64,000 nucleotides of DNA from Simplicispira psychrophila DSM 11588. Its GTDB lineage: Bacteria > Pseudomonadota > Gammaproteobacteria > Burkholderiales > Burkholderiaceae_C. The DNA lies in NCBI RefSeq assembly GCF_000688255.1, contig NZ_JHYS01000003.1:186001-250000 (forward strand), written 5' to 3'. Of the stretch, positions 1 through 64,000 are shown piece after piece. Positions within the stretch are counted from its first letter, which is position 1; each line of letters starts with the position of its first letter. The notes beneath the pieces were generated by a model. The model ran no database searches. It had not been told where the DNA came from and saw only the letters and a program-made list of their open reading frames with translations. The position numbers and the translations under genes were made by a program.

Positions 1-13
1 TAAAAAATTGAGA

Positions 14-685
14 CTACATCTGTCCGCTGTTGCGGATCAGACCCACGGCGAGGCCTTCGATTTCAAAGGGTTCACCGGGTCGCACCGTGATGCTGGGGTA
101 GTCTGGATTGTCAGGTAGCAATTCAATGCTGTGGGCGGTGCGGCGCAGGCGTTTGACGGTGACATCGTCGCCCAGGCGCGCCACGATCAGTTGGCCATTG
201 CGCGCTTCACGGGTGCTTTGCACGGCCAGCAAATCTCCATCCAGAATGCCGGCGTCGCGCATCGACATGCCGCGCACTTTCAGCAGGTAGTCGGGCTTGC
301 TTTGAAACAGGTTGCTTTCTACGCAATAGGTCGTGTCGATGTGGGCCTGGGCCAGAATCGGCGAGCCGGCAGCGACGCGGCCAATAAGAGGCAGCACCAG
401 TTGGGTGACTCCGGCCAAGGGCAGTGGCAGTTGTGTGCCGCGCGCTGCGCTCAGCGAGCGCATGGCACTGCTGCGCAGTCGAATGCCGCGTGAGGTGCCG
501 CTGACCAGCTCGATCACACTCTTGCGGGCCAGGGCTTGCAAATGGTCTTCGGCGGCGTTGGCTGATTTGAAACCGAATTGCACTGCAATTTCTGCCCGTG
601 TCGGCGGTGCGCCGGTGCGTGCGATGGCCGTCTGGATGCAGTCGAGAATTTGCTGTTGTCGGGGCGTGAGCTTGGGGGTGGGCAT
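14..685 (-). CDS. lexA: LexA repressor (SOS regulator, S24 autoprotease)
   Basis: LexA represses DNA-damage genes and cleaves itself when RecA filaments form. The 223-residue protein has an N-terminal winged-helix domain (about residues 1-70) and a C-terminal S24 peptidase domain. Visible functional residues are the scissile Ala106-Gly107 in GRVAAGSP, the nucleophile Ser141 in RGMSMRDAG and the general base Lys178 in VTVKRLRR. A linker of about 30 residues (roughly 72-100) makes it longer than the E. coli protein of about 202 residues. The gene stands alone, divergent from the asparaginase gene. A CTG-N10-CAG box in the shared upstream region suggests autoregulation. Start is ATG at 685. Confidence 0.97.
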
Positions 686-738
686 GGGTTGATTCTGTGC
701 GAGCTAGGCGGATAGGCAGGGTATTTTGGATAGCAGGT

Positions 739-754
739 CTGTAATTTAACCCAG
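739..754. promoter_or_regulatory. Candidate LexA (SOS) box
   Basis: CTGTAATTTAACCCAG fits the CTG-N10-CAG pattern of proteobacterial SOS boxes with an AT-rich centre. It lies 54 bases upstream of the lexA start and 29-50 bases upstream of the possible asparaginase starts, where an autoregulatory site is expected. The match is imperfect (CTGT against CCAG), so binding is inferred. Confidence 0.55.
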
Positions 755-782
755 GACTGTGGTTTTCATCAGTTTGCAGGAG

Positions 783-1754
783 ATGGACGTGGATGCAAAA
801 AAATGGGTGCTGCTCGGCACGGGCGGGACGATTGCTGGCACGGCGGACGTAGCCAGTGACAACCTGCGCTATTGCGCGGCCCAGTTGTCGGTGCAGGCGC
901 TGTGGCAGGCGTTGCCAGGCGGGCCCGAAAGGAGGCCAGAGGGGGCCGGGCCGTGGGTGCTGGAGCAGGTGGCGCAGGTGGATAGCAAGGACATGGATTT
1001 TGCCGTGTGGGCAGTGCTGGCGCAGCGCTGCCAGCAGCACCTGGCTGACCCGGGGGTGGGCGGCATCGTGATTACGCATGGCACCGATACGCTGGAAGAG
1101 ACCGCCTGGTTTTTGCACTGTGTGTTGGACACGCACAAGCCGGTGGTGCTGACCTGTGCCATGCGTCCGGCTTCTGCCCTGGCGCCCGATGGGCCACAAA
1201 ACCTGCGCGATGCCGTGGCCGTGGCGATAGCGCCGGGCGCCTGCGGTGTGCTGGTGGTGTGCGCTGGCGAGATACACGGCGCGCGTGCGGTACAAAAAGT
1301 GCATCCGTACCGGCTCCATGCGTTTAGCTCAGGCGATGCGGGGCCGCTCGGCTGGGTAGAAGAGGGGCAGGTGCGTTTATCACAAAATTGGCCTCTAGCC
1401 CAATCCCATCATGCACTAGTAGCTATTAAAAAAATAGTAGATGGAGTGCCGTGGCCAAGGGTGGATATCGTCATGAACTACGCCGGTGCCAGTGCCGCCA
1501 TGGTGGCTGCGCTGGTGCACAGCGGTGTGCAGGGACTGGTGGTGGCAGCGACGGGTAACGGGACGCTGCATTACGCCTTGCAAGAAGCGTTGGAGCGGGC
1601 GCAGGCCGGCGGTGTGGCGGTGCGCGTGGCGACGCGCTGTCCACTGGGGCAGATGCTGCCGCACCCGGGCGACATGCTGCCCGATGCACAGGGTTTGAGT
1701 CCGGTGAAGGCGCGCGTGAGCTTGCTGCTGGAGTTGCTGGCGGCGCAGACGTAA
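783..1754 (+). CDS. Asparaginase family protein (cytosolic type)
   Basis: It likely hydrolyses L-asparagine to aspartate and ammonia. The first catalytic threonine motif TGGTIAG is at residues 13-19 from this ATG, and the second motif HGTDTLEE at about 99-106. No signal peptide is visible, which suggests a cytosolic enzyme. The start is uncertain: GTG at 759, ATG at 783, or GTG at 789. The AGGAG at 778-782 is best spaced for 789. Residues around 201-219 (QNWPLAQSHHALVAIKKIV) come from an in-frame copy of the interspersed repeat, just before the conserved PRVDIVMNYAG segment. A tightly annotated isoform (ansA or ansB) cannot be assigned from sequence alone. Confidence 0.88.
   Translation: MDVDAKKWVLLGTGGTIAGTADVASDNLRYCAAQLSVQALWQALPGGPERRPEGAGPWVLEQVAQVDSKDMDFAVWAVLAQRCQQHLADPGVGGIVITHGTDTLEETAWFLHCVLDTHKPVVLTCAMRPASALAPDGPQNLRDAVAVAIAPGACGVLVVCAGEIHGARAVQKVHPYRLHAFSSGDAGPLGWVEEGQVRLSQNWPLAQSHHALVAIKKIVDGVPWPRVDIVMNYAGASAAMVAALVHSGVQGLVVAATGNGTLHYALQEALERAQAGGVAVRVATRCPLGQMLPHPGDMLPDAQGLSPVKARVSLLLELLAAQT
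1383..1437. repeat. Interspersed palindromic element, in-frame copy in asparaginase gene
   Basis: The segment contains GCCTCTAGCCC followed by ACTAGTAGCTATTAAA, the two halves of the element seen between genes elsewhere in the window. It is read through in frame and adds about 18 residues to the asparaginase. Confidence 0.7.
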
Positions 1755-1778
1755 AAACGCCCCAGCGCGTGGGGCGTT
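1753..1778 (-). terminator. Intrinsic terminator, downstream of adk (possibly bidirectional)
   Basis: AACGCCCC and GGGGCGTT form an 8-bp stem around AGCGCGT. On the minus strand the hairpin runs into TTTTT, so it best serves adk. It also sits directly after the convergent asparaginase gene. Confidence 0.75.
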
Positions 1779-1816
1779 CTCCAGACCAAGCGGCGCTAGC
1801 AGCCGCTGCAGCCGAA

Positions 1817-2482
<666 letters not shown>

Positions 2483-2636
2483 CTAAGTGTGTGAAACCTG
2501 CTGGCACCGTGGGCCCGGACGTGTGGTTCCGGGATGCGGCGCACTCGTTGGCAAGAAGGATAGCATGTGTATCCTTTGCTGCTCCTTACGGCGCGGCGTC
2601 GTTTTTAGCGCGTGGATGCCCCTGATGTGAGGGCTG

Positions 2637-3443
2637 TCACGACACCAGCTGGCGCACGCGCGACAAATCTTCCGGGGTGTCCACGCCGGGGCCGGGGGCG
2701 CTGGCGGCGATATGCACCGCAATACGGTAGCCATGCCAAAGCGCGCGCAATTGCTCCAGCGCTTCCATCACTTCGGTCGGCGCTTGCGCAAGCGCGGGAA
2801 ATTGGCGCAAAAAATGTGCACGGTAGCTGTAGATGCCGATGTGGCGCAGCGGGGCAAAGCCTTGCAGTGCTGCCACGTCTGGATGCATTTGGGTGGCGCT
2901 GCCATCCCACCAGGTCTGCTGGGCATGATCGCGGGCGTATGGAATGGCGGCGCGGCTGAAGTAATGCGCCAAGCCACGCGCGTCCAGCACCACTTTGACC
3001 ACGTTCGGGTTGTGCAGTTCGTCCAGCGTGCTGAGGGCGTGGGCAGCGGTGCCCATGCTGGCATCCGGGCGCTTGGCCAGTAACGCGGCCACGGCGTTGA
3101 TGAGTTTCGGATCGATCAGCGGCTCGTCGCCCTGCACATTGACCACGATGTCGTCCCCGTCCAGCCCGAGCAGCTCGCAGGCCTCGGCCAGGCGGTCGCT
3201 GCCGCTGGGGTGGTCGGCGCGCGTGGCAATGGCCTCTATGCCGTGCGCGGCGCAGGCCTGCAGGATGCGCGCATCGTCCGCTGCCACCACCACCCGCGCC
3301 GCGCCGCTGGCCGCTGCGCGCCGCGCCACCTGCACCACCATCGGCAGGCCGGCGATGTCGAGCAGAGGTTTGCCCGGCAGGCGACTGGACGCCATGCGCG
3401 CCGGGATCAGCACAGTGAAGGGCACGGTGAGCGGCGTGGTCAC
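2637..3443 (-). CDS. kdsB: 3-deoxy-manno-octulosonate cytidylyltransferase
   Basis: Activates KDO to CMP-KDO for attachment to lipid A, an essential step of lipopolysaccharide inner-core synthesis. The 268 residues start with the nucleotide-binding signature [15 protein letters not shown] (about 12-26), and NVQGDEPLI follows near residue 103. The start codon is GTG, overlapping the stop of the upstream Trm112 gene in GTGA, which implies translational coupling. The neighbours lpxK and Trm112 are classic lipid A context in Burkholderiales. Confidence 0.97.
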
Positions 3444-3622
3444 GCCTCTAGCTCCTCGTCGGTGAGGGTGCGGGCTTCGTCTTCCAGCAGCACCGGAATG
3501 CCGTCGCGTACCGGGTAGGCCAGGCGGGCGCTGTGCGAAACCAATTCTTGGCGCTCGCGGTCATAAGTGAGGGGGCCTTTGGTCACAGGGCAGACCAGCA
3601 GTTCAAGCAGTTTGGGGTCCAT
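3440..3622 (-). CDS. Trm112/YcaR family small protein
   Basis: A 60-residue protein that begins [18 protein letters not shown] and ends with an acidic tail. This is the Trm112 (UPF0434) zinc-ribbon-like fold, which in other organisms activates methyltransferases. The bacterial role is not settled. Only one clear cysteine (CPVTKGPL) is visible, so zinc binding is doubtful here. It lies between lpxK and kdsB in one operon, 20 bases after lpxK and overlapping kdsB by four bases. That order is conserved in many proteobacteria. Confidence 0.9.
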
Positions 3623-3642
3623 GGCGGGCAGTAGTCAGTGGT

Positions 3643-4683
3643 TCAGTGGGGGGATGATAGTGCGCACTGTAAGCGTGCATCGAGTGCGGCAAAGAAGCCT
3701 TCGCCCAACTGCAGTTGCAAAGGCACCGCCAGCGCATCGGGGTGCTGCGGCCACAGTTTGACAGCATCTTTTTCAGTACAAATCAGGGTGTATCCCTTAT
3801 TTGACGGGCGCTTCCAGCTATTAAAATCAAAGTGATCTGGCAGTGCCAGCGTCTCCACCAGCACCAATCCTTGGGCTTGCAGCAGGGTAAAAAAATCTTC
3901 GGGGCGGGCAATGGCGGCCAGTGCCAACAAAGGCGTGGCGTGCAAGCTGGCCAGTGGCACCCGGCGGCCATCGGCGCGCAGGGCAAAGTCGGCCAGCTGG
4001 CGTTGCAGGGCAAAACGTGGCGCACTACCGCCTTGGGGCGCGGGGCCAGCGTGCAGCACGATATCGACCGGGCGCGGCCAGGGTTCGCGCAACGGGCCGG
4101 CGGGCAGCAAAAATCCGTTGCCAACACCTTGGTCGTTGAAGACACATATTTCGATATCGCGCGCCAGTGCCCAATGCTGCAGACCATCGTCGCAGACGAT
4201 GACGTTGGTATCCGGGTATTGAGTGCGCAACAGGCGCGCCGCCGCGCTGCGCTGCGCGGCCACTACCACCGGCACTTGGCAACTGCGGGCGATCAGCGCC
4301 GGCTCGTCACCGACCATGCTGGGCGGGCTGTCCGGCAGCACCACACGGCTGTCGTGCGTGTTGCGGCCATAACCGCGCGAGACCACACCGGGGCGCCAGC
4401 CCTGCGCCTGCAGGTGCTGCACCACGGCCATCACCACTGGCGTTTTACCGGCACCGCCGGCGATGACATTGCCCACCACGATGACCGGTATGCCCGGGTG
4501 GCTGGATCTGAAGAGACCCGCCCGGTACAACGCCCGGCGCAGCGCCACCAGCAAGCCATAGCACAGCGACAGCGGCCACAGCGTCCAGGCCAGGGCGCCG
4601 CGCTGGCGCCACAGGCGCTGCCAAGTGCCGGCGGGAGCGCTGTCAGAAGGAGGCGGGGCGGGCGGCTGCGGCGCGGCAGCCAT
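3643..4683 (-). CDS. lpxK: Tetraacyldisaccharide 4'-kinase
   Basis: Phosphorylates the 4' position of tetraacyldisaccharide-1-phosphate to give lipid IVA at the inner membrane. The 346-residue protein has a Walker A motif [12 protein letters not shown] at about 71-82 and a preceding N-terminal membrane-associated helix (about 30-57). The TEKDAVK motif of the family is near the C-terminus. Just before it, a segment reading [18 protein letters not shown] matches a copy of the interspersed repeat read in frame. The gene follows exbD by six bases and precedes Trm112 and kdsB in one operon. Confidence 0.96.
3784..3832. repeat. Interspersed palindromic element, in-frame copy in lpxK
   Basis: Contains TGTATCCCTTATTTGACGGG followed by CGCTTCCAGCTATTAAAATC, a diverged copy of the element found between genes elsewhere. 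It adds residues to the loop before the conserved TEKDAVK motif of LpxK. Confidence 0.5.
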
Positions 4684-4689
4684 CGGGGT

Positions 4690-5127
4690 TTACGGCTTGC
4701 CAGCGCCCGCACTGGCGGACGACTGGGTGGCAAAAGTGATTTGCGTCAGACCGACGCGGCGCGCGGCCTCCATTACCGTGACCACGGCCTGGTGCTGCGC
4801 AGTAGCGTCGGCGCTGATGATGACAACGCTGTCTTTGCCCGCTTTGGCCGCTTCACGCAGCGCGCTGGCCAGGGCGTCCACGCCATGGCCCTCCAGCGTC
4901 GCCTGGTTGACGGCATAGCGACCATCGGCGGCGACGGCCACGATGATTTCCTTGGGATGGTCGCGCTGCTGCTCGGTGTCGGCCACGGGCAGGGTCAGTT
5001 GCAGTTCAGTGAATTTGCTGTAGGTGGTGGTCAGCATCAAAAAAATGAGGATGACCAGCAGCACGTCGATGAACGGGATCAGGTTGATCTCGGGCTCGTC
5101 ACGTACATGGCGTGGGCGAAAGTTCAT
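4690..5127 (-). CDS. exbD: Biopolymer transport protein ExbD/TolR family
   Basis: A 145-residue inner-membrane subunit of an ExbB-ExbD proton-driven motor that energises TonB or Tol systems. A single transmembrane helix (about 14-34, INLIPFIDVLLVILIFLML) carries the conserved Asp21 needed for proton flow in this family. The rest is a periplasmic domain. Its start overlaps the exbB stop (ATGA). No tonB is adjacent, so TonB or Tol pairing cannot be decided. Position directly upstream of lpxK is typical of Burkholderiales. Confidence 0.92.
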   Translation of the reverse strand: MNFRPRHVRDEPEINLIPFIDVLLVILIFLMLTTTYSKFTELQLTLPVADTEQQRDHPKEIIVAVAADGRYAVNQATLEGHGVDALASALREAAKAGKDSVVIISADATAQHQAVVTVMEAARRVGLTQITFATQSSASAGAGKP

Positions 5128-5753
5128 TTGCGCAACTGGATCAGGTGGCGCAGGAAGGCCTCGGACGACAGTTCCAGCGTCAGCAGGTAGGCATCGACGC
5201 GGCTGCGAAAGTAGCGCCAGAAGATCAGCGTCGGAATGGCCACGATCAGGCCAAAGGCGGTGTTGTACAGCGCCACCGAAATGCCGTGCGCCAGTTGCGC
5301 CGGATTGCCGCCGCTGACACCGCCGGCGCCCGATTGAGAGCCAAAAATCTCGATCATGCCGATGACGGTGCCCAGCAGGCCCAGCAGCGGTGCGGCCGAG
5401 GCGATGGTGGCCAGCGCGCTGAGGTATTTTTCGAGTCGATGGACGACGGCGCGACCGGCACCCTCCATGGCGGCGCGCAGGTCGGCTTCGCTGCAGCGCG
5501 GCGTGGTGTTGAGCGTGCGCAGGCCGCTGGCCAGTACCTCGCCCAGGGCTGAATTTTGTTGCAGCTGGTTGACCACGTCCGGGCCCGGCAGGGTATTGGA
5601 CGAGATGGAGATCGCCTCACTCAGCAGTTTGGGCGGAGCCACGCGGGTAGTTTTGAGCGCGACAAAACGCTCGAAAATCAAGGCCATGGCCAAGATGGAG
5701 CAGGCAACCAAGGGCCAAATGGGCCAGCCTGCGGCTTGTATGATCGACAGCAA
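5124..5753 (-). CDS. exbB: MotA/TolQ/ExbB proton channel family protein
   Basis: A 209-residue inner-membrane protein that forms the proton channel with ExbD. Hydrophobic helices are visible at about 8-28 (WPIWPLVACSILAMALIFE), 118-140 (ALATIASAAPLLGLLGTVIGMIEIFG) and 163-185 (AYNTAFGLIVAIPTLIFW region). The APLLGLLGTVIGMI motif is diagnostic of the family. First gene of the minus-strand operon exbB-exbD-lpxK-Trm112-kdsB, divergent from xseA. Confidence 0.93.
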   Translation of the reverse strand: MLSIIQAAGWPIWPLVACSILAMALIFERFVALKTTRVAPPKLLSEAISISSNTLPGPDVVNQLQQNSALGEVLASGLRTLNTTPRCSEADLRAAMEGAGRAVVHRLEKYLSALATIASAAPLLGLLGTVIGMIEIFGSQSGAGGVSGGNPAQLAHGISVALYNTAFGLIVAIPTLIFWRYFRSRVDAYLLTLELSSEAFLRHLIQLRK

Positions 5754-6078
5754 TTCACTCTCCGCGCAAATAAAGCAAGCGGCGATTATGGCTTAGCCTG
5801 GGTCTGCTTTGGCGCCGGTGTCCAGGCGCTACAACCCACAAAATCTGTGGATAACTTTGTGGAGAACCCTGGGGGGAACCTGCGCAAAGTGGCGCCAGTG
5901 CGCGATTGCGACAGATTGCTTAAAATCTGATCAGTAAAAAACATATATAAATCAATAAGTTGCATGTGTATGCGTGATGTTGGCGGTATTTTTTTGGGCG
6001 TTTCAGGCCAGATTTCAACTTCTTCGGCGCTGTGGAGTACTGGCGTACGCAAAAACTGCGCAAGCTGCGCTAACGCTG
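5754..6078. other. Divergent exbB/xseA intergenic region
   Basis: 325 bases between the divergent exbB and xseA starts. It holds one perfect DnaA-box-like sequence, TGTGGATAA at 5846-5854, and an AT-rich stretch near 5925-5975 that could contain the xseA promoter. The upstream in-frame extension of xseA (from 5974) lacks family similarity. I see no other gene. Confidence 0.5.
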
Positions 6079-7407
6079 ATGTTTGAGCCACAAAACGATG
6101 GTCTGGCGCCACCTCTGCCGCACATCTGGGATGTGGGGGCGCTGTGCCACGCTGTGGCTGACCTGTTGCAGGCGCGCTTCAATCCGGTGGCGGTGCGCGG
6201 TGAGATCAGCGGCTTTTCGCGCGCTGCCAGCGGGCATTGCTACTTTTCCATCAAGGACGCCCACGGCCAGATCCGCTGCGCCATGTTCCGCCGCGCCGCC
6301 AGCCTGCTCGGATTCACGCCGCGCGATGGCGAATGGGTCGAGCTGCGCGGGCGCCTGGGTGTGTACGAGCAGCGCGGTGATCTGCAGCTGGTGGTCGAGA
6401 GCCTGCAGCGGGCCGGTCAGGGCGCCTTGTTTGAGCAGTTTTTACGCCTCAAGGCGCTGTTGGAGAAGGAAGGACTGTTTGACAGCGCCCGCAAACGCCC
6501 GCTGCCCGCCTTCCCGCGCGGCATTGGCCTAGTGACCTCGCTCGGTGCGGCGGCGCTGCACGACGTGGTGACAGCGCTGCGCCGGCGCTTGCCGCACATT
6601 CCCGTCGTGCTGGTGCCGGCACTGGTACAAGGCGCTGGCGCGGCACCTGCACTGGTTTCTGCGCTATCAAAACTGTATCTACTAGCGCAGGTGGAGAAAG
6701 GGCTGGAGGCTGATTTGACCCAAAATCCACCGATTGACGTCATCTTGCTGGTGCGCGGTGGCGGCTCCATCGAGGACTTGTGGGCGTTCAACGATGAGCA
6801 ACTGGCACGCACCATCGTGCAAAGCCCGGTGCCTTTGATCACCGGGGTGGGGCACGAGACCGACTTCACCATCGCCGACTTCTGCGCCGACCTGCGCGCG
6901 CCCACGCCCACGGCCGCTGCCGAACTGGTGGCGCCGCCGCGCGAGGTCTGGTTAGGCGCGCTCACCCAGCTGGTCGATCGCCTGCACCGGGGTACGCAGC
7001 GCCACCTCGACCGGCGCCAGCAGCGCCTGGACCAACTGGCTGCGCGCCTGGGACGACCCTCGGGCCTGCTGGCGCGCCAGCAGCAGCAACTGGCGCAATT
7101 GGCACAGCGTATGCGCCATGCCGTGCTGCTGAAACTGCAGCGCCTTGCGCACTCCCAGCAAGCGCTACAGGCCCATTGGCCCGCTGCATTGCAGCGTAAC
7201 TTGGCCCAGTACCAACAGCACCTGGAGCGCACTGCTCTGCGCCTGCAGCTGCTTGACCCGCGCTTGGTGCTGCAGCGCGGCTACGCCTTGCTCACCGATG
7301 CCCACGGCGGCGCCCTCACCAGTGTGCAGCAGGCCCGCGTGGGGGCGCCGCTGCGCGCCACGCTGGCCGATGGCACGCTGGAATTGACGGTGGTGGCGCG
7401 GCGTTGA
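6079..7407 (+). CDS. xseA: Exodeoxyribonuclease VII large subunit
   Basis: Forms exonuclease VII with XseB and degrades single-stranded DNA. The start chosen is ATG 6079 (MFEPQND), because residues before it are not family-like; this gives 442 residues. An N-terminal OB fold (about 25-110, VRGEISGFSRAASGHCYFSIKD) is followed by the catalytic core with VRGGGSIEDLWAFNDE and TGVGHETDFTIADFCAD. A long coiled-coil-like C-terminal half is rich in Gln, Arg and Leu. Residues about 193-214 (SKLYLLAQVEKGLEADLTQN) are an in-frame copy of the interspersed repeat, inserted before the conserved IDVILLVRGGGS strand. Confidence 0.96.
   Translation: MFEPQNDGLAPPLPHIWDVGALCHAVADLLQARFNPVAVRGEISGFSRAASGHCYFSIKDAHGQIRCAMFRRAASLLGFTPRDGEWVELRGRLGVYEQRGDLQLVVESLQRAGQGALFEQFLRLKALLEKEGLFDSARKRPLPAFPRGIGLVTSLGAAALHDVVTALRRRLPHIPVVLVPALVQGAGAAPALVSALSKLYLLAQVEKGLEADLTQNPPIDVILLVRGGGSIEDLWAFNDEQLARTIVQSPVPLITGVGHETDFTIADFCADLRAPTPTAAAELVAPPREVWLGALTQLVDRLHRGTQRHLDRRQQRLDQLAARLGRPSGLLARQQQQLAQLAQRMRHAVLLKLQRLAHSQQALQAHWPAALQRNLAQYQQHLERTALRLQLLDPRLVLQRGYALLTDAHGGALTSVQQARVGAPLRATLADGTLELTVVARR
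6654..6722. repeat. Interspersed palindromic element, in-frame copy in xseA
   Basis: Contains CTACTAGCGC, AAAGGGCTGGAGGCTGATTT and flanking CAAAA bases, matching the intergenic copies at 16553 and 21191. It adds about 20 residues to XseA between two conserved segments without breaking the frame. This is the clearest coding copy in the window. Confidence 0.8.
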
Positions 7408-7610
7408 AACGGTGCTGGCACTGCGTTGAAGTTGTGCAGCGGCGCGGTACACACTGTGTTTCGAGGGAGTAGTTGGTGGCCTACAGCCAAATTTTGCTTT
7501 CATTCCTACAATCTGCGCTGGGTTTGCGTGCGCCGGCAGCCCGCGCCGCCAAGTGCAGGCTGCCAGCACGCCAAGCCGGTTTTCACAACTCAAACCAAAA
7601 AGGAATCCCC

Positions 7611-8192
7611 ATGGAACACACCCTTCCCCCGCTGCCTTACGCCATGGACGCCCTGGCGCCTGCCTGTAGCCAGGAGACATTGGAGTACCACCACGACAAG
7701 CACCACAACGCCTACGTAGTGAACCTGAACAACCTGCAAAAAGGCACTGAATTTGAGACGATGACGCTTGAAGAGATCATCAAGAAATCCAGCGGTGGCA
7801 TCTACAACAACGCCGCGCAAATCTGGAACCACACCTTCTTCTGGAACTGCATGGCGCCTCAGGGCGGTGGCGAGCCTACCGGCGCTCTGGCGACGGCGAT
7901 CAACGCCAAGTTTGGCTCCTACGCAGCCTTCAAGGAAGCTTTCACCAAGTCCGCCGTGGGCAACTTTGGCTCGGGTTGGACGTGGCTGGTGAAAAAGGCC
8001 GACGGCAGCGTTGATATCGTCAACATGGGCCCTGCCGGCACGCCGCTGACCACCGGCGACACGGCGGTGATGACCGTGGACGTGTGGGAACACGCCTATT
8101 ACATCGACTACCGCAATGCCCGCCCCAAGTTTGTCGAAGCCTTCCTGGACAAGCTGGTGAACTGGAAGTTTGCTGAGGCCAACTTCGCCTGA
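7611..8192 (+). CDS. sodB: Superoxide dismutase (Fe type)
   Basis: Converts superoxide to hydrogen peroxide and oxygen in the cytosol. The ATG at 7611 gives 193 residues starting MEHTLPPLPYAMDAL and has a ribosome site AAGGA seven bases upstream; an in-frame extension upstream is not family-like. Metal ligands are visible in EYHHDKHHNAY (first His), NHTFFWNCM (second His) and DVWEHAYYIDY (Asp and third His). The residues AQIWNHTFFW and FGSGW favour the iron form. It is a single gene followed by a strong terminator. Confidence 0.97.
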   Translation: MEHTLPPLPYAMDALAPACSQETLEYHHDKHHNAYVVNLNNLQKGTEFETMTLEEIIKKSSGGIYNNAAQIWNHTFFWNCMAPQGGGEPTGALATAINAKFGSYAAFKEAFTKSAVGNFGSGWTWLVKKADGSVDIVNMGPAGTPLTTGDTAVMTVDVWEHAYYIDYRNARPKFVEAFLDKLVNWKFAEANFA

Positions 8193-8210
8193 AGTCGCCC
8201 CCAGTGATAT

Positions 8211-8239
8211 AAAAAAACGGCCTGCGGGCCGTTTTTTTA
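8211..8239 (+). terminator. Intrinsic terminator of sodB
   Basis: AAAAAAACGGCC, loop TGC, GGGCCGTTTTTTT: a GC stem flanked by A and T runs, 18 bases after the sodB stop. The symmetry would allow use from both strands. Confidence 0.9.
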
Positions 8240-8338
8240 TGATAGCTGCAACCGCAGGTATTTAAAGGGTTTCAGCTACTTTCACTGTTGAAATCGTTGT
8301 GTGGTGTGCGGTTGTAGCTCTATTTTTTGATTTATCTG
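8239..8338. repeat. Degenerate interspersed palindromic element
   Basis: GATAGCTGCAACCGCAGGTA, TTTAAAGGG and, further on, TGCGGTTGTAGCTCTATTTT resemble diverged halves of the interspersed element. It lies between sodB and the convergent DUF192 gene. Confidence 0.4.
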
Positions 8339-8354
8339 GCGTTTCACCGCGCAT

Positions 8355-8873
8355 TTAGCGCGGCGTAAACGGTGCCCCCTTCAGCTTAGCGCCTGGCTTG
8401 AGGCCCTTTTTGGCAAACCAGCCCTGGTTCATTTCCAGCACATAGCGCACCGGCTGGGCACTGCAATGCGAGTCGGTGCTTTGCGGTTGCATATCGACTA
8501 GATTGACGATGGTGCCGTCGTCAGCGACGAAAGCGGCGGTCAGCGGCAGCAGGGTGTTTTTCATCCAGAAGCACTGGGTGGCGGGCTGCTCAAACACAAA
8601 CAACATGCCCTCTTGCTGCGGCATCTTCTGGCGGTACATCAGGCCAGTCTGGCGCTCCTGCGGCGACTGCGCTACCTGGGCGTCGATACGGTGCATTCCC
8701 GCTGTCAGATCAACGCGCTGCAAGCCCAGTTGCGCGCTGTCCTGCGCCAGGCCGAGTGTGGCTGCGCACAGCAGCACCACCGCTAGAACGGCGGTGCGCG
8801 TGTGTTGACTGGAGAACTGATTAAAACGCTGCTGGGGACGGGTACGGCAGAAAAGGGCGCAAGGTGCTGGCAT
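8355..8873 (-). CDS. DUF192 family exported protein
   Basis: A 172-residue protein with a hydrophobic segment (about 27-43, TAVLAVVLLCAATLGLA) that looks like a signal peptide, followed by a DUF192 domain. Family hallmarks are RQTGLMYR, GMLFVFE, FWMKNTLLPLTAAFV and YVLEMNQGW. DUF192 proteins are periplasmic or secreted and their function is unknown. The true start may be downstream of 8873, because residues before the hydrophobic segment are unusually long. The gene is isolated on the minus strand, convergent with sodB. Confidence 0.88.
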   Translation of the reverse strand: MPAPCALFCRTRPQQRFNQFSSQHTRTAVLAVVLLCAATLGLAQDSAQLGLQRVDLTAGMHRIDAQVAQSPQERQTGLMYRQKMPQQEGMLFVFEQPATQCFWMKNTLLPLTAAFVADDGTIVNLVDMQPQSTDSHCSAQPVRYVLEMNQGWFAKKGLKPGAKLKGAPFTPR

Positions 8874-8924
8874 GGATCAGGCTTTCAACGAGGGGGTAGA
8901 AGGCGGCAGCGGGCAGGCATCACC

Positions 8925-8955
8925 AAAAAAATCGCCCGCAGATGCGGGCGATTTT
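8925..8955 (-). terminator. Intrinsic terminator of the Lys/His-rich peptide gene
   Basis: ATCGCCCGCA and TGCGGGCGAT form a 10-bp stem. On the minus strand it is followed by a run of seven T. It sits 39 bases past the stop of the small secreted protein gene. Confidence 0.85.
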
Positions 8956-8994
8956 GAAGCCAAAGCTGTCATGCGCGGGCTAGGCCCGCTTGGT

Positions 8995-9207
8995 TCAGAC
9001 AGCCTTTGCAGCGTGCTTCTTGACCTTTTTGTGGCTCACTTTTTTGTGGGCAGTGTGCTTCTTCACAGGCGCTTTGGCCATGTGAGCAGGAGCAGCAGGT
9101 GCAGCCAGAGAGGCGGGTGCAGCGTCTGATGCGGGGGATGCAGGCGCCTGGGCGAAAGCACCTGCAGCGAACAGGCCGGCGGCCAATACAGCGAGGAATT
9201 TATTCAT
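8995..9207 (-). CDS. Small Lys/His/Ala-rich secreted protein
   Basis: A 70-residue protein with a clear signal peptide (MNKFLAVLAAGLFAAGAFAQ, cleavage near residue 20). A Pro/Ala-rich spacer follows, then a basic tail with repeated HKKVSHKK and KKHAAK patterns. No domain is recognised. The composition recalls acid-shock or cationic periplasmic peptides such as Asr, but this is only a compositional resemblance. An alternative start nine bases upstream (MAIMNKF) is possible. It has its own terminator and no partner gene, so it is probably a single transcription unit. Confidence 0.75.
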   Translation of the reverse strand: MNKFLAVLAAGLFAAGAFAQAPASPASDAAPASLAAPAAPAHMAKAPVKKHTAHKKVSHKKVKKHAAKAV

Positions 9208-9477
9208 GATGGCCATTTCTTTAACGATATATCGTGTTGAGAAGCTTACAAGCTCGGGATGAGCTTTGTTAATAACGGCAGCCGGGCCAGCGGCGTTGAC
9301 AAAAAAATCGCGCCTGGATAGCGAAATAAGTAAAAAAAACCATTTGTGGATTCTAATTTTGTATGATGACATTCCGTTGAAAAACGGCGCGTCGGACTGC
9401 ACACTTGCGTTCTCTGACCACTGCTACCGGCTGATGGCCCTGCCGGTGGTTTCTATAGCCATTTCCTGAGGCAAACG

Positions 9478-11715
9478 ATGAGCACCCAGCAACCCACCAT
9501 CATCTACACCCTGACCGACGAGGCTCCTCGCTTGGCCACGGCTTCTTTCCTGCCGATTGTTCGCGCTTTTGCCGCTCCTGCTGGCATCGAAGTGACCGAG
9601 ACCGATATCTCTGTGGCAGCCCGCGTGCTGGGCGAGTTTCCTGAGTATTTGCGCGACGACCAGAAGGTGCCGCACACCCTCTCCGAGCTGGGCAAGAAGA
9701 CGCTGGATCCGGAAGTCAACATCATCAAGCTGCCCAACATCAGCGCGTCGGTGGGTCAGCTGGTCACCTGCATTAAGGAATTGCAGTCCAAAGGCTACGC
9801 CATTCCCGACTACCCCGAAGACCCCAAGACCGACGAAGACAAAGCCGTGCGCACACGCTACGCCAAATGCATTGGCAGCTCTGTCAACCCGGTGCTGCGC
9901 GAAGGCAACTCCGACCGCCGCGCGCCCAAAGCCGTCAAAGAATATGCCCGCAAAAACCCGCACAGCATGGCCGAGTGGAGCCAGGCCTCGCGCTCGCATG
10001 TTTCACACATGCACAGCGGCGACTTCTATCACGGCGAAAAATCGATCACGTTGGAAAAAGCGCGCGACGTGAAAATGGAACTGCTCACCAAGGACGGCGA
10101 AACCATCGTCCTCAAGCCCAAGCTGTCGCTGCTGGCCGGTGAGATCATCGACTCGATGTTCATGAGCAAGAAGGCGCTGGAAGAGTTCTACGAAAAAGAA
10201 ATTGACGACGCCTACAAGACCGGCGTCATGTTCTCGCTGCACGTCAAGGCCACCATGATGAAGGTCTCGCACCCCATCGTGTTTGGCCACTGCGTGAAGA
10301 TTTTCTACAAAGACGCCTTTGCCAAGCACGGTGCGTTGTTTGATGAGTTGGGTGTCAACGTCAACAACGGCATGGCCAGCCTGTACGAAAAAATTACCAC
10401 GCTGCCCCAGTCGCAGCAGGACGAAATCCGCCGCGACCTGCACGCCTGCCACGAGCACCGCCCCGAGCTGGCCATGGTGGACTCGGCCAAGGGGATCACC
10501 AACTTCCACTCGCCTAACGACATCATCGTGGACGCCTCCATGCCCGCCATGATCCGCAACGGCGGCAAGATGTGGGGCGCCGATGGCCGTCTGAAGGACG
10601 TCAAGGCGGTGATGCCGGAATCCACCTTTGCCCGCATCTACCAGGAAATGATCAATTTCTGCAAGTGGAACGGCAACTTTGACCCCAAGACCATGGGCAC
10701 CGTGCCCAACGTCGGCCTGATGGCGCAGCAAGCCGAAGAATACGGCTCGCACGACAAAACCTTTGAAATGGCGCAGGACGGCGTGGCCAACATCGTCGAT
10801 CTGGCCACCGGCGAAGTGCTGCTGTCGCAAAACGTCGAAGCCGGCGACATCTGGCGCATGTGCCAGGTGAAAGACGCGCCGATCCGCGACTGGGTGAAGC
10901 TGGCCGTGGCGCGTGCGCGCAACTCCGGTATGCCGGCCGTGTTCTGGCTCGATCCGTACCGCCCGCATGAGAACGAGCTGATCAAGAAGGTGCACACCTA
11001 CCTGAAAGACCACGACACCACCGGTCTGGACATCCAGATCATGAGCCAGGTGCGTGCCATGCGCTACACGCTGGAGCGCGTCATCCGCGGTCTGGACACC
11101 ATCTCGGTGACCGGCAATATCTTGCGCGACTATCTGACCGACCTGTTCCCGATCATGGAACTGGGCACCAGCGCCAAGATGCTGTCCATCGTGCCATTGA
11201 TGGCCGGTGGCGGTATGTACGAAACCGGCGCTGGTGGCTCGGCGCCCAAGCACGTGCAGCAGTTGGTGGAAGAAAACCACCTGCGCTGGGATTCGCTGGG
11301 CGAATTTCTGGCACTGGCCGTGTCGCTCGAAGACCTGGGCCTGAAAACTGGCAACGCCAAAGCTACGGTGTTGTCGAAAACACTGGACGCCGCCACTGGC
11401 AAGCTGCTGGACAACAACAAGAACCCCTCGCCCAAAACCGGCCAGCTCGACAACCGTGGCAGCCAGTTTTATCTGGCCATGTACTGGGCGCAAGAGCTGG
11501 CCGCGCAAACCGACGATGCCGCCCTGGCCGCGCAGTTTGCACCGCTGGCCAAGCAGTTGAGCGACAACGAGAAAGCCATCGTCGCTGAACTGCTGGACGT
11601 GCAAGGCCAAGCGGTGGATATCGGCGGCTACTACCTGCCTGACCCCGCCAAGCTCGAAGCCGTGATGCGCCCCAGTGCGACCTTGAACGCGGCGATCGCC
11701 ACTTCGCTGGTGTAA
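9478..11715 (+). CDS. icd: Isocitrate dehydrogenase, NADP-dependent, monomeric type
   Basis: Oxidises isocitrate to 2-oxoglutarate in the TCA cycle with NADP. The 745-residue length and sequence ([63 protein letters not shown]) are typical of the monomeric family, which is unrelated in sequence to the dimeric enzyme. Remarkably, the dimeric enzyme is encoded immediately downstream. A strong terminator separates them, so they are probably expressed independently. The ATG at 9478 gives the standard N-terminus. Confidence 0.97.
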
Positions 11716-11734
11716 GCGTTTAAAAGCCCCCTTC

Positions 11735-11772
11735 AAACGGACTGCAGGCCATGGCTTGCAGTCCGTTTTTTT
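11735..11772 (+). terminator. Intrinsic terminator between the two isocitrate dehydrogenase genes
   Basis: AAACGGACTGCA and TGCAGTCCGTTTTTTT form a 10-12 bp stem with a T run on the plus strand, 20 bases after the monomeric enzyme's stop. Confidence 0.9.
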
Positions 11773-11897
11773 GTGGGCAGTGGGCGCAGCAGCATCCGTT
11801 AAGATTCTTCGTTGGTGCAGATAGCCATCATCAGTTGCCGTACCTGTCCAGATTCGCGTCCAGATACTTGCCTCGATTTCACCGGAGACCCTCGTCC

Positions 11898-13160
11898 ATG
11901 ACCCCTTACCAGCACATCCAGGTGCCTGCCGAAGGCCAAAAAATCACCGTCAACGCCGACATGTCGCTCCATGTGCCGGACGCGCCGATCATTCCCTTCA
12001 TTGAAGGCGATGGCACTGGGGCCGACATCACCCCGGTGATGCGCAAGGTGGTCGATGCCGCCGTGGCCAAGACGTATGGCGGTATCAAAAAAATTCACTG
12101 GATGGAGGTGTTTGCCGGCGAAAAATCCACCCGTGTTTACGGCCCTGACATGTGGCTGCCCGAAGAAACCTTGCACGCCATCAAGGACTACGTCGTCTCC
12201 ATCAAAGGCCCGCTGACCACCCCCGTGGGCGGCGGCATCCGTTCGCTGAATGTGACGCTGCGCCAGGAGCTTGACCTGTATGTCTGCCTGCGCCCGATCC
12301 AGTACTTTGAAGGCGTACCTTCGCCTTTGAAAGAGCCGCAAAAAACCAATATGGTGATCTTCCGTGAGAACTCGGAAGACATCTACGCTGGGATCGAGTT
12401 TGAAGCCGAAAGCGATAAGGCCAAAAAGCTCATCAAATTTTTGCAAGAGGAAATGGGCACACAAAAAATCCGTTTCCCCGCCACCTCCGGCATAGGCGTC
12501 AAGCCAGTCTCGCGTGAAGGCACCGAGCGCCTGGTGCGCAAGGCCATCCAGTACGCCATCGATAACGACAAGCCCAGCGTGACCATCGTGCACAAGGGCA
12601 ACATCATGAAGTTCACCGAAGGAGCGTTTCGTGATTGGGCTTACGGTCTGGCTGCCAAAGAGTTTGGTGCCGAACTGATCGACGGCGGCCCCTGGATGAA
12701 TTTCAAGAGCCCCAAGACGGGCAAGGAAATCACCATCAAGGACAGCATTACCGACGCCTTCCTGCAGCAAATTTTGCTGCGCCCGGCCGAATATTCGGTG
12801 ATTGCCACGATGAACCTGAATGGCGACTACATCTCCGACGCCCTGGCTGCACAGGTCGGCGGCATCGGCATCGCTCCGGGCGCCAACATGAGCGACACCA
12901 TTGCCATGTTTGAGGCCACCCACGGCACCGCACCCAAGTATGCTGGCAAGGACTACGTCAATCCCGGCTCAGAAATTTTGTCGGCTGAAATGATGCTGCG
13001 CCACATGGGCTGGACCGAAGCCGCCGACCTGATCATCAGCGCCATGAAAAAAGCCATTGCCAGCAAACAGGTCACTTATGACTTCGCCCGCATGATGGAC
13101 GGCGCCCGCCAAGTCAGCTGCTCCGGCTTTGGTCAGGTCATGATTGACCAGATGCAATAG
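11898..13160 (+). CDS. icd: Isocitrate dehydrogenase, NADP-dependent, dimeric type
   Basis: Second, non-homologous isocitrate dehydrogenase of the TCA cycle. The ATG at 11898, with GGAGA upstream, gives 420 residues starting [15 protein letters not shown]; the upstream in-frame extension overlaps a terminator and is unlikely. Motifs include [15 protein letters not shown] (near 33), the phosphorylation-loop region [15 protein letters not shown] (substrate-binding Ser as in E. coli Icd), [12 protein letters not shown], and the nucleotide-binding GTAPKYAG near the C-terminus. The serine in IRSLN suggests possible AceK regulation, though no aceK is present in the window. Confidence 0.97.
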
Positions 13161-13204
13161 CCTTGGTTGGCCCTTCTGAGCGCCGCTGGGCGCCTTCACA
13201 TGCA

Positions 13205-13236
13205 GCCCCGTGCCCCATAAGCCGGGGTTTTTTGTT
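13205..13236 (+). terminator. Probable terminator of dimeric icd
   Basis: CCCCG and CGGGG flank a 12-base loop followed by TTTTTT on the plus strand. The stem is short, so confidence is moderate. It lies between convergent icd and the patatin gene. Confidence 0.5.
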
Positions 13237-13250
13237 GGGCGTTGCTGCGC

Positions 13251-14276
13251 TCAGAGAAATGTGCGCAACTGCTGCGGGTTGGCGGCGTGCAGGGTCTGCT
13301 CGGCCAGGTTGAGCAGGATTTGCGCGGCTTGTGGGGTGGCGATATCAATGCCCAATCCGGCCTGCGGTGGCCAAGTGGCATCCAGGCGCAGGTAGTGTTC
13401 GCCCAGGCGGTTTTCCATCATCGCCTGCACATGCTGCTGTTGCACCGCAATCAGCGTCATGATCAGGCGTCCATCAGCCAGCCAGCCAATGGCGCCGGCA
13501 TCCTCGCTGAGGCCCTGCGCTGGCTGGTAGCCCACGGTGGCAGTGCCCACGGACAGCATCCGCACGCGCGCCAGCGGCACCTGCATGAAGTGTTCTGCCT
13601 CGTGCAGCGCCACCTGGTCGGGCGCCACGGCAAACAGGCCGCCGTCGGCATACAGCGCGTCGCCAATGCGCACCGCCGGAAAATACGCCGGCGCCGCACT
13701 GCTGGCCATCACGGCGTCGATGATCGGCACGTCTTCATCGCCGCGTGAGGCTGCGGCGTGGGGTGTCTTGAACACCTTGGTCAGACTGCGCGAGACGTTC
13801 ACCGCCGGCAGTACCAGCGGGTGTGGCACCTGCGCCAGGGTGCGATCGCCCAAATGCCGGTGCAGGGCCGTGCGCAGCGCAGCACTGGAGTATTTGGGCC
13901 CCGTCACCGAACGGCCCATGTCGATCAACCGCCCCACCACACCAGTGGGCAGTGAGCGCGGCGAGAACACCTGGGTGCCATGGCGCTGAAACAGCTCAAC
14001 CATGTCGCGCAACGGCACTTCCAGCGCCACCGCCGCCGCGACGATGGCACCGACCGAGGTGCCAGCGACCAGATCAAAGCGCCGGCCGATGGGCTCGCCG
14101 ATCTGCTCTTCCAGCGCCGCCAGCACGGCGGCGGTGTACAAACCCAGATAGCCCCCGCCCGACAGCGCCAAGATGCGAAATTCCTTGGTGTCGGGGCTGG
14201 TCGCTTTGGCGCGGGCAGTCTTGTCGCTGGAGGAGGGCATGGCAAGGGCACTTCTGGATAGAGGAACTGCCCCCAT
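13251..14276 (-). CDS. Patatin-like phospholipase
   Basis: A 341-residue alpha/beta hydrolase of the patatin family, which cleaves acyl chains from lipids with a Ser-Asp dyad. Visible are the oxyanion motif GGGYLGLY (about 40-47), the nucleophile elbow GTSVG (about 73-77) and the catalytic Asp in DGGLFAVAPD (about 211). No signal peptide or membrane segment is evident. Related proteins include Pat17-like enzymes and the CBASS effector CapV, but no cyclase gene lies nearby, so a housekeeping or lipid-turnover role is more likely. An ATG at 14240 is an alternative start without a better ribosome site. Confidence 0.85.
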   Translation of the reverse strand: MGAVPLSRSALAMPSSSDKTARAKATSPDTKEFRILALSGGGYLGLYTAAVLAALEEQIGEPIGRRFDLVAGTSVGAIVAAAVALEVPLRDMVELFQRHGTQVFSPRSLPTGVVGRLIDMGRSVTGPKYSSAALRTALHRHLGDRTLAQVPHPLVLPAVNVSRSLTKVFKTPHAAASRGDEDVPIIDAVMASSAAPAYFPAVRIGDALYADGGLFAVAPDQVALHEAEHFMQVPLARVRMLSVGTATVGYQPAQGLSEDAGAIGWLADGRLIMTLIAVQQQHVQAMMENRLGEHYLRLDATWPPQAGLGIDIATPQAAQILLNLAEQTLHAANPQQLRTFL

Positions 14277-14303
14277 GCTACCTACTGCGCTGTAGTCCCG
14301 TAG

Positions 14304-14329
14304 GTCGGATTAGCGCAGCGTAAGCCGAC
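14304..14329. repeat. REP-like hairpin (GTCGG...CCGAC)
   Basis: GTCGGATTAGCG followed by CAGCGTAAGCCGAC forms an imperfect hairpin. The sequence class is widespread in proteobacterial intergenic regions. It lies between the patatin gene and mmsB, both on the minus strand, and may limit read-through. Confidence 0.6.
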
Positions 14330-14341
14330 ACCACTCAGTTT

Positions 14342-15235
14342 TTAGCCCTTCTGCACCATCTTGATGATGCTGGAGAAGTCCAGCGCGCCGTTGCCGGCCA
14401 GGCTGTGCGCGGCGTACAGGTTGCGCGCCAAGCCGCCCAGCGGGGTGCTGGCTTTGACTTGGGTAGCGTTCTCTTGCGACAGGCCGAGGTCTTTCAGCAT
14501 CAAATCGGTGCCAAAACCGCCGGCGTAGCCTTTGCTGGCCGGCACGTTCTCTTGCACGCCGGGGCAGGGGTTGTACTTCTCCAGCGCCCAGTTGCCGCCC
14601 GAGCTGCGGCGCATGATTTCTGACAGCACTTTCGGATCAAGCCCGTTGGCCACGCCCAGCGCAATCGCCTCCGACGTGCCGGCCATCAAAATGCCCAACA
14701 GCATGTTGTTGCAGATTTTGGCTGTCTGGCCCGCGCCGACGCTGCCGGCGTGGAAGATGTTGGCGCCCATTTTTTCGAGCAGCGGACGGGCGCGCTCCAA
14801 CTGTTCGGCGCTGGAGCCGACCATGAAGGTCAGCGTGCCAGCAATCGCGCCACCGGTGCCGCCGGAGACGGGGGCGTCGATGAAGTCAATGCCAGCCGCC
14901 TGCGCTGCCTTGGCCACTTTTTGGCTGGTGGCGCTGGCAATGGTGGACGAATCAATCACCAGTGCGCCCTTGGCGATGTGCGACAGCAAACCCTCTTGGC
15001 CGCCGGTGCCGAGGAACAAACCTTCGACATGCTGGCTGGCCGGCAGCATGGTAACGATGGCTTCAGCGCCTTGCACGGCAGCTTGGGCGCTGGCGGCAAT
15101 CGTCAGGCCGTCGGCGGCGCTTTTCTCGCAGGCGGCTTGGGACAGGTCAAAAGCGGCGACGGTATGGCCGGCTTTTTGCAGGTTCAGGGCCATTGGGCCG
15201 CCCATGTGGCCGAGGCCGATAAATGCGATTTTCAT
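14342..15235 (-). CDS. mmsB: 3-hydroxyisobutyrate dehydrogenase
   Basis: Oxidises 3-hydroxyisobutyrate to methylmalonate semialdehyde with NAD in valine catabolism. The 297-residue protein has the Rossmann signature FIGLGHMGGPMALNL at residues 4-18, the substrate-binding DAPVSGGTGGA (about 120-130) and the catalytic lysine in GQTAKICNNMLLG (about 170). It is the last gene of the minus-strand group mmsA, acyl-CoA dehydrogenase, mmsB. A 105-base gap with an interspersed repeat separates it from the dehydrogenase gene upstream. Confidence 0.96.
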   Translation of the reverse strand: MKIAFIGLGHMGGPMALNLQKAGHTVAAFDLSQAACEKSAADGLTIAASAQAAVQGAEAIVTMLPASQHVEGLFLGTGGQEGLLSHIAKGALVIDSSTIASATSQKVAKAAQAAGIDFIDAPVSGGTGGAIAGTLTFMVGSSAEQLERARPLLEKMGANIFHAGSVGAGQTAKICNNMLLGILMAGTSEAIALGVANGLDPKVLSEIMRRSSGGNWALEKYNPCPGVQENVPASKGYAGGFGTDLMLKDLGLSQENATQVKASTPLGGLARNLYAAHSLAGNGALDFSSIIKMVQKG

Positions 15236-15269
15236 GCTGTTGTCTCCGGTGTGTGGAATAAGTAATGAT

Positions 15270-15334
15270 TTATGGCTAAAAGTGCCTCTAGCCCTTTAAG
15301 CACGTGCGCTAGCAGCTATCTTTTTATATAAAAA
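15270..15334. repeat. Interspersed palindromic element (mmsB/acyl-CoA dehydrogenase gap)
   Basis: GCCTCTAGCCCTTTAAGCAC followed by GTGCGCTAGCAGCTATC forms the two-arm element in an intergenic gap within the valine-catabolism group. Confidence 0.8.
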
Positions 15335-15340
15335 TGGCGC

Positions 15341-16507
15341 TTAACGAATGCTGTCAATCGCGTCGCTCTCCAGCATCCGCCGGGCGACAATGACGCGCAT
15401 GATTTCGTTGGTGCCTTCCAGAATCTGGTGCACGCGCGAATCGCGCAGCAGGCGCTCTAGCGGGTATTCGCGGATGTAGCCGTAGCCGCCGTGCAGTTGC
15501 AGCGCCTCGTTGCAGACGTTAAAGCCCACGTCCGTCGCAAAGCGTTTGGCCATGGCGCAATAGGTGCTGGCGTTGGCATCGCCCGCGTCCAGTTTGCTGG
15601 CGGCCAAGCGCACCATTTGGCGGGCGGCGACCAACTCGGTCGCCATGTCGGCCAGCTTGAATTGCAGCGCCTGAAAGCTGGCAATCGGCTTGCCAAACTG
15701 TTTGCGGTCGTGCATGTAGCGCTGTGCGTGGCCCAGCGCGCCTTGCGCTGCGCCGATGGAGCAGGTGGCGATGTTGATGCGCCCGCCGTCCAGGCCCTTC
15801 ATGGCAATTTTGAAGCCCTCGCCCTCTTGGCCCAGCAGGTGATCCGCCGGGATACGCACGTTGTCAAAGCTGATGGTGCGGGTCGGCTGGCTGTTCCAGC
15901 CCATTTTTTCTTCTTTTTTGCCGTAGCTAATGCCGGCCGCGTCGGCTGGTACGGCAAAGGCGCTGATGCCGCTCGCGCCCGAATTGGCGTCACCGGTGCG
16001 TGCCATCAGCACCAGCACATCGGTCGCGCCTGCGCCCGAGATAAAGGCTTTGCTGCCGTTGATGACGTATTCATCACCAATCCGTTCAGCGCGGGTTTTC
16101 AGCGAGCCAGCGTCCGAGCCAGCGCCGGCTTCGGTCAGGCAGTAGGAGGCCAGCTTTTCGCCGGTGGTCAGCAGCGGGCCCCAGTGCTCGCGCACGGCGT
16201 CGGTCGCCCACGTGCCGAGCATCCAGGTGGCCATGTTGTGGATGGTGATAAATGCCGTGGTCGATGGATCGACGGCGGCCATTTCTTCAAACACCATCGT
16301 CGCGTCGAGGCGGGGCAGGGCCAGGCCGCCGGCGTTTTCCGGGGCGTACAGGCCGCAAAAGCCCAGCTCGCCGGCTTTGGCGATGGCTTCTTTGGGGAAG
16401 ATGCTTTCGGCATCCCAGTGTGCGGCGTGGGGAGCGAGTTCTGCCAGCGCAAACGCGCGCGCTGTGGCGGCAAACGCCTGTTGTTCTTCGGAGAGGTCGA
16501 AATTCAT
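15341..16507 (-). CDS. Acyl-CoA dehydrogenase, isobutyryl-CoA dehydrogenase-like
   Basis: A 388-residue FAD enzyme, probably oxidising isobutyryl-CoA to methacrylyl-CoA in valine breakdown. The substrate is inferred from the flanking mmsA and mmsB. ATG 16507 (MNFDLSEEQQAF) follows a GGGAG ribosome site; upstream codons would need a TTG start. Motifs are YCLTEAGAGSDAGSLKTRA (FAD binding), GGRINIATCSIGAAQGAL, the GGYGYIREYPLER segment and the C-terminal ILEGTNEIMR, whose position fits the catalytic glutamate region. The 134-base gap to mmsA contains a terminator and a repeat. Confidence 0.93.
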   Translation of the reverse strand: MNFDLSEEQQAFAATARAFALAELAPHAAHWDAESIFPKEAIAKAGELGFCGLYAPENAGGLALPRLDATMVFEEMAAVDPSTTAFITIHNMATWMLGTWATDAVREHWGPLLTTGEKLASYCLTEAGAGSDAGSLKTRAERIGDEYVINGSKAFISGAGATDVLVLMARTGDANSGASGISAFAVPADAAGISYGKKEEKMGWNSQPTRTISFDNVRIPADHLLGQEGEGFKIAMKGLDGGRINIATCSIGAAQGALGHAQRYMHDRKQFGKPIASFQALQFKLADMATELVAARQMVRLAASKLDAGDANASTYCAMAKRFATDVGFNVCNEALQLHGGYGYIREYPLERLLRDSRVHQILEGTNEIMRVIVARRMLESDAIDSIR

Positions 16508-16552
16508 ACGCGGTGTATCTCCCAAGCGAGCACTTTGAAAGCTGCGGTGCTC

Positions 16553-16608
16553 TGTTTTTAATAGCTACTAGCGCACGTATTGAAAGGGCTAGAGGCTGAT
16601 TTGACTTA
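16553..16608. repeat. Interspersed palindromic element (acyl-CoA dehydrogenase/mmsA gap)
   Basis: TAGCTACTAGCGCACGTATT followed by GAAAGGGCTAGAGGCTGATT, near-consensus. It sits next to the terminator at 16612. Confidence 0.85.
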
Positions 16609-16611
16609 AAT

Positions 16612-16644
16612 AAACGCCCCTTTCAGCCAAGAAAGGGGCGTTTT
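16612..16644 (-). terminator. Intrinsic terminator downstream of mmsA
   Basis: AAACGCCCCTTTC and GAAAGGGGCGTTTT form a 12-13 bp stem. It lies 15 bases past the mmsA stop, so some mmsA transcripts may end before the dehydrogenase gene. Confidence 0.75.
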
Positions 16645-16659
16645 GAGTGCCGAAGCAGA

Positions 16660-18198
16660 TTACTTCAGGCTGATGGTGGTGTTGACACCGTGGCTGGTGG
16701 TGCTGTCGTCAAACCAGCGTGCCGTGACGGTTTTGGTCTGGGTGTAGAACATGACCACTTGCTTGCCGTACGGGCCGAGGTCGCCCAGCTTGGAAGCGCG
16801 CGAGCCGGTGAACGAGAACAATGGCACTGGCACGGGGATTGGCACGTTGATACCGATTTGGCCGACGTCGATTTCCTCTTGGAACTTGCGCGCCGCTGCG
16901 CCCGACTGCGTGAAGATGGCGGTGCCGTTGCCGTTGGGGTTGTCGTTGATGAACTCAATGGCTTGGTCGATGTCGTCCGCAGCCACCAGAGCCAGCACCG
17001 GGCCAAAGATTTCTTGGTCGTACACGGCCATGCCGGGTTTCACGCCCGAGAAAATGGTTGGGCCAACAAAGTTGCCCTTCTCAAAGCCGGGCACGTTGGG
17101 CTTGCGGCCATCGAGTTCCAGCTTGGCGCCGTCGGCAATACCGCGCTCAATCAGACCTTCGACGCGCGCCAGCGCCGCGCAAGAAATCACCGGGCCGACG
17201 TCGGTGCCTTTTTCGGTACCGGCGTTGATTTTGAGCGTCTGCGCCTTGGCGATCAGCTCGGGAATCCATTGTTGCGTTTCGCCGACTAGCACCACCACCG
17301 GCAGCGCCATGCAACGCTGACCGGCTGCGCCAAACGCGGCGCCGGCAATGGCGTTGAGCGTTTGTTCCTTGTTCGCGTCAGGCATGACGATGGCGTGGTT
17401 TTTGGCGCCCATCATGCACTGCGCACGCTTGCCGGCCAGCGTGGCGCGGTTGTAAACGTGGGTGCCGACCTTGGTCGAACCGACAAACGACACCGCCTTA
17501 ATGTCTTTGTGATCGCAAATCGCGTTCACGGCGTCTTCACCACCGTGGATGACGTTCAGCACGCCGGCAGGAATGCCGGCTTCCATCGCCAACTCGCACA
17601 GGCGCATGGTGACCATCGGGTCTTGCTCGGACGGCTTCAAGACGAAGGTGTTGCCGGTGGCAATCGCCATCGGGAACATCCACAGCGGAATCATCGCCGG
17701 GAAGTTGAACGGCGTGATGCCAGCGCACACGCCCAGCGGTTGCAGGATGGTGTAGGTATCGACGCCGTTGGCCACGTTGTTGGCCAGCTCGCCCAATTGC
17801 AGGTTGCCAATGCTGGCAGCGTGCTCGACCACTTCCAAACCACGGAACACGTCGCCTTCAGCGTCGGGCAGGGTCTTGCCTTGCTCGGCGGTCAGCAGCG
17901 CGGCCAGTTCGCCCATGTTTTCGCGGATCAGTTGCTGCAGCTTCAAGAAGATGCGAGCGCGGGTGCCAATCGGGGTCTTCTTCCAAGTCTTGAAAGCTTC
18001 TTTGCCCGAAGCCACGGCGGCGTCGATTTCAGCCGGTGTCGCAAACGGCACGCGGGCCAGCACTTCTTGCGTGGCTGGGTTGACCACATCGCGCCACTGG
18101 GTGGTGGTGGACTCGACAAACTTGCCGTCAATCAGCAGCTTGACGGTGGGGATGGATTGGGTAGCGGTGGATGCGTTCAAGGAAGTCTCCTGAGACAA
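16660..18198 (-). CDS. mmsA: Methylmalonate-semialdehyde dehydrogenase (CoA-acylating)
   Basis: Converts methylmalonate semialdehyde plus CoA and NAD to propionyl-CoA and CO2, the last valine-specific step. The 512-residue aldehyde dehydrogenase has the NAD-binding [12 protein letters not shown] (about 240), the catalytic cysteine in [10 protein letters not shown] (about 297) and the family-type [17 protein letters not shown] segment (about 400). The ATG is preceded by AGGAGACTTCC. It is divergent from a LysR-type regulator gene, with paired palindromes between them, so LysR control of the valine genes is likely. Confidence 0.96.
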
Positions 18199-18270
18199 AA
18201 GAAGAAATGAAGCCGGGTGGCAGAGCGCGTTGCACAGTCAACGTCCGCCCTATCAGCAACGTATCGTAGC

Positions 18271-18326
18271 TGTGCATAATTGTTTGCACAATAGAGAATG
18301 TTGCAATTGACATCTGCAAAATTGCA
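18271..18326. promoter_or_regulatory. Candidate LysR operators between mmsA and lysR
   Basis: Two inverted repeats lie in the divergent region. TGTGCATAATTGTTTGCACA (18271-18290) has 6-bp arms. TGCAATT at 18302 pairs with AATTGCA at 18320. LysR regulators usually bind paired sites like these between divergent genes. Confidence 0.55.
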
Positions 18327-18354
18327 CATATAAATCTAGCAAACAAGGAGAGCC

Positions 18355-19245
18355 ATGGGCTGGGACAACCTGCGTTATTTTTTAGAGCTGGCCCGCACCG
18401 GCACTCTGGTCGGCGCAGCGCGGCGCTTGGGCGTAGAGCACACCACGGTATCGCGCCGCATCCAAGCGCTAGAAAAGCAAATCGGCGACACGCTGTTTGC
18501 CCGCGAAGCCGGCGGCCACCGCCTGACCGAAGCCGGCCGCCACCTGCTGCCCGGTGTCGAGGCGATGGAAACGGCGGTGCTGGGCGTTGAGCGCCTGATG
18601 CCCGCGCCCGGCAGTGGGCCGTCGGGCGTGGTGCGCGTCGGCGCAACCGAAGGTTTTGGCACGCTGATCTTGGCGCACCACTTGGCTGGCCTGACGCAAA
18701 AACACCCGCATTTGTCCATCGACCTGCTGGCGCTGCCGCGCATGTTGCACCTGAGCCGTCGCGAGGCCGACATCGTTATCTCGCTAGAGCGCCCGACGCG
18801 CGGCTCGGTCATCGTGACTAAATTGGCCGATTACACGCTGCATTTATACGGCCAGCGTGAATATCTGGCCCGCCGCCCCTTAGTGCAAAGCCGCGAAGAT
18901 TTACGCCACCACGCGTTTATCAGTTATGTCGATGATTTGTTATTTACTAAAGAGCTACAGTTTCTCGACCAGCTTTATCAGCCGGAGCGGTTTGCTTTTC
19001 GCAGTACCAGTATTACGGCGCAATATGAGGCGGTGCGGGCGGGCGCTGGTTTGGCGGTGCTGCCAGCTTTTATGGCGGACAGCGATCCAGTATTGGCGCG
19101 GGTGCTACCGCAGGAGGCACGATTTACGCGCACATTTTGGATGTCGATGCCGGCGGAGGGCAAGCATTTAGCGCGGATGCAGGCAGTGTGGGGGTTTTTG
19201 AAGGAAACGGTGTTGGGGGAGGCGGGGAGGCTGGGGGTGAAATAA
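18355..19245 (+). CDS. LysR family transcriptional regulator
   Basis: A 296-residue DNA-binding regulator. The N-terminal winged helix-turn-helix reads WDNLRYFLELARTGTLVGAA, then RRLGVEHTTVSRRIQALEK (about 2-43), followed by a periplasmic-binding-like effector domain from about 90. The ATG has a strong AGGAGA ribosome site. Divergence from mmsA points to control of valine or branched-chain acid catabolism, with an acyl-CoA or related intermediate as possible effector. That role is inferred from position only. Confidence 0.93.
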   Translation: MGWDNLRYFLELARTGTLVGAARRLGVEHTTVSRRIQALEKQIGDTLFAREAGGHRLTEAGRHLLPGVEAMETAVLGVERLMPAPGSGPSGVVRVGATEGFGTLILAHHLAGLTQKHPHLSIDLLALPRMLHLSRREADIVISLERPTRGSVIVTKLADYTLHLYGQREYLARRPLVQSREDLRHHAFISYVDDLLFTKELQFLDQLYQPERFAFRSTSITAQYEAVRAGAGLAVLPAFMADSDPVLARVLPQEARFTRTFWMSMPAEGKHLARMQAVWGFLKETVLGEAGRLGVK

Positions 19246-19435
19246 ATGTGATGGATAGCGGTGATTGTCAGGTTGGCGTAACTAAAGGTTTTATGATGGG
19301 TTGGATGCAGTGCTACTGATCCAATTTAGCTGGTTAGAACATTCCAAGTATCGATACCTGTGATGTTTGCGGTATGAATCCATAAAGGTTAGCATTATGT
19401 CTGGCTTATTTTAATTTCGGAAAATATATATCATT

Positions 19436-20516
19436 ATGAACTCTAATATCAATTACGCTACGATTGATGGTTTGCCAGATTTGACATTATCTGAAAAAAA
19501 TAAATGCTCGCAGTTTATTTTTTAAACCGTATTCAAGTTCAAGCAGTACAAATACTTGGGATTACACTGCATCTGTGTCTGGAATGGACTCCTATGCTAT
19601 TTTGCATGATATTTATAAATTTGAGGCAAAAGCTGGCGCAACATATGATGTTTTTTCAACTAGCTATCTAGATCCTTTTTTATTAAGAATTTATGATAGC
19701 GCTGGAAATACAATTGTTGCCAATGATGAGGCGGATGATGGCCCTGATATGCTTTTAAGTGGTGCTTACTATTCCAATGATATCATTTGGAATTGGGTGG
19801 CACCTTACGATGGGACTTATTATGTTGCTGCAAATTGGCATCAAGGATCGTATAATAAGTTTTATGCCCTTAGTTTGTATGAAGATGTTGATACTATTCC
19901 AGTGCAGCAAACAACTTTTTTTGGCTCTGATATTAATGATAATTTCAATAGTTCAGCACGTAATGAGTTTTTCTATGGCTATGGAGGCGTAGATACTGTA
20001 AATTATACTGGCATGCGTTCTTCGTACACGCTAACTAAAAATTATGACTCTTGGACAGTTAGCTCAGTTTCTAATGGTGTCGATAAGATTTTTAATGTTG
20101 AGCGTTTGAAATTTGCTGATAAAATTATTGCTCTAGACATAGATGGTGTTGCAGGTCAGGCATATAGAATTTATCAGGCCGCATTTGACAGAAAGCCTGA
20201 TAATGATGGTCTGCGTTATTGGATTTCTCAAATGGACAATGGAAAGACCCAGCAGCAAGTAGCAGATGGCTTTATTTCAAGTTCTGAATTTTCACAAAAA
20301 TATGGATTAAATCCAAGTAATGCTGATTTTTTGACAAAAATTTACAATAATGTTCTTCATCGGGCACCTGATAAAGGTGGTTATGATTGGTGGTTGTCTA
20401 ATTTGAATTCTGGTCAAAATACAAAAGCAGAAGTTTTATCTGGGTTTGCTGAGTCTCCAGAAAATCAAGCTGGCGTAATTGGTGTTATATCGAATGGTAT
20501 TGAAATATTCCTTTGA
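19436..20516 (+). CDS. DUF4214 surface-type protein, frameshifted at an A7 tract
   Basis: The coherent reading is split over two frames. MNSNINYATIDGLPDLTLSEK starts at ATG 19436 and hits a stop near 19526. After removing one A from the A7 run at 19494-19500, it continues into NARSLFFKPYSSSS and on to 20516. The downstream frame shows a PPC-like beta-sandwich (FEAKAGATYDVFST, DPFLLRIYDSAGN, APYDGTYYVAA), a linker, and a C-terminal DUF4214 domain (AYRIYQAAFDRKPDNDGLRY repeated as IYNNVLHRAPDKGGYDWW). Such proteins are usually secreted or S-layer/RTX-like. If the frameshift is real, translation could begin only internally (for example GTG 19575). The region is clearly AT-rich compared with its neighbours, which suggests transfer. 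Confidence 0.75.
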
Positions 20517-20523
20517 CATTTAT

Positions 20524-20682
20524 GCGCTTTGCATCGCACCCTGAATGCCGGCCACGGGGTCAGAGCACGAGTTTTTTCCCGCAAGCGTCCAAAAATCGTG
20601 ATCTGACCCCATGGCCTACAGCAGTGTGGTCATTTAGAATCAAAATTGATAGCTGCTAGCGCACGTATCTAAAGGGCTAACG
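20524..20682. repeat. Composite repeat block, copy 1
   Basis: Shares long near-identical stretches with 21066-21230: the CTTTGCA-CGCACCCTGAAT lead, the inverted pair GGTCAGAGCACGAG and AAAATCGTGATCTGACC, GGCCTACAGC, and then an interspersed palindromic element. The inverted pair could fold into a long RNA or DNA hairpin. With the second copy it brackets a truncated antitoxin gene. Confidence 0.85.
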
Positions 20683-20820
20683 ACTCTTTATGGAGTACGA
20701 GGGCTTTGGGGGATGTTGGGCAACCTACGGAGCTTGCGCCAATGCAGCTTTGAATACCGATAAGGTATCTATAAGATATTCCTTTGCAGCTACCAAACCT
20801 ACCCCGCCAGCGAGGCCCCT

Positions 20821-20946
20821 ATGGCAAAAGAAGTACAGATGTCGATCAAGATGGAGTCTGTGCTGCGCGACCAGTTCATGGCCGCCGCAGCCCAGCGCCA
20901 TCGTCCTGCGGCACAAATCATTCGCGACCTGATGCGCTTGGAATAA
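20821..20946 (+). CDS. Truncated ribbon-helix-helix antitoxin-like protein
   Basis: A 41-residue frame starting MAKEVQMSIKMESVLRDQF and ending RDLMRLE. It looks like the N-terminal part of a RelB/ParD-type ribbon-helix-helix antitoxin, with the helix QFMAAAAQRHRPAAQIIRDL. The family normally continues past DLMR with more residues; here the final Glu-stop codons are supplied by a 16-bp direct repeat, GAATAATGGGGGTCAG. A GAGG ribosome site and an ATCT-AGAT dyad upstream suggest an originally functional promoter. No toxin gene follows, so it is probably a decayed orphan. Confidence 0.55.
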   Translation: MAKEVQMSIKMESVLRDQFMAAAAQRHRPAAQIIRDLMRLE

Positions 20947-21046
20947 TGGGGGTCAGAGTAACATTAACTGCATGCACCAAAGCTGAAAGCGTGTCGCTCA
21001 ATACCCTGGTGCTGGGGTTGATCGAAATAAGAATAATGGGGGTCAG
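20947..21046 (+). pseudogene. Short remnant with HicB/RHH-like tail between direct repeats
   Basis: Between copies of GAATAATGGGGGTCAG (20941-20956 and 21031-21046) the frame at 20979-21029 reads AESVSLNTLVLGLIE, resembling the C-terminal helix of HicB-type antitoxins. It is too short for a gene and has no start of its own. It is best read as debris of a toxin-antitoxin gene. Confidence 0.35.
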
Positions 21047-21065
21047 ATTCCAATTAAATTGCTGG

Positions 21066-21253
21066 CGCGCTTTGCACCGCACCCTGAATTCCGGCCCCGA
21101 GGTCAGAGCACGAGTTTTTTGCCCGCAAGCGTCCAAAAATCGTGATCTGACCCCACGGCCTACAGCGGTGGCATTGCTTTTGGCCATTTAAACATCAAAA
21201 TTAATAGCTTCTAGCGCACGTATCTAAAGGGCTAGAGGCTATTTTGATAATCA
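21066..21253. repeat. Composite repeat block, copy 2
   Basis: Second copy of the block at 20524, with the same GGTCAGAGCACGAG / TCGTGATCTGACC inverted pair and a consensus interspersed element (AGCTTCTAGCGCACGTATCT followed by AAAGGGCTAGAGGCTATTTT) at 21204-21247. It ends against the zeta-like toxin gene. Confidence 0.88.
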
Positions 21254-21862
21254 AATAGCCGCAGTAGTGCCCAACATGTTTTGTACCCAAAGCGGCAGAG
21301 CGTCGGTCAGTACCGTGGTAGCTGAAACGGTGCGAATGGCCACCAAGCGTGGGCCGTCTTCGGTTTCATCTACCGCGTCATATAGATAAGCCACATCAGC
21401 CAAGCGCACCGCCTGCGCGAGGTTGTGCATGGTGCGCGGGTAGCGCGCCAAGATACGTTCGGGTGGCACGGGGTGGCCGCCTTCACGCACGCGCTGCGCT
21501 ACGCGGGTCAGCAATCGAGCGGGGTCGTCCAGCGCCACGATGTGCAGCGCGACGGTAAAGCCGTGGCTTTGCGCCTGCGCAATCAGAGCGAGTTTTGAGG
21601 GATGTGAGAACACTGTTTCGCTGGCGAAGGATATGCGTGCTGTCAGCAGTGCTGCGCGGCGGGCATCCGCCCAAGTGCGGGCGGTTTCGGAGCGCTCCTG
21701 CGCATCAGCAATGTGCTGGAGATGCGCGCTTTCGTGCAGGTCAGCATTCACGAATTCAAGCGGTGGCCCCAAGATGCCTTCGCGCACCAAGGCACGGTAC
21801 AGCGTGGATTTACCCGCGCCATTCGGGCCGGCGAGCAGGTGAAACCAGATGGGCGCAGCCAT
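21251..21862 (-). CDS. Zeta toxin family P-loop kinase
   Basis: A 203-residue protein with Walker A GPNGAGKST at about 12-20 (WFHLLAGPNGAGKSTLYRAL). This is the AAA/zeta-toxin fold that phosphorylates UDP-N-acetylglucosamine or similar metabolites. A conserved SFASETVFSHPSKL segment and RYPRTMHNL follow. Its start codon shares one base with the stop of the upstream antitoxin gene (TGATG), the usual antitoxin-first coupling. A poisoning role is inferred from family and arrangement. It might instead be a zeta-like kinase without toxicity. Confidence 0.85.
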   Translation of the reverse strand: MAAPIWFHLLAGPNGAGKSTLYRALVREGILGPPLEFVNADLHESAHLQHIADAQERSETARTWADARRAALLTARISFASETVFSHPSKLALIAQAQSHGFTVALHIVALDDPARLLTRVAQRVREGGHPVPPERILARYPRTMHNLAQAVRLADVAYLYDAVDETEDGPRLVAIRTVSATTVLTDALPLWVQNMLGTTAAI

Positions 21863-22194
21863 CAGATTGAAGTCGTGCGTTCTTGGTTCTCACGTACCAC
21901 TTCGCGCACGCGCTGTGCCAGCGAGCCGTTGGTCTGTGCGGCCAGCAGGCGAGCACTCAGGGCGTCAATCGACGCTGGGGCGGTGATTGGCTGATGGGGC
22001 GGGGCGGCTTCGTATTGCTCGATGGCCGCGCGCGCCTCTTGCACGCTCAAGCCGGTGTGCTCAACGATCTGGCCGAGCGTGGCCCAGTATTCAATTTGGC
22101 TGGCGACTGAGCGGCGCATGGGTTGCGCGGCTTGGCGGGCTTGCTCGACGAGGGTACTGGGAAGTTTGACGGATGCAAATGCGGTAGCGGCCAT
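21862..22194 (-). CDS. ParD-like antitoxin paired with the zeta-like toxin
   Basis: A 110-residue protein starting MAATAFASVKLPSTLVEQAR. It reads like a ParD-like ribbon-helix-helix protein: SVKLPSTLVEQARQAAQPMRRSVASQIEYWATLGQ is the DNA-binding part. The helical tail would wrap the toxin. It precedes and overlaps the zeta-like gene, as antitoxins usually do, and probably represses the pair. It has no resemblance to the classical epsilon antitoxin, so the pair is a chimeric or alternative zeta system. Confidence 0.75.
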   Translation of the reverse strand: MAATAFASVKLPSTLVEQARQAAQPMRRSVASQIEYWATLGQIVEHTGLSVQEARAAIEQYEAAPPHQPITAPASIDALSARLLAAQTNGSLAQRVREVVRENQERTTSI

Positions 22195-22274
22195 GGTTTT
22201 CTCCTGATTGGCGCATTTTGCGCCAATTGGCTTTGGTATAGCAGTGTAAATACATATTTGCGCTGTGTCTTTTG

Positions 22275-22337
22275 CTATTGAAAAAGTAGCTTCTAGCGCA
22301 CGTATCTAAAGGGTTAGAGGCTATTTAGACTATAAAA
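22275..22337. repeat. Interspersed palindromic element (antitoxin/hipA gap)
   Basis: AGCTTCTAGCGCACGTATCT followed by AAAGGGTTAGAGGCTATTTA, close to consensus. It lies directly beyond the 3' end of frame-restored hipA. Confidence 0.85.
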
Positions 22338-22338
22338 A

Positions 22339-23582
22339 TCAGGATTTATCGGCTTGGCCTGATACTGCTAACCGGCGCACCGTCAAGCCACAGCGCTGGG
22401 CCACCAACGCTGCGATGTGCTCAAGGACGGGATGGCTGTAACCCTGTGCCTGCCACGCCTCGCACTGCGTTTGTGCCAGCGTCGGCAGGCGTTGGGCGAT
22501 ATGCAGTATGCGTTTTTGACCTGTGCGGGCGACAGGCCAGCGTCCACGGCAAAGCACTCCCAGTGCGGCGCTTGCACTTCGGTGAAGCGGTATTTGCTGC
22601 CGATTTTCATGGCCATTTTGTCGGGCAGGCGCGGGTAAACAGCGGTGGCTAGCAGGTTGTACAGCGGCGCTAACACCGCGCCGCGTGGCGTGTAGAGCAG
22701 TGAGAAGTTTTTGCCGTGTGCGTCGTGGTTGCCGATCAGGGCGTTAAAAATCACTGCGTCCAGCAGTTGCAGCACCTGCGGCGTGCTGGGGCGGGTGGCA
22801 CGGCGCAGCAGCGCAAAGCTTTGCGCCAAGTCAGGGCCGCCCTCGTTTTGGTATTTGATCTCTGGCGGCATGCCCAAGGCTTGGCAAAAATCTTCTTGGT
22901 GCAGGCGCTGTTTGGTGTCCTTCTGGCGGTCGTAGCGCTCGACCAGCAGATAGGGCCGATCGCCCACCTGCGCAATCGCCGTGGGGGCCACGTTCAACTG
23001 CAAGGTGCTGGCCAGTGCCATGCAAAAGCCTTCGTTAAAAACGCTGCCTTCAATGCCCAATGCGCTGGTCATCATTGGCTTGAGGATGTGGGTGCTGGGC
23101 GTACCAAAGCGGGGCAAGCCGATGCGAACGCCCCGAACGCCCTCTATCACTACCGGCAGTTTGTCTTGTGCGCCGGCCAGCGACAGGCGCATATCGGCGT
23201 CGCCCGCCAGCATCGGGCGCTGGGGCATTTCTTCAATCAGGCGCAGCAGTTCGGTGTCGTTTGACCAGCGCACGGCGTTGGGCACATCGGCGCTCGGTGG
23301 AGTTTGGCCCGGCTCCAGCAGGGCAAAGTCGTTTTGGCGCGAGATGTGCAGCGCTTGGGCGATGCGTTTGCGCTGCTCGCCCTCGGGCAGCAGTCCGGCA
23401 AAAAAAGGGCGGGTGGCACGGTCATCAAACCATTTGGCTTGCCGCGGTAGCGATTGGGACAGCGGCGTAGCAGCGTTGTGCGCCAGCCAATCCGGTGCGT
23501 AGCTAAAGCCCAAACGGCCATTGATTTGCACCAGCGTACCTACGGGGGAGTCAAACAACCACACCGTCAATTGACCCGGCAT
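22339..23582 (-). pseudogene. hipA: HipA family kinase toxin, frameshifted near the 3' end
   Basis: A HipA serine/threonine kinase of the HipBA persister module. It targets glutamyl-tRNA synthetase in E. coli; the target here is unknown. The main frame from ATG 23582 carries the HipA N-terminal domain, RLSLAGAQDKLPVV (about 132-145) and the catalytic NHDAHGKNFSLLY (about 290-302). After SPAQVKN it runs into unrelated residues and stops at 22383. The alternative frame continues correctly as RILHIAQRLPTLAQTQCEAW and ends at 22339. A T5 run (A5 on the coding strand) at 22513-22517 that should have six bases explains it. The catalytic core is intact; only about the last 55-60 residues are affected. 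Sequencing error cannot be excluded. Confidence 0.85.
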
Positions 23583-23584
23583 GT

Positions 23585-23839
23585 TCAGTCTCCTGCGGAT
23601 GGGGGCAAGCCCTCCACTGCCAGTTCACCGCCCAAGGCGTGCAGTACGCGCAGGATGTGCGCTAGGCGCAGGGTCGGTTTGCCAGCTTCCAGCTCGACCA
23701 TAAAGCGCACGCCGACACCGGCGGCCAGTGCCAATTGCGGCTGGGTTAGTCCCAAGCCTTTGCGGGCACGGCGCACCGCTTGGCCGAGTGCTTCGGGCGT
23801 GGGGATCGGGGTGTAGGCGGTAGACGCGGGAGCGGGCAT
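23585..23839 (-). CDS. hipB: HipB family antitoxin (XRE helix-turn-helix)
   Basis: An 84-residue helix-turn-helix repressor and antitoxin of HipA. ATG 23839 (MPAPASTAYTPIPTPE) has an AGGAAA ribosome site, and the longer upstream frame is less plausible. The XRE domain reads LGQAVRRARKGLGLTQPQLA, continuing into VGVRFMVELEAGKPTLRLA. It ends two bases before hipA, so the two are cotranscribed. Paired palindromes upstream of the start indicate autoregulation. Confidence 0.9.
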   Translation of the reverse strand: MPAPASTAYTPIPTPEALGQAVRRARKGLGLTQPQLALAAGVGVRFMVELEAGKPTLRLAHILRVLHALGGELAVEGLPPSAGD

Positions 23840-23843
23840 ATTA

Positions 23844-23919
23844 ATTTCCTGATCGGGAATTATGTCGCCTTGTGCGGGGTTTTGCACATAAAAATTCCCG
23901 ATAGGGAATTTTTATGTGC
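23844..23919. promoter_or_regulatory. HipB operator palindromes
   Basis: GCACATAAAAATTCCC (23884-23899) and its exact complement GGGAATTTTTATGTGC (23904-23919) form a perfect 16-bp-arm palindrome around GATA. A related half-matched site, ATTTCCTGATCGGGAAT, lies at 23844-23860 beside the hipB start. The shared TTCCCGAT core suggests repeated HipB binding sites. Confidence 0.7.
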
Positions 23920-23992
23920 TGGCCTCGGGGTGAGAGCAGGCTGATACTGGACAGCAACTCGGTCAGCGTCACGCTGAAACGGCTGGATCAGA

Positions 23993-24055
23993 GCACGAGT
24001 TTTTTATCCGCAAGTATCTAAAAAATCGTGATCTGACCCCACGGCCTGCGGCGAT
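23993..24055. repeat. Diverged inverted-pair repeat (third copy)
   Basis: GATCAGAGCACGAGTTTTTT and AAAATCGTGATCTGACCCC are the same inverted pair as in the blocks at 20524 and 21066, but here without the palindromic element. A weaker fourth copy begins near 27897. Confidence 0.7.
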
Positions 24056-24083
24056 GTTGTTGTGACTGTCCCGGTCTGGGGTC

Positions 24084-24242
24084 CTATATCCGTCCCATCA
24101 GCAGCAAAATCACCAGGATCAGCACCACCAGTCCGATGCCGCCACTGGGCCCATAGCCCCATGATTTGCTATGGCCCCAACTGGGCAGAGCGCCCACCAG
24201 GATCAGGATCAGGATGATTAAAAGAATCAAGGACAGCGACAT
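24084..24242 (-). CDS. DUF3309 family small membrane protein, copy 1
   Basis: A 52-residue protein reading MSLSLILLIILILILVGALP, a WGY/GPSGG middle and a hydrophobic tail ending LLLMGRI. It matches the DUF3309 family: two hydrophobic segments separated by a Gly/Trp-rich hinge, probably in the inner membrane. Function is unknown. It is nearly identical in layout to the gene at 28122-28280, and the two share their upstream sequence. Confidence 0.85.
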   Translation of the reverse strand: MSLSLILLIILILILVGALPSWGHSKSWGYGPSGGIGLVVLILVILLLMGRI

Positions 24243-24372
24243 AAAAATTTCTCCCGGAATGTAATAAAGAGATTGTTGTTTGTCGGCATGTTTCGTTGCG
24301 TCAGGTTTGCGGTAGCTGAGCGTGTCATCGTTTGCTGATGCATCGAGTCGGACAGAGCGCCGTGCAGGAACT
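24243..24372. repeat. Upstream region of DUF3309 copy 1, duplicated at 28281-28405
   Basis: Shares GAGATTGTTG, CGTTTGCTGATGC and GTCGGACAG-GCGCCG with the region upstream of the second DUF3309 gene in the same order and spacing. The duplication therefore includes likely promoter sequence. The rest of the gap, 24373-24528, shows nothing I recognise. Confidence 0.75.
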
Positions 24373-24528
24373 GCTCAGAGGCCCAATAAGCTGACGTCGA
24401 CGCCGGTGACAGCTTGCTTTGCGGGTGCTTGCGCCGTTTTTATGGAAAGCAGCAATCCAGTGCTGGTGCCAATACGGGCGATATCGAAATTTTTAAACCA
24501 GACAGTTTTCAGGCGCTAAAAATTGCAG

Positions 24529-25800
24529 TTAGCGCTTCGATGGGGGCTGGGATGCAAGCCCTGCAAGCGCAGCCACTTCTAATGCATGACTTTGCCTATA
24601 AGCGTCGCCCTGTGCACGCAGGGTGGACAGATGGTTTTCGATCATTGCAGGTGTCAGTAAAACACCCCACTCCTCTGTCGTATTTGTGCTTGCAAAGATG
24701 CGGTCGAGGATTTTATTGCCTAGCTCCGATTTGAAATGTCCTGCTTCCCAATACCACTGGGTCACTGATTTTCGATCACCTTTGAGAGGCACTGCCTCAG
24801 TGGAGTACTGGTTGAATCCACTGAAATCCCATAATTTAATCAATGATGACGAAGAATATTGTGATTCTGCTTCGACCATCTGCGTCACAGCGCGTTTCAA
24901 GTTTTCAAAATCTTGCCAGTGACCGGTAAAACGGATGCTTTCAAGAAAACGTGCATGATAAGGATAAATTACCAAATTGACTGATATGCCGTGCTGTCGA
25001 CATAGGGTTAAAACCTGTTGCAGGTTTTTAAAGCGAGAAGAAGAAATTCCACTGTTATCAAAAATATTTTTTGGAAGTCGTTGGAGAATTTTTATGTTGG
25101 CTTGATCTTTGGCTTTAAATAAATTATTGTAACCTTCGTTTTTTGCCAATTTTTTATAATTTTGCATCGGATTGAATCCCTGTACGGTCAGGTTCGAAGC
25201 ATAGGGATTATTTTGATTCAGAATGGTTTCTATCGAGTCTGTCAGGGTACTCAATGTGAATGTTGATTCGAAATAATCTTTAAATTTAATAGGCCATTTT
25301 TTATATTTTGACTGTGTATCAAAATTATTTAAAAGTCGGCTTTCTTTGTGCGGATTTTTTTGTATTGCATCATCCCTCTCCTTGTCAATCAAAAAATCTA
25401 TCAGATCAATGCCTAAAATAAGCATTTTAGGCATGGATGCTGAATTATTTTCAGTATTAATAATGACATGTTGCAAGTAGTTTTCTGTGGTTGCAGTGCC
25501 CGTTCCAGGAAGTGCCAAATTGAGTACTGGCTTGGTGTCGGCCGGCCATGCAGCATATTCTGGATCAAAGCCCATTTCTGCACGAGAATTGCCTAATACC
25601 AGTCCTCCAGGTTGAGTACGCAAGGCTTGGTAGGCTTTTCCCATGGGGCCTTGGCTAGCAGCTGCAGGTTTTATTTTATTGAAGCCATCGATATCGATAA
25701 ATCTAAACAAACCATAGGGGTCAATTATAAAATTGATTCCAGCCACCACGAGTAGAAGCATGCATGTCAAGGAAATCCAGGAGAAAAGGTAGTTCTTCAT
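24529..25800 (-). CDS. Membrane-anchored SGNH/AlgX-AlgJ-like protein
   Basis: A 423-residue protein with an N-terminal membrane anchor or uncleaved signal (about 4-25, LFSWISLTCMLLLVVAGINF), then a periplasmic domain. LVLGNSRAEMGFDP at about 67-80 resembles the nucleophile region of SGNH-like domains; LILGIDLIDF and LVIYPYHARFLE are compatible strands. Pairing with the MBOAT gene 14 bases upstream suggests that it transfers acyl groups delivered by that protein to an envelope polysaccharide. The exact family could not be fixed. The gene is AT-rich and bracketed by duplicated DUF3309 units. Confidence 0.6.
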   Translation of the reverse strand: MKNYLFSWISLTCMLLLVVAGINFIIDPYGLFRFIDIDGFNKIKPAAASQGPMGKAYQALRTQPGGLVLGNSRAEMGFDPEYAAWPADTKPVLNLALPGTGTATTENYLQHVIINTENNSASMPKMLILGIDLIDFLIDKERDDAIQKNPHKESRLLNNFDTQSKYKKWPIKFKDYFESTFTLSTLTDSIETILNQNNPYASNLTVQGFNPMQNYKKLAKNEGYNNLFKAKDQANIKILQRLPKNIFDNSGISSSRFKNLQQVLTLCRQHGISVNLVIYPYHARFLESIRFTGHWQDFENLKRAVTQMVEAESQYSSSSLIKLWDFSGFNQYSTEAVPLKGDRKSVTQWYWEAGHFKSELGNKILDRIFASTNTTEEWGVLLTPAMIENHLSTLRAQGDAYRQSHALEVAALAGLASQPPSKR

Positions 25801-25814
25801 AAATTACCAAGGAC

Positions 25815-27365
25815 TTAAAACTGGAAATACAAAAATTCACTTGGACGGGTCAGTGATAACAGTCCACCTGCAAAGACAAATGCCATGGTCAGCCCCCAGC
25901 GCCAATTGGCAGTCCAAGCCATTGCTGCGTTGTCATGGGCATCTTGGTCAAGGGCTGGTTTAAATTTTTGCATGATCTCCTGGCTGTTAGGCGCCAAAAA
26001 AATAATGGGTAAAAGCGCAATGATCCAAGTAAAGGTCATGGTGAATTCACGGCCGCCACCGGGGGTAAAAATAACTCCTTTTGTAGCAAGCCAGGGATAA
26101 ATAAATCCTAAATGCAATGCTATGCCATCTGGAATACTTATTCCATTCATGCCCAGCATGGCCCGCACTATGGCAATTGCCGCATCTAAAGTGGTAGCGC
26201 GAAAGAAGATCCAGGCTAATACAACAACGAAAAAAGTTAGCGCAATGCCAAAAAATTGCCCCACTAACGACGTGCGTGAGGTGTCAAATCCAAATTTTTG
26301 CTTTATTTTCTGCCAACCTTGGTGAATGGCTAGATAAAAACCATGCAGGCAGCCCCAAATGACAAAGGTCCATCCTGCGCCATGCCAAAGACCGCCAAGA
26401 AACATAGTAGCCATCAGATTGATATAGCGGCGACTTTCTCCTTTTTTGTTTCCGCCCATCGGAATATAAATGTAATCGCGTAGAAAGCGAGAAAGTGTGA
26501 TATGCCAGCGTCTCCAAAATTCTGAGATGTTAGCGGCTTTATAGGGTGAATTGAAGTTAATCGGCAAACGAACACCAATCATGTATGATAATCCAATGGC
26601 CATATCACAGTAACCTGAAAAATCAAAATAGAGCTGCAGTGTATAAGCCAGGGCACCGCCCCATCCTTGAAGAAATCCTATGGTGTCTCCTTGACTTGCA
26701 GCTAAAAAAACGGGCGACGCGTAGGGTGCTATGCCGTCTGCAAAAACAGTTTTTTTAAACAAACCAATTGCAAAAATAGTTAATCCAACTGTAAAATTAT
26801 TAATATTAAATTGATAGATAGATTTATTTTTAAATTGCGGCATCATTTCTTTGTGATGAAGCACCGGACCGGCAATCAAGTGTGGATAGTAGGTAACAAA
26901 TAAACTATAGTGAATAAAGTCAAATTCTTTGGCTTCACCACGCGCTGCATCTACCAGAAATGCAATTTGTGTAAATGTAAAAAAAGATATTCCAAGTGGC
27001 AATATGATGGTATCTATATAATAAGATGTGTGCAGAGTTTTATTTATATTCTCAACGAAGAAATTGGCATATTTAAAATAACTTAAAACAGCTAAATTGC
27101 AAAAAATTCCAAAAATAAGTAAAAATTTTCTTTTCTGAGATTTTATTTCGCTGTAATTGGCTATTGAGTAGCCAATAAAAAAATTAAATAAAATTGAGGC
27201 GGATAATAGTAGTACATAAATTGGATTCCACCAGGCATAAAAAATGACGGAAGCTGCGACTAGCCATATTTCACCAACTCTGTGATTTATCTTGCTTGCT
27301 AAGTAAAATATTACTAGCAGCAGGGGTAAAAAAATAAATATAAAATAGCCTGAATTGAAAAGCAT
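25815..27365 (-). CDS. MBOAT family O-acyltransferase (AlgI/DltB-like)
   Basis: A 516-residue multi-pass protein with about 11-13 hydrophobic helices. It is an AlgI-type MBOAT, which moves acetyl or acyl groups across the inner membrane for polysaccharide O-acetylation. Characteristic motifs are FRSPYKAANISEFWRRWHITLS-like text (here NSPYKAANISEFWRRWHIT), FLRDYIYIPMGG and GGLWHGAGWTFVIWGCLHG, which holds the putative catalytic histidine. It is clearly AT-rich against the backbone. Followed directly by the SGNH-like gene; no polysaccharide synthase genes are adjacent, so the substrate is unknown. Confidence 0.92.
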   Translation of the reverse strand: MLFNSGYFIFIFLPLLLVIFYLASKINHRVGEIWLVAASVIFYAWWNPIYVLLLSASILFNFFIGYSIANYSEIKSQKRKFLLIFGIFCNLAVLSYFKYANFFVENINKTLHTSYYIDTIILPLGISFFTFTQIAFLVDAARGEAKEFDFIHYSLFVTYYPHLIAGPVLHHKEMMPQFKNKSIYQFNINNFTVGLTIFAIGLFKKTVFADGIAPYASPVFLAASQGDTIGFLQGWGGALAYTLQLYFDFSGYCDMAIGLSYMIGVRLPINFNSPYKAANISEFWRRWHITLSRFLRDYIYIPMGGNKKGESRRYINLMATMFLGGLWHGAGWTFVIWGCLHGFYLAIHQGWQKIKQKFGFDTSRTSLVGQFFGIALTFFVVVLAWIFFRATTLDAAIAIVRAMLGMNGISIPDGIALHLGFIYPWLATKGVIFTPGGGREFTMTFTWIIALLPIIFLAPNSQEIMQKFKPALDQDAHDNAAMAWTANWRWGLTMAFVFAGGLLSLTRPSEFLYFQF

Positions 27366-28121
27366 TTTTTCTTATCAAAGTTGATGGATTGATAGCAAAC
27401 GCAGTAGATGGAGTGTCTGTTCTGCAAAATTTTTATTTTTATATCCAGTGGTGTCTGTAATTTGTAAAAGACCCATAGCTAAACGTAATTATTTTATTTT
27501 GTCAATATGAGTTTATTGTTACAAACATATTAATATGTAATGTATGGCTGTGGGATGGTAAATAATTGCCTGGACTCCAAGCGCTGTCCGCTGTTCAGGG
27601 CGCGTAAGGCCATAACAGGGTGAGGGATCAATTCCAAATATTTGGCACGTGGCTTCGCGTGGACATCCAACGGCCCCAGAGCGCGTGCACCGGGTGCAAG
27701 CCACGCTGAAGCCGGTGCAAGCAGTCGGCTTTGCTCCAGCCGCGCATACACAGCTGCTGGCGCTGGACAGCTTGTTGGCGGTAATGCGGGAATTTCTAGG
27801 CGTGTACAGCCATGAGTCAGGCGACTTGCGTATGGCGGTGAAATACCTGTCACAGACGGTGGCTGCGAGCTGCCGTAACGCACTGTTCAAACGTGAGAGG
27901 TCAGTGGATCAGTGAACGAATTTTTTATTCGTAGCTGTCCAAAAAACAGCAGCGCGCCCGCTGACTTGGAGCGGTGTTTATTTCTGAGCTGCTGAAAGGC
28001 CCCAATAGCTATTAAAAAATAATAGCTACAACCGCACGCCAGTATTGGGCTGTGGGCTTTTTTAATACTTTTTTTATCAGCGCTGGGCTGTAGTGCTCTA
28101 GTGATCAGCCCAGCGTGGCGC
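27366..28121. other. Long intergenic region with remnants
   Basis: 756 bases between the MBOAT gene and DUF3309 copy 2. The first 170 bases are AT-rich and probably hold the promoter of the acyltransferase genes. An open frame at 27649-27915 (88 residues, HTQLLALDSLLAVMREFLGVY) has no recognised family and may be a gene remnant. A degenerate copy of the inverted-pair repeat begins near 27897, and an interspersed element follows at 27999. Confidence 0.5.
27999..28066. repeat. Diverged interspersed palindromic element
   Basis: AATAGCTATTAAAAAATAAT, AGCTACAACCGCACG and the following TTGGGCTGTGGGCTTTTTTA resemble a longer, diverged form of the element, with T-rich flanks that might terminate transcription. 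Confidence 0.45.
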
Positions 28122-28280
28122 CTAGATTCGCCCCATCAGTAGCAAGACGACCAGGATCAGCACCACCAGGCCGACGCCACCGCTCGGCCCGTAGCCCCAG
28201 GAACGGCTATATCCCCAGCTGGGCAGGGCACCCACCAGAATCAGGATCAGGACGATCAAAAGAATCAAGGACAGTGACAT
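28122..28280 (-). CDS. DUF3309 family small membrane protein, copy 2
   Basis: A 52-residue protein reading MSLSLILLIVLILILVGALP and ending VVLLLMGRI, with a SWGYGPSGG hinge. It has the DUF3309 layout of two hydrophobic stretches around a Gly/Trp hinge. An AGGAGA ribosome site precedes the ATG. Paralogue of 24084-24242: same length, only a handful of differences. Such genes are often stress-linked, but the function is unknown. Confidence 0.87.
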   Translation of the reverse strand: MSLSLILLIVLILILVGALPSWGYSRSWGYGPSGGVGLVVLILVVLLLMGRI

Positions 28281-28405
28281 GGCAGTTTCTCCTGGGGTGA
28301 TGGAGAGATTGTTGGGCGCTGTCCGGCTAGTTTGCGACAGGGGGTAGCCGCTGAACGTGTCAGCGTTTGCTGATGCCCAGGGTCGGACAGGGCGCCGCGC
28401 ACGCC
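28281..28405. repeat. Upstream region of DUF3309 copy 2 (duplicate of 24243-24372)
   Basis: Carries the same ordered blocks as the first copy: GAGATTGTTG, GTGTCAGCGTTTGCTGATGC and GTCGGACAGGGCGCCG. The rest of the gap up to 28660 shows no gene, apart from the ribosome site CAGGAG for the DUF2789 gene. Confidence 0.75.
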
Positions 28406-28660
28406 CTGCCATGTGCAAATGTGTGTGCCGGTGCCAGCGGCGCCCGAAAATGGCAAAACACTGATTGTCCTGCAGTCATGGCCGACCGGGTCTGGTTGGG
28501 TGATTGCGTCAGTGTGACGCGAGAGCGTTATTTTTGAGTTTGTCATCCTTCTTCGCTTGTTGGCACGCAACAGGCGAGTTGCAGGGAATTCCTGCGGATA
28601 CTGGGAGGTAATATTTTGCTTACATCACTTTCCCCCTTTGCAACTCAGGAGTTCTACACC

Positions 28661-28912
28661 ATGGACAGCAGCATTCACCATTTTTCAGAATTGTTTGCGC
28701 AGTTGGGCTTGCCCACGGACGATACGGCGATTGAGGCTTTTTTGCGCCAGCATTCCCCTTTGGCGGGAGATATCGAACTGGCAAATGCGCCTTTCTGGAC
28801 ATCGGCGCAGGCGGCTTTTCTGCGTGAGGAGTGGCGTGAGGATGCCGACTGGGCCGAGTTGGTGGATCAATTCAACTTGGCGTTGCGTGCGCCGGTCAAG
28901 AGTGGATCGTGA
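28661..28912 (+). CDS. DUF2789 family protein
   Basis: An 83-residue soluble protein starting MDSSIHHFSELFAQLGLPTD, with HSPLAGDIELANAPFWTSAQ and REEWREDADWAELVDQFN. This is the DUF2789 layout, with the mid-protein PLAGDIELANAPFW segment. ATG 28661 has CAGGAG ten bases upstream; a longer upstream frame is less likely. The family has no known function. No operon partner is obvious. Confidence 0.85.
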   Translation: MDSSIHHFSELFAQLGLPTDDTAIEAFLRQHSPLAGDIELANAPFWTSAQAAFLREEWREDADWAELVDQFNLALRAPVKSGS

Positions 28913-29079
28913 TCTTGAATCCAGGCTCTGCGGCGGTGCTGTTTTCTGGCACTCCATAAAAAACCGGGATGCCTCACAAAACATCCTCGTCCAAGCCGGC
29001 GCGCGGGAACATGCTTTGTGTGAACTGTGCCGGATTGCGCGGGGCCGTGGCAGATGGTGCAGCGCTGGAAAAATATTTT

Positions 29080-30267
29080 TCACCCGGCGTCATGGGAGGC
29101 GGTGGACTGAAATGAGACACGACCCATGCAGACCGACAACATCCAGCCCATGGCCAGCGCGACCAGCACTGACGTGATCTCGGCGGTGCGCGTGGGCAGA
29201 TAGCGCTGCGTCCACTCGCAGGCGAACGCGAGCAGTGCCGTGGAAAATGTCATGCCGGGCAGCCCGGCGCCGTGGCGCACCGTCGTGCTCCAGAGGATGG
29301 TGCCAAAGCACAGACCTTCAAATGCCCGTGCCGTGATCGCCGCCTGCACCGAGGTCTTCAGCGCCGACGCAAACGGCATCCAGTCCATGGCAGTTGGCGG
29401 GTTGCGCCATTGCCAGGGCCAGAGGGCATCTAGCACATAGGTGAACAAGGCCAGTCCAGCCATAGCCGTCCAGCGTTGCCCGGCTGGCCAAGTGTCGATC
29501 CAGCGCCACAGCAGAAAGCCGCCGACGATGCCGGCCACCACCGCCATGCCGGGCGATTGGCCCACGATGACGAACTTGCCCGCCAGCACGGCCAAAGCCA
29601 CCAGCAGGGCCAGCGGGCGTGCATACAGTGCGAGTTGGGCAGTGCGCGCCAAGTGCGTGACGGCCGACAGGCCGATCACCGCCATGCCCAGGTGCAGCAG
29701 CATGCGCCGCGGTTGCCACGGATTCTGTTGCCACAGCGATTTGACGTTGTGTGCAACCGAAGAAACATCGAGCGTCGGAATCAGCGGATACAGCTCTGCC
29801 ACTAGCCACAGTGCCAGCAGCACCAGGGCGAACCGATCTGCCTCGGCCCATTGTGGGTGCCGGTGCAGCAGCCGCGCCACGCGCCAGCCCGAGGCCAGGC
29901 CAGCGGCCCAGCCCAGCGTGTAACCGGCCAGGTTGAAGAGCACATCCGAGAGCGCCGGGGTGCGCGGCAGGTATTTCTGCAGCCACTGCAGGGTGCTGGC
30001 CAGCACCAGCGCCAGCACAAACCAAGTGGCGAAATGGCGGCCCTTGTGCGTATTCCCTTGGGCGGACCAGCCTAGCAAAGCGCCCAGCGGCAGGAACAGG
30101 ATGACGTTCTCGATCAGGTCCATCAGGCCGATGGGACCGCACCAGATGAAGTCTTGCGGCGCCGAGAAGTTCCAGGTGAGCGGGTACAGCGAGCCATACA
30201 CGATCAGTAGGCACAACAGGCCCAAGGCGACCCGGAAGCTTTTGGAACTGGCGTGGAGCGATGTCAT
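29080..30267 (-). CDS. VanZ-like family membrane protein
   Basis: A 395-residue membrane protein with about nine or ten hydrophobic segments. The N-terminal third matches VanZ: IVYGSLYPLTWNFS, DLIENVILFLPLGALLGW, TLQWLQKYLPRTPALSDVLFNLAGYTLG. VanZ confers low-level teicoplanin resistance in enterococci, but most VanZ-like proteins of proteobacteria are uncharacterised. The C-terminal part repeats a similar pattern (FACEWTQRYLPTRTAEITSVL), suggesting a duplicated VanZ core. It is isolated between DUF2789 and the efflux operon. Confidence 0.85.
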   Translation of the reverse strand: MTSLHASSKSFRVALGLLCLLIVYGSLYPLTWNFSAPQDFIWCGPIGLMDLIENVILFLPLGALLGWSAQGNTHKGRHFATWFVLALVLASTLQWLQKYLPRTPALSDVLFNLAGYTLGWAAGLASGWRVARLLHRHPQWAEADRFALVLLALWLVAELYPLIPTLDVSSVAHNVKSLWQQNPWQPRRMLLHLGMAVIGLSAVTHLARTAQLALYARPLALLVALAVLAGKFVIVGQSPGMAVVAGIVGGFLLWRWIDTWPAGQRWTAMAGLALFTYVLDALWPWQWRNPPTAMDWMPFASALKTSVQAAITARAFEGLCFGTILWSTTVRHGAGLPGMTFSTALLAFACEWTQRYLPTRTAEITSVLVALAMGWMLSVCMGRVSFQSTASHDAG

Positions 30268-30356
30268 GCGTGCCTCTGATGCCTGAATCAGATATCACAC
30301 CACATTTGTTTGCCAAGCTATAGCTCAGCGCTTTCCGGCGGGTTTTTACTATAAAT

Positions 30357-30401
30357 AAAAGAGCTGTGAGCGCTTGGTACACAAGCGCTGGCAGCTCTTT
30401 T
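30357..30401. terminator. Long hairpin, terminator of the efflux operon
   Basis: AAAAGAGCTG-TGAGCGCTTG and CAAGCGCTGG-CAGCTCTTTT form an 18-bp interrupted stem, A-rich on one side and T-rich on the other. It lies 37 bases past the emrB stop and can act on both strands. Confidence 0.8.
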
Positions 30402-30437
30402 GGCTTCAAATGTCTCGGGTGTGAAAGCGTCAAGCCA

Positions 30438-32012
30438 TCAATGTGCGCCGCTGGCTTCGGCGGCTGCGCCGGCACCCGCGTTGGCCGGGCGCTGGGTGAA
30501 CCAGATCAGGCCGATCAACGCCAGAAACAGGTAAGCCGAGCCGAGGAAAATATCGTCCACAGCGCGTGTGTAGGCCTGCTGGTCGATCAGGCGGTTGACC
30601 TGTGCCAGTGCCTGCTCCATCGACAAGCCACTGTTGGTCAGGCCGTTCAGCGTTTGGGCAAATACGCCCTGGCCTTGCACCATCCCTTCCGTCAGGTGGG
30701 CGTGGTGCAGGGCGGCGCGGCTCTCCCACAGGGTGGTGGAAATGGACACGCCCATGGCTCCGGCTGTGATGCGGGTGAAGTTGCTCAGGCCCGCGGCGGC
30801 CGGGATGTGTTCGGGTGACAGGCCCGACAGGGTGATGGTGGTCAGCGGAATGAAGAAAAACGCCATCGCCGCGCCCTGGATCACCGTGGGGATGAGCACC
30901 GAGACAAAGTCGGTCTCGGTGGTGAACTGCGCGCGCATCCACAGCACCAGCGCAAACACGATGAAGGCGCCGGTTGCCATGCGGCGTGGGTCCCAGCTGC
31001 CGACTTTGCGGCCAACGATGGGTGTCAGCAAAATCGCAAACAGCCCTACCGGCGCCAGCGCCATGCCGGCGGAAGTGGCGGTGTAGCCCATCCACTGTTG
31101 TAGCCACAGCGGCAACAGCACCACGTTGCCAAAAAACAGCGCGTAGGCAATCGACAGCGACAACGCGCCAAAGGCGAAGTTGCGCCTCTTGAATAGGCGT
31201 AAATCGACCACTGGGTGCTTGTCGGTCAGCTCCCAGACGATAAATACCGCCAGCGCGACGACCGCCACCACCGCCAGGGCGATGATTTCTGGCGAAGAAA
31301 ACCAATCCAGCTCCTTGCCCTTGTCCAGCATCAGTTGCAGCGCACCGACCCACAGCACCAGCAGCGTCAGGCCGATGGTGTCGATGGGCAGCTTGCGCGT
31401 CGGTGTTTCGCGTTTTTGATAGATGGCCCAGGTGAAGCCGGCCGCCAGCAGGCCGATAGGCACGTTGATGTAAAAAATCCATGGCCAGGAGATGTTGTCG
31501 GTGATCCAACCGCCCAGCAGCGGCCCGACGACCGGCGCCACCAGTGTGGTCACGCCCCACAGCGCCAGCGCGGTGCCAGCCAGTGCGCGCGGAAAGCTCG
31601 ACAGCAGCAGGGTTTGCGACAATGGAATCATCGGCCCCGCCACCAAGCCTTGCAACACGCGAAAGAACACCAGCATTTCCAGCGATGAGGCAAAGCCGCA
31701 CAGCCACGACGTGAGGACGAACAACAGCACGCTCATGCTGAACAGGCGCACCGCGCCAAAGCGCTGCGTCAGCCAGCCGGTCAGCGGCACTGAGATGGCG
31801 TTGGCGACGCCAAAGCTGGTAATCACCCACGTCCCTTGGCCGGGGCTGACGCCCAGGTCGCCGGCAATGGCGGGAATGGACACGTTGGCAATCGACGAAT
31901 CGAGCACGTTCATAAATGTCGCCAACGACAGCGCCAGCGTACCCAGCAGCAGCGTGCTGCCGCTGAGGGGCTCGGGCGGAATGTAGGCGGCGGGAGCAGC
32001 GGGGGCAGTCAT
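30438..32012 (-). CDS. emrB: DHA2 family MFS multidrug efflux transporter (EmrB-like)
   Basis: A 524-residue inner-membrane proton-drug antiporter with about 14 helices, the DHA2 layout. Motifs include LDSSIANVSIPAIAGDLG (helix 1 region), WLTQRFGAVRLF (motif A-like) and LVAPVVGPLLGGWI (motif C of drug exporters). It starts ten bases after the adaptor gene stop, so the two are cotranscribed. With the periplasmic adaptor and the outer-membrane channel it forms a tripartite pump that exports drugs from the cell. Confidence 0.94.
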   Translation of the reverse strand: MTAPAAPAAYIPPEPLSGSTLLLGTLALSLATFMNVLDSSIANVSIPAIAGDLGVSPGQGTWVITSFGVANAISVPLTGWLTQRFGAVRLFSMSVLLFVLTSWLCGFASSLEMLVFFRVLQGLVAGPMIPLSQTLLLSSFPRALAGTALALWGVTTLVAPVVGPLLGGWITDNISWPWIFYINVPIGLLAAGFTWAIYQKRETPTRKLPIDTIGLTLLVLWVGALQLMLDKGKELDWFSSPEIIALAVVAVVALAVFIVWELTDKHPVVDLRLFKRRNFAFGALSLSIAYALFFGNVVLLPLWLQQWMGYTATSAGMALAPVGLFAILLTPIVGRKVGSWDPRRMATGAFIVFALVLWMRAQFTTETDFVSVLIPTVIQGAAMAFFFIPLTTITLSGLSPEHIPAAAGLSNFTRITAGAMGVSISTTLWESRAALHHAHLTEGMVQGQGVFAQTLNGLTNSGLSMEQALAQVNRLIDQQAYTRAVDDIFLGSAYLFLALIGLIWFTQRPANAGAGAAAEASGAH

Positions 32013-32022
32013 GTGGGAGCGT

Positions 32023-33237
32023 TCAATGGCTCAACGCCTTGTTGCGCCCCAGGTTGGCGGCGATGATGGTTTGCACCTGCGCATCGGCGGCGTGCAGTTG
32101 CGCGTCAAACACCTCGGTGGCCTGGGGCGGCGTGGTGCTGGGGGTATCGGACAACATCTTGCCGTCCTGCTGGCGGATGTCCACCGACACGTCCATCGAC
32201 AGGCCCACGCGCAGCGGGTGCTCGGCCACTTCCTTGGGGTCGAGCGCGATGCGCACCGGCACACGCTGCACCACCTTGATCCAGTTGCCGGTGGCGTTTT
32301 GCGCCGGCAGCAGCGCAAAGGCTGCGCCCGTACCAGCGCCCAGACCGGTCACGGTGCCGTGGAACAGCACCTGGCTGCCATAGACATCGGCCTGGAGGGT
32401 GGCGCTTTGGCCGATGCGCAGGTTTTGCAGCTGGCTTTCCTTGAAATTGGCATCGACCCACAGATCGCTGAGCGCTACCACCGTCATCAGCGGTGCGCCG
32501 GCGGCTACGCGCTGGCCCAGTTGCACGCCGCGCTTGGCGATGGTTCCGGAGATGGGGGCCTTGAGCTGCGTGCGCTCCAGTGCCAGCCAAGCTTCGCGCA
32601 CGCGGGCGGCGGCGCGCTGCACATTGGGGTGGTCTTCGGGGCTGGTGCCTTCGGTCTGCGTCTGGCTGGCGACCAGCTGCTCCTGGGTGGCCAGTACGGC
32701 CGATTGGGCGGCGGTCACGGCGCTTTTGGCGGCGGTCAGCTGCGCCGTGGCGTGCTGGAATTCTTCCTTGCCGACGGCGCCGGTGGCCAGCAGCGGGCTG
32801 CGCCGGTTGACGTCTTCTTGGGTGCGGGTGGCTTCGGCCTGGGCGCGTGCCAAGTCAGCTTGGCGCAGGCTGACCTGGGCTTTGAGCGGGGCGTTGTTGG
32901 CAAACAGCGTGCGCACTTCGCGCACCGTCTGGGCCAGTTGTGCATGGGCTTGTTCCAGCGCCACGCGGGCATCGGCCGAGTCCAGCGTGACCAGCATCTG
33001 ACCAGCGCGCACGAAGTCAGTGTCGTTGACGCCGATTGCCACCACGGTGCCACCTATCTGTGGCGTGATCTGCACCACATTGCCGCTGGCGTAGGCGTTG
33101 TCGGTCGTTTCAAAGTGGCGAGTGTTCATCCAGTGCCAGCCACCCCAGGCCAGGCCGCCCAGGACGACGAGGGCTGCTATCACGGTCAGGCCGCGCCGGC
33201 GTGCGGTGTTGTGTTCGTGTGAGTTCAGTTCGCTCAT
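32023..33237 (-). CDS. emrA: HlyD/EmrA family periplasmic adaptor of the efflux pump
   Basis: A 404-residue membrane-fusion protein that joins EmrB to the outer-membrane channel. ATG 33237 (MSELNSHEHNTARRRGL) with GAGAG upstream is preferred over an upstream extension. One N-terminal transmembrane helix (about 19-37, VIAALVVLGGLAWGGWHW) is followed by a lipoyl-like barrel (VVQITPQIGGTVVAIGVND), a coiled-coil hairpin and the ISGTIAKRGVQLGQRV barrel segment. Confidence 0.93.
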   Translation of the reverse strand: MSELNSHEHNTARRRGLTVIAALVVLGGLAWGGWHWMNTRHFETTDNAYASGNVVQITPQIGGTVVAIGVNDTDFVRAGQMLVTLDSADARVALEQAHAQLAQTVREVRTLFANNAPLKAQVSLRQADLARAQAEATRTQEDVNRRSPLLATGAVGKEEFQHATAQLTAAKSAVTAAQSAVLATQEQLVASQTQTEGTSPEDHPNVQRAAARVREAWLALERTQLKAPISGTIAKRGVQLGQRVAAGAPLMTVVALSDLWVDANFKESQLQNLRIGQSATLQADVYGSQVLFHGTVTGLGAGTGAAFALLPAQNATGNWIKVVQRVPVRIALDPKEVAEHPLRVGLSMDVSVDIRQQDGKMLSDTPSTTPPQATEVFDAQLHAADAQVQTIIAANLGRNKALSH

Positions 33238-33295
33238 GAAAAAATCTCTCGGTTTATGTATTCGGTGCTGTCTGTGGCTATGGCTGTAGCCGGCG

Positions 33296-34765
33296 TCAGC
33301 GCGCTGGCGTGGACGCGAGCTTGGGCTCGGTGTCATTGCTCCAGCCGCCGCCCAGCGCCTGCATCAGCAACACGTGGGTGTCGAGCTGGCGGGCGTGCAG
33401 GTCCACGCCCAGGCGGCGCTGGGCCAGCAGGGGGCTTTCCGTGTTCAACACCACCAAATAGTTGCCTAGCCCCGCGCGAAAGCGCTGCAAGGCAAAGTCG
33501 TAGGCGGTTTCGGCCTTGGCGGCGGCCTGTGCCTGCAGCGCTTGCTGGCGGGTGAGCGACTGCACTGATCCGATGGCGTCGCCAGCCTCTTTGACAGCTG
33601 TCAGCACGGCGCCGTTGTATTGCGCAATGGCGGTATCGAGTTCGGCTTGGCGCGCACCCAGCTGGGCGCGCAGGCGGGTGCCGTCAAACAGCGGTAGGGT
33701 CAGCGCCGGAGCCACGCCCATCTGGCGTGAACCGGCACTGAACAGGTGGTTCAGCCCCAGTGCGTTCAGGCCGACAAAGGCGCTCAGGTTGATGTCTGGA
33801 TAGAACGCGGTGCGCGCTACCGCCACGTCTTGTGCAGCGGCTTCGACGCGCCAGCGTGCAGCCACTACGTCAGCGCGGCGGCCCAGCAGGTCGGCGCCCA
33901 GCACTTCGGGCAGGGTGCCCAGCGCCAGTTGTTCCAGTCGGGGCGACAGCTCTGTCTGCGCATTCGGCGCTTGACCGCACAGTGCCGCCACTTGGCGACG
34001 CACCAGCATGATCTGCTCGTCTAGCGCCTCGATCTGTACGCGCACATCGGGCAGGGCGGCTTGGGCCTGGGTCAGTTCGACTTGGCTGTCCAATCCGGCC
34101 TGGGTGCGCTCCTGCGTGAGTTGGAGCAGGGCATTGCGCTGTGCCAGATTGCGTTCGGCCACGGTGCGCTGCGCCAGCAGGCGCGCCAGCGCCACGTAGC
34201 TGCGGCTGACCTGGGTGGCCAGTGCGCTGGCAGCGGCGGCACTATCTGCTTGCGCGGCGCGCGCTTGGCCCAGGGCGGCTTGCAGTTCGGCGCTGTGCCG
34301 GCCAAAAAAATCGGGCGACCAGCGCAGGCCGGCCTGCAGGTTGGCACTGTTCCAGGTATTGCCGGCAACGGGCGGCGGAAACAGGCCATTGGCGCTGTAG
34401 CGCTGGCGCGAGGCGTCGGCCTGCAGTGTGGCGTGTGGCTGGCTGGCGGTGCGGGTGGCATCGGCCAGTGCCAGTGCGCGTGCTAGGCGGGCCTGGGCCA
34501 TGTCTAGACTGGGATTGCCTTGCAAGGCCTGCGCGATGAGTGTGTTGAGTTGGGGGTCGCCCAGCGCCGTCCACCACTGCGCGCCGAGGGGCTCCGATGT
34601 GGCCTGGACCAAGCCCAGCGCAGCCGCTGGGGTGGCCGCCAGGGGCGTATGGGTCGGGCCGGGCGAGGCGCAACCGGCTGCCAGTAGACAGGCAATGGTC
34701 AGCGCGCACAGTGCGGCGGGCCGGCGCAGCGCCAGGGCCCGGGTGCGAACGGAGGTCAGAGGCAT
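33296..34765 (-). CDS. Outer-membrane efflux channel, NodT family lipoprotein
   Basis: A 489-residue TolC-type channel of the RND/EmrAB-associated NodT (OprM-like) family. ATG 34765 (MPLTSVRTRALALRRPAAL) gives a lipoprotein signal with lipobox LLAAGCAS; an upstream extension of 56 residues is implausible. The rest carries the two OEP repeats (ADVVAARWRVEAAAQDVAVA, SPDFFGRHSAELQAALG). It lies between marR and emrA and completes the pump. Confidence 0.92.
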   Translation of the reverse strand: MPLTSVRTRALALRRPAALCALTIACLLAAGCASPGPTHTPLAATPAAALGLVQATSEPLGAQWWTALGDPQLNTLIAQALQGNPSLDMAQARLARALALADATRTASQPHATLQADASRQRYSANGLFPPPVAGNTWNSANLQAGLRWSPDFFGRHSAELQAALGQARAAQADSAAAASALATQVSRSYVALARLLAQRTVAERNLAQRNALLQLTQERTQAGLDSQVELTQAQAALPDVRVQIEALDEQIMLVRRQVAALCGQAPNAQTELSPRLEQLALGTLPEVLGADLLGRRADVVAARWRVEAAAQDVAVARTAFYPDINLSAFVGLNALGLNHLFSAGSRQMGVAPALTLPLFDGTRLRAQLGARQAELDTAIAQYNGAVLTAVKEAGDAIGSVQSLTRQQALQAQAAAKAETAYDFALQRFRAGLGNYLVVLNTESPLLAQRRLGVDLHARQLDTHVLLMQALGGGWSNDTEPKLASTPAR

Positions 34766-34841
34766 AAAAAACCTGGAAGAAAAAGCGGGGAAAGTGAAAG
34801 AGCGGAAAGGCGGAAAGGCGAAAGGCAGGCGGCGCCAGATG

Positions 34842-35354
34842 TCAAGCGGCGTGTTTGCTGGACGACTGGCGCAGCGCATCGCCATTCGCCAACATGCGCT
34901 GCAAAAACTGCAGCATCTGCTGCCATTCGGCATAGCTGAAATCGCTCAGGTGGCCGTTGAGTACCTCGGCCAGCACCCCGGGTACTTGGGTGGCGACGGC
35001 GCGGCCGGCATCAGTCAATGCCAAGTGCACTACACGGCGGTCTGCGGTGGAGCGCTCGCGCCGCACCAAGCCCTTGGCTTCGAGCCGGTCGAGCGCACGT
35101 GTTATGGCGCCCGGATCAATCTCTAGTTCGCGCGATAGTGCTGCGACGGTGTCGCAGTCACTGCGCAGCAGTTTGTACAGCGGTAAATATTGCACATAGG
35201 TGACGTCATGCGGCGCCAGTTGGGCGTCGGCTTGCGACAGGATGGAACTGAGCACCTTGCGCATCAGGTAGCCTACGCTCTTGTCAGGCGTGTATTGGCC
35301 GGGCACATAAAACGCAGCTGCGACAGTTTTGGCGGCGGATGGACGATCTTGCAT
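34842..35354 (-). CDS. MarR family transcriptional regulator of the efflux operon
   Basis: A 170-residue winged helix regulator starting MQDRPSAAK at 35354. The TTG start farther upstream would place its first codons over the operator palindromes. The DNA-binding region reads LSRELEIDPGAITRALDRLE and RRERSTADRRVVHLALTDAG. It is the first gene of the minus-strand operon marR-nodT-emrA-emrB and presumably represses it. Two perfect palindromes lie directly upstream of its start. Confidence 0.92.
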   Translation of the reverse strand: MQDRPSAAKTVAAAFYVPGQYTPDKSVGYLMRKVLSSILSQADAQLAPHDVTYVQYLPLYKLLRSDCDTVAALSRELEIDPGAITRALDRLEAKGLVRRERSTADRRVVHLALTDAGRAVATQVPGVLAEVLNGHLSDFSYAEWQQMLQFLQRMLANGDALRQSSSKHAA

Positions 35355-35359
35355 GGTCA

Positions 35360-35388
35360 GCAATTTAATTGCATAGACAATAGTTGTC
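35360..35388. promoter_or_regulatory. MarR operator palindromes
   Basis: GCAATTTAATTGC (35360-35372) and GACAATAGTTGTC (35376-35388) are both perfect inverted repeats just upstream of the marR start. This spacing suits a MarR dimer and suggests autoregulation of the efflux operon. Confidence 0.6.
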
Positions 35389-35473
35389 GCAACATTCAAT
35401 TTAAATCCTAGACTGCTGCAGGGTTTTTAATGGCCCCAGCGAACGGTCTGGTTGGCCGTCGCCCGAAGTGGCC

Positions 35474-36835
35474 TTATCGCGTGGCGCTGGCAAGGTCGGT
35501 GGCGGTGGCGCGGCGGCCTTTTTTACTGGCATACATGGCGGTATCGGCATAGCTGAGCAACTGGTGCGCATCGCTGCCATGCTGGGGATATATGGCCATG
35601 CCAATGCTCGGCGCCATGGTCACGACATGCTGCTGCAGCACAAATGGCATGGCAAAGGTCGCGCGTATTTTTTGCACCACGTTTTGCGCGTGACTGGACG
35701 ACTGGCCGCCTTCCAGCAGGACGACAAACTCGTCGCCGCCCAAGCGCGCCACCGTGTCGGTACTGCGTACGCAGCCATTCAGACGCTGTGCAAACTGCTG
35801 CAGCAACAGGTCGCCCATGGCATGGCCCAGGGTGTCGTTGATCTTCTTGAAGTGGTCCAGGTCTACAAATAGCAACGACAACTGGCTCTGTTCTCGCTGT
35901 GCGCGGGCCAGTGCGCTGTGCGTGCGGTCGAGCAGCAGGGCGCGGTTGGGTAGTCCGGTGAGGTGGTCGTACTGCGCCATATACAACAGCCGTGCGTGCA
36001 GCTGTTGGTGCTCAATGGCGATCGCCACTTGGCCTGAGACAAACTCCAGCAACTCCTTGTCCTGCTCGCTATAGCGCACCTCTTTGCCGTCGCCTTGCAG
36101 TATCAGTACGCCGATGGCACCTTGCTGCGTCAACAGCGGTACACCCAGCCAGTGCCGATGCGACTCTGTTGGATGCATGGGCGCAGCCGGATCGGCGGAT
36201 GAGGTGATCAGCAGGGCCTGGCGCTGGCCGATGACCTGGGCGCAGCGCGCGTCATCGACCAGTGCGCAGGACTGCAGCGCCGCAGGCTGCACGGTGTCAA
36301 CGTGGTAGGGGTAGCTCAGTTTGTCTGTGGCGGCGTCGTACAACGCTACGGCAAAGTTGCGCGCGTCCAGCAGTTCGCCAATGGTCTGATGCACCTGTGC
36401 GAACAGGGCGTCCAGGTCGGCTGACGAGTGGGTAGCCCTGGCAATGGCATATACCGCGGTCTGTCGTGCTTCGGTGTGCTTGGCCTCTGTGATGTCGTGG
36501 GCCACGGCCAAGCGCACTTGTCGGTCTGCCAGCCAGCGCGCCGTCCAACGGATATGCACGGTGTGGCCTTGCTTGTGCACATAGCGGTTTTCGAAGTCCA
36601 GTTGCACCGCGCCGTCGCTCACGTTTTGTGCTGCACTGCGGGTGCGCTCCACGTCTTGCGGGTGCACTAGGTCGAGCATCCGATGACCCACCACTTCTTC
36701 GGCTGTATAGCCAAAAATGCGCTCGAAAGCGGCGCTGACAAAAATGATGCGGCTGTCTGCTGCAACGATGCAGACAGCATCCAGCAGCAGGTCAATGAGA
36801 TTGAGCGAAGCAATGTGGTTGGGCATGGCTTGCAT
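35474..36835 (-). CDS. PAS-GAF-GGDEF diguanylate cyclase
   Basis: A probable c-di-GMP synthase of about 453 residues. A PAS domain (VCIVAADSRIIFVSAAFERIFGY) is followed by a GAF domain (TRxHSSADLDALFAQVHQTI to GVLILQGDGKEVRYSEQD), then a GGDEF domain with DHLTGLPNRALL, LDHFKKINDTLGHAMGD and the intact active-site motif RLGGDEFVVL. An I-site RxxD is not obvious. No membrane segment is seen, so it senses cytosolic signals. Start is uncertain (36835, 36826 or 36862); the first has GAAAGG upstream. Confidence 0.9.
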   Translation of the reverse strand: MQAMPNHIASLNLIDLLLDAVCIVAADSRIIFVSAAFERIFGYTAEEVVGHRMLDLVHPQDVERTRSAAQNVSDGAVQLDFENRYVHKQGHTVHIRWTARWLADRQVRLAVAHDITEAKHTEARQTAVYAIARATHSSADLDALFAQVHQTIGELLDARNFAVALYDAATDKLSYPYHVDTVQPAALQSCALVDDARCAQVIGQRQALLITSSADPAAPMHPTESHRHWLGVPLLTQQGAIGVLILQGDGKEVRYSEQDKELLEFVSGQVAIAIEHQQLHARLLYMAQYDHLTGLPNRALLLDRTHSALARAQREQSQLSLLFVDLDHFKKINDTLGHAMGDLLLQQFAQRLNGCVRSTDTVARLGGDEFVVLLEGGQSSSHAQNVVQKIRATFAMPFVLQQHVVTMAPSIGMAIYPQHGSDAHQLLSYADTAMYASKKGRRATATDLASATR

Positions 36836-36980
36836 GGGCCTTTCAAATGGAGCCGATCCCATTGTGCCCAGCCTGTGCGTGCCGCGCTGGTACGGGGCTG
36901 GAGTACTCGCTAGCGCTGCGCCACGGGTGCCATTAAAAATATTGGGTACGGCCCAGGTGGGGAACACTGAACATGGGTAT

Positions 36981-37520
36981 TCAAGGCTTGCGGGGCGTGC
37001 TGCTGCCGCGGTTGCCCATGGTGTCCATGGGTTGGGCGGTATCTACGGCGCCAAAGGCATTGCCGTTGCCTTTGTCCGCGTTGTCGCGCGTGTTGCTGGC
37101 GTCGCCAGTTGTGGCCTTGGCCCCTGGCACCATTCCAGTAATCCCCATGGCAGCACTGGGCGTGGTGGTGTTGGTTACCGTACCGCTGGTTTTGTGGCCT
37201 GCTACGCCAGCAGGGCGCGGTGCCTGCTGCTGGCCGGCTGTGCTGGGGGTATGGGTTTTGCTGGGATGGATGTCCTTGGCTTTGGCATGGGCGCGCTTGG
37301 CACTAGCCGATTCAGTGCGCACCAGCGTGCCAGTCTGGGTGTTTGATGAGGCTTTTTTCATCGCCTCTTGCGTGTCTTGCGGTGTGACACCCACGGTCGT
37401 GATAGCAGAGGAAGCTGCGGGCGTACTGCTTCGTGTGGTGTCTTGTGCCATGCCTGTGGTGGTCACAAGCGCCAGTGCGGCAGCGAGAGGCAGGATGCGT
37501 ATGGAAGGGATATTCAACAT
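36981..37520 (-). CDS. Secreted protein with TVGVTPQD motif, paralogue A
   Basis: A 179-residue protein with a signal peptide (MLNIPSIRILPLAAALALVT, cleavage after about GMAQ, residue 25). The conserved block is TTVGVTPQDTQEAMKKAS followed by TGTLVRTESASAKRAHAK. After that the protein is rich in Thr, Ala, Gly and Asn without a recognised fold. The same block occurs in the protein at 39228-39578, so the two form an undescribed family. Location next to an L,D-transpeptidase-like gene suggests an envelope role, as an inference only. Confidence 0.7.
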   Translation of the reverse strand: MLNIPSIRILPLAAALALVTTTGMAQDTTRSSTPAASSAITTVGVTPQDTQEAMKKASSNTQTGTLVRTESASAKRAHAKAKDIHPSKTHTPSTAGQQQAPRPAGVAGHKTSGTVTNTTTPSAAMGITGMVPGAKATTGDASNTRDNADKGNGNAFGAVDTAQPMDTMGNRGSSTPRKP

Positions 37521-37732
37521 GGTGTTGCGCTTTCTTCAGAAATGGCGAAGCCCAAGACTGCAGGGCCGCTTGGGTGGTCAGCCGGCGACGCCGATGCATC
37601 GCTATGTGACATGCCCTTGCTTCAAGCCTGCAGTGTCAGCGGGTACGTGCGCTGCACGCGCCAACCAAGAGCGCGTACGGGTGTAGGAAAGTGTCTCGCA
37701 AGTGAACTGCAATGGGTTGCCATGCCTGCTGA

Positions 37733-38467
37733 TCACGGATACATAGCCGGGTCAAAACCAAAGAAAAAGGCCGCTGGTTCGGTCTCGGGTAGGACGTAAA
37801 TCACCCCTGACTGTTGACCCCAATAAGGTGCGACGTAGCGGTCATAGAAAGCCGTCGGCACATTGACGCAGCCATACGAGATGCGGTTGTCGGAGGCCGT
37901 GGCAGTAGCCAGGCGCTGCAGTCGACGCTCGGCGCTATTACTAGAGCGCACCCGGTGCAACGACACGGCGGTGTCGTATTCGATCCAGACAATGTCCTGG
38001 TTTTGCAGGTTGCGACCTGGCTCAGAGACAAAACGCCCGGCCGGCGTAGTGCGTTCATGGGGGCGTATCTCAGACATCTTGCGTTCGCCGATACCGGGCA
38101 CCGAATAGTCGCCTCGTGCCAGCCCCAGCAGTATCGGTGATGCTGCACGCAGTGCGCCCTGGGCATCAAACAGGTATAGCTGCGCCGCTTCTTTGTCGAT
38201 CAGCGCAAACGGCATCCCTTGCTGATTACCGCTGCCGACCACCCAGGCGTGCACTTGCCGGGCCTGCGCTGACAGCACCGGCAGCGCGGAGACCATGGCG
38301 TCACTAGGCTGCCCGCCTACTGGCGGCGGCACAGTGCCGGCGCCCCCTAGCGCAGCTGTCATCAGGGCCAGGCCAGCACAGGCGCAGCGCACAGTGCTAT
38401 ACCCTATGCGCTTGGGCAGAGAGCCGGGTGGGTAGGTAGGCACAGGGACGGGTAATGCAACAGGCAT
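37733..38467 (-). CDS. L,D-transpeptidase-like (YkuD-type) protein
   Basis: A protein of about 244 residues. The C-terminal half has the YkuD pattern: EYDTAVSLHRVRSS (His of the motif) followed after about 25 residues by SYGCVNVP, where the Cys is the catalytic nucleophile of L,D-transpeptidases that cross-link peptidoglycan. A hydrophobic N-terminal segment (CACAGLALMTAALGGAG) is the likely export signal. The start is uncertain: longer frames overlap the terminator at 38523-38549, so ATG 38467 or a nearby codon is preferred. It sits among envelope-stress genes. Confidence 0.75.
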   Translation of the reverse strand: MPVALPVPVPTYPPGSLPKRIGYSTVRCACAGLALMTAALGGAGTVPPPVGGQPSDAMVSALPVLSAQARQVHAWVVGSGNQQGMPFALIDKEAAQLYLFDAQGALRAASPILLGLARGDYSVPGIGERKMSEIRPHERTTPAGRFVSEPGRNLQNQDIVWIEYDTAVSLHRVRSSNSAERRLQRLATATASDNRISYGCVNVPTAFYDRYVAPYWGQQSGVIYVLPETEPAAFFFGFDPAMYP

Positions 38468-38522
38468 GGGGCAGGCATTGGACGGGTAGGTGAAAAGTGA
38501 CAAGACCCCGCCCACCATCATA

Positions 38523-38549
38523 AAAAAGCCATCTCGGGGAGATGGCTGT
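38523..38549 (-). terminator. Intrinsic terminator of the glycine-zipper gene
   Basis: AGCCATCTC, loop, GAGATGGCT followed on the minus strand by TTTTTTA. It lies 55 bases past the stop of the glycine-zipper gene and upstream of the transpeptidase-like gene, so these two are separate transcripts. Confidence 0.8.
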
Positions 38550-38603
38550 ACCTTGGCGACAGGGACTTGGCTTGGTTGTGACAAGTCAGGTCACTGCAAC
38601 GCT

Positions 38604-39164
38604 TTAGCTATAGATATGGCGGCCGCCGGCGTTCTTCCATTCATTCTCAAAGTAGGCTGCGTCTTCAGGGTTGCGGGTACGCAACCCCATCAGAATGCCA
38701 CCTTGCTTGACGCCATCTTCGTAGTCCTTGACGCGCTCATCTGGCATGTTCCAGCCAATCAGCGCGCCAATCAGGCCACCGCTTGCAGCGCCCGCACCAG
38801 CGCCGGCAATAGCTGCAGCCAGCGGTCCGGCAATCACCAAGCCCAGGCCTGGCAGCGCCAGTGTGGTGCCTACGGCAGCCACCGCTGCAGCGATAGCGCC
38901 AATAGTGCCGCCAATCGCGCCGCCTACGCCTGCGCCTTCAGCTGCCTTGTTGCCCAGTTCGGTCTCGACGACTGTGCCATCGTGGGGGAAGTGGGTTTTA
39001 CGGGTGTCATCCGACATCACCAGATCCACGTCGTCGCGGGTGTAGCCACGGGTATAGGCGGTCTGGTAAGCCGCTTCGGCGGTGGCGCGGTCAGGAAACA
39101 GGCCGGTGACCATGGTGCCGGAGGGAGTCGTTGTAGTGTTGGTGGTAACGGTATTGGTATTCAT
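38604..39164 (-). CDS. Glycine-zipper protein with Gsp17M/YflT-like domain
   Basis: A 186-residue protein starting MNTNTVTTNTTTTPSGTMVT. The N-terminal part GLFPDRATAEAAYQTAYTRG, continuing with YTRDDVDLVMSDDTRK, resembles the general stress protein 17M (YflT) domain. The middle is a long Gly/Ala/Ile-rich hydrophobic zipper (about 74-130, GAGVGGAIGGTIGAIAAAVA) likely to insert into a membrane, followed by a soluble tail. The family is stress-associated but poorly known. It is bordered by a terminator at its 3' end and by a paralogue-B gene upstream. Confidence 0.75.
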   Translation of the reverse strand: MNTNTVTTNTTTTPSGTMVTGLFPDRATAEAAYQTAYTRGYTRDDVDLVMSDDTRKTHFPHDGTVVETELGNKAAEGAGVGGAIGGTIGAIAAAVAAVGTTLALPGLGLVIAGPLAAAIAGAGAGAASGGLIGALIGWNMPDERVKDYEDGVKQGGILMGLRTRNPEDAAYFENEWKNAGGRHIYS

Positions 39165-39227
39165 GAGGTGCTTTCAAGAAAAGGAAAAAGGGAAAGAAAA
39201 AAGAGACGGGGGATGCGTGGCAACGCG

Positions 39228-39578
39228 TCAGTTGCGGTCAGCGCGGGCACGGCGCGGCATGCTGCGTGTGGTGTTGCGCTTAACGTGGGTATCGTTATTC
39301 ATGGTGGCGGCAGGCATGGCTGCGTTGTTCGCACGGGTTGTATCCACGGCACTGCGTGCCTTGTCGGGTGCCGATTCGTCGGTGCGCACCACCGTGCCGG
39401 TGTCGGCGCGTGGCACTGCCTTCTGCATGGCCTCCGAGGCATCCTGAGGGGTGACGCCTACTGTGCTGGGGTTGGTCGCTGGCGCGGGGGTTTGTGCCAC
39501 GGCACCGGTAGCAGCCACCGACAGTACGGTGCTGGCCAACAAAGTTTTCAGAGGGACTGAGAAAAATGGATATTGCAT
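39228..39578 (-). CDS. Secreted protein with TVGVTPQD motif, paralogue B
   Basis: A 116-residue protein starting MQYPFFSVPLKTLLASTVLS, with a signal peptide ending near ATGAVAQ. It has the conserved block STVGVTPQDASEAMQKAV followed by DTGTVVRTDESAPDKARSAV, then a Thr/Asn/Arg-rich tail. A perfect AGGAGG ribosome site precedes the ATG, and longer frames upstream are implausible. It shares its block with the protein at 36981-37520, about 1.7 kb away in the same orientation. Function is unknown. Confidence 0.75.
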   Translation of the reverse strand: MQYPFFSVPLKTLLASTVLSVAATGAVAQTPAPATNPSTVGVTPQDASEAMQKAVPRADTGTVVRTDESAPDKARSAVDTTRANNAAMPAATMNNDTHVKRNTTRSMPRRARADRN

Positions 39579-39947
39579 AAAAGTTCCTCCTAGAGTGAAA
39601 CAAAAAATGAACCGTTTGGACATTCCAGCCCATCTGGGGTGTCCATTGATTGGGCGACTTTGCTGGTTGCCTTGGATGCAAGTGTGCTGGCCTTGCCGAA
39701 GCTGGCGCGGCTCCAAAACGCTGACTTGTTTGTAGGAGAGAGCCCGATGCGCACCACGGTGTTTGGGCTACGCCTGCGACGCTGCATTTTTCTGTGGGGC
39801 GAGGGCTTTTTGTCTGCGGGGAATCGTGCGGTGCAGCATCTGCCTCAGTTACCATTCACCCCTTGTACTGCTGCACGCAAAAGCGCGCGGCGGCGGCTAC
39901 CGGCCGACTCTGGCGCTGTGCCAGTGGTGCGGCTTTACAGGTGATTC
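39579..39947. other. Intergenic region upstream of smc
   Basis: 369 bases between the divergent paralogue B and smc starts. It presumably holds both promoters. The open frames in it look like chance reading frames with no family resemblance, and I see no repeat. Confidence 0.4.
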
Positions 39948-42900
39948 GTGCGTCTCAATTCCATCAAACTCTCTGGCTTCAAGTCGTTTGCCGAGCCCAC
40001 CAACTTTCTGCTCCCCGGCCAGCTGGTGGGTGTGGTCGGGCCTAACGGCTGCGGCAAATCCAACATCATGGATGCGGTGCGCTGGGTGCTGGGCGAGAGC
40101 AAGGCCAGCGAGCTGCGCGGCGAGTCGATGCAGGACGTGATCTTCAGCGGCACCACCACGCGCAAGCAGGCCAGCCGCGCCAGCGTTGAGCTGGTGTTTG
40201 AGAACCACGACCACCGTGCCGGCGGCCAATGGAATCAGTACATCGAAATCGCCGTCAAGCGGGTGCTGACGCGCGACGGCACCAGTAGCTACTACATCAA
40301 CAACCAGCCGGTGCGCCGGCGCGACGTACAGGACGTGTTTTTAGGTACCGGATTGGGGCCGCGCGCCTACGCCATCATTGGTCAGGGCACTATTTCCCGC
40401 ATCATCGAAAGCCGACCCGAAGAGTTGCGCCTGTTTCTCGAAGAAGCGGCCGGTGTCTCCAAATACAAAGAGCGTCGCCGCGAGACTGAAAACCGCTTGG
40501 GCGGCACGCGCGAGAACTTGACGCGGGTGGAAGACATTCTGCGTGAGTTGAACCTGAACTTGGAAAAGCTGGAGCTGCAGGCCGAGGTGGCGCAGCAGTA
40601 CCACGCGCTGCAGGCCGAGGCCACGCTCAAACAGCACCAGCAATGGTTTTTGAAGCGTGCCGAGGCCGAGGCCGAGCAGGCGCGGGTACGAGCCGACGGT
40701 CTGCAGGCCGTCAACGACTTGGAGGCGCGCATGGCCGAGCTGCGGCACATCGAATCCGAGCTGGAAACCATCCGCCAGGCGCATTACGCCGCGGGCGACG
40801 AGGTCACCCAGGCGCAGGGAAAGCTGTACGAGGCCACGGCCGAAGTCGGGCGCCTCGAAGCCGAAATTCGCTACGTCATCGAGGGTCGCCAGCGTGTGCA
40901 GCAGCGCTTGGTGGCGCTGGCCGAGCAAATCACGCAGTGGTCAGAGCGCAAAGACGCAGCTGAATTTGAACTGGAGAACTTGGCGGGCGCGGGTGTTGAT
41001 GCTGAGGAGCGCGCTGAATTGCTGGCTGCGCAGGTTGAAGAGCAGGCGCTGCAACTGCCCGATCTCGAAGAGGGTTTACGCCAAAGTCAGCACCACGCCA
41101 ACGAACAGCGCAGCGCTGTGGTGCAGGTGCAGCAACAGATTGGCGTGCTGGCGGCTGAACAGCGCAGCATCGACGAACAAAGTCGCCAGCTCGATACGCG
41201 CTACGAGCGCCTGCGCGCTGACCGCAATGCGCTGGCCGCGCCGGACGAGGCGCGTCTGGCAAATCTGCGCAGCCAACTAGACGCCGCGCAAGCAGATACG
41301 CAAGTGACCGAAGCGTGTCTGGCCGATTTACAAGACGCCGTGCCGCAACTGGACGAGGATCGGCGCACGCGCCAGCAGACGGTGAACCATGAATCTGCAC
41401 GCCAGGCCGATTTGTCGGCGCGCATGGAAGCGCTGAAGGCGCTGCAAGAAAAGCTCAAAACCGACGGCAAGCTGCAACCGTGGTTGGCCAAACACGGCTT
41501 GGACGGCCTGCAAGGGCTGTGGAGCCGTATCCATATTGAAAGTGGCTGGGAGCATGCACTGGAAGCCGCGCTGCGCGAACGTTTGGGTGCACTCGAAGTC
41601 GGCCGACTGGACAGCGTGCGCGGTTTTCTGGGGGCGAGCGGGGGCGATGCGCCGCCGGCTAAGCTGGCGTTTTTCAGCGCCCCGGTCGTCGGTGTAGCCA
41701 CCCCAGCCCCTGGGCAGCGCAGCGGTTTGCCGCGTTTGGCCGACTGGCTGCGCTTGCAAGACGCGGGTTTGCGCGCCGTGCTGACGGACTGGTTGCAGGG
41801 CTGCTACACCGCGTTCACACTGGACGACGCCTTGACGTGGCGCAGCCAGTTGCAGGCCGGTGAAGCCATTTACATTCCCGGTGGCCATGTCGTCACGCCG
41901 CACAGCGTGGGCTTTTACGCACAGGACTCCGAACAGTCGGGTCTGCTGGCACGCGCGCAGGAGATTGACCATCTGACCAAGGAGTTGCGCGCCCAGGCGC
42001 TGATCAGCGAAGAAGCCCGTAGCGCGCTGGTGCGTGCCGAATCGACCTATGCCGACGCCGCCCAGCGCCTGACTGCCGTGCGCCGCGAGGCCAGCGAGGC
42101 GCAAAGCCGTACGCATGGGCTGCAGGTCGAGCACCTGCGCCTGTCGCAACTGGTCGAGCAGACGCGCGCGCGCAGCACGCAGCTTGGCGCCGATCTGGCC
42201 GAGGTGGAGGCCCAATTGGCCGATCTACAGGAACGCCGTGTGCTGGCCGAAGCGCGTTTTGAAGAATTGGACATGCAACTGGCCGATACGCAGGAGCGCC
42301 ACGCCCAACTGGACGACCGCGTCATCGGGGCTGAACGCCAATTGAATGAGTGCCGCGAGCAGCAGCGCCGCTTGGAGCGCCAGGCGCAAGAGGCGACGTT
42401 TTCGCAGCGCAGCCTGGACGCACGCCGCGCCGAACTCGCGCGCACGTTGGCCACTGCCAGTGGCCAAGCCATTGCGCTGCTGGAGGAGAGCGTGCGCGCC
42501 CAGGGTGAATTGGAGCGCCTGTCTGACGCCGCTGCGCAGGGCGGTTTGCAGGAGGTGCTGGCGCAAAAAATGGAGCGTGAGCAGGCGCTGGCAGCGCAGC
42601 GCAGCGCTTACGATGGCCTCACGACCCAGCTGCGCACCAGCGACGAGCGGCGCGTGCAGATCGAGCGTGCGCTCGACCCGCTGCGCGCGCGCATCACCGA
42701 ATTCCAGCTCAAGGAGCAGGCCGCGCGCCTGGGCGTGGAGCAATACACCACGCTGCTGCAAGACGCCCAGGCAGATCTGGAGGCTGTGGGCCAGTCGATA
42801 GCGGCAGGCAACGTGCGCGTGACGGGCTTGCAGGGTGAGATCGACCGCTTGCACCAAGCGATTGCTGCGCTGGGCGCTGTCAATCTGGCGGCGCTGGACG

Positions 42901-43487
42901 AACTGGCGGTGGCGCGCGAACGCAAGACCTTTCTGGACATGCAGACCGCTGACCTGACAGAAGCCATGACCACGCTGGAAGACGCCATCCGCAAGATTGA
43001 CGCTGAAACGCGCGAGCTGCTCTCGGGCACCTTCGACGCAGTCAATGGCCATTTCGGGCGCATGTTCCCCGAGCTGTTTGGCGGTGGCAATGCGCGCCTG
43101 ATCGTTACCGGCGATGAAATTCTCGACTCAGGCGTGCAGGTCATGGCCCAGCCGCCCGGCAAAAAAAACCAGACTATCCACCTGCTGTCGGGTGGCGAAA
43201 AAGCGCTGACCGCCATCGCACTGGTATTTGCCATTTTTCAACTCAATCCGGCGCCTTTTTGCCTGCTCGACGAGGTCGATGCCCCGTTGGACGATGCCAA
43301 CACCGAACGCTATGCCAAACTGGTGTCCAGCATGAGTAAAGAAACCCAATTCCTGTTTATCAGCCACAACAAGATCGCCATGGAAATGGCTGAGCAGTTG
43401 ATTGGCGTCACCATGCAAGAACAGGGCGTCTCGCGTATCGTGGCAGTGGACATGGAGTCTGCCCTGTCAATGGCTGACGCCGCCTGA
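39948..43487 (+). CDS. smc: Chromosome segregation protein SMC
   Basis: Structural maintenance of chromosomes ATPase of 1179 residues, forming the bacterial condensin with ScpA and ScpB. It starts at GTG 39948 (MRLNSIKLSGFKSFAEP) with CAGG upstream. Walker A is GPNGCGKSN (about 32-40). The hinge lies near residues 500-660 (GLWSRIHIESGWEHALEA to IPGGHVVTPHSVGFYAQDSE). Long coiled coils flank it. The ABC signature LLSGGEKALTAIAL and Walker B CLLDEVDAPLDDAN are near the C-terminus. Followed 16 bases later by zipA and then ligA, a known betaproteobacterial cluster. Confidence 0.97.
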   Translation: MRLNSIKLSGFKSFAEPTNFLLPGQLVGVVGPNGCGKSNIMDAVRWVLGESKASELRGESMQDVIFSGTTTRKQASRASVELVFENHDHRAGGQWNQYIEIAVKRVLTRDGTSSYYINNQPVRRRDVQDVFLGTGLGPRAYAIIGQGTISRIIESRPEELRLFLEEAAGVSKYKERRRETENRLGGTRENLTRVEDILRELNLNLEKLELQAEVAQQYHALQAEATLKQHQQWFLKRAEAEAEQARVRADGLQAVNDLEARMAELRHIESELETIRQAHYAAGDEVTQAQGKLYEATAEVGRLEAEIRYVIEGRQRVQQRLVALAEQITQWSERKDAAEFELENLAGAGVDAEERAELLAAQVEEQALQLPDLEEGLRQSQHHANEQRSAVVQVQQQIGVLAAEQRSIDEQSRQLDTRYERLRADRNALAAPDEARLANLRSQLDAAQADTQVTEACLADLQDAVPQLDEDRRTRQQTVNHESARQADLSARMEALKALQEKLKTDGKLQPWLAKHGLDGLQGLWSRIHIESGWEHALEAALRERLGALEVGRLDSVRGFLGASGGDAPPAKLAFFSAPVVGVATPAPGQRSGLPRLADWLRLQDAGLRAVLTDWLQGCYTAFTLDDALTWRSQLQAGEAIYIPGGHVVTPHSVGFYAQDSEQSGLLARAQEIDHLTKELRAQALISEEARSALVRAESTYADAAQRLTAVRREASEAQSRTHGLQVEHLRLSQLVEQTRARSTQLGADLAEVEAQLADLQERRVLAEARFEELDMQLADTQERHAQLDDRVIGAERQLNECREQQRRLERQAQEATFSQRSLDARRAELARTLATASGQAIALLEESVRAQGELERLSDAAAQGGLQEVLAQKMEREQALAAQRSAYDGLTTQLRTSDERRVQIERALDPLRARITEFQLKEQAARLGVEQYTTLLQDAQADLEAVGQSIAAGNVRVTGLQGEIDRLHQAIAALGAVNLAALDELAVARERKTFLDMQTADLTEAMTTLEDAIRKIDAETRELLSGTFDAVNGHFGRMFPELFGGGNARLIVTGDEILDSGVQVMAQPPGKKNQTIHLLSGGEKALTAIALVFAIFQLNPAPFCLLDEVDAPLDDANTERYAKLVSSMSKETQFLFISHNKIAMEMAEQLIGVTMQEQGVSRIVAVDMESALSMADAA

Positions 43488-43503
43488 ACCCAACCTACCC
43501 ACC

Positions 43504-46748
<3,245 letters not shown>

Positions 46749-46793
46749 TGCGTGCGCTGGAGCGGGCCTTTTCCTGACGCTGGCCTGCGCGCG

Positions 46794-49385
46794 TTAGGCC
46801 GCCCGCCGGGGTGCTGGCGTGGCAAGGTCAAGGCCCGGCTCTGGCAGTGGGGGGGCTGTAGTATCGCTGGATCGGCGCAGTAGGGCCATAATTTTTTCGA
46901 CATCCAGGCACTGCACCAGCACTTGCCCCTGATTGGCTTTAATCAGGCGGTCGATGAGTTGGCCGTTGTAGCCCGTCAGGGCCGGGGCCTGCATGATCCG
47001 ATGGCTGGCGAAAGTGGTCACCCCGTGCAGTTCATTGACCAGCAGACCGATGCGCCGGTCATCGTGTTCCAGCACGATGACTTGGCTGTGCGGTGTCGCC
47101 TGCGAGGGCGTGCCGCGCAGCAGGTGGCCCAGATCAAATACCCAGATATAGCCCGTGATGTTGCCCTGGGCCTTGCGCGCCACGGCCCCTACGCAGTAGG
47201 GCAGCCGACCCACCGAGACTGTGGCGATGGCGCTGGCGGGTAAGGCCTCCAAAATGCCTTGCGTGTCCAGAGCAAAGAGCCCGGCATCGACAAAAAATGT
47301 GGCCATTTCCTGGTTGCCTGGTGCTGTCACATCGGACACCAGCGTGGTGCGCCGGCGTTGGGCGGCATCGGTGGCGCCGCTTTGCACAGCACCAAACGAT
47401 TCAAAAGACAGCGCCAGTACGTCATGGCGGTAGCCATCGCTGACCTTGAATTCACGGTAGCCATTGGAGGCTGAACAACCCACGATGCAGTAGTGGCCGT
47501 CATGCACCATGGCGCGTGCCAAGCTGGCCCCATTGGGCAGTGCCTGCATGTCGCTGGGTAGAGCGAGAAACTGGCCCACTGGTCTTGTTGGGTCGGTGCT
47601 GGCAAGGACTTCTCCGCGGCGATCGACAAACACTGTGACTGTGTTGGGTTTGCCTGCTGTGGCGCTGTGCAGCATGGCGGCAAACTCCCCGCTGGCATTG
47701 AAAACAATGCCGATGCCCCCGACCACGGCGTTGTCATCGCCGGGCGTGCGAATAGCAGCGTGGTAGACGCAGGTGTGCTTGCCATCGTCCAGGGGCGAGG
47801 GTCCCCAGGGGGTGACGTGGTAGGACTGTGTGCTGGGCAAGGCGAGCACGGCAGCCAGCGTGTCTGACGCCAGCGACGTGCCCAGCACGCTGCTGCCATC
47901 TTGGCAGGTGGGACGGCTGGCGGCCACGATGTGGCCCTGGCGGTCGTACACCACCAGACGGGTGTACACCGTGTAGAGGCTATTGATGTGCTCCAGAAGT
48001 TGGCAAGCCCCGGTGGTATCTGGCGTGCGATTGGCCAGTAGGGCGCGCAGCGCGGGAGTCTGGGCCCACCAGCGGCAGTCGTTAGCACGCTCGTACAGGT
48101 TGCGGTCGAGCAGATCCACCAGCAATTGGGTCAGAAACTCGCTGTCACGCATGCTCGAGCTCAATACCGTGTCGTACAAATCACGGATGGATTGGCTGAA
48201 CATCTCGTTGGTGCGTGCACCTGTCTCACCAATCTGCTCCAGGATGGCCTTGAGCTTTTGCACTCCGCCTGATTGGCCGGCGGTCATGACCTGGCCATTC
48301 CAGACTACGCGGCGGATCGTGTCTGCAGCGCTGACGATTTCGTACAAAGGCGGGCAGAAAGTGTGTGCGTGCGCCAGCAGGCCCTGGGCGATGGCAGGTT
48401 CTAATCGGTCGATGGCCCGGCTGGGCTGGGCCACAAATGCCAGCTCTACCGGCACCATGACTTGGCCGCGCCAGCCAAGCGGGCCCGGGTAGCCCTGATA
48501 ACCCTGCGCCGCCACGGTTTGCGTCAAATAGGTGCGTCCGCCGTGCAGCAGCACAGGCGATGCCCTATTTTGGTGCACTGGCACCTGGGCACCGACGGGC
48601 ACCCAGAGCGGGTCAGCGCTGGCGATGACCCGGTTGTCAGCGTCCAGCAGCAGGGCGATATTGCGTGCGTTTTCGTTTTGCCGCGAGTGAAAGATGCCTT
48701 GCATCTCTTCCTGAAACGAGAAACTCAGGCACAGCACACCTACAGGCTCGCCAGTACGCGGGTGCAGCATGCGTTGTGAATAAATCAAGGCATGGGGCTT
48801 GCCCGGCCGCAGATCGGTGGCGCGGAAAGTCTCTACATAACTGTGGCTTTGCAGCGTTTGCGCCAGCAGGGGGTCGCGGCTGCCCTCTACGGGCGAGTCT
48901 TCGTCTATCTGCGCCAGCACGTTGCCGTGTAAATCCATCAGCATGATGTCGTCATAGACGGTGTATTTGCTGCGGTACTCGCGCAAGCGCGCCAACACTG
49001 GGCCCAGGTCGTTATCGACGCAGGCCACAAAGCGGCACAACTGCCGATCGGTGGCCAGAAATCCTACGTCGGCAGTGCGTTCGTAAAGATTACGCACCAT
49101 GATGTCGATGACATGGCGGGCGTGGGTGCTGATTTCTGACAGCACTTTGCCCAGTGATTCCTGCACCAAAGAAGTGACCAGATCACCTTCCAGTCTTTGA
49201 AAACCTTCGCGTGTAGCCGCCACCATCGGCAAGATGCTGTGGGCTTCTTGTGGGCAATTCATCTTGGCCGAAGCTTCAATCAGGCGCCACATCAGATTCA
49301 GCTCCCGCAGCGAACTCTCGCAACGTGTGACATTGCGCATGAACGGCATGAACATGTCGGTGTGGTCGATGGTATTGGATGGCAT
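46794..49385 (-). CDS. Soluble tandem-sensor protein with C-terminal CheW domain
   Basis: A protein of about 863 residues from ATG 49385 (MPSNTIDHTDMFMPFMRNVT). Two repeated sensor units share the motif NLYER followed by WW or F and a LYTVY/KYTVYDDIMLMD strand: about 107-235 and 450-560. Both look like cache-like ligand domains. The C-terminal 150 residues are a CheW domain (EMATFFVDAGLFALDTQGIL, VIVLEHDDRRIGLLVNELHG). No transmembrane helix and no methyl-accepting signalling domain are seen. It may link a soluble sensor to a chemotaxis array through CheW. A start at 49571 would add a poor-quality extension. Confidence 0.75.
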   Translation of the reverse strand: MPSNTIDHTDMFMPFMRNVTRCESSLRELNLMWRLIEASAKMNCPQEAHSILPMVAATREGFQRLEGDLVTSLVQESLGKVLSEISTHARHVIDIMVRNLYERTADVGFLATDRQLCRFVACVDNDLGPVLARLREYRSKYTVYDDIMLMDLHGNVLAQIDEDSPVEGSRDPLLAQTLQSHSYVETFRATDLRPGKPHALIYSQRMLHPRTGEPVGVLCLSFSFQEEMQGIFHSRQNENARNIALLLDADNRVIASADPLWVPVGAQVPVHQNRASPVLLHGGRTYLTQTVAAQGYQGYPGPLGWRGQVMVPVELAFVAQPSRAIDRLEPAIAQGLLAHAHTFCPPLYEIVSAADTIRRVVWNGQVMTAGQSGGVQKLKAILEQIGETGARTNEMFSQSIRDLYDTVLSSSMRDSEFLTQLLVDLLDRNLYERANDCRWWAQTPALRALLANRTPDTTGACQLLEHINSLYTVYTRLVVYDRQGHIVAASRPTCQDGSSVLGTSLASDTLAAVLALPSTQSYHVTPWGPSPLDDGKHTCVYHAAIRTPGDDNAVVGGIGIVFNASGEFAAMLHSATAGKPNTVTVFVDRRGEVLASTDPTRPVGQFLALPSDMQALPNGASLARAMVHDGHYCIVGCSASNGYREFKVSDGYRHDVLALSFESFGAVQSGATDAAQRRRTTLVSDVTAPGNQEMATFFVDAGLFALDTQGILEALPASAIATVSVGRLPYCVGAVARKAQGNITGYIWVFDLGHLLRGTPSQATPHSQVIVLEHDDRRIGLLVNELHGVTTFASHRIMQAPALTGYNGQLIDRLIKANQGQVLVQCLDVEKIMALLRRSSDTTAPPLPEPGLDLATPAPRRAA

Positions 49386-49728
49386 GGATAGCTTTCTTGG
49401 TAGGTGTCGCAGGTTGGTACCCACGCCAGGAACTGACCAAATATATAAAGCAAGAGACGGGCCAGGTGTCGGAATACCCATGGCCGCAGCCACCGTTATG
49501 GTTTCTTTCAGAGAAATAAACAGCATTTTGCATTGGGGGAAAAGCGCCAGCGCGGCACAAAAACAATGCAAGGCCCTGCCTTTTGTAGGACTGGTGCCAA
49601 AAAAAGTTTTTTGATCGGTCTATGTGATGTGTGTCTGACAACTCGTGGCTAAGATAGGACGTCTCTTGGCAGGCCAAGACCCTGGCCGCAGGGAAAGGCC
49701 CTCGTTTTTATCGTGTTGAAAGACTTGT
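49386..49728. other. Intergenic region upstream of the DUF883 operon
   Basis: 343 bases between the divergent CheW-domain gene and the DUF883 gene. It contains low-complexity A and T runs (for example AAAAAAAGTTTTTTG near 49598) that could hold promoters. No gene or repeat is visible. Confidence 0.4.
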
Positions 49729-50040
49729 ATGACAAAGAATTTTGCTGACGCCATCCCCACCACTCAAAGCGAATTGGAAAAACTGGTTGCGGATCTGCGC
49801 GGCCTGATCTCCAGCCGTGATCTGGACAGCCTTCCTGAAATTAAGGTATTGCGCCAACGTCTGGACGATGGCATGCACAGCGTGCGCGATGCCGCTGTGA
49901 ATGCTGCCCAGGACGCCGCCCGTCAGGCCCGTGAAGCTGCCCGTGTGGCTGACCGCTATGCGCATGATGAGCCGTGGCGCGTTGCCAGTGCAGCCCTGGC
50001 GGTGGGGGCCTTGGTGGGCTTTTTGCTTGCACGTCGCTGA
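49729..50040 (+). CDS. DUF883 (ElaB/YqjD-like) membrane protein
   Basis: A 103-residue protein of the ElaB/YqjD family, ending with a hydrophobic anchor (about 81-101, WRVASAALAVGALVGFLLAR). The N-terminal part is a soluble helix pair. In E. coli such proteins bind ribosomes at the inner membrane in stationary phase. It is the first of three genes in a membrane operon. Confidence 0.9.
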   Translation: MTKNFADAIPTTQSELEKLVADLRGLISSRDLDSLPEIKVLRQRLDDGMHSVRDAAVNAAQDAARQAREAARVADRYAHDEPWRVASAALAVGALVGFLLARR

Positions 50041-50100
50041 TCGCCGGATGATGGTGTCACGGCAGGCGCTGTCCCTGTCACTACCCAGAAAGGAGCACAC

Positions 50101-50496
50101 ATGAACTGGATTTCTTTGCTGGGGCTGGAAGCCTTTGTCGCACGCTGGCACGCTGCCGGAATCGAGAGTGCTCTGGCCGCTGAAGACCGTCTGGAGTTGG
50201 CGCATCTGGAGTGGCAGGCGCAAAAACAACGTTTGCGCCAAGTGCTGGTGCTGGCTTTGCTGGTGGCTGCACTCACGGTGGTGGCCCTGATAGTGCTGTC
50301 GCTGGCGCTGATTGTGCAGTTTTGGGACACGCCACAGCGCATTTTGGTGGCATGGTTGTTGGCCGGGGGCTGGTTGGTAGTCTGGGCTGGCATGTTGATG
50401 ACCTTGCTCTCGACGGCGCGCCAGGCGGGCAATGCCTTTGGGCTGACACGGCGTGAATTGAAGCAGGACTGGCTGGATATCAAGGAGCATTTGTGA
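50101..50496 (+). CDS. YqjE-like (phage holin family) membrane protein
   Basis: A 131-residue protein with two hydrophobic segments (about 50-74 VLALLVAALTVVALIVLSLAL and 85-104 ILVAWLLAGGWLVVWAGML). It follows DUF883 by 60 bases with AGGAG upstream and precedes the third gene with a four-base overlap. This is the YqjD-YqjE-YqjK operon layout. The name holin is a database label; a real lytic role is unlikely here. Confidence 0.88.
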   Translation: MNWISLLGLEAFVARWHAAGIESALAAEDRLELAHLEWQAQKQRLRQVLVLALLVAALTVVALIVLSLALIVQFWDTPQRILVAWLLAGGWLVVWAGMLMTLLSTARQAGNAFGLTRRELKQDWLDIKEHL

Positions 50497-50843
50497 TGAC
50501 ACACCCTTCCGCGCCTTCTACTTCTTCGGTTCCTTCAGCTGCCGCACCGGCGCTGCCTACGCCAACCGCAGATCAGCAGGTGGTGCTGGACCGTATCGCC
50601 GCGCAGCGCGAGCGTTTGCGCGACCGGCGTGCCCGGCGTGCACAGCAGCAAGTCATGCAGCGGGCTGAGCCGGGACTGCCGCCCGACGCCTCGGTGGCGC
50701 TGCGTGCGGTTGTATTTGCCAAACAGTACCCGTTGGCGGTGGCCGCAGTGGCAGGCGTAGCAGTTGTCGCTGGCCCCAAACGGCTGATGCGCTGGGCCGG
50801 CTTGGTGTTGCCGCTGCTGCTGCGTTTGCGCACGCAGCGTTGA
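50493..50843 (+). CDS. YqjK-like protein
   Basis: A 116-residue basic protein. Its N-terminal part is low-complexity (Ser/Pro/Ala), followed by an Arg-rich helix (QRERLRDRRARRAQQQVMQR) and a hydrophobic stretch (YPLAVAAVAGVAVVAGPKRL). It is the third gene of the operon, overlapping the second in ATGA. Family assignment rests mainly on position. Confidence 0.65.
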   Translation: MMTHPSAPSTSSVPSAAAPALPTPTADQQVVLDRIAAQRERLRDRRARRAQQQVMQRAEPGLPPDASVALRAVVFAKQYPLAVAAVAGVAVVAGPKRLMRWAGLVLPLLLRLRTQR

Positions 50844-50876
50844 TTTTTTCTGTGCCGCGTTGGTAGCGCAGTCCCC

Positions 50877-50920
50877 AAAAAAAAGAGCGACCCGTCATGT
50901 CTGACGGGTCGCTCTTTTTA
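50877..50920. terminator. Bidirectional intrinsic terminator after the YqjK-like gene and pyrD
   Basis: AAAGAGCGACCCGTCA and TGACGGGTCGCTCTTT form a 16-bp perfect stem around TGTC, with A and T runs on either side. It serves both the plus-strand operon and convergent pyrD. Confidence 0.93.
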
Positions 50921-50930
50921 CTTTTTTTGC

Positions 50931-52016
50931 TTATGCCATGGCTTTGATAGCCCGCGCAGCACGGCTGGGTAGTCCCGGGCCTTCATAAATCAAGCCGGTA
51001 TAGATTTGCACTACATCGGCACCGGCGCGGATTTTGCTGATGGCATCCTGCTCACTCAGAATGCCGCCCACGCCAATGATCGGAAAGCGGCTACCCAGGG
51101 CCGAGCGCAATTGGCGAATCACCTGGTTGCTGGTTTCCAGCACTGGTGCGCCACTCAGGCCGCCGGTTTCTTCGGCATGGCGCTGGCCTTGCACCGCGTC
51201 GCGGCGGATGGTGGTATTCGTGGCGATCACGCCGTCCATGCCGTGGCGTTGCAGCGTGGCGGCAATCACGCCCACCTGCGTTTCATCCAAATCAGGGGCA
51301 ATCTTGACAAAAATCGGCACCCGGCGGGCGCTGCTATAGCCTTTGCTATCGGTTTGCGTGTATTGCTGCTGTAGCACTTCGCGCCGCTCGGCAATCGCGC
51401 CCAGCAAGCTGTCCAAGGCCGCATCGCTTTGCAGTGCGCGCAGGTTTTGCGTGTTGGGCGAACTGATGTTGATGGTGACGTAGTCGGCGTGCGGATAGAC
51501 GCCGTCGAGGCAGGTCAAGTAGTCGCTGGTGGCGTCTTCGATGGGGGTGCTGGCGTTCTTGCCAATGTTCAGGCCCAGCAGCATCGGGTGGTGGCCCTTG
51601 CTTTGCGTGCGAAATTTGGCCTGCTGCACATGGCGTACAAAGGCGTCCAGGCCGTCGTTGTTAAAGCCCAAGCGGTTGATCAGGGCTCGGCTCTCAGGCA
51701 GACGGAACATGCGCGGCTTGGGGTTGCCGGGCTGGGGCTTGGGTGTGACGGTGCCCACTTCAACAAAACCAAAACCCATGGCGCCCAGCGCGTCGATGCA
51801 ACGGGCGTTTTTGTCCAGTCCCGCGGCCATGCCGACGCGGTTGGGGAAAATCAGACCTGCCAGCTCGATCGGATCGTCAATGGTTTCGTGGCACCAGGCC
51901 CATTGCAGTGGCGAGCCTTGGCCGCGTGCCAGCATATCCATAGTGAAGTCGTGGGCGGCCTCGGCGTCCATGCCAAACAAAAACCGGCGGGTGAGAGCGT
52001 AGGGAATCAGTGACAT
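50931..52016 (-). CDS. pyrD: Dihydroorotate dehydrogenase (quinone)
   Basis: Oxidises dihydroorotate to orotate with quinone in pyrimidine synthesis. The 361-residue protein is of class 2, with an N-terminal membrane-associated region ([20 protein letters not shown]). FMN-binding text includes [14 protein letters not shown] (about 60), [17 protein letters not shown] (about 90), [11 protein letters not shown] (about 183, with the catalytic serine region) and IIGVGGILS near the C-terminus. It is divergent from rpiA. Confidence 0.97.
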
Positions 52017-52052
52017 GGGGATAATTCAGAATTCATCCCCTGATTCTCCCCC

Positions 52053-52742
52053 ATGACAACACCTACTCCCCTGACACAAGACGAACTCAAGACACTGGTC
52101 GGCCAAGCGGCGCTGCAATACATCACGCCGGGCGACATCATCGGCGTGGGTACCGGCTCGACAGTCAACAAGTTCATCGACGCGCTGGCCAGCATCAAAG
52201 ACCAGATTCGTGCTGCCGTCTCCAGCTCGGTCGCCAGCACCGAGCGCCTGCAAGCCATCGGCATCCCCGTGCTGGATGCGAATGAAGTCGAGAGCCTGGC
52301 GGTCTATGTGGACGGCGCCGATGAAATCGATGGCCACGGCCACATGATCAAAGGCGGCGGCGCTGCCTTGACACGCGAAAAAATTGTCGCGTCGCTGGCG
52401 CAGCGCTTTATCTGCATTGCCGACGAATCCAAGCGTGTGGAGGTGTTGGGCCAATTTCCGTTGCCAGTCGAAGTCATTCCGATGGCGGCGAAACAGATAG
52501 CACGCCGCTTTGCTGCTCTGGGAGGTCAAGCCGTGCTGCGCTGCAAGAGCGGCCAGCCTTTAGTCACCGATAACGGCCAGCATATTTTGGACGTCACTGG
52601 CCTGGCGATTGCCGATCCGCTGACATTTGAATCAGAAGTGAACCAGTGGCCGGGCGTGGTGACGGTCGGTGTGTTTGCACACCAAAAAGCCTCAGTCTGC
52701 CTGCTGGGTACGACACAAGGCGTGCAGACGCTGGTGTATTGA
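52053..52742 (+). CDS. rpiA: Ribose-5-phosphate isomerase A
   Basis: Interconverts ribose-5-phosphate and ribulose-5-phosphate in the pentose phosphate pathway. The 229-residue protein has [15 protein letters not shown] (about 28-42), [26 protein letters not shown] (split as [10 protein letters not shown] and [13 protein letters not shown], about 86-112), with catalytic Asp and Lys residues expected there. The 36-base gap to pyrD has GGGGAT and ATCCCC arms but no clear ribosome site. Confidence 0.96.
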
Positions 52743-52772
52743 GCCTCAGCAGCTGCTCAATCTGTTCAAACT

Positions 52773-53420
52773 CTAGAAACGAATTCCCGCCGGGTTGCTG
52801 GGGCCAGGGCCGGTGGGTGTGGTGGGCGCAGGGCGCAGCGCATCGCGTGGCGGGGTTTGCGCCGCAGCGGCTGCTGGCACAACAGGTTTGACGGCTACCA
52901 ATGGCATAGCCGCCGGTTGACGGTAGTTGCTCGGCAGCTCTGATTTTTTCGGGTAGCCGGCGGCGTCCAGGTACTGTGTCCACTCGCTGTCTGAAAAACC
53001 GGTCAGGTGCTGACCGCCAATGGTGCCAAAGGGCAGGCTGGAGCCGCCGCCCAGGCGTCCCAGCTCCACGATGTCTTCGTTGCTGCTGACACTGCGCTCG
53101 GTGAACGGCACGCCGCGCCCGACCAGCAGGTTGCGGGCACTGGTGCAGGGCGCGCAGTCAGCTGCGGTGTAGAGCGTGACGGGAAAGCGCGACGCCACTT
53201 GGCGCAAGGTGTAAGGCAGGGCGCTGCTACCGTCCGCGCTTGCGGGCGTGTCGGCGGCTCTGGTGGGCTTGGCGTCTTCGTTCGGCGCGCGGTCAGAAAA
53301 TGTTACTTTGCCATCGGGGCCGACGATGCGGTAGACCGGCTGGGCCTGGACCAAGCTGGAGCAGGCCAGGGCGCACAGGGCCGCAGCCAGAGTCAGCGTG
53401 GTGTGGGCTGGCAAGTGCAT
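52773..53420 (-). CDS. DUF4124 and glutaredoxin-like exported protein
   Basis: A 215-residue protein with a signal peptide (about 1-26, LTLAAALCALACSSLVQAQP). A DUF4124 domain follows (VYRIVGPDGKVTFSDRAPN), then a glutaredoxin-like domain with the redox motif CAPC (TAADCAPCTSARNLL, about 91-105) and TIGGQHLTGFS (cis-Pro-like area replaced). A Pro/Ala-rich tail ends the protein. It probably acts in the periplasm on thiols. It is convergent with rpiA and downstream of the M3 peptidase gene on the same strand. Confidence 0.85.
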   Translation of the reverse strand: MHLPAHTTLTLAAALCALACSSLVQAQPVYRIVGPDGKVTFSDRAPNEDAKPTRAADTPASADGSSALPYTLRQVASRFPVTLYTAADCAPCTSARNLLVGRGVPFTERSVSSNEDIVELGRLGGGSSLPFGTIGGQHLTGFSDSEWTQYLDAAGYPKKSELPSNYRQPAAMPLVAVKPVVPAAAAAQTPPRDALRPAPTTPTGPGPSNPAGIRF

Positions 53421-53471
53421 GGTGTCATTTTCAAAAAATTGAGCGTGCGCTGGTGCAACATTCGCACATTT

Positions 53472-55502
53472 TCAGGCCATGCCCTGGTGGCGCAGCAACG
53501 CGTCCAGGCTCGGCTCGCGGCCCCGGAAGGCTTTGAACGATTCCATTGCCGGGCGGCTGCCACCGGCTTCCAGAATGGTCTGGCGGTAACGGCGGCCGGT
53601 GTCGGCGTTGGGAGCGCCATCAGCGCCGATGGTTTCTTCAAACGCGGCGTAGGCGTCAGCGCTGAGCACTTCAGCCCATTTGTAGCTGTAGTAGCCGGCG
53701 GCGTAGCCCCCGGCAAAAATATGGCTGAAGGTGTGCATGGTGCGGCTGAAAGCCGGCGGCTGCAGCACGGCGACTTCATCGCGTACCTGGGTCAGCAGGG
53801 GCATGAAGTCGTGCGCCGGGTTGTGTGCGGTGTGCAGCAGCATGTCGAACAGCGAGAACTCGATCTGGCGCAGTGTCTGCATGCCGCTCTGGAAATTTTT
53901 GGCAGCCAGCATTTTGTCGAACAGCGCGCGCGGCAGCGGCTCGTCCGTCTCGACGTGGGCGGTCATGTGTTGCAGCACATCCCACTCCCAGCAGAAATTT
54001 TCCATGAACTGGCTCGGCAGTTCGACCGCATCCCATTCGACGCCGCCAATGCCCGACACGTCGCGCTCATTCACTTGCGTCAGCATGTGGTGCAGGCCGT
54101 GGCCGAATTCGTGGAACAGGGTGATGACGTCGTCGTGTGTCAGCAACGCCGGTTTGCCATCAACGCCGCTGGCGAAGTTGCACACCAGATGCGCCACCGG
54201 TGTTTGGAGTACGCCGGTATCGGGGCGCAGCCAGCGCGTGCGCATGTCGTCCATCCAGGCGCCGCCGCGCTTGCCGGTGCGTGCGGGTTGGTCCAGATAA
54301 AACTGGCCGACCAATTCGCCGCCGCGCTCGATGCGGTAGAACTGTACGGCCGGATGCCAAACGGGCGCATGGTCGGGACGGATGGCGACTTCAAACAGCG
54401 TTTCGATGATCTTGAACAGGCCGGCCAGCACCTTGGGGGCGGTGAAGTATTGCTTGATCTCTTGCTCGCTGAAGGCGTAGCGTGCTTCTTTGAGCTTTTC
54501 GGCCACATATGGCCAGTCCCAGGGCTGTGGGTTGGGCAGGGCCAGCGACTCAGCGGCAAAGGCGCGCAGATCAGCCACGTCTTTTTCTGCATAGGGGCGC
54601 GCGCGCGTGGCCAAGTCGCGCAAGAAGGTGATGACTTCATCCGCTGATTCAGCCATTTTCGGCACGACTGAGACTTCGCCAAAGTTGGCATAGCCCAGCA
54701 GGTGTGCTTCTTCTTGGCGCAGCGCCAGAATTTGCTGGATCAGCGCAGTGTTGTCGTATTGCGCGGCATCGCCGGTCGACTGGTCGGAGGCGCGCGTGAC
54801 ATGGGCGTGATAAAGCGTTTCGCGCAGTGTGCTGCTGGCGGCAAATTGCATCACCGGCAGATAGCACGGCATTTTCAAGATGAGCTTGTAACCGTCTTTG
54901 CCTTCAGCACGGGCCGCTTCCAGGGCGGCTTGTTGCACGTCGGCAGGTACGCCATGCAGTTCATCGGCGCGCGCGTAGTAGCTGTAGGCGTCGGTGGCGT
55001 CGAGGGTGTTTTCGCTGAATTTTTGCGCCAACTCGGCTTGGCGCTCTTGAATTTGCGCAAATCGCTCTTTGGCCGCGCCGGTCAACTCGGCGCCCGACAG
55101 CACGAAGTTGCGTACGGCGTTTTTGAGTGCTTGGCGCTGTTCGTCGTTCAACGTCGCCGGGTCGATGGCCTTGTACTTGGCGTACAGCCGCTCGTCGGCG
55201 CCCAGGCGCGTCCAGAACTCGGTCACGCGCGGCAAGGCTTCGTTGTAAGCGGCGCGCAGCTCGGGCGTGTCGGCCACGCTGTTCAGGTGGCTGACTACAC
55301 CCCACGAGCGTCCCAGTTGCTCGGTGGCCACGTCCAGCACGGCGGCGATGGCGCTCCAGCGGGCGGGGAATTGCGGCGCGGTAACTGTTTCAAGGGCCTG
55401 GTTGGCACGCGCCAGCAGCGTATCCAGGGCCGGTGCCACGTCGCTGGGGGTGATGCGGTCGAACGCGGGCAAGGCGGAGAAGTCGAGGAGGGGATTGCTC
55501 AT
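53472..55502 (-). CDS. prlC: M3 family oligopeptidase (oligopeptidase A)
   Basis: A 676-residue cytosolic zinc metallopeptidase that degrades short peptides. The zinc motif HEFGHGLHHML is at about 460-470, with the third ligand Glu some 25 residues later (GIGGVEWDAVELPSQFMENF). N-terminal helical domain precedes it. The start is ATG 55502 (MSNPLLDFSALPAF). Upstream lies folD, 63 bases away and in the same orientation. Confidence 0.96.
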   Translation of the reverse strand: MSNPLLDFSALPAFDRITPSDVAPALDTLLARANQALETVTAPQFPARWSAIAAVLDVATEQLGRSWGVVSHLNSVADTPELRAAYNEALPRVTEFWTRLGADERLYAKYKAIDPATLNDEQRQALKNAVRNFVLSGAELTGAAKERFAQIQERQAELAQKFSENTLDATDAYSYYARADELHGVPADVQQAALEAARAEGKDGYKLILKMPCYLPVMQFAASSTLRETLYHAHVTRASDQSTGDAAQYDNTALIQQILALRQEEAHLLGYANFGEVSVVPKMAESADEVITFLRDLATRARPYAEKDVADLRAFAAESLALPNPQPWDWPYVAEKLKEARYAFSEQEIKQYFTAPKVLAGLFKIIETLFEVAIRPDHAPVWHPAVQFYRIERGGELVGQFYLDQPARTGKRGGAWMDDMRTRWLRPDTGVLQTPVAHLVCNFASGVDGKPALLTHDDVITLFHEFGHGLHHMLTQVNERDVSGIGGVEWDAVELPSQFMENFCWEWDVLQHMTAHVETDEPLPRALFDKMLAAKNFQSGMQTLRQIEFSLFDMLLHTAHNPAHDFMPLLTQVRDEVAVLQPPAFSRTMHTFSHIFAGGYAAGYYSYKWAEVLSADAYAAFEETIGADGAPNADTGRRYRQTILEAGGSRPAMESFKAFRGREPSLDALLRHQGMA

Positions 55503-55565
55503 GCGGGCTTAGGTGGCGCTGTAGGGTGACAGTTCAAGTCAACGGTAAAAAAACGCAGCTGCTTT

Positions 55566-56432
55566 TTAGGCGCTGAGGGGGGCGCCAGCAGCGCGCTCGG
55601 CGGCTTCCAGGGTATTGACCAGCAGCATGGTGATGGTCATCGGGCCCACACCGCCGGGCACCGGGGTGATGTGGCTGGCGACGGCTTTCACACCCTCAAA
55701 GTCCACGTCCCCGCAGAGCTTGCCTTCGTCGTTGCGGTTCATCCCGACGTCCAGCACCACCGCACCGGGTTTGACCATGTCGGCGGTCAGCACATTGCGC
55801 TTGCCCACGGCGGCGACGATGACGTCGGCTTGCAGCGTCAGCGCTTTCAGGTCTTTCGTCGCGCTGTGGCAGAGGGTGACGGTGGCATTTTTGCCCAGCA
55901 GCATCAACGCCATCGGTTTGCCGACGATGTTGCTGCGGCCAATCACCACCGCGTGTTTGCTGCGCAGGTCGTAGCCGATGCTCTCTAACATCTTCATGCA
56001 GCCGTAAGGAGTGCACGGCCAAAAGCCGGGCATGCCGGTCATCAGTGCACCGGCGCTGGCGATGTGAAAACCGTCCACATCCTTGGCTGGCGAGATGGCT
56101 TCGATGACTTTTTGTGCGTCGATGTGCGCCGGCAGGGGTAGCTGCACCAAGATGCCGTGGATGCTCGGGTCGTTGTTCAGTGCTTCGACACGCGCCAGCA
56201 GATCCGCTTCGCTCAGGGTCGGCTCGTAGCGCTCCAGCACCGAGTGCAGTCCGGCGTCTTCGCAGGCCTTGACCTTGTTGCGCACATAGACCTGCGAGGC
56301 CGGGTTGTCGCCCACCAGTACCACGGCCAGACCGGGCGTCACGCCACGGGCTTGGAGTGCGGCAGTGCGCTGGGCGACCTCGGTGCGCAGTTGGCGGGAA
56401 AGGGCGTTGCCGTCAATCAGTTGGGCTGTCAT
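55566..56432 (-). CDS. folD: Bifunctional methylenetetrahydrofolate dehydrogenase/cyclohydrolase
   Basis: Interconverts methylene- and formyl-tetrahydrofolate with NADP, supplying one-carbon units. The 288-residue protein shows [20 protein letters not shown] (about 40-60, with the catalytic Lys), [39 protein letters not shown] (Rossmann part, about 165) and [16 protein letters not shown]. The ATG is followed by [15 protein letters not shown]. Confidence 0.98.
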
Positions 56433-56446
56433 GTCTGAAAATAGGA

Positions 56447-56501
56447 GTAAAAACAGCTTCTGGCGCTTATGGGATAAGCGCTAGAAGCTATTAAATTGAG
56501 A
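56447..56501. repeat. Interspersed palindromic element (folD/response regulator gap)
   Basis: AGCTTCTGGCGCTTAT, loop GGG, ATAAGCGCTAGAAGCT: the most perfectly paired copy (56455-56489), with arms of 16 bases and one mismatch. It sits 23 bases upstream of folD's start and past the response regulator stop, so it may also serve as a terminator. Confidence 0.85.
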
Positions 56502-56526
56502 GTAATTGACGCTGACGAAGTACCGA

Positions 56527-57153
56527 TCAAGCGCTGGCCGTGGTCGGGCCGATGGCGATTTTGATCAGGTCGGCGACGGTGTTGGCACCGAGCTTTTCCA
56601 TGATGTTGGCGCGGTGTGCTTCCACCGTCTTGATGCTGATGCCCAGGTCATCGGCGATCTGCTTGTTCAGACGCCCAGCGACGATGCGCTCCAGCACCTG
56701 CGCTTCGCGGCTGGTCAGTTTGGAGAGCAGGGCGTCGCGGCTGGCCGCTTGCTGGTGGCCGGTGAAGGCGTCGCGGGCGTGCTCCAGCATGCGTTCGACC
56801 AAACTGGTCAAGGCTTCTTCATTGAAGGGTTTCTGGATGAAATCCAGCGCACCTTTTTTCATGGTGTCCACCGCCATGGGTACATCACCGTGGCCGGTGA
56901 TGAAGACGATAGGCAGCGGCGATTTGCGCTCGATCAGGCGGTCTTGCAGCTCCAGGCCGGTCATGCCGCCCATGCGGATGTCCACAATCAGGCAGGCGAT
57001 TTCGCGTGGGTCGTAGCGCGCGAGAAAAGTTTCGGCCGAATCAAAGCATCGAACGCGGTAGTCTTTTCCCTCTAGCAACCATTGCAGCGAGTCGCGCACC
57101 GCCTCGTCGTCATCGACCACATACACAGTGCCTTTTTTCGGAATCAAGCTCAT
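56527..57153 (-). CDS. FixJ-type response regulator
   Basis: A 208-residue regulator. The receiver domain (about 8-122) has acidic residues VVDDDEAVRD and a phosphoacceptor Asp in CLIVDIRMGG. The C-terminal LuxR-type helix-turn-helix reads LTSREAQVLERIVAGRLNKQ, then IADDLGISIKTVEAHRANIM. Start is ATG 57153, overlapping the stop of the kinase gene in ATGA, so the two are translationally coupled. Target genes are unknown; aceE next door is a candidate. Confidence 0.94.
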   Translation of the reverse strand: MSLIPKKGTVYVVDDDEAVRDSLQWLLEGKDYRVRCFDSAETFLARYDPREIACLIVDIRMGGMTGLELQDRLIERKSPLPIVFITGHGDVPMAVDTMKKGALDFIQKPFNEEALTSLVERMLEHARDAFTGHQQAASRDALLSKLTSREAQVLERIVAGRLNKQIADDLGISIKTVEAHRANIMEKLGANTVADLIKIAIGPTTASA

Positions 57154-59711
57154 TCAACTATCCTTGGGATTGGTGCGATAGCTACTGAATTGGTAGCGTC
57201 ATTGTCAGGCGCAGCGAGCGGCAGCCAGAAAGAGAACCTGCAACCCGTGACCTCCAAACCATTGTAGAGGTTCTCTACATGGATTCTTCCTTGGTGGGAT
57301 TCGACAATGCTGCGGCACAGGTTCAGGCCCATGCCCATGCCTTCCTGCTTGGTCGAAAAGAAAGCTTCAAACAACCGCTCCAGCACATCCTGGGCCAGGC
57401 CCTGGCCGGTGTCGTGAACCGAAAATTCGATCACCTCTTGGCCTTCGATATTTTTCGGCACCACACGCAACTCGACGCACCGTCCCGCCAGCGGCCGCTG
57501 CGCTTGCACGATGGACTCGGCGCCGTTTTTCATCAGGTTGATCAGTACTTGCTCGATCAGGATGGAGTCCGCCATGATCGGCGGTAGGCGCGCGGCGACG
57601 TAATGCGTCAAGCGCACGTTGTGGCGGCGCAGTTCGATATCGGCCAGTTCGACAGCCTCGCCGACCATGGCGGCAGCGTCAGCCAGCTGGCGGTTGGGCG
57701 CGCTTTTCTTCACAAAGTCGCGGATGCGCTGAATGATCTGGCCGGCGCGCTGTGCCTGGTGGGCGGTTTTTTCAAGTGCCGTGAGCAGCGTTTCCTGCGT
57801 GATCTGCCCGCTGTGGATGCGCGAGACAATGCCGCTGCAATAGTTGTTGATGGCGGTCAGCGGCTGGTTCAGCTCATGCGCCACGCTGGACGCCATCTCG
57901 CCCATGGTGATCAGGCGGCTGACCGATTGCGCGCGCTCGGTTTGGCGCGCGGTTTGCTCTTCGGCGCGGCGGCGCGGGGTGATGTCGGTGGCAATCACCA
58001 TTTGCGCTAAACGGCCATCCACCCAGCTCAGATAGCGTGAGCGCACTTCCAGCCATTTGTCCAAATGCGGCAGGTAGATTTCGGCGTTTTCAGTGTGGGC
58101 ACTGGTCAGCGAGTCGGTCGGCAGGCCCATCAGGCCGTCTTCGTCCTGCGGGTGGTGCGGGCTGGTGGGTGTGACCGGTAACACACCGGCCTGGGCCACC
58201 AACTGCAGGTGGCCGTCGGTTTGCGAGCCAAACCACTGGCGGTAAAGCTTGTTGGCAAACAGCAGTTCTTGGCTGCCCAGTGGTGCCACCGAAACCGAGG
58301 CGTCCAGGGCTTCGAGGACGATGGTGAACCGCTCGTGTGAGGCCGAGAGTTGCTCACGGATACGGTTGGGCTCGGTGATGTCGGTCATCGAGGTCATCCA
58401 GCCAGTCTGTTGGCCGCGCGCGTCGATCAGCGGTGAAACATACAGCCGGGCATCAAACACGGTGCCGCTCTTGCGTCGCACGCGTACCTGAAAACCGCCC
58501 GGCGCGGTCTTGCCGTTGATTTCGTCGAACAGCCGCGCTTGCAGCGTCTCCATGTCCGATTCTGGCCAATACGGAAACGGTGCGGTCTGGCCGACCAACT
58601 CGGTATCGCTCCAGCCGGTCATCTGGCAAAAGGCGGCGTTGACGTAGGTGATGCGCCCTTGCAGATCGAGGGCGCGCATGCCGGTCAGCACCGAATTTTC
58701 CATCGCCCGGCGGAAGTTGGTTTCGGTGACCAGCGCCTGCTGGGCCTGCATGCGTCGGCGCGTGTGGCGCCAAGTAGCGATCAGCATCCAGACCGTCATG
58801 GTGCTCAGCACCACCACCAGCCAGAACAGGCCGCTGCCGACCACCCCCAGCGAGGTGCGGTAGGCCTGGGCGCGCAGCAGCAGGCCGTTACCCACCGGCG
58901 AGACCGGTACTTCGTAGGCGTTGGCGCGTGCGCTCAAGGGCAGCCACTGCGGCGCGCGGTGGTTGCGCGGCCCCAGTGGCGTGCCGGCCAGCACTTGGTG
59001 GTTGGCGTCCAACAGGGTGACGGCGTAGCGCGCCAGTACTTCAGTCGGCGTGCCGTAGCGCAGCAGGCTGTCGATAGAGTATTCGCCCAGCACCACGCCG
59101 CCAAATTTTCCCTGCACGTTCAGCGGCACCTGCAGTTGCAGCAGCGGTGCGGCGTCACCACTGCGGGCCACGGGTTGGGTGTAGATGGGTTGTTGCAGGT
59201 CGCGCGTGAGTTCAAATGTGCTGGCGGTTTCGTCTTTTTTCAGCACTTCGCCAACAACGCGGATCTGGCTGCTCGCCAGGGTCGGTGCGGCCTGGCTGGC
59301 ACGTACCCGGCCATGTCCATCGATCCAAGTGATGGCTTGCAGCTCTGGGTATTGGCTGATCAATGCCTCGGCGCGCCGGTTGAACTCTGCGCCTTCCAAG
59401 TCATGGTTGGACAAGTCGCGTGCAATGCGCATAAGCTGCTCCTGGCGTTCCAGCAGGCGCAGGCGCACACGCTGTTGGGCGTATTCGACATCGCGGCGCA
59501 ATGCTTCCTGTTCGCGCTCGCCTTCTTCCAGGCGTAAATACCAGAACGCTGCCACGATGACCGCCATGAAAAGTAGCACGGCTGCCAACGGTGCCAAGGC
59601 GGCAAAGCGGTCTTGGCGCATCGGCGAAAGACTGCGCCACCAGGCGCGCCAGCGCTGTGCCAGCGCTGCGCTACGGGGGAGTGGTAAAGCGGTAGAAATC
59701 AACGGTTGCAT
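57150..59711 (-). CDS. PAS-domain sensor histidine kinase (FixL-type)
   Basis: An 853-residue membrane kinase paired with the response regulator. Hydrophobic helices at about 37-62 (FAALAPLAAVLLFMAVIVAA) and 280-305 (VVGSGLFWLVVVLSTMTVW) flank a periplasmic sensor region. Two PAS domains follow (about 325-440 and 460-580), then HisKA with the phospho-acceptor His in SSVAHELNQPLTAINNYC (about 612) and an ATPase domain (about 720-840, MGMGLNLCRSIVESHQGRI). No heme ligand can be seen. The stimulus is unknown. Confidence 0.93.
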   Translation of the reverse strand: MQPLISTALPLPRSAALAQRWRAWWRSLSPMRQDRFAALAPLAAVLLFMAVIVAAFWYLRLEEGEREQEALRRDVEYAQQRVRLRLLERQEQLMRIARDLSNHDLEGAEFNRRAEALISQYPELQAITWIDGHGRVRASQAAPTLASSQIRVVGEVLKKDETASTFELTRDLQQPIYTQPVARSGDAAPLLQLQVPLNVQGKFGGVVLGEYSIDSLLRYGTPTEVLARYAVTLLDANHQVLAGTPLGPRNHRAPQWLPLSARANAYEVPVSPVGNGLLLRAQAYRTSLGVVGSGLFWLVVVLSTMTVWMLIATWRHTRRRMQAQQALVTETNFRRAMENSVLTGMRALDLQGRITYVNAAFCQMTGWSDTELVGQTAPFPYWPESDMETLQARLFDEINGKTAPGGFQVRVRRKSGTVFDARLYVSPLIDARGQQTGWMTSMTDITEPNRIREQLSASHERFTIVLEALDASVSVAPLGSQELLFANKLYRQWFGSQTDGHLQLVAQAGVLPVTPTSPHHPQDEDGLMGLPTDSLTSAHTENAEIYLPHLDKWLEVRSRYLSWVDGRLAQMVIATDITPRRRAEEQTARQTERAQSVSRLITMGEMASSVAHELNQPLTAINNYCSGIVSRIHSGQITQETLLTALEKTAHQAQRAGQIIQRIRDFVKKSAPNRQLADAAAMVGEAVELADIELRRHNVRLTHYVAARLPPIMADSILIEQVLINLMKNGAESIVQAQRPLAGRCVELRVVPKNIEGQEVIEFSVHDTGQGLAQDVLERLFEAFFSTKQEGMGMGLNLCRSIVESHQGRIHVENLYNGLEVTGCRFSFWLPLAAPDNDATNSVAIAPIPRIVE

Positions 59712-59772
59712 GATGCAAGTGTAGGTGGCGCAGTGATTTTTTCAGAGCTTGGTATATTGTGCAACTGCAGCA

Positions 59773-59820
59773 ATTTTTCATATTATAAAATCAAAAAGCA
59801 TAATTTGAAATTATGAAAAA
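59773..59820. promoter_or_regulatory. Palindromic operators upstream of aceE
   Basis: CATAATTTGAAATTATG (59799-59815) is a perfect 8-bp-arm palindrome, and TTTTCATATTATAAAA (59775-59790) is an imperfect one. They lie 60-100 bases upstream of the aceE ATG in an AT-rich gap, where a regulator such as a GntR or IclR type might bind. The protein is unknown. Confidence 0.5.
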
Positions 59821-59878
59821 TCTATGAGAAACTAGAGAGTAGACATTTCATTTAGGCCCTACCCCCAGGAGACAAGCC

Positions 59879-62617
59879 ATGTCAGCACAGCCCGATTTCC
59901 CCGCCGGCAACGGTGTTACCCATACGCAAGATACGGACAGCCAAGAGACCCGTGAATGGACGGACGCCCTGTCTGCCGTGATTGCACAAGAGGGGCCGGA
60001 ACGGGCCCACTTCTTGCTCGAACAGCTGTTGGAACATGCGCGTCAGAGCAGCCTCGACATGCCGTTCTCGGCCAACACTGGCTACGTCAATACGCTTGAC
60101 GTAGACCAAGAGGCCCGCTGCCCCGGCAACTTGGAACTGGAAGGGCGTCTGCGTGCTTACATGCGCTGGAACGCCATGGCCTTGGTGGTGCGCGCCAACC
60201 GCCACCACCCGCCTGAAGGTGGCGACCTGGGTGGCCACATTGGCTCGTTTGCCTCACTGGCGAATATGTTTGCCGCCGGTTTCAACCATTTCTGGCACGC
60301 CGAGAACAACGAACCCGGCAAAGAACATGGCGGCGACTGCCTGTATATCCAGGGCCACGTCTCGCCCGGCATTTATGCCCGCGCCTTCATGGAAGGGCGT
60401 TTGACCGAAGAGCAGCTAAACAACTTCCGCCAGGAAGTGGACGGTAAGGGTCTGTCGAGCTACCCGCACCCCAAGCTGATGCCCGACTTCTGGCAATTCC
60501 CCACGGTGTCGATGGGCCTGGGCCCGCTGATGGCGATTTACCAAGCGCGTTTTTTGAAGTACCTGCACGCGCGTGGCATTGCCAATACTGAAAACCGCAA
60601 AGTCTGGGTGTTCTTGGGCGACGGTGAGATGGACGAGGTCGAATCACGCGGCGCTATCGGCTTGGCCTCACGCGAGAAGCTGGACAACCTGATCTTTGTC
60701 ATCAACTGCAATCTGCAGCGCCTCGACGGCCCGGTGCGTGGCAACGGCAAGATCATCCAGGAGCTGGAAGGCGACTTCCGCGGCTCCGGCTGGAACGTCA
60801 TCAAGCTGATTTGGGGTGATCGCTGGGACGCGCTGCTGGCCAAGGACAAAGACGGCGCCTTGCGCAAAATCATGATGGAATGCAACGACGGCGATTACCA
60901 GTCGTTCAAGGCCAACGATGGCGCCTATGTGCGCAAACACTTCTTTGGCCGCGACCCGCGCACGCTGAAGATGGTGGAGCACATGAGCGACGACGAGATC
61001 TGGAACCTGCGCCGCGGTGGCCACGACTCGCAAAAGGTCTACGCCGCCTTCCACGCCGCCAACGAGACCCAAGGCCAGCCTACCGTGGTGCTGGTCAAGA
61101 CCGTCAAGGGCTTTGGCATGGGAAAAATTGGTGAGGGCAAAAATACCGTCCACCAGACTAAAAAATTGGGTGCCGAGGACATCCGTGCCTTCCGCGACCG
61201 CTTCAATATCCCGATTCCGGACAGCCAGATTGACAGCCTGCCGTTCTACAAGCCAGACGACGACACACCAGAAATGCGCTACCTGCACGAGCGGCGCGAG
61301 GCACTGGGCGGCTATTTGCCGCACCGCCGTGCCAAGGCCGACGAGCAGTTCACTATCCCGCCGCTGGATACTTTCAAAGCTGTGCTGGAAGCCACCACCG
61401 AAGGGCGTGAAATCTCGACGACGCAGGCCTATGTGCGCTTTTTGACGCAACTGCTGCGCGACAAGGAACTGGGCCCGCGCGTGGTGCCGATTCTGGTGGA
61501 CGAGGCGCGCACCTTTGGCATGGAAGGGCTGTTCCGCCAAATTGGTATTTACAACCCAGCAGGCCAGCAATACACCCCGGTCGATAAAGACCAGGTGATG
61601 TATTACAAGGAAGACAAAAAGGGCCAGATCCTGCAAGAAGGCATCAATGAAGCCGGCGGTCTGAGCAGCTGGATTGCGGCGGCCACCAGCTACAGCACCA
61701 GCAACCGGATCATGATTCCGTTCTACGTGTACTACTCGATGTTCGGCTTTCAGCGCGTGGGCGACCTGGCCTGGGCAGCGGGCGACATGCAGGCACGCGG
61801 CTTTTTGCTCGGCGGCACCTCCGGGCGCACCACTCTCAACGGTGAAGGGCTGCAGCACGAAGACGGCCACAGCCACATCCTGGCCAATACCATTCCCAAC
61901 TGCGTCACCTACGACCCGACCTTTGCCCACGAAGTCGGCGTGATACTGCACCACGGCCTGCAGCGCATGGTCGAGCGCCAAGAAAACGTCTACTACTACA
62001 TCACCCTGCTGAACGAAAACTACGCCATGCCCGGCCTGACGCTGGGCACCGAAGAGCAGATCATCAAGGGCATGTACCTGTGCCAGCCCGGTGCAGCCGA
62101 TGCGCCAGCGGACGCCCCACGCGTGCAACTGCTGGGTTCGGGCAGCATCCTGCGCGAATCGTTTGTAGCGCAAGAACTGCTGGCGGCTGACTGGGGCGTG
62201 CAGGCGGATGTCTGGAGCTGCCCCAGCTTTAACGAGCTGACGCGCGACGGCCAGGACGTCGAGCGCTGGAATCTGCTGCACCCGCTAGAAACCCCGCGCG
62301 TGCCGTTTGTCGCGCAGCAACTGGCCGACCATGCCGGCCCGGTGGTGACTTCCACCGACTACATGAAGGCTTACGGCGAGCAGATTCGATCCTTCCTGCC
62401 GGCCGGCCGCACGTACAAGGTGCTGGGCACCGACGGCTTTGGCCGCAGCGACTTCCGCCGCAAACTGCGCGAGCACTTCGAGATCGACCGCCACTACATC
62501 GTCGTCGCCGCCCTTAAGGCCTTGTCTGAAGAAGGCAAAGTGCCAGTGCAACTGGTGGCCGATGCGATTGCCAAATACGGCATCCAGACCGACCGCATTA
62601 ACCCGCTGCACGCTTGA
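59879..62617 (+). CDS. aceE: Pyruvate dehydrogenase E1 component
   Basis: A 912-residue thiamine diphosphate enzyme that decarboxylates pyruvate and passes the acetyl group to the E2 lipoyl domain. The length and single-chain layout match the homodimeric E1 type. The thiamine-binding motif is GDGEMDEVESRGAIGLAS, with NLIFVINCNLQRLDGPVRGN after it (about 250-295). It begins with an AGGAG ribosome site and is followed by aceF 29 bases later. Confidence 0.98.
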   Translation: MSAQPDFPAGNGVTHTQDTDSQETREWTDALSAVIAQEGPERAHFLLEQLLEHARQSSLDMPFSANTGYVNTLDVDQEARCPGNLELEGRLRAYMRWNAMALVVRANRHHPPEGGDLGGHIGSFASLANMFAAGFNHFWHAENNEPGKEHGGDCLYIQGHVSPGIYARAFMEGRLTEEQLNNFRQEVDGKGLSSYPHPKLMPDFWQFPTVSMGLGPLMAIYQARFLKYLHARGIANTENRKVWVFLGDGEMDEVESRGAIGLASREKLDNLIFVINCNLQRLDGPVRGNGKIIQELEGDFRGSGWNVIKLIWGDRWDALLAKDKDGALRKIMMECNDGDYQSFKANDGAYVRKHFFGRDPRTLKMVEHMSDDEIWNLRRGGHDSQKVYAAFHAANETQGQPTVVLVKTVKGFGMGKIGEGKNTVHQTKKLGAEDIRAFRDRFNIPIPDSQIDSLPFYKPDDDTPEMRYLHERREALGGYLPHRRAKADEQFTIPPLDTFKAVLEATTEGREISTTQAYVRFLTQLLRDKELGPRVVPILVDEARTFGMEGLFRQIGIYNPAGQQYTPVDKDQVMYYKEDKKGQILQEGINEAGGLSSWIAAATSYSTSNRIMIPFYVYYSMFGFQRVGDLAWAAGDMQARGFLLGGTSGRTTLNGEGLQHEDGHSHILANTIPNCVTYDPTFAHEVGVILHHGLQRMVERQENVYYYITLLNENYAMPGLTLGTEEQIIKGMYLCQPGAADAPADAPRVQLLGSGSILRESFVAQELLAADWGVQADVWSCPSFNELTRDGQDVERWNLLHPLETPRVPFVAQQLADHAGPVVTSTDYMKAYGEQIRSFLPAGRTYKVLGTDGFGRSDFRRKLREHFEIDRHYIVVAALKALSEEGKVPVQLVADAIAKYGIQTDRINPLHA

Positions 62618-62646
62618 GCGCGCCTACAGAATAGGGAGACAACACC

Positions 62647-64000
62647 ATGGCACTGATTGAAATAAAGGTTCCCGACATTGGCAGCACCGACGAGGTTTCG
62701 GTGATTGAAGTGTTGGTCAAGGTCGGCGACAGCATCAAGGCCGAACAATCGCTGATCACCGTCGAGTCCGACAAGGCCTCGATGGAGATCCCGTCCAGCC
62801 ACGCCGGCGTGGTGCAGGAGCTGCGCGTCCAGTTGGGCGACCAGGTCAAGGAGGGCAGCGTGGTGCTGGTGCTGCAAGCCGAAGGCGCTGCAGAATCGGC
62901 ACAAAATACAGCTCCAGCCCAATCTGTACCAGCGCCTTCAGCTATTAAAAATGAAGTGCCTGCGGCGCCACCAGCAGCGCCTGAAGCTGCCCCTGCAGCG
63001 GCCCCGGCCGCCGCCAGCGGCCCAATCGAACTGCGCGTGCCCGACATCGGTGACTTTAAGGACGTCTCCGTGATTGAAGTGCTGGTCAAAGCCGGCGATA
63101 CCGTCACGCTGGAGCAGTCACTGTTCACCATCGAGTCCGACAAGGCCTCGATGGAAATTCCTTCGCCCATGGCGGGTGTGATCCAGTCCTTGACGGTCAA
63201 GGTCGGTGACACCGTGAACATTGGTGATCTGGTCGGGCTGATTGAAGGCGTGGCTGCAGCTGCAGCACCGGTAGCAGCACCCGCTGCGGCGGCGATTCCA
63301 GCTCCTGCAGCTGCTCCTGCTGCAGCTGCGACGCCCACGGCAGCAGCAGCCAGCGCTGCACCGGCCACCACTGCTGTGCCGGCGCACAACCCGACAGCCG
63401 CCCCCACCGGCCAGTTGGCGCACGCTTCGCCCTCGGTGCGCAAATTTGCCCGTGAATTGGGCGTGCCGCTGACCGAAGTGCAGGGCAGTGGCCGCAAGGG
63501 CCGTATCACGCAGGAAGACGTGCAGTCGTTTACCCAATCGGTGATGCGCGGCACGTTGCAGACGGCAGCGCAACAGGCGGTGCAACCGAAAAGCGCAACA
63601 CCCGGTACGGGGACGGGCGCTGGCCTGGACTTGTTGCCCTGGCCCAAGGTCGATTTCGCCAAATTCGGTGCTATCGAACGCAAGGACCTGTCGCGCATCA
63701 AGAAAATCAGCGGCGCCAACCTGCACCGCAACTGGGTGATGATTCCGCACGTCACCAACAACGACGAAGCTGACATCACCGAGCTGGAGGCCTTCCGCGT
63801 CTCGACCAACAAGGACAACGAAAAGAGCGGCGCCAAGGTGACCATGCTGGCGTTTGTCATCAAAGCGGTGGTCGCAGCGCTGAAGAAATTCCCCGACTTC
63901 AACGCCAGCCTGGACGGCGATACGCTGGTCTATAAGCAGTATTTCAACATCGGTTTTGCTGCAGACACGCCCAACGGGCTGGTGGTGCCGGTGCTGAAAG
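62647..64000 (+). CDS. aceF: Pyruvate dehydrogenase E2 (dihydrolipoamide acetyltransferase), cut by the window end
   Basis: The frame runs open from ATG 62647 to the right edge, with 451 codons visible. Two lipoyl domains are present (about 1-75 and 118-195), each with the lipoylated Lys in ESDKASMEIPS. They are followed by an Ala/Pro-rich linker, a peripheral subunit-binding domain (ASPSVRKFARELGVPLTEVQ) and the start of the catalytic domain (RIKKISGANLHRNWVMIPHV). An in-frame interspersed repeat lies in the first linker. The C-terminal catalytic His motif is beyond the window. Confidence 0.97.
   Translation, partial: MALIEIKVPDIGSTDEVSVIEVLVKVGDSIKAEQSLITVESDKASMEIPSSHAGVVQELRVQLGDQVKEGSVVLVLQAEGAAESAQNTAPAQSVPAPSAIKNEVPAAPPAAPEAAPAAAPAAASGPIELRVPDIGDFKDVSVIEVLVKAGDTVTLEQSLFTIESDKASMEIPSPMAGVIQSLTVKVGDTVNIGDLVGLIEGVAAAAAPVAAPAAAAIPAPAAAPAAAATPTAAAASAAPATTAVPAHNPTAAPTGQLAHASPSVRKFARELGVPLTEVQGSGRKGRITQEDVQSFTQSVMRGTLQTAAQQAVQPKSATPGTGTGAGLDLLPWPKVDFAKFGAIERKDLSRIKKISGANLHRNWVMIPHVTNNDEADITELEAFRVSTNKDNEKSGAKVTMLAFVIKAVVAALKKFPDFNASLDGDTLVYKQYFNIGFAADTPNGLVVPVLK
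62904..62952. repeat. Interspersed palindromic element, in-frame copy in aceF linker
   Basis: AAAATACAGCTCCAGCCC, then CAGCGCCTTCAGCTATTAAA, a diverged copy read in frame as QNTAPAQSVPAPSAIKNEV within the flexible linker between the two lipoyl domains. Confidence 0.6.

What the first reader, a model, noticed from the sequence alone, without database searches (positions are those of the whole stretch)
6654..6722. An interspersed palindromic element is carried in frame inside conserved genes
Copies of the same short element that lies between genes (for example 16553, 21204, 22283) also occur inside xseA (6654), the asparaginase gene (1383), lpxK (3784), ligA (44690) and aceF (62904). In each the reading frame stays open and the extra residues fall in a loop or linker between conserved blocks. 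This resembles the rickettsial palindromic elements that can insert into coding sequence and survive as peptide. The xseA copy is clear; lpxK, ligA and aceF are diverged and weaker. I know no naming for such coding copies in this family of bacteria.
Basis: partly seen in the sequence, partly recalled or inferred. Interest (0 to 1): 0.75.

Follow-up and report, generated by a model that had tools for sequence, protein, structure and literature searches.

The report
Repeat family also inside conserved genes
A short hairpin-forming DNA repeat, scattered in hundreds of copies through this bacterium's genome, also sits inside protein-coding genes as part of the protein, in several of them without adding any length, so it seems to have replaced existing codons there rather than simply being inserted.

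Summary
The repeat is real and abundant. A profile trained only on 93 intergenic copies of the sample finds 158 copies (15 bits or more) in 864 kb, about 650 per genome by extrapolation; 27 lie at least 90% inside called genes. Seven genes examined carry the copy at the same site and strand in relatives, e.g. selO in 23 of 30 sequences. The insertion model is only partly right: xseA gains about 14 residues and an FAD/Fe-S gene 22, exactly one element, but selO, lpxK, asparaginase and a HAD phosphatase show no such gap, so there the repeat lies on ancestral codons. In one relative, selO carries 36 of 37 bases of the current intergenic consensus, which points to templated rewriting. Intergenic copies fold into hairpins and are enriched between convergent genes, like REP elements. 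Best filed as a new REP-like family with old, inherited, partly length-neutral coding copies. How it moves is unknown.

The parts
6662..6728 (+). element copy inside xseA, sense frame, encodes ALSKLYLLAQVEKGLEADLTQN
   Evidence: R1 50.5 bits; intergenic-only HMM 38.9 bits; alignments; structure model
6079..7407 (+). xseA, exonuclease VII large subunit (open frame from 5974)
   Evidence: Pfam Exonuc_VII_L spans the copy; gene call
1373..1439 (-). element copy inside the asparaginase gene, read antisense
   Evidence: R1 42.8 bits; HMM 36.8 bits; 7 of 30 sequences, own included, at least 15 bits
759..1754 (+). asparaginase gene
   Evidence: Pfam
3768..3834 (-). element copy inside lpxK, sense, length-neutral
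   Evidence: R1 18.9 bits; HMM 26.3; 12 of 30 sequences at least 15 bits; length difference 0 or 1
3643..4683 (-). lpxK
   Evidence: Pfam LpxK spans the copy
44663..44729 (-). partial element copy at the N-terminal end of ligA, read antisense
   Evidence: R1 17.3 bits; HMM 17.7; 16 of 30 sequences at least 15 bits
44655..46748 (+). ligA
   Evidence: Pfam
62892..62958 (-). partial element copy in an aceF linker, read antisense
   Evidence: R1 21.4 bits; HMM 25.3
62647..64000 (+). aceF (runs off the window)
   Evidence: Pfam
21191..21257 (+). intergenic copy, subfamily taken as young
   Evidence: R1 80.6 bits; folds -22.1 kcal/mol, z -5.83
16548..16614 (+). intergenic copy
   Evidence: 75.8 bits
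22273..22339 (+). intergenic copy
   Evidence: 72.9 bits
15266..15331 (-). intergenic copy
   Evidence: 68.9 bits
20637..20702 (+). intergenic copy, right end diverged
   Evidence: 53.8 bits
8229..8294 (+). intergenic copy, diverged
   Evidence: 36.9 bits
56438..56504 (-). intergenic copy, more symmetrical subfamily
   Evidence: 36.1 bits; folds -23.8 kcal/mol, z -7.57
28009..28075 (+). intergenic copy, diverged
   Evidence: 34.2 bits
30347..30413 (+). intergenic copy, more symmetrical subfamily
   Evidence: 28.0 bits

Best explanation
This is a REP-like family of dispersed imperfect palindromes of about 67 bp (A/T-rich ends, left arm ATAGCTnnnAGCGC, a loop of nearly fixed length, right arm GGGCTAGAGGC) in a Comamonadaceae-like genome (family inferred). 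Most copies lie between genes, mainly on 3' sides, where they probably act as transcribed hairpins, that is terminators or mRNA 3'-end elements (inferred). About one in six detected copies (27 of 158) lies inside a called gene. Shown: the coding copies are not chance; they use a few frames; seven examined sites are shared by relatives on the same strand; several cause no length change; lineages nearly free of the repeat also lack it at the coding sites compared. Inferred: coding copies arose before the genus radiated, partly by insertion (FAD/Fe-S gene, perhaps xseA with trimming) and partly by length-neutral, templated replacement of existing codons (selO, lpxK, asparaginase), with recombination between dispersed copies still rewriting them. 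How the element moves is not known.
For: Family and number. Beyond chance in genes: 29 hits of at least 15 bits in 777 CDS against a mean of 0.35 (maximum 2) in 20 synonymous-codon shuffles; a first-order Markov version of the sample gives 0. Sites at 15 bits or more, own sequence included, one strand per gene: selO 23 of 30, ligA 16 of 30, lpxK 12 of 30, asparaginase 7 of 30, FAD/Fe-S gene 13 of 30, type III res-like gene 8 of 11, xseA 7 of 110. Length-neutral: selO 29 of 29, lpxK 27 of 29 with no difference; against structures (-2; +2; 0). DNA-level retention: third-position A/T content of the site ranks 2 of 471, 3 of 324, 8 of 309 and 4 of 675 windows in selO, lpxK, asparaginase and ligA. 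Without selecting orthologues by score, third-position matches in selO follow intergenic conservation (Spearman 0.51, p 0.019). Rewriting: selO of relative G139 has 36 of 37 bases of the intergenic consensus, ours 28 of 37, and 8 of 8 differences between them are to the consensus in G139. Lineage dependence: R2 finds 125 and 76 copies in congeners G123 and G132 but 0 and 1 in congeners G121 and G124 (150 candidates scored in each); G121 (5 sites), G124 (5 sites) and G126 (4 sites, copies not counted) score 0 at every coding site compared. 3'-end role: gaps of 90-400 nt holding a copy are convergent 18 of 33, tandem 43 of 157, divergent 5 of 63; hairpins.
Against: The rewriting rests on one clear case, in a MAG that is 61% complete, and 7 differences in 4 codons also occur once elsewhere in that gene, so clustering alone is not proof; the exact match is. 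Codon conservation is not raised at the asparaginase site (rank 211 of 309) and only mildly at ligA (63 of 675); lpxK gives p 0.067. The FAD/Fe-S gene gains exactly one element, and gains of 5 to 14 residues at other sites fit insertion too. selO is under 15 bits in congeners G122, G128 and G133 as well, whose copy numbers were not counted. The pooled alignments show no RNA covariation. No mobilising enzyme was identified.
Confidence: 0.6

Rival explanations
1. Classical RPE/MITE-type insertion: each coding copy was added as a whole block by transposition in a permissive frame, then host genes trimmed it; the apparent absence of gaps reflects later deletion.
For: FAD/Fe-S (DUF3400) gene: 22 extra residues exactly here against seven of eight orthologues from other families and 18 against the eighth. 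XseA +14, CobU +13, Tmk +8, ThiL +7, HemD net +5. A probably intergenic copy is present in G139 and absent in our genome at one site (77 against 6 nt).
Against: Only the FAD gene reaches the 22 residues of one element among the sites compared. SelO and LpxK are length-neutral within two residues, and the HAD phosphatase at the copy itself, against relatives or distant structures; asparaginase differs by at most four in either direction. In LpxK the copy abuts a motif shared with other families. In the FAD gene the element-free congeners G121, G124 and G126 have loops of 22 residues without the repeat's letters.
Confidence: 0.28
2. The sequence is a recognised DNA signal (uptake signal or protein-binding site) that is driven or selected in place, so copies arise at permissive near-matches in genes without insertion; inverted pairs between genes double as terminators, as DUS pairs do in Neisseria.
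For: No gap at several sites; conserved genes; third positions match best where intergenic copies are most conserved (one search used orthologues chosen by score); intergenic inverted pairs at 3' ends. DUS in Neisseria are mostly intergenic, often inverted pairs, and arise by recombination (PMC2397512, passages seen). Verminephrobacter eiseniae, a Comamonadaceae member, is naturally competent with possibly specific uptake (PMC4212676, passages seen). ATAGCTNNNAGCGC occurs 12 times in CDS against 0.5 in shuffles.
Against: The conserved unit is about 67 bp with subfamily-specific loops, which implies copying of the whole unit. 10 of the 12 long half motifs lie in whole-element hits. The shorter half motif AGCTNNNAGCGC is 35 against 11.8, but control motif AGCANNNAGCGC is 49 against 19.0 and AGGTNNNAGCGC 11 against 10.0.
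Confidence: 0.1
3. Chance or codon-composition similarity in genes.
For: lpxK, ligA and aceF are individually weak with model R1 (E 0.13, 0.29, 0.036).
Against: Shuffle controls, presence at orthologous sites, A/T-rich third positions at the sites.
Confidence: 0.02

Closest known systems
REP elements of the GTAG and CGTC superfamilies (PMC3733652; abstract and passages seen)
   Same: Small palindromic repeats, many copies, mostly between convergent or same-direction genes, some inside genes including DNA repair genes (here xseA, ligA).
   Different: The consensus holds no GTAG or CGTC tag; about 67 bp instead of 20-40; among 10 transposase loci read, one has a strong copy nearby; coding copies are partly length-neutral and shared across a genus.
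Rickettsia palindromic elements, RPE (PMC3767692 passages; PMC2229807 section 5 part 1)
   Same: Palindromic repeat read in frame inside conserved proteins; related species carry it at the same place.
   Different: RPE are 100-150 bp and described as insertions; here several sites have no gap, and the host is a Comamonadaceae-like bacterium.
BRE, beta-proteobacterial repeat element (PMC3110155, section 14 read)
   Same: Dispersed repeat in Bordetella and Comamonadaceae, mostly intergenic, some copies entirely within coding sequences.
   Different: BRE in Bordetella is 75-91 bp with 69% G+C; matches here are about 67 bp with 28-57% G+C. The BRE letters were not compared.
Neisserial DNA uptake sequences, DUS (PMC2397512, passages seen)
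   Same: Interspersed motif in permissive places of the core genome, inverted pairs acting as terminators, arising by recombination and conserved in place.
   Different: DUS is a 10-12 nt motif; here the unit is the whole palindrome, and most half motifs in excess lie in whole-element hits.

Membership tests
RPE (rickettsial palindromic elements) | In-frame copies inside conserved protein genes | tested here: met
   20 of the 29 coding hits are in proteins named by Pfam, 1 has no family, 8 were not submitted
RPE (rickettsial palindromic elements) | Copies are insertions relative to orthologues lacking them | tested here: inconclusive
   FAD/Fe-S gene +22, xseA +14; none in selO, lpxK, HAD phosphatase; asparaginase within 4
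RPE (rickettsial palindromic elements) | Length 100-150 bp, Rickettsia or Wolbachia | tested here: not met
   About 67 bp; named XseA relatives include Acidovorax, Comamonas, Delftia and Extensimonas
RPE (rickettsial palindromic elements) | Encoded peptide is solvent exposed | tested here: inconclusive
   XseA model: helix end plus a low-confidence loop, pLDDT under 50 at residues 208-214; exposure not computed
REP (GTAG/CGTC superfamilies) | GTAG or CGTC tag at one end | tested here: not met
   Absent from the consensus on either strand (consensus printed; read by eye)
REP (GTAG/CGTC superfamilies) | Location mainly between convergent and same-direction genes | tested here: met
   18 of 33 convergent, 43 of 157 tandem, 5 of 63 divergent gaps of 90-400 nt
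REP (GTAG/CGTC superfamilies) | Hairpin-forming palindrome | tested here: met
   Three intergenic copies folded: z -5.83, -7.57, -2.38; no covariation in pooled alignments
REP (GTAG/CGTC superfamilies) | RAYT gene flanked by the repeat (GTAG type) | tested here: inconclusive
   Y1 transposase matches in 7 of 7 genomes incl. element-poor ones; of 10 such loci read, one has a strong copy; our own 245-codon match at C1:184849 was not read
BRE | 75-91 bp, about 69% G+C | tested here: not met
   About 67 bp, 28-57% G+C
DUS/USS uptake signal | Short motif in excess on its own inside genes | tested here: inconclusive
   ATAGCTNNNAGCGC 12 against 0.5, but 10 of 12 in whole-element hits; AGCTNNNAGCGC 35 against 11.8 with control motifs 49 against 19.0 and 11 against 10.0
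DUS/USS uptake signal | Sequence-specific DNA uptake in a competent host | not testable with these tools
   Needs transformation assays

The most novel reading that the evidence does not exclude
The repeat colonises genes by overwriting: short templated replacements copy its current sequence over codons that already resemble it, without adding length, and dispersed copies keep rewriting one another, so conserved enzymes such as SelO, LpxK and LigA carry patches whose DNA, and in part whose amino acids, follow the evolution of a selfish or signal repeat.
Probability: 0.33. Interest if true: 0.85.

Novelty: new variant of a known kind. Interest (0 to 1): 0.62.

Why it matters
Repeats inside genes are usually described as insertions. 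Here a family with several coding sites shared among 25 sampled congeners and some other genera lets insertion, replacement and loss be told apart by comparison. If replacement holds, it shows a way in which a repeat can rewrite conserved proteins without changing their length, a change that indel-based screens would miss, and it bears on how short repeats spread without a known transposase.

Tried and rejected
Rfam: no family reaches its gathering score in the window. RNA structure as the conserved feature: RNAalifold gives 5 pairs without compensatory change on 32 copies and none on 97, although single intergenic copies fold well. Plasmids: no match to one intergenic copy at E 1e-3; phages were not searched. 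In-frame gaps of 19-27 residues in LigA of some congeners looked like further insertions; by eye their peptides are unrelated loops. A RAYT partner: not specific to element-rich genomes. An uptake-type half motif: mostly explained by whole elements. Literature: searches for palindromic or interspersed repeats in Comamonadaceae or its genera returned no paper that I recognised as describing this element; BRE came closest. Most hits were judged from listings, and most subscription journals are not held.

Limits: genes were called by a script of mine (dicodon score), not by a standard gene finder. The 40 sampled stretches were set at fixed places on contigs C1-C21; contigs C22-C38 were not sampled. 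The HMM was trained on 93 intergenic copies of that same sample, so they are among the 158; the coding hits are not training copies. The count of 148 is a floor, because only 150 of 1463 candidates were scored. Counts include our own sequence, and the 110 XseA rows come from two searches and may hold the same species twice. Rows dropped: L221 (reading frame not continuous) (asparaginase lengths); our own genome and xseA, whose orthologues were chosen by score and so lean to the result; two gapped LpxK rows; one xseA row with a stop before the structure job. AceF orthologues and an XseA tree were not done. Organism names of solved structures are recalled.

Full report
What is there. The window holds a family of dispersed repeats. 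A covariance model (R1) from 32 of 44 distinct copies of this genome, not including those of xseA and asparaginase, finds 14 matches in the window at E up to 1; the last three are aceF, lpxK and ligA. The unit is about 67 bp: A/T-rich ends, left arm ATAGCTnnnAGCGC, a loop of nearly constant length, right arm GGGCTAGAGGC. Among 93 intergenic copies, anchored on AGCT, the CGC of the left arm is kept in 92 or 93 at each base and the G before it in 80. Two loop types recur: one with CACGTATCTAAA, taken as young because those copies are most alike, and a more symmetrical one with GCGCTTnnnnnnAAGCGC.

How many. Of 150 scored candidates in the whole genome, 148 pass E 0.01, out of 1463 first-look candidates. 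In 40 stretches of 20 kb plus the window (864 kb, 24% of the genome), an HMM trained on 93 intergenic copies of that sample finds 158 copies at 15 bits or more: 92 intergenic, 39 overlapping a gene end, 27 at least 90% inside a called gene. Scaled up this is about 658 per genome; a first-order Markov control gives none.

Are the coding copies real. In 777 called CDS (777 kb) the same HMM gives 29 hits of at least 15 bits. Twenty runs in which synonymous codons were exchanged within each gene give a mean of 0.35 and a maximum of 2; ten codon-order shuffles give none at 10 bits or more. The signal therefore lies in the DNA, beyond the peptide. xseA scores 38.9, asparaginase 36.8, lpxK 26.3, aceF 25.3 and ligA 17.7; no shuffle reached 25 bits. 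Pfam names 20 of the 29 proteins; one has no family and eight were not submitted. In most of the 20 the Pfam match runs across the copy or domains lie on both sides (read by eye); ligA and cobD have it at an end.

Frames. Of 29 coding hits 13 read the element in sense frame 1, 12 in antisense frame 2, 3 in sense frame 2 (xseA, selO, the metallo-beta-lactamase-fold gene) and 1 in sense frame 0 (lpxK). Among 93 intergenic copies the frame most often free of stops is antisense frame 0 (47 of 93), and no coding copy uses it. Stop codons alone therefore do not explain the choice; the peptide seems to matter.

Shared sites. With the same HMM, sequences reaching 15 bits at the same site and strand, our own included, are selO 23 of 30, ligA 16 of 30, lpxK 12 of 30, asparaginase 7 of 30, an FAD/Fe-S (DUF3400) gene 13 of 30, a type III res-like gene 8 of 11 and xseA 7 of 110 (sequences). 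On a SelO tree built without the site, the label needs four changes (shuffled mean 6.4; 12 of 500 shuffles as low): an old arrival with several losses fits.

Insertion or not. XseA has 14 more residues than a solved homologue at this loop (8txr), yet the left 20 nt of the copy cover codons of an ALxxLY helix end that genera without the copy also have. Across the site SelO has no length difference in 29 of 29 orthologues and LpxK none in 27 of 29 (1 residue in 2). Asparaginase has none in 18 of 28 and at most 4 either way. LigA has 2 more than 19 of 29, with a spread from -4 to +13. Against solved structures the net difference at the site is SelO -2, LpxK +2, HAD phosphatase 0 (a gap of 4 lies further on), HemD +5, ThiL +7, Tmk +8, CobU +13, and MetG is shorter in its linker. 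The FAD/Fe-S gene gains 22 residues, exactly one element, against seven of eight orthologues of other families and 18 against the eighth; element-free congeners have loops of 22 residues there without the repeat's letters. So arrival was an insertion in at least one gene as it seems, and was length-neutral in others.

DNA-level retention. Across about 30 genomes the site has among the highest third-position A/T content of each of four genes: rank 2 of 471 windows in selO, 3 of 324 in lpxK, 8 of 309 in asparaginase, 4 of 675 in ligA. Codon conservation ranks 9 of 471 and 7 of 324 in selO and lpxK, but 63 of 675 in ligA and 211 of 309 in asparaginase. Without selecting by score, third-position agreement with the intergenic consensus follows intergenic conservation in selO (29 orthologues, rho 0.51, p 0.019) and less surely in lpxK (27 of 29, rho 0.41, p 0.067). 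In asparaginase the loop differs between our genome, G139 and G127 while most of the arms stay.

A rewriting case. In relative G139 the selO site reads 36 of 37 bases of the young intergenic consensus; ours reads 28 of 37. The two differ at 8 bases, and at all 8 G139 has the consensus base; the peptide changes from LTD to HVS and A to E. A short templated replacement explains this better than point mutation. It is one case, in a MAG that is 61% complete.

Lineage dependence. Model R2 finds 125 and 76 copies at E 1e-5 in congeners G123 and G132, but 0 in G121, 1 in G124, 3 in G003, 1 in G006 and 0 in G001 and G007; 150 candidates per genome were scored. G121 at five coding sites, G124 at five and G126 at four score 0 with the HMM. 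Against a simple rule, selO is under 15 bits also in G122, G128 and G133, whose copies were not counted.

Likely work of the intergenic copies. Two copies of the window fold at -22.1 and -23.8 kcal/mol (z -5.83, -7.57), a third at z -2.38. The selO copy still folds (z -4.79); xseA (z -0.31) and asparaginase (z -1.17) do not. Gaps of 90-400 nt hold a copy in 18 of 33 convergent, 43 of 157 tandem and 5 of 63 divergent cases. That is the REP pattern (PMC3733652, passages seen) and suggests a 3'-end hairpin. It may also show only that copies in promoter regions are removed.

In XseA the model places the copy at the end of a helix (188-208) followed by a loop of low confidence before strand 221-226 (mean pLDDT 76.6, pTM 0.45).

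Compared with what is known. Repeats inside genes are known: RPE (PMC2229807 section 5 part 1, PMC3767692 passages), REP (PMC3733652) and BRE in Comamonadaceae and Bordetella (PMC3110155 section 14). This element lacks REP tags, is shorter than RPE and differs from BRE in G+C and length. I found no name for it in the searches listed. Short-patch replacement by heterologous DNA during transformation is known to me by recall only; of the papers returned I saw the listing and one reference entry.

Verdict. The copies are confirmed, the insertion reading is partly supported, and the thing is a new REP-like family with old, shared and partly length-neutral coding copies. The open question is how often replacement, rather than insertion, is its way into genes.

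Noticed in passing
L056 2528-2594, L063 2588-2654, L040 2597-2663: A second possible element site in the coiled-coil part of xseA in other genera, where the peptide of our genome (LLKLQRLA) already resembles the element's peptide; clear by eye in L056, weak elsewhere.
   Followed up: partly
own-genome sample L099-L138 and window: Words GGCAATG/CATTGCC are over-represented (434 against 156 expected; GCATTGCC 171 against 50), with no explanation.
   Followed up: no
L136 18352-18456, L135 18430-18535, L123 18714-18818: Pairs of copies overlap on opposite strands with altered right ends, as if a composite form of the repeat exists.
   Followed up: no
window 20524-20626 and 21067-21170; 24083-24257 and 28121-28295: Direct repeats of about 100 nt (91-95%) just upstream of the element copies at 20637 and 21191, and of 175 nt (82%) elsewhere.
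   Followed up: no
L298, L300, L294-L296, L303 (ligA orthologues): In-frame gaps of 19-27 residues near LigA residues 125 and 183 in different congeners; by eye not this element.
   Followed up: partly
G000 contig ends C5:1-186, C16:2-181: Fragments of a Y1 (IS200/IS605-type) transposase lie at contig ends of the window's own genome.
   Followed up: no
L351 11317-11383 (G139) against own contig C3: A probably intergenic copy is present in G139 and absent in our genome (77 against 6 nt), which shows gain or loss of a copy.
   Followed up: partly
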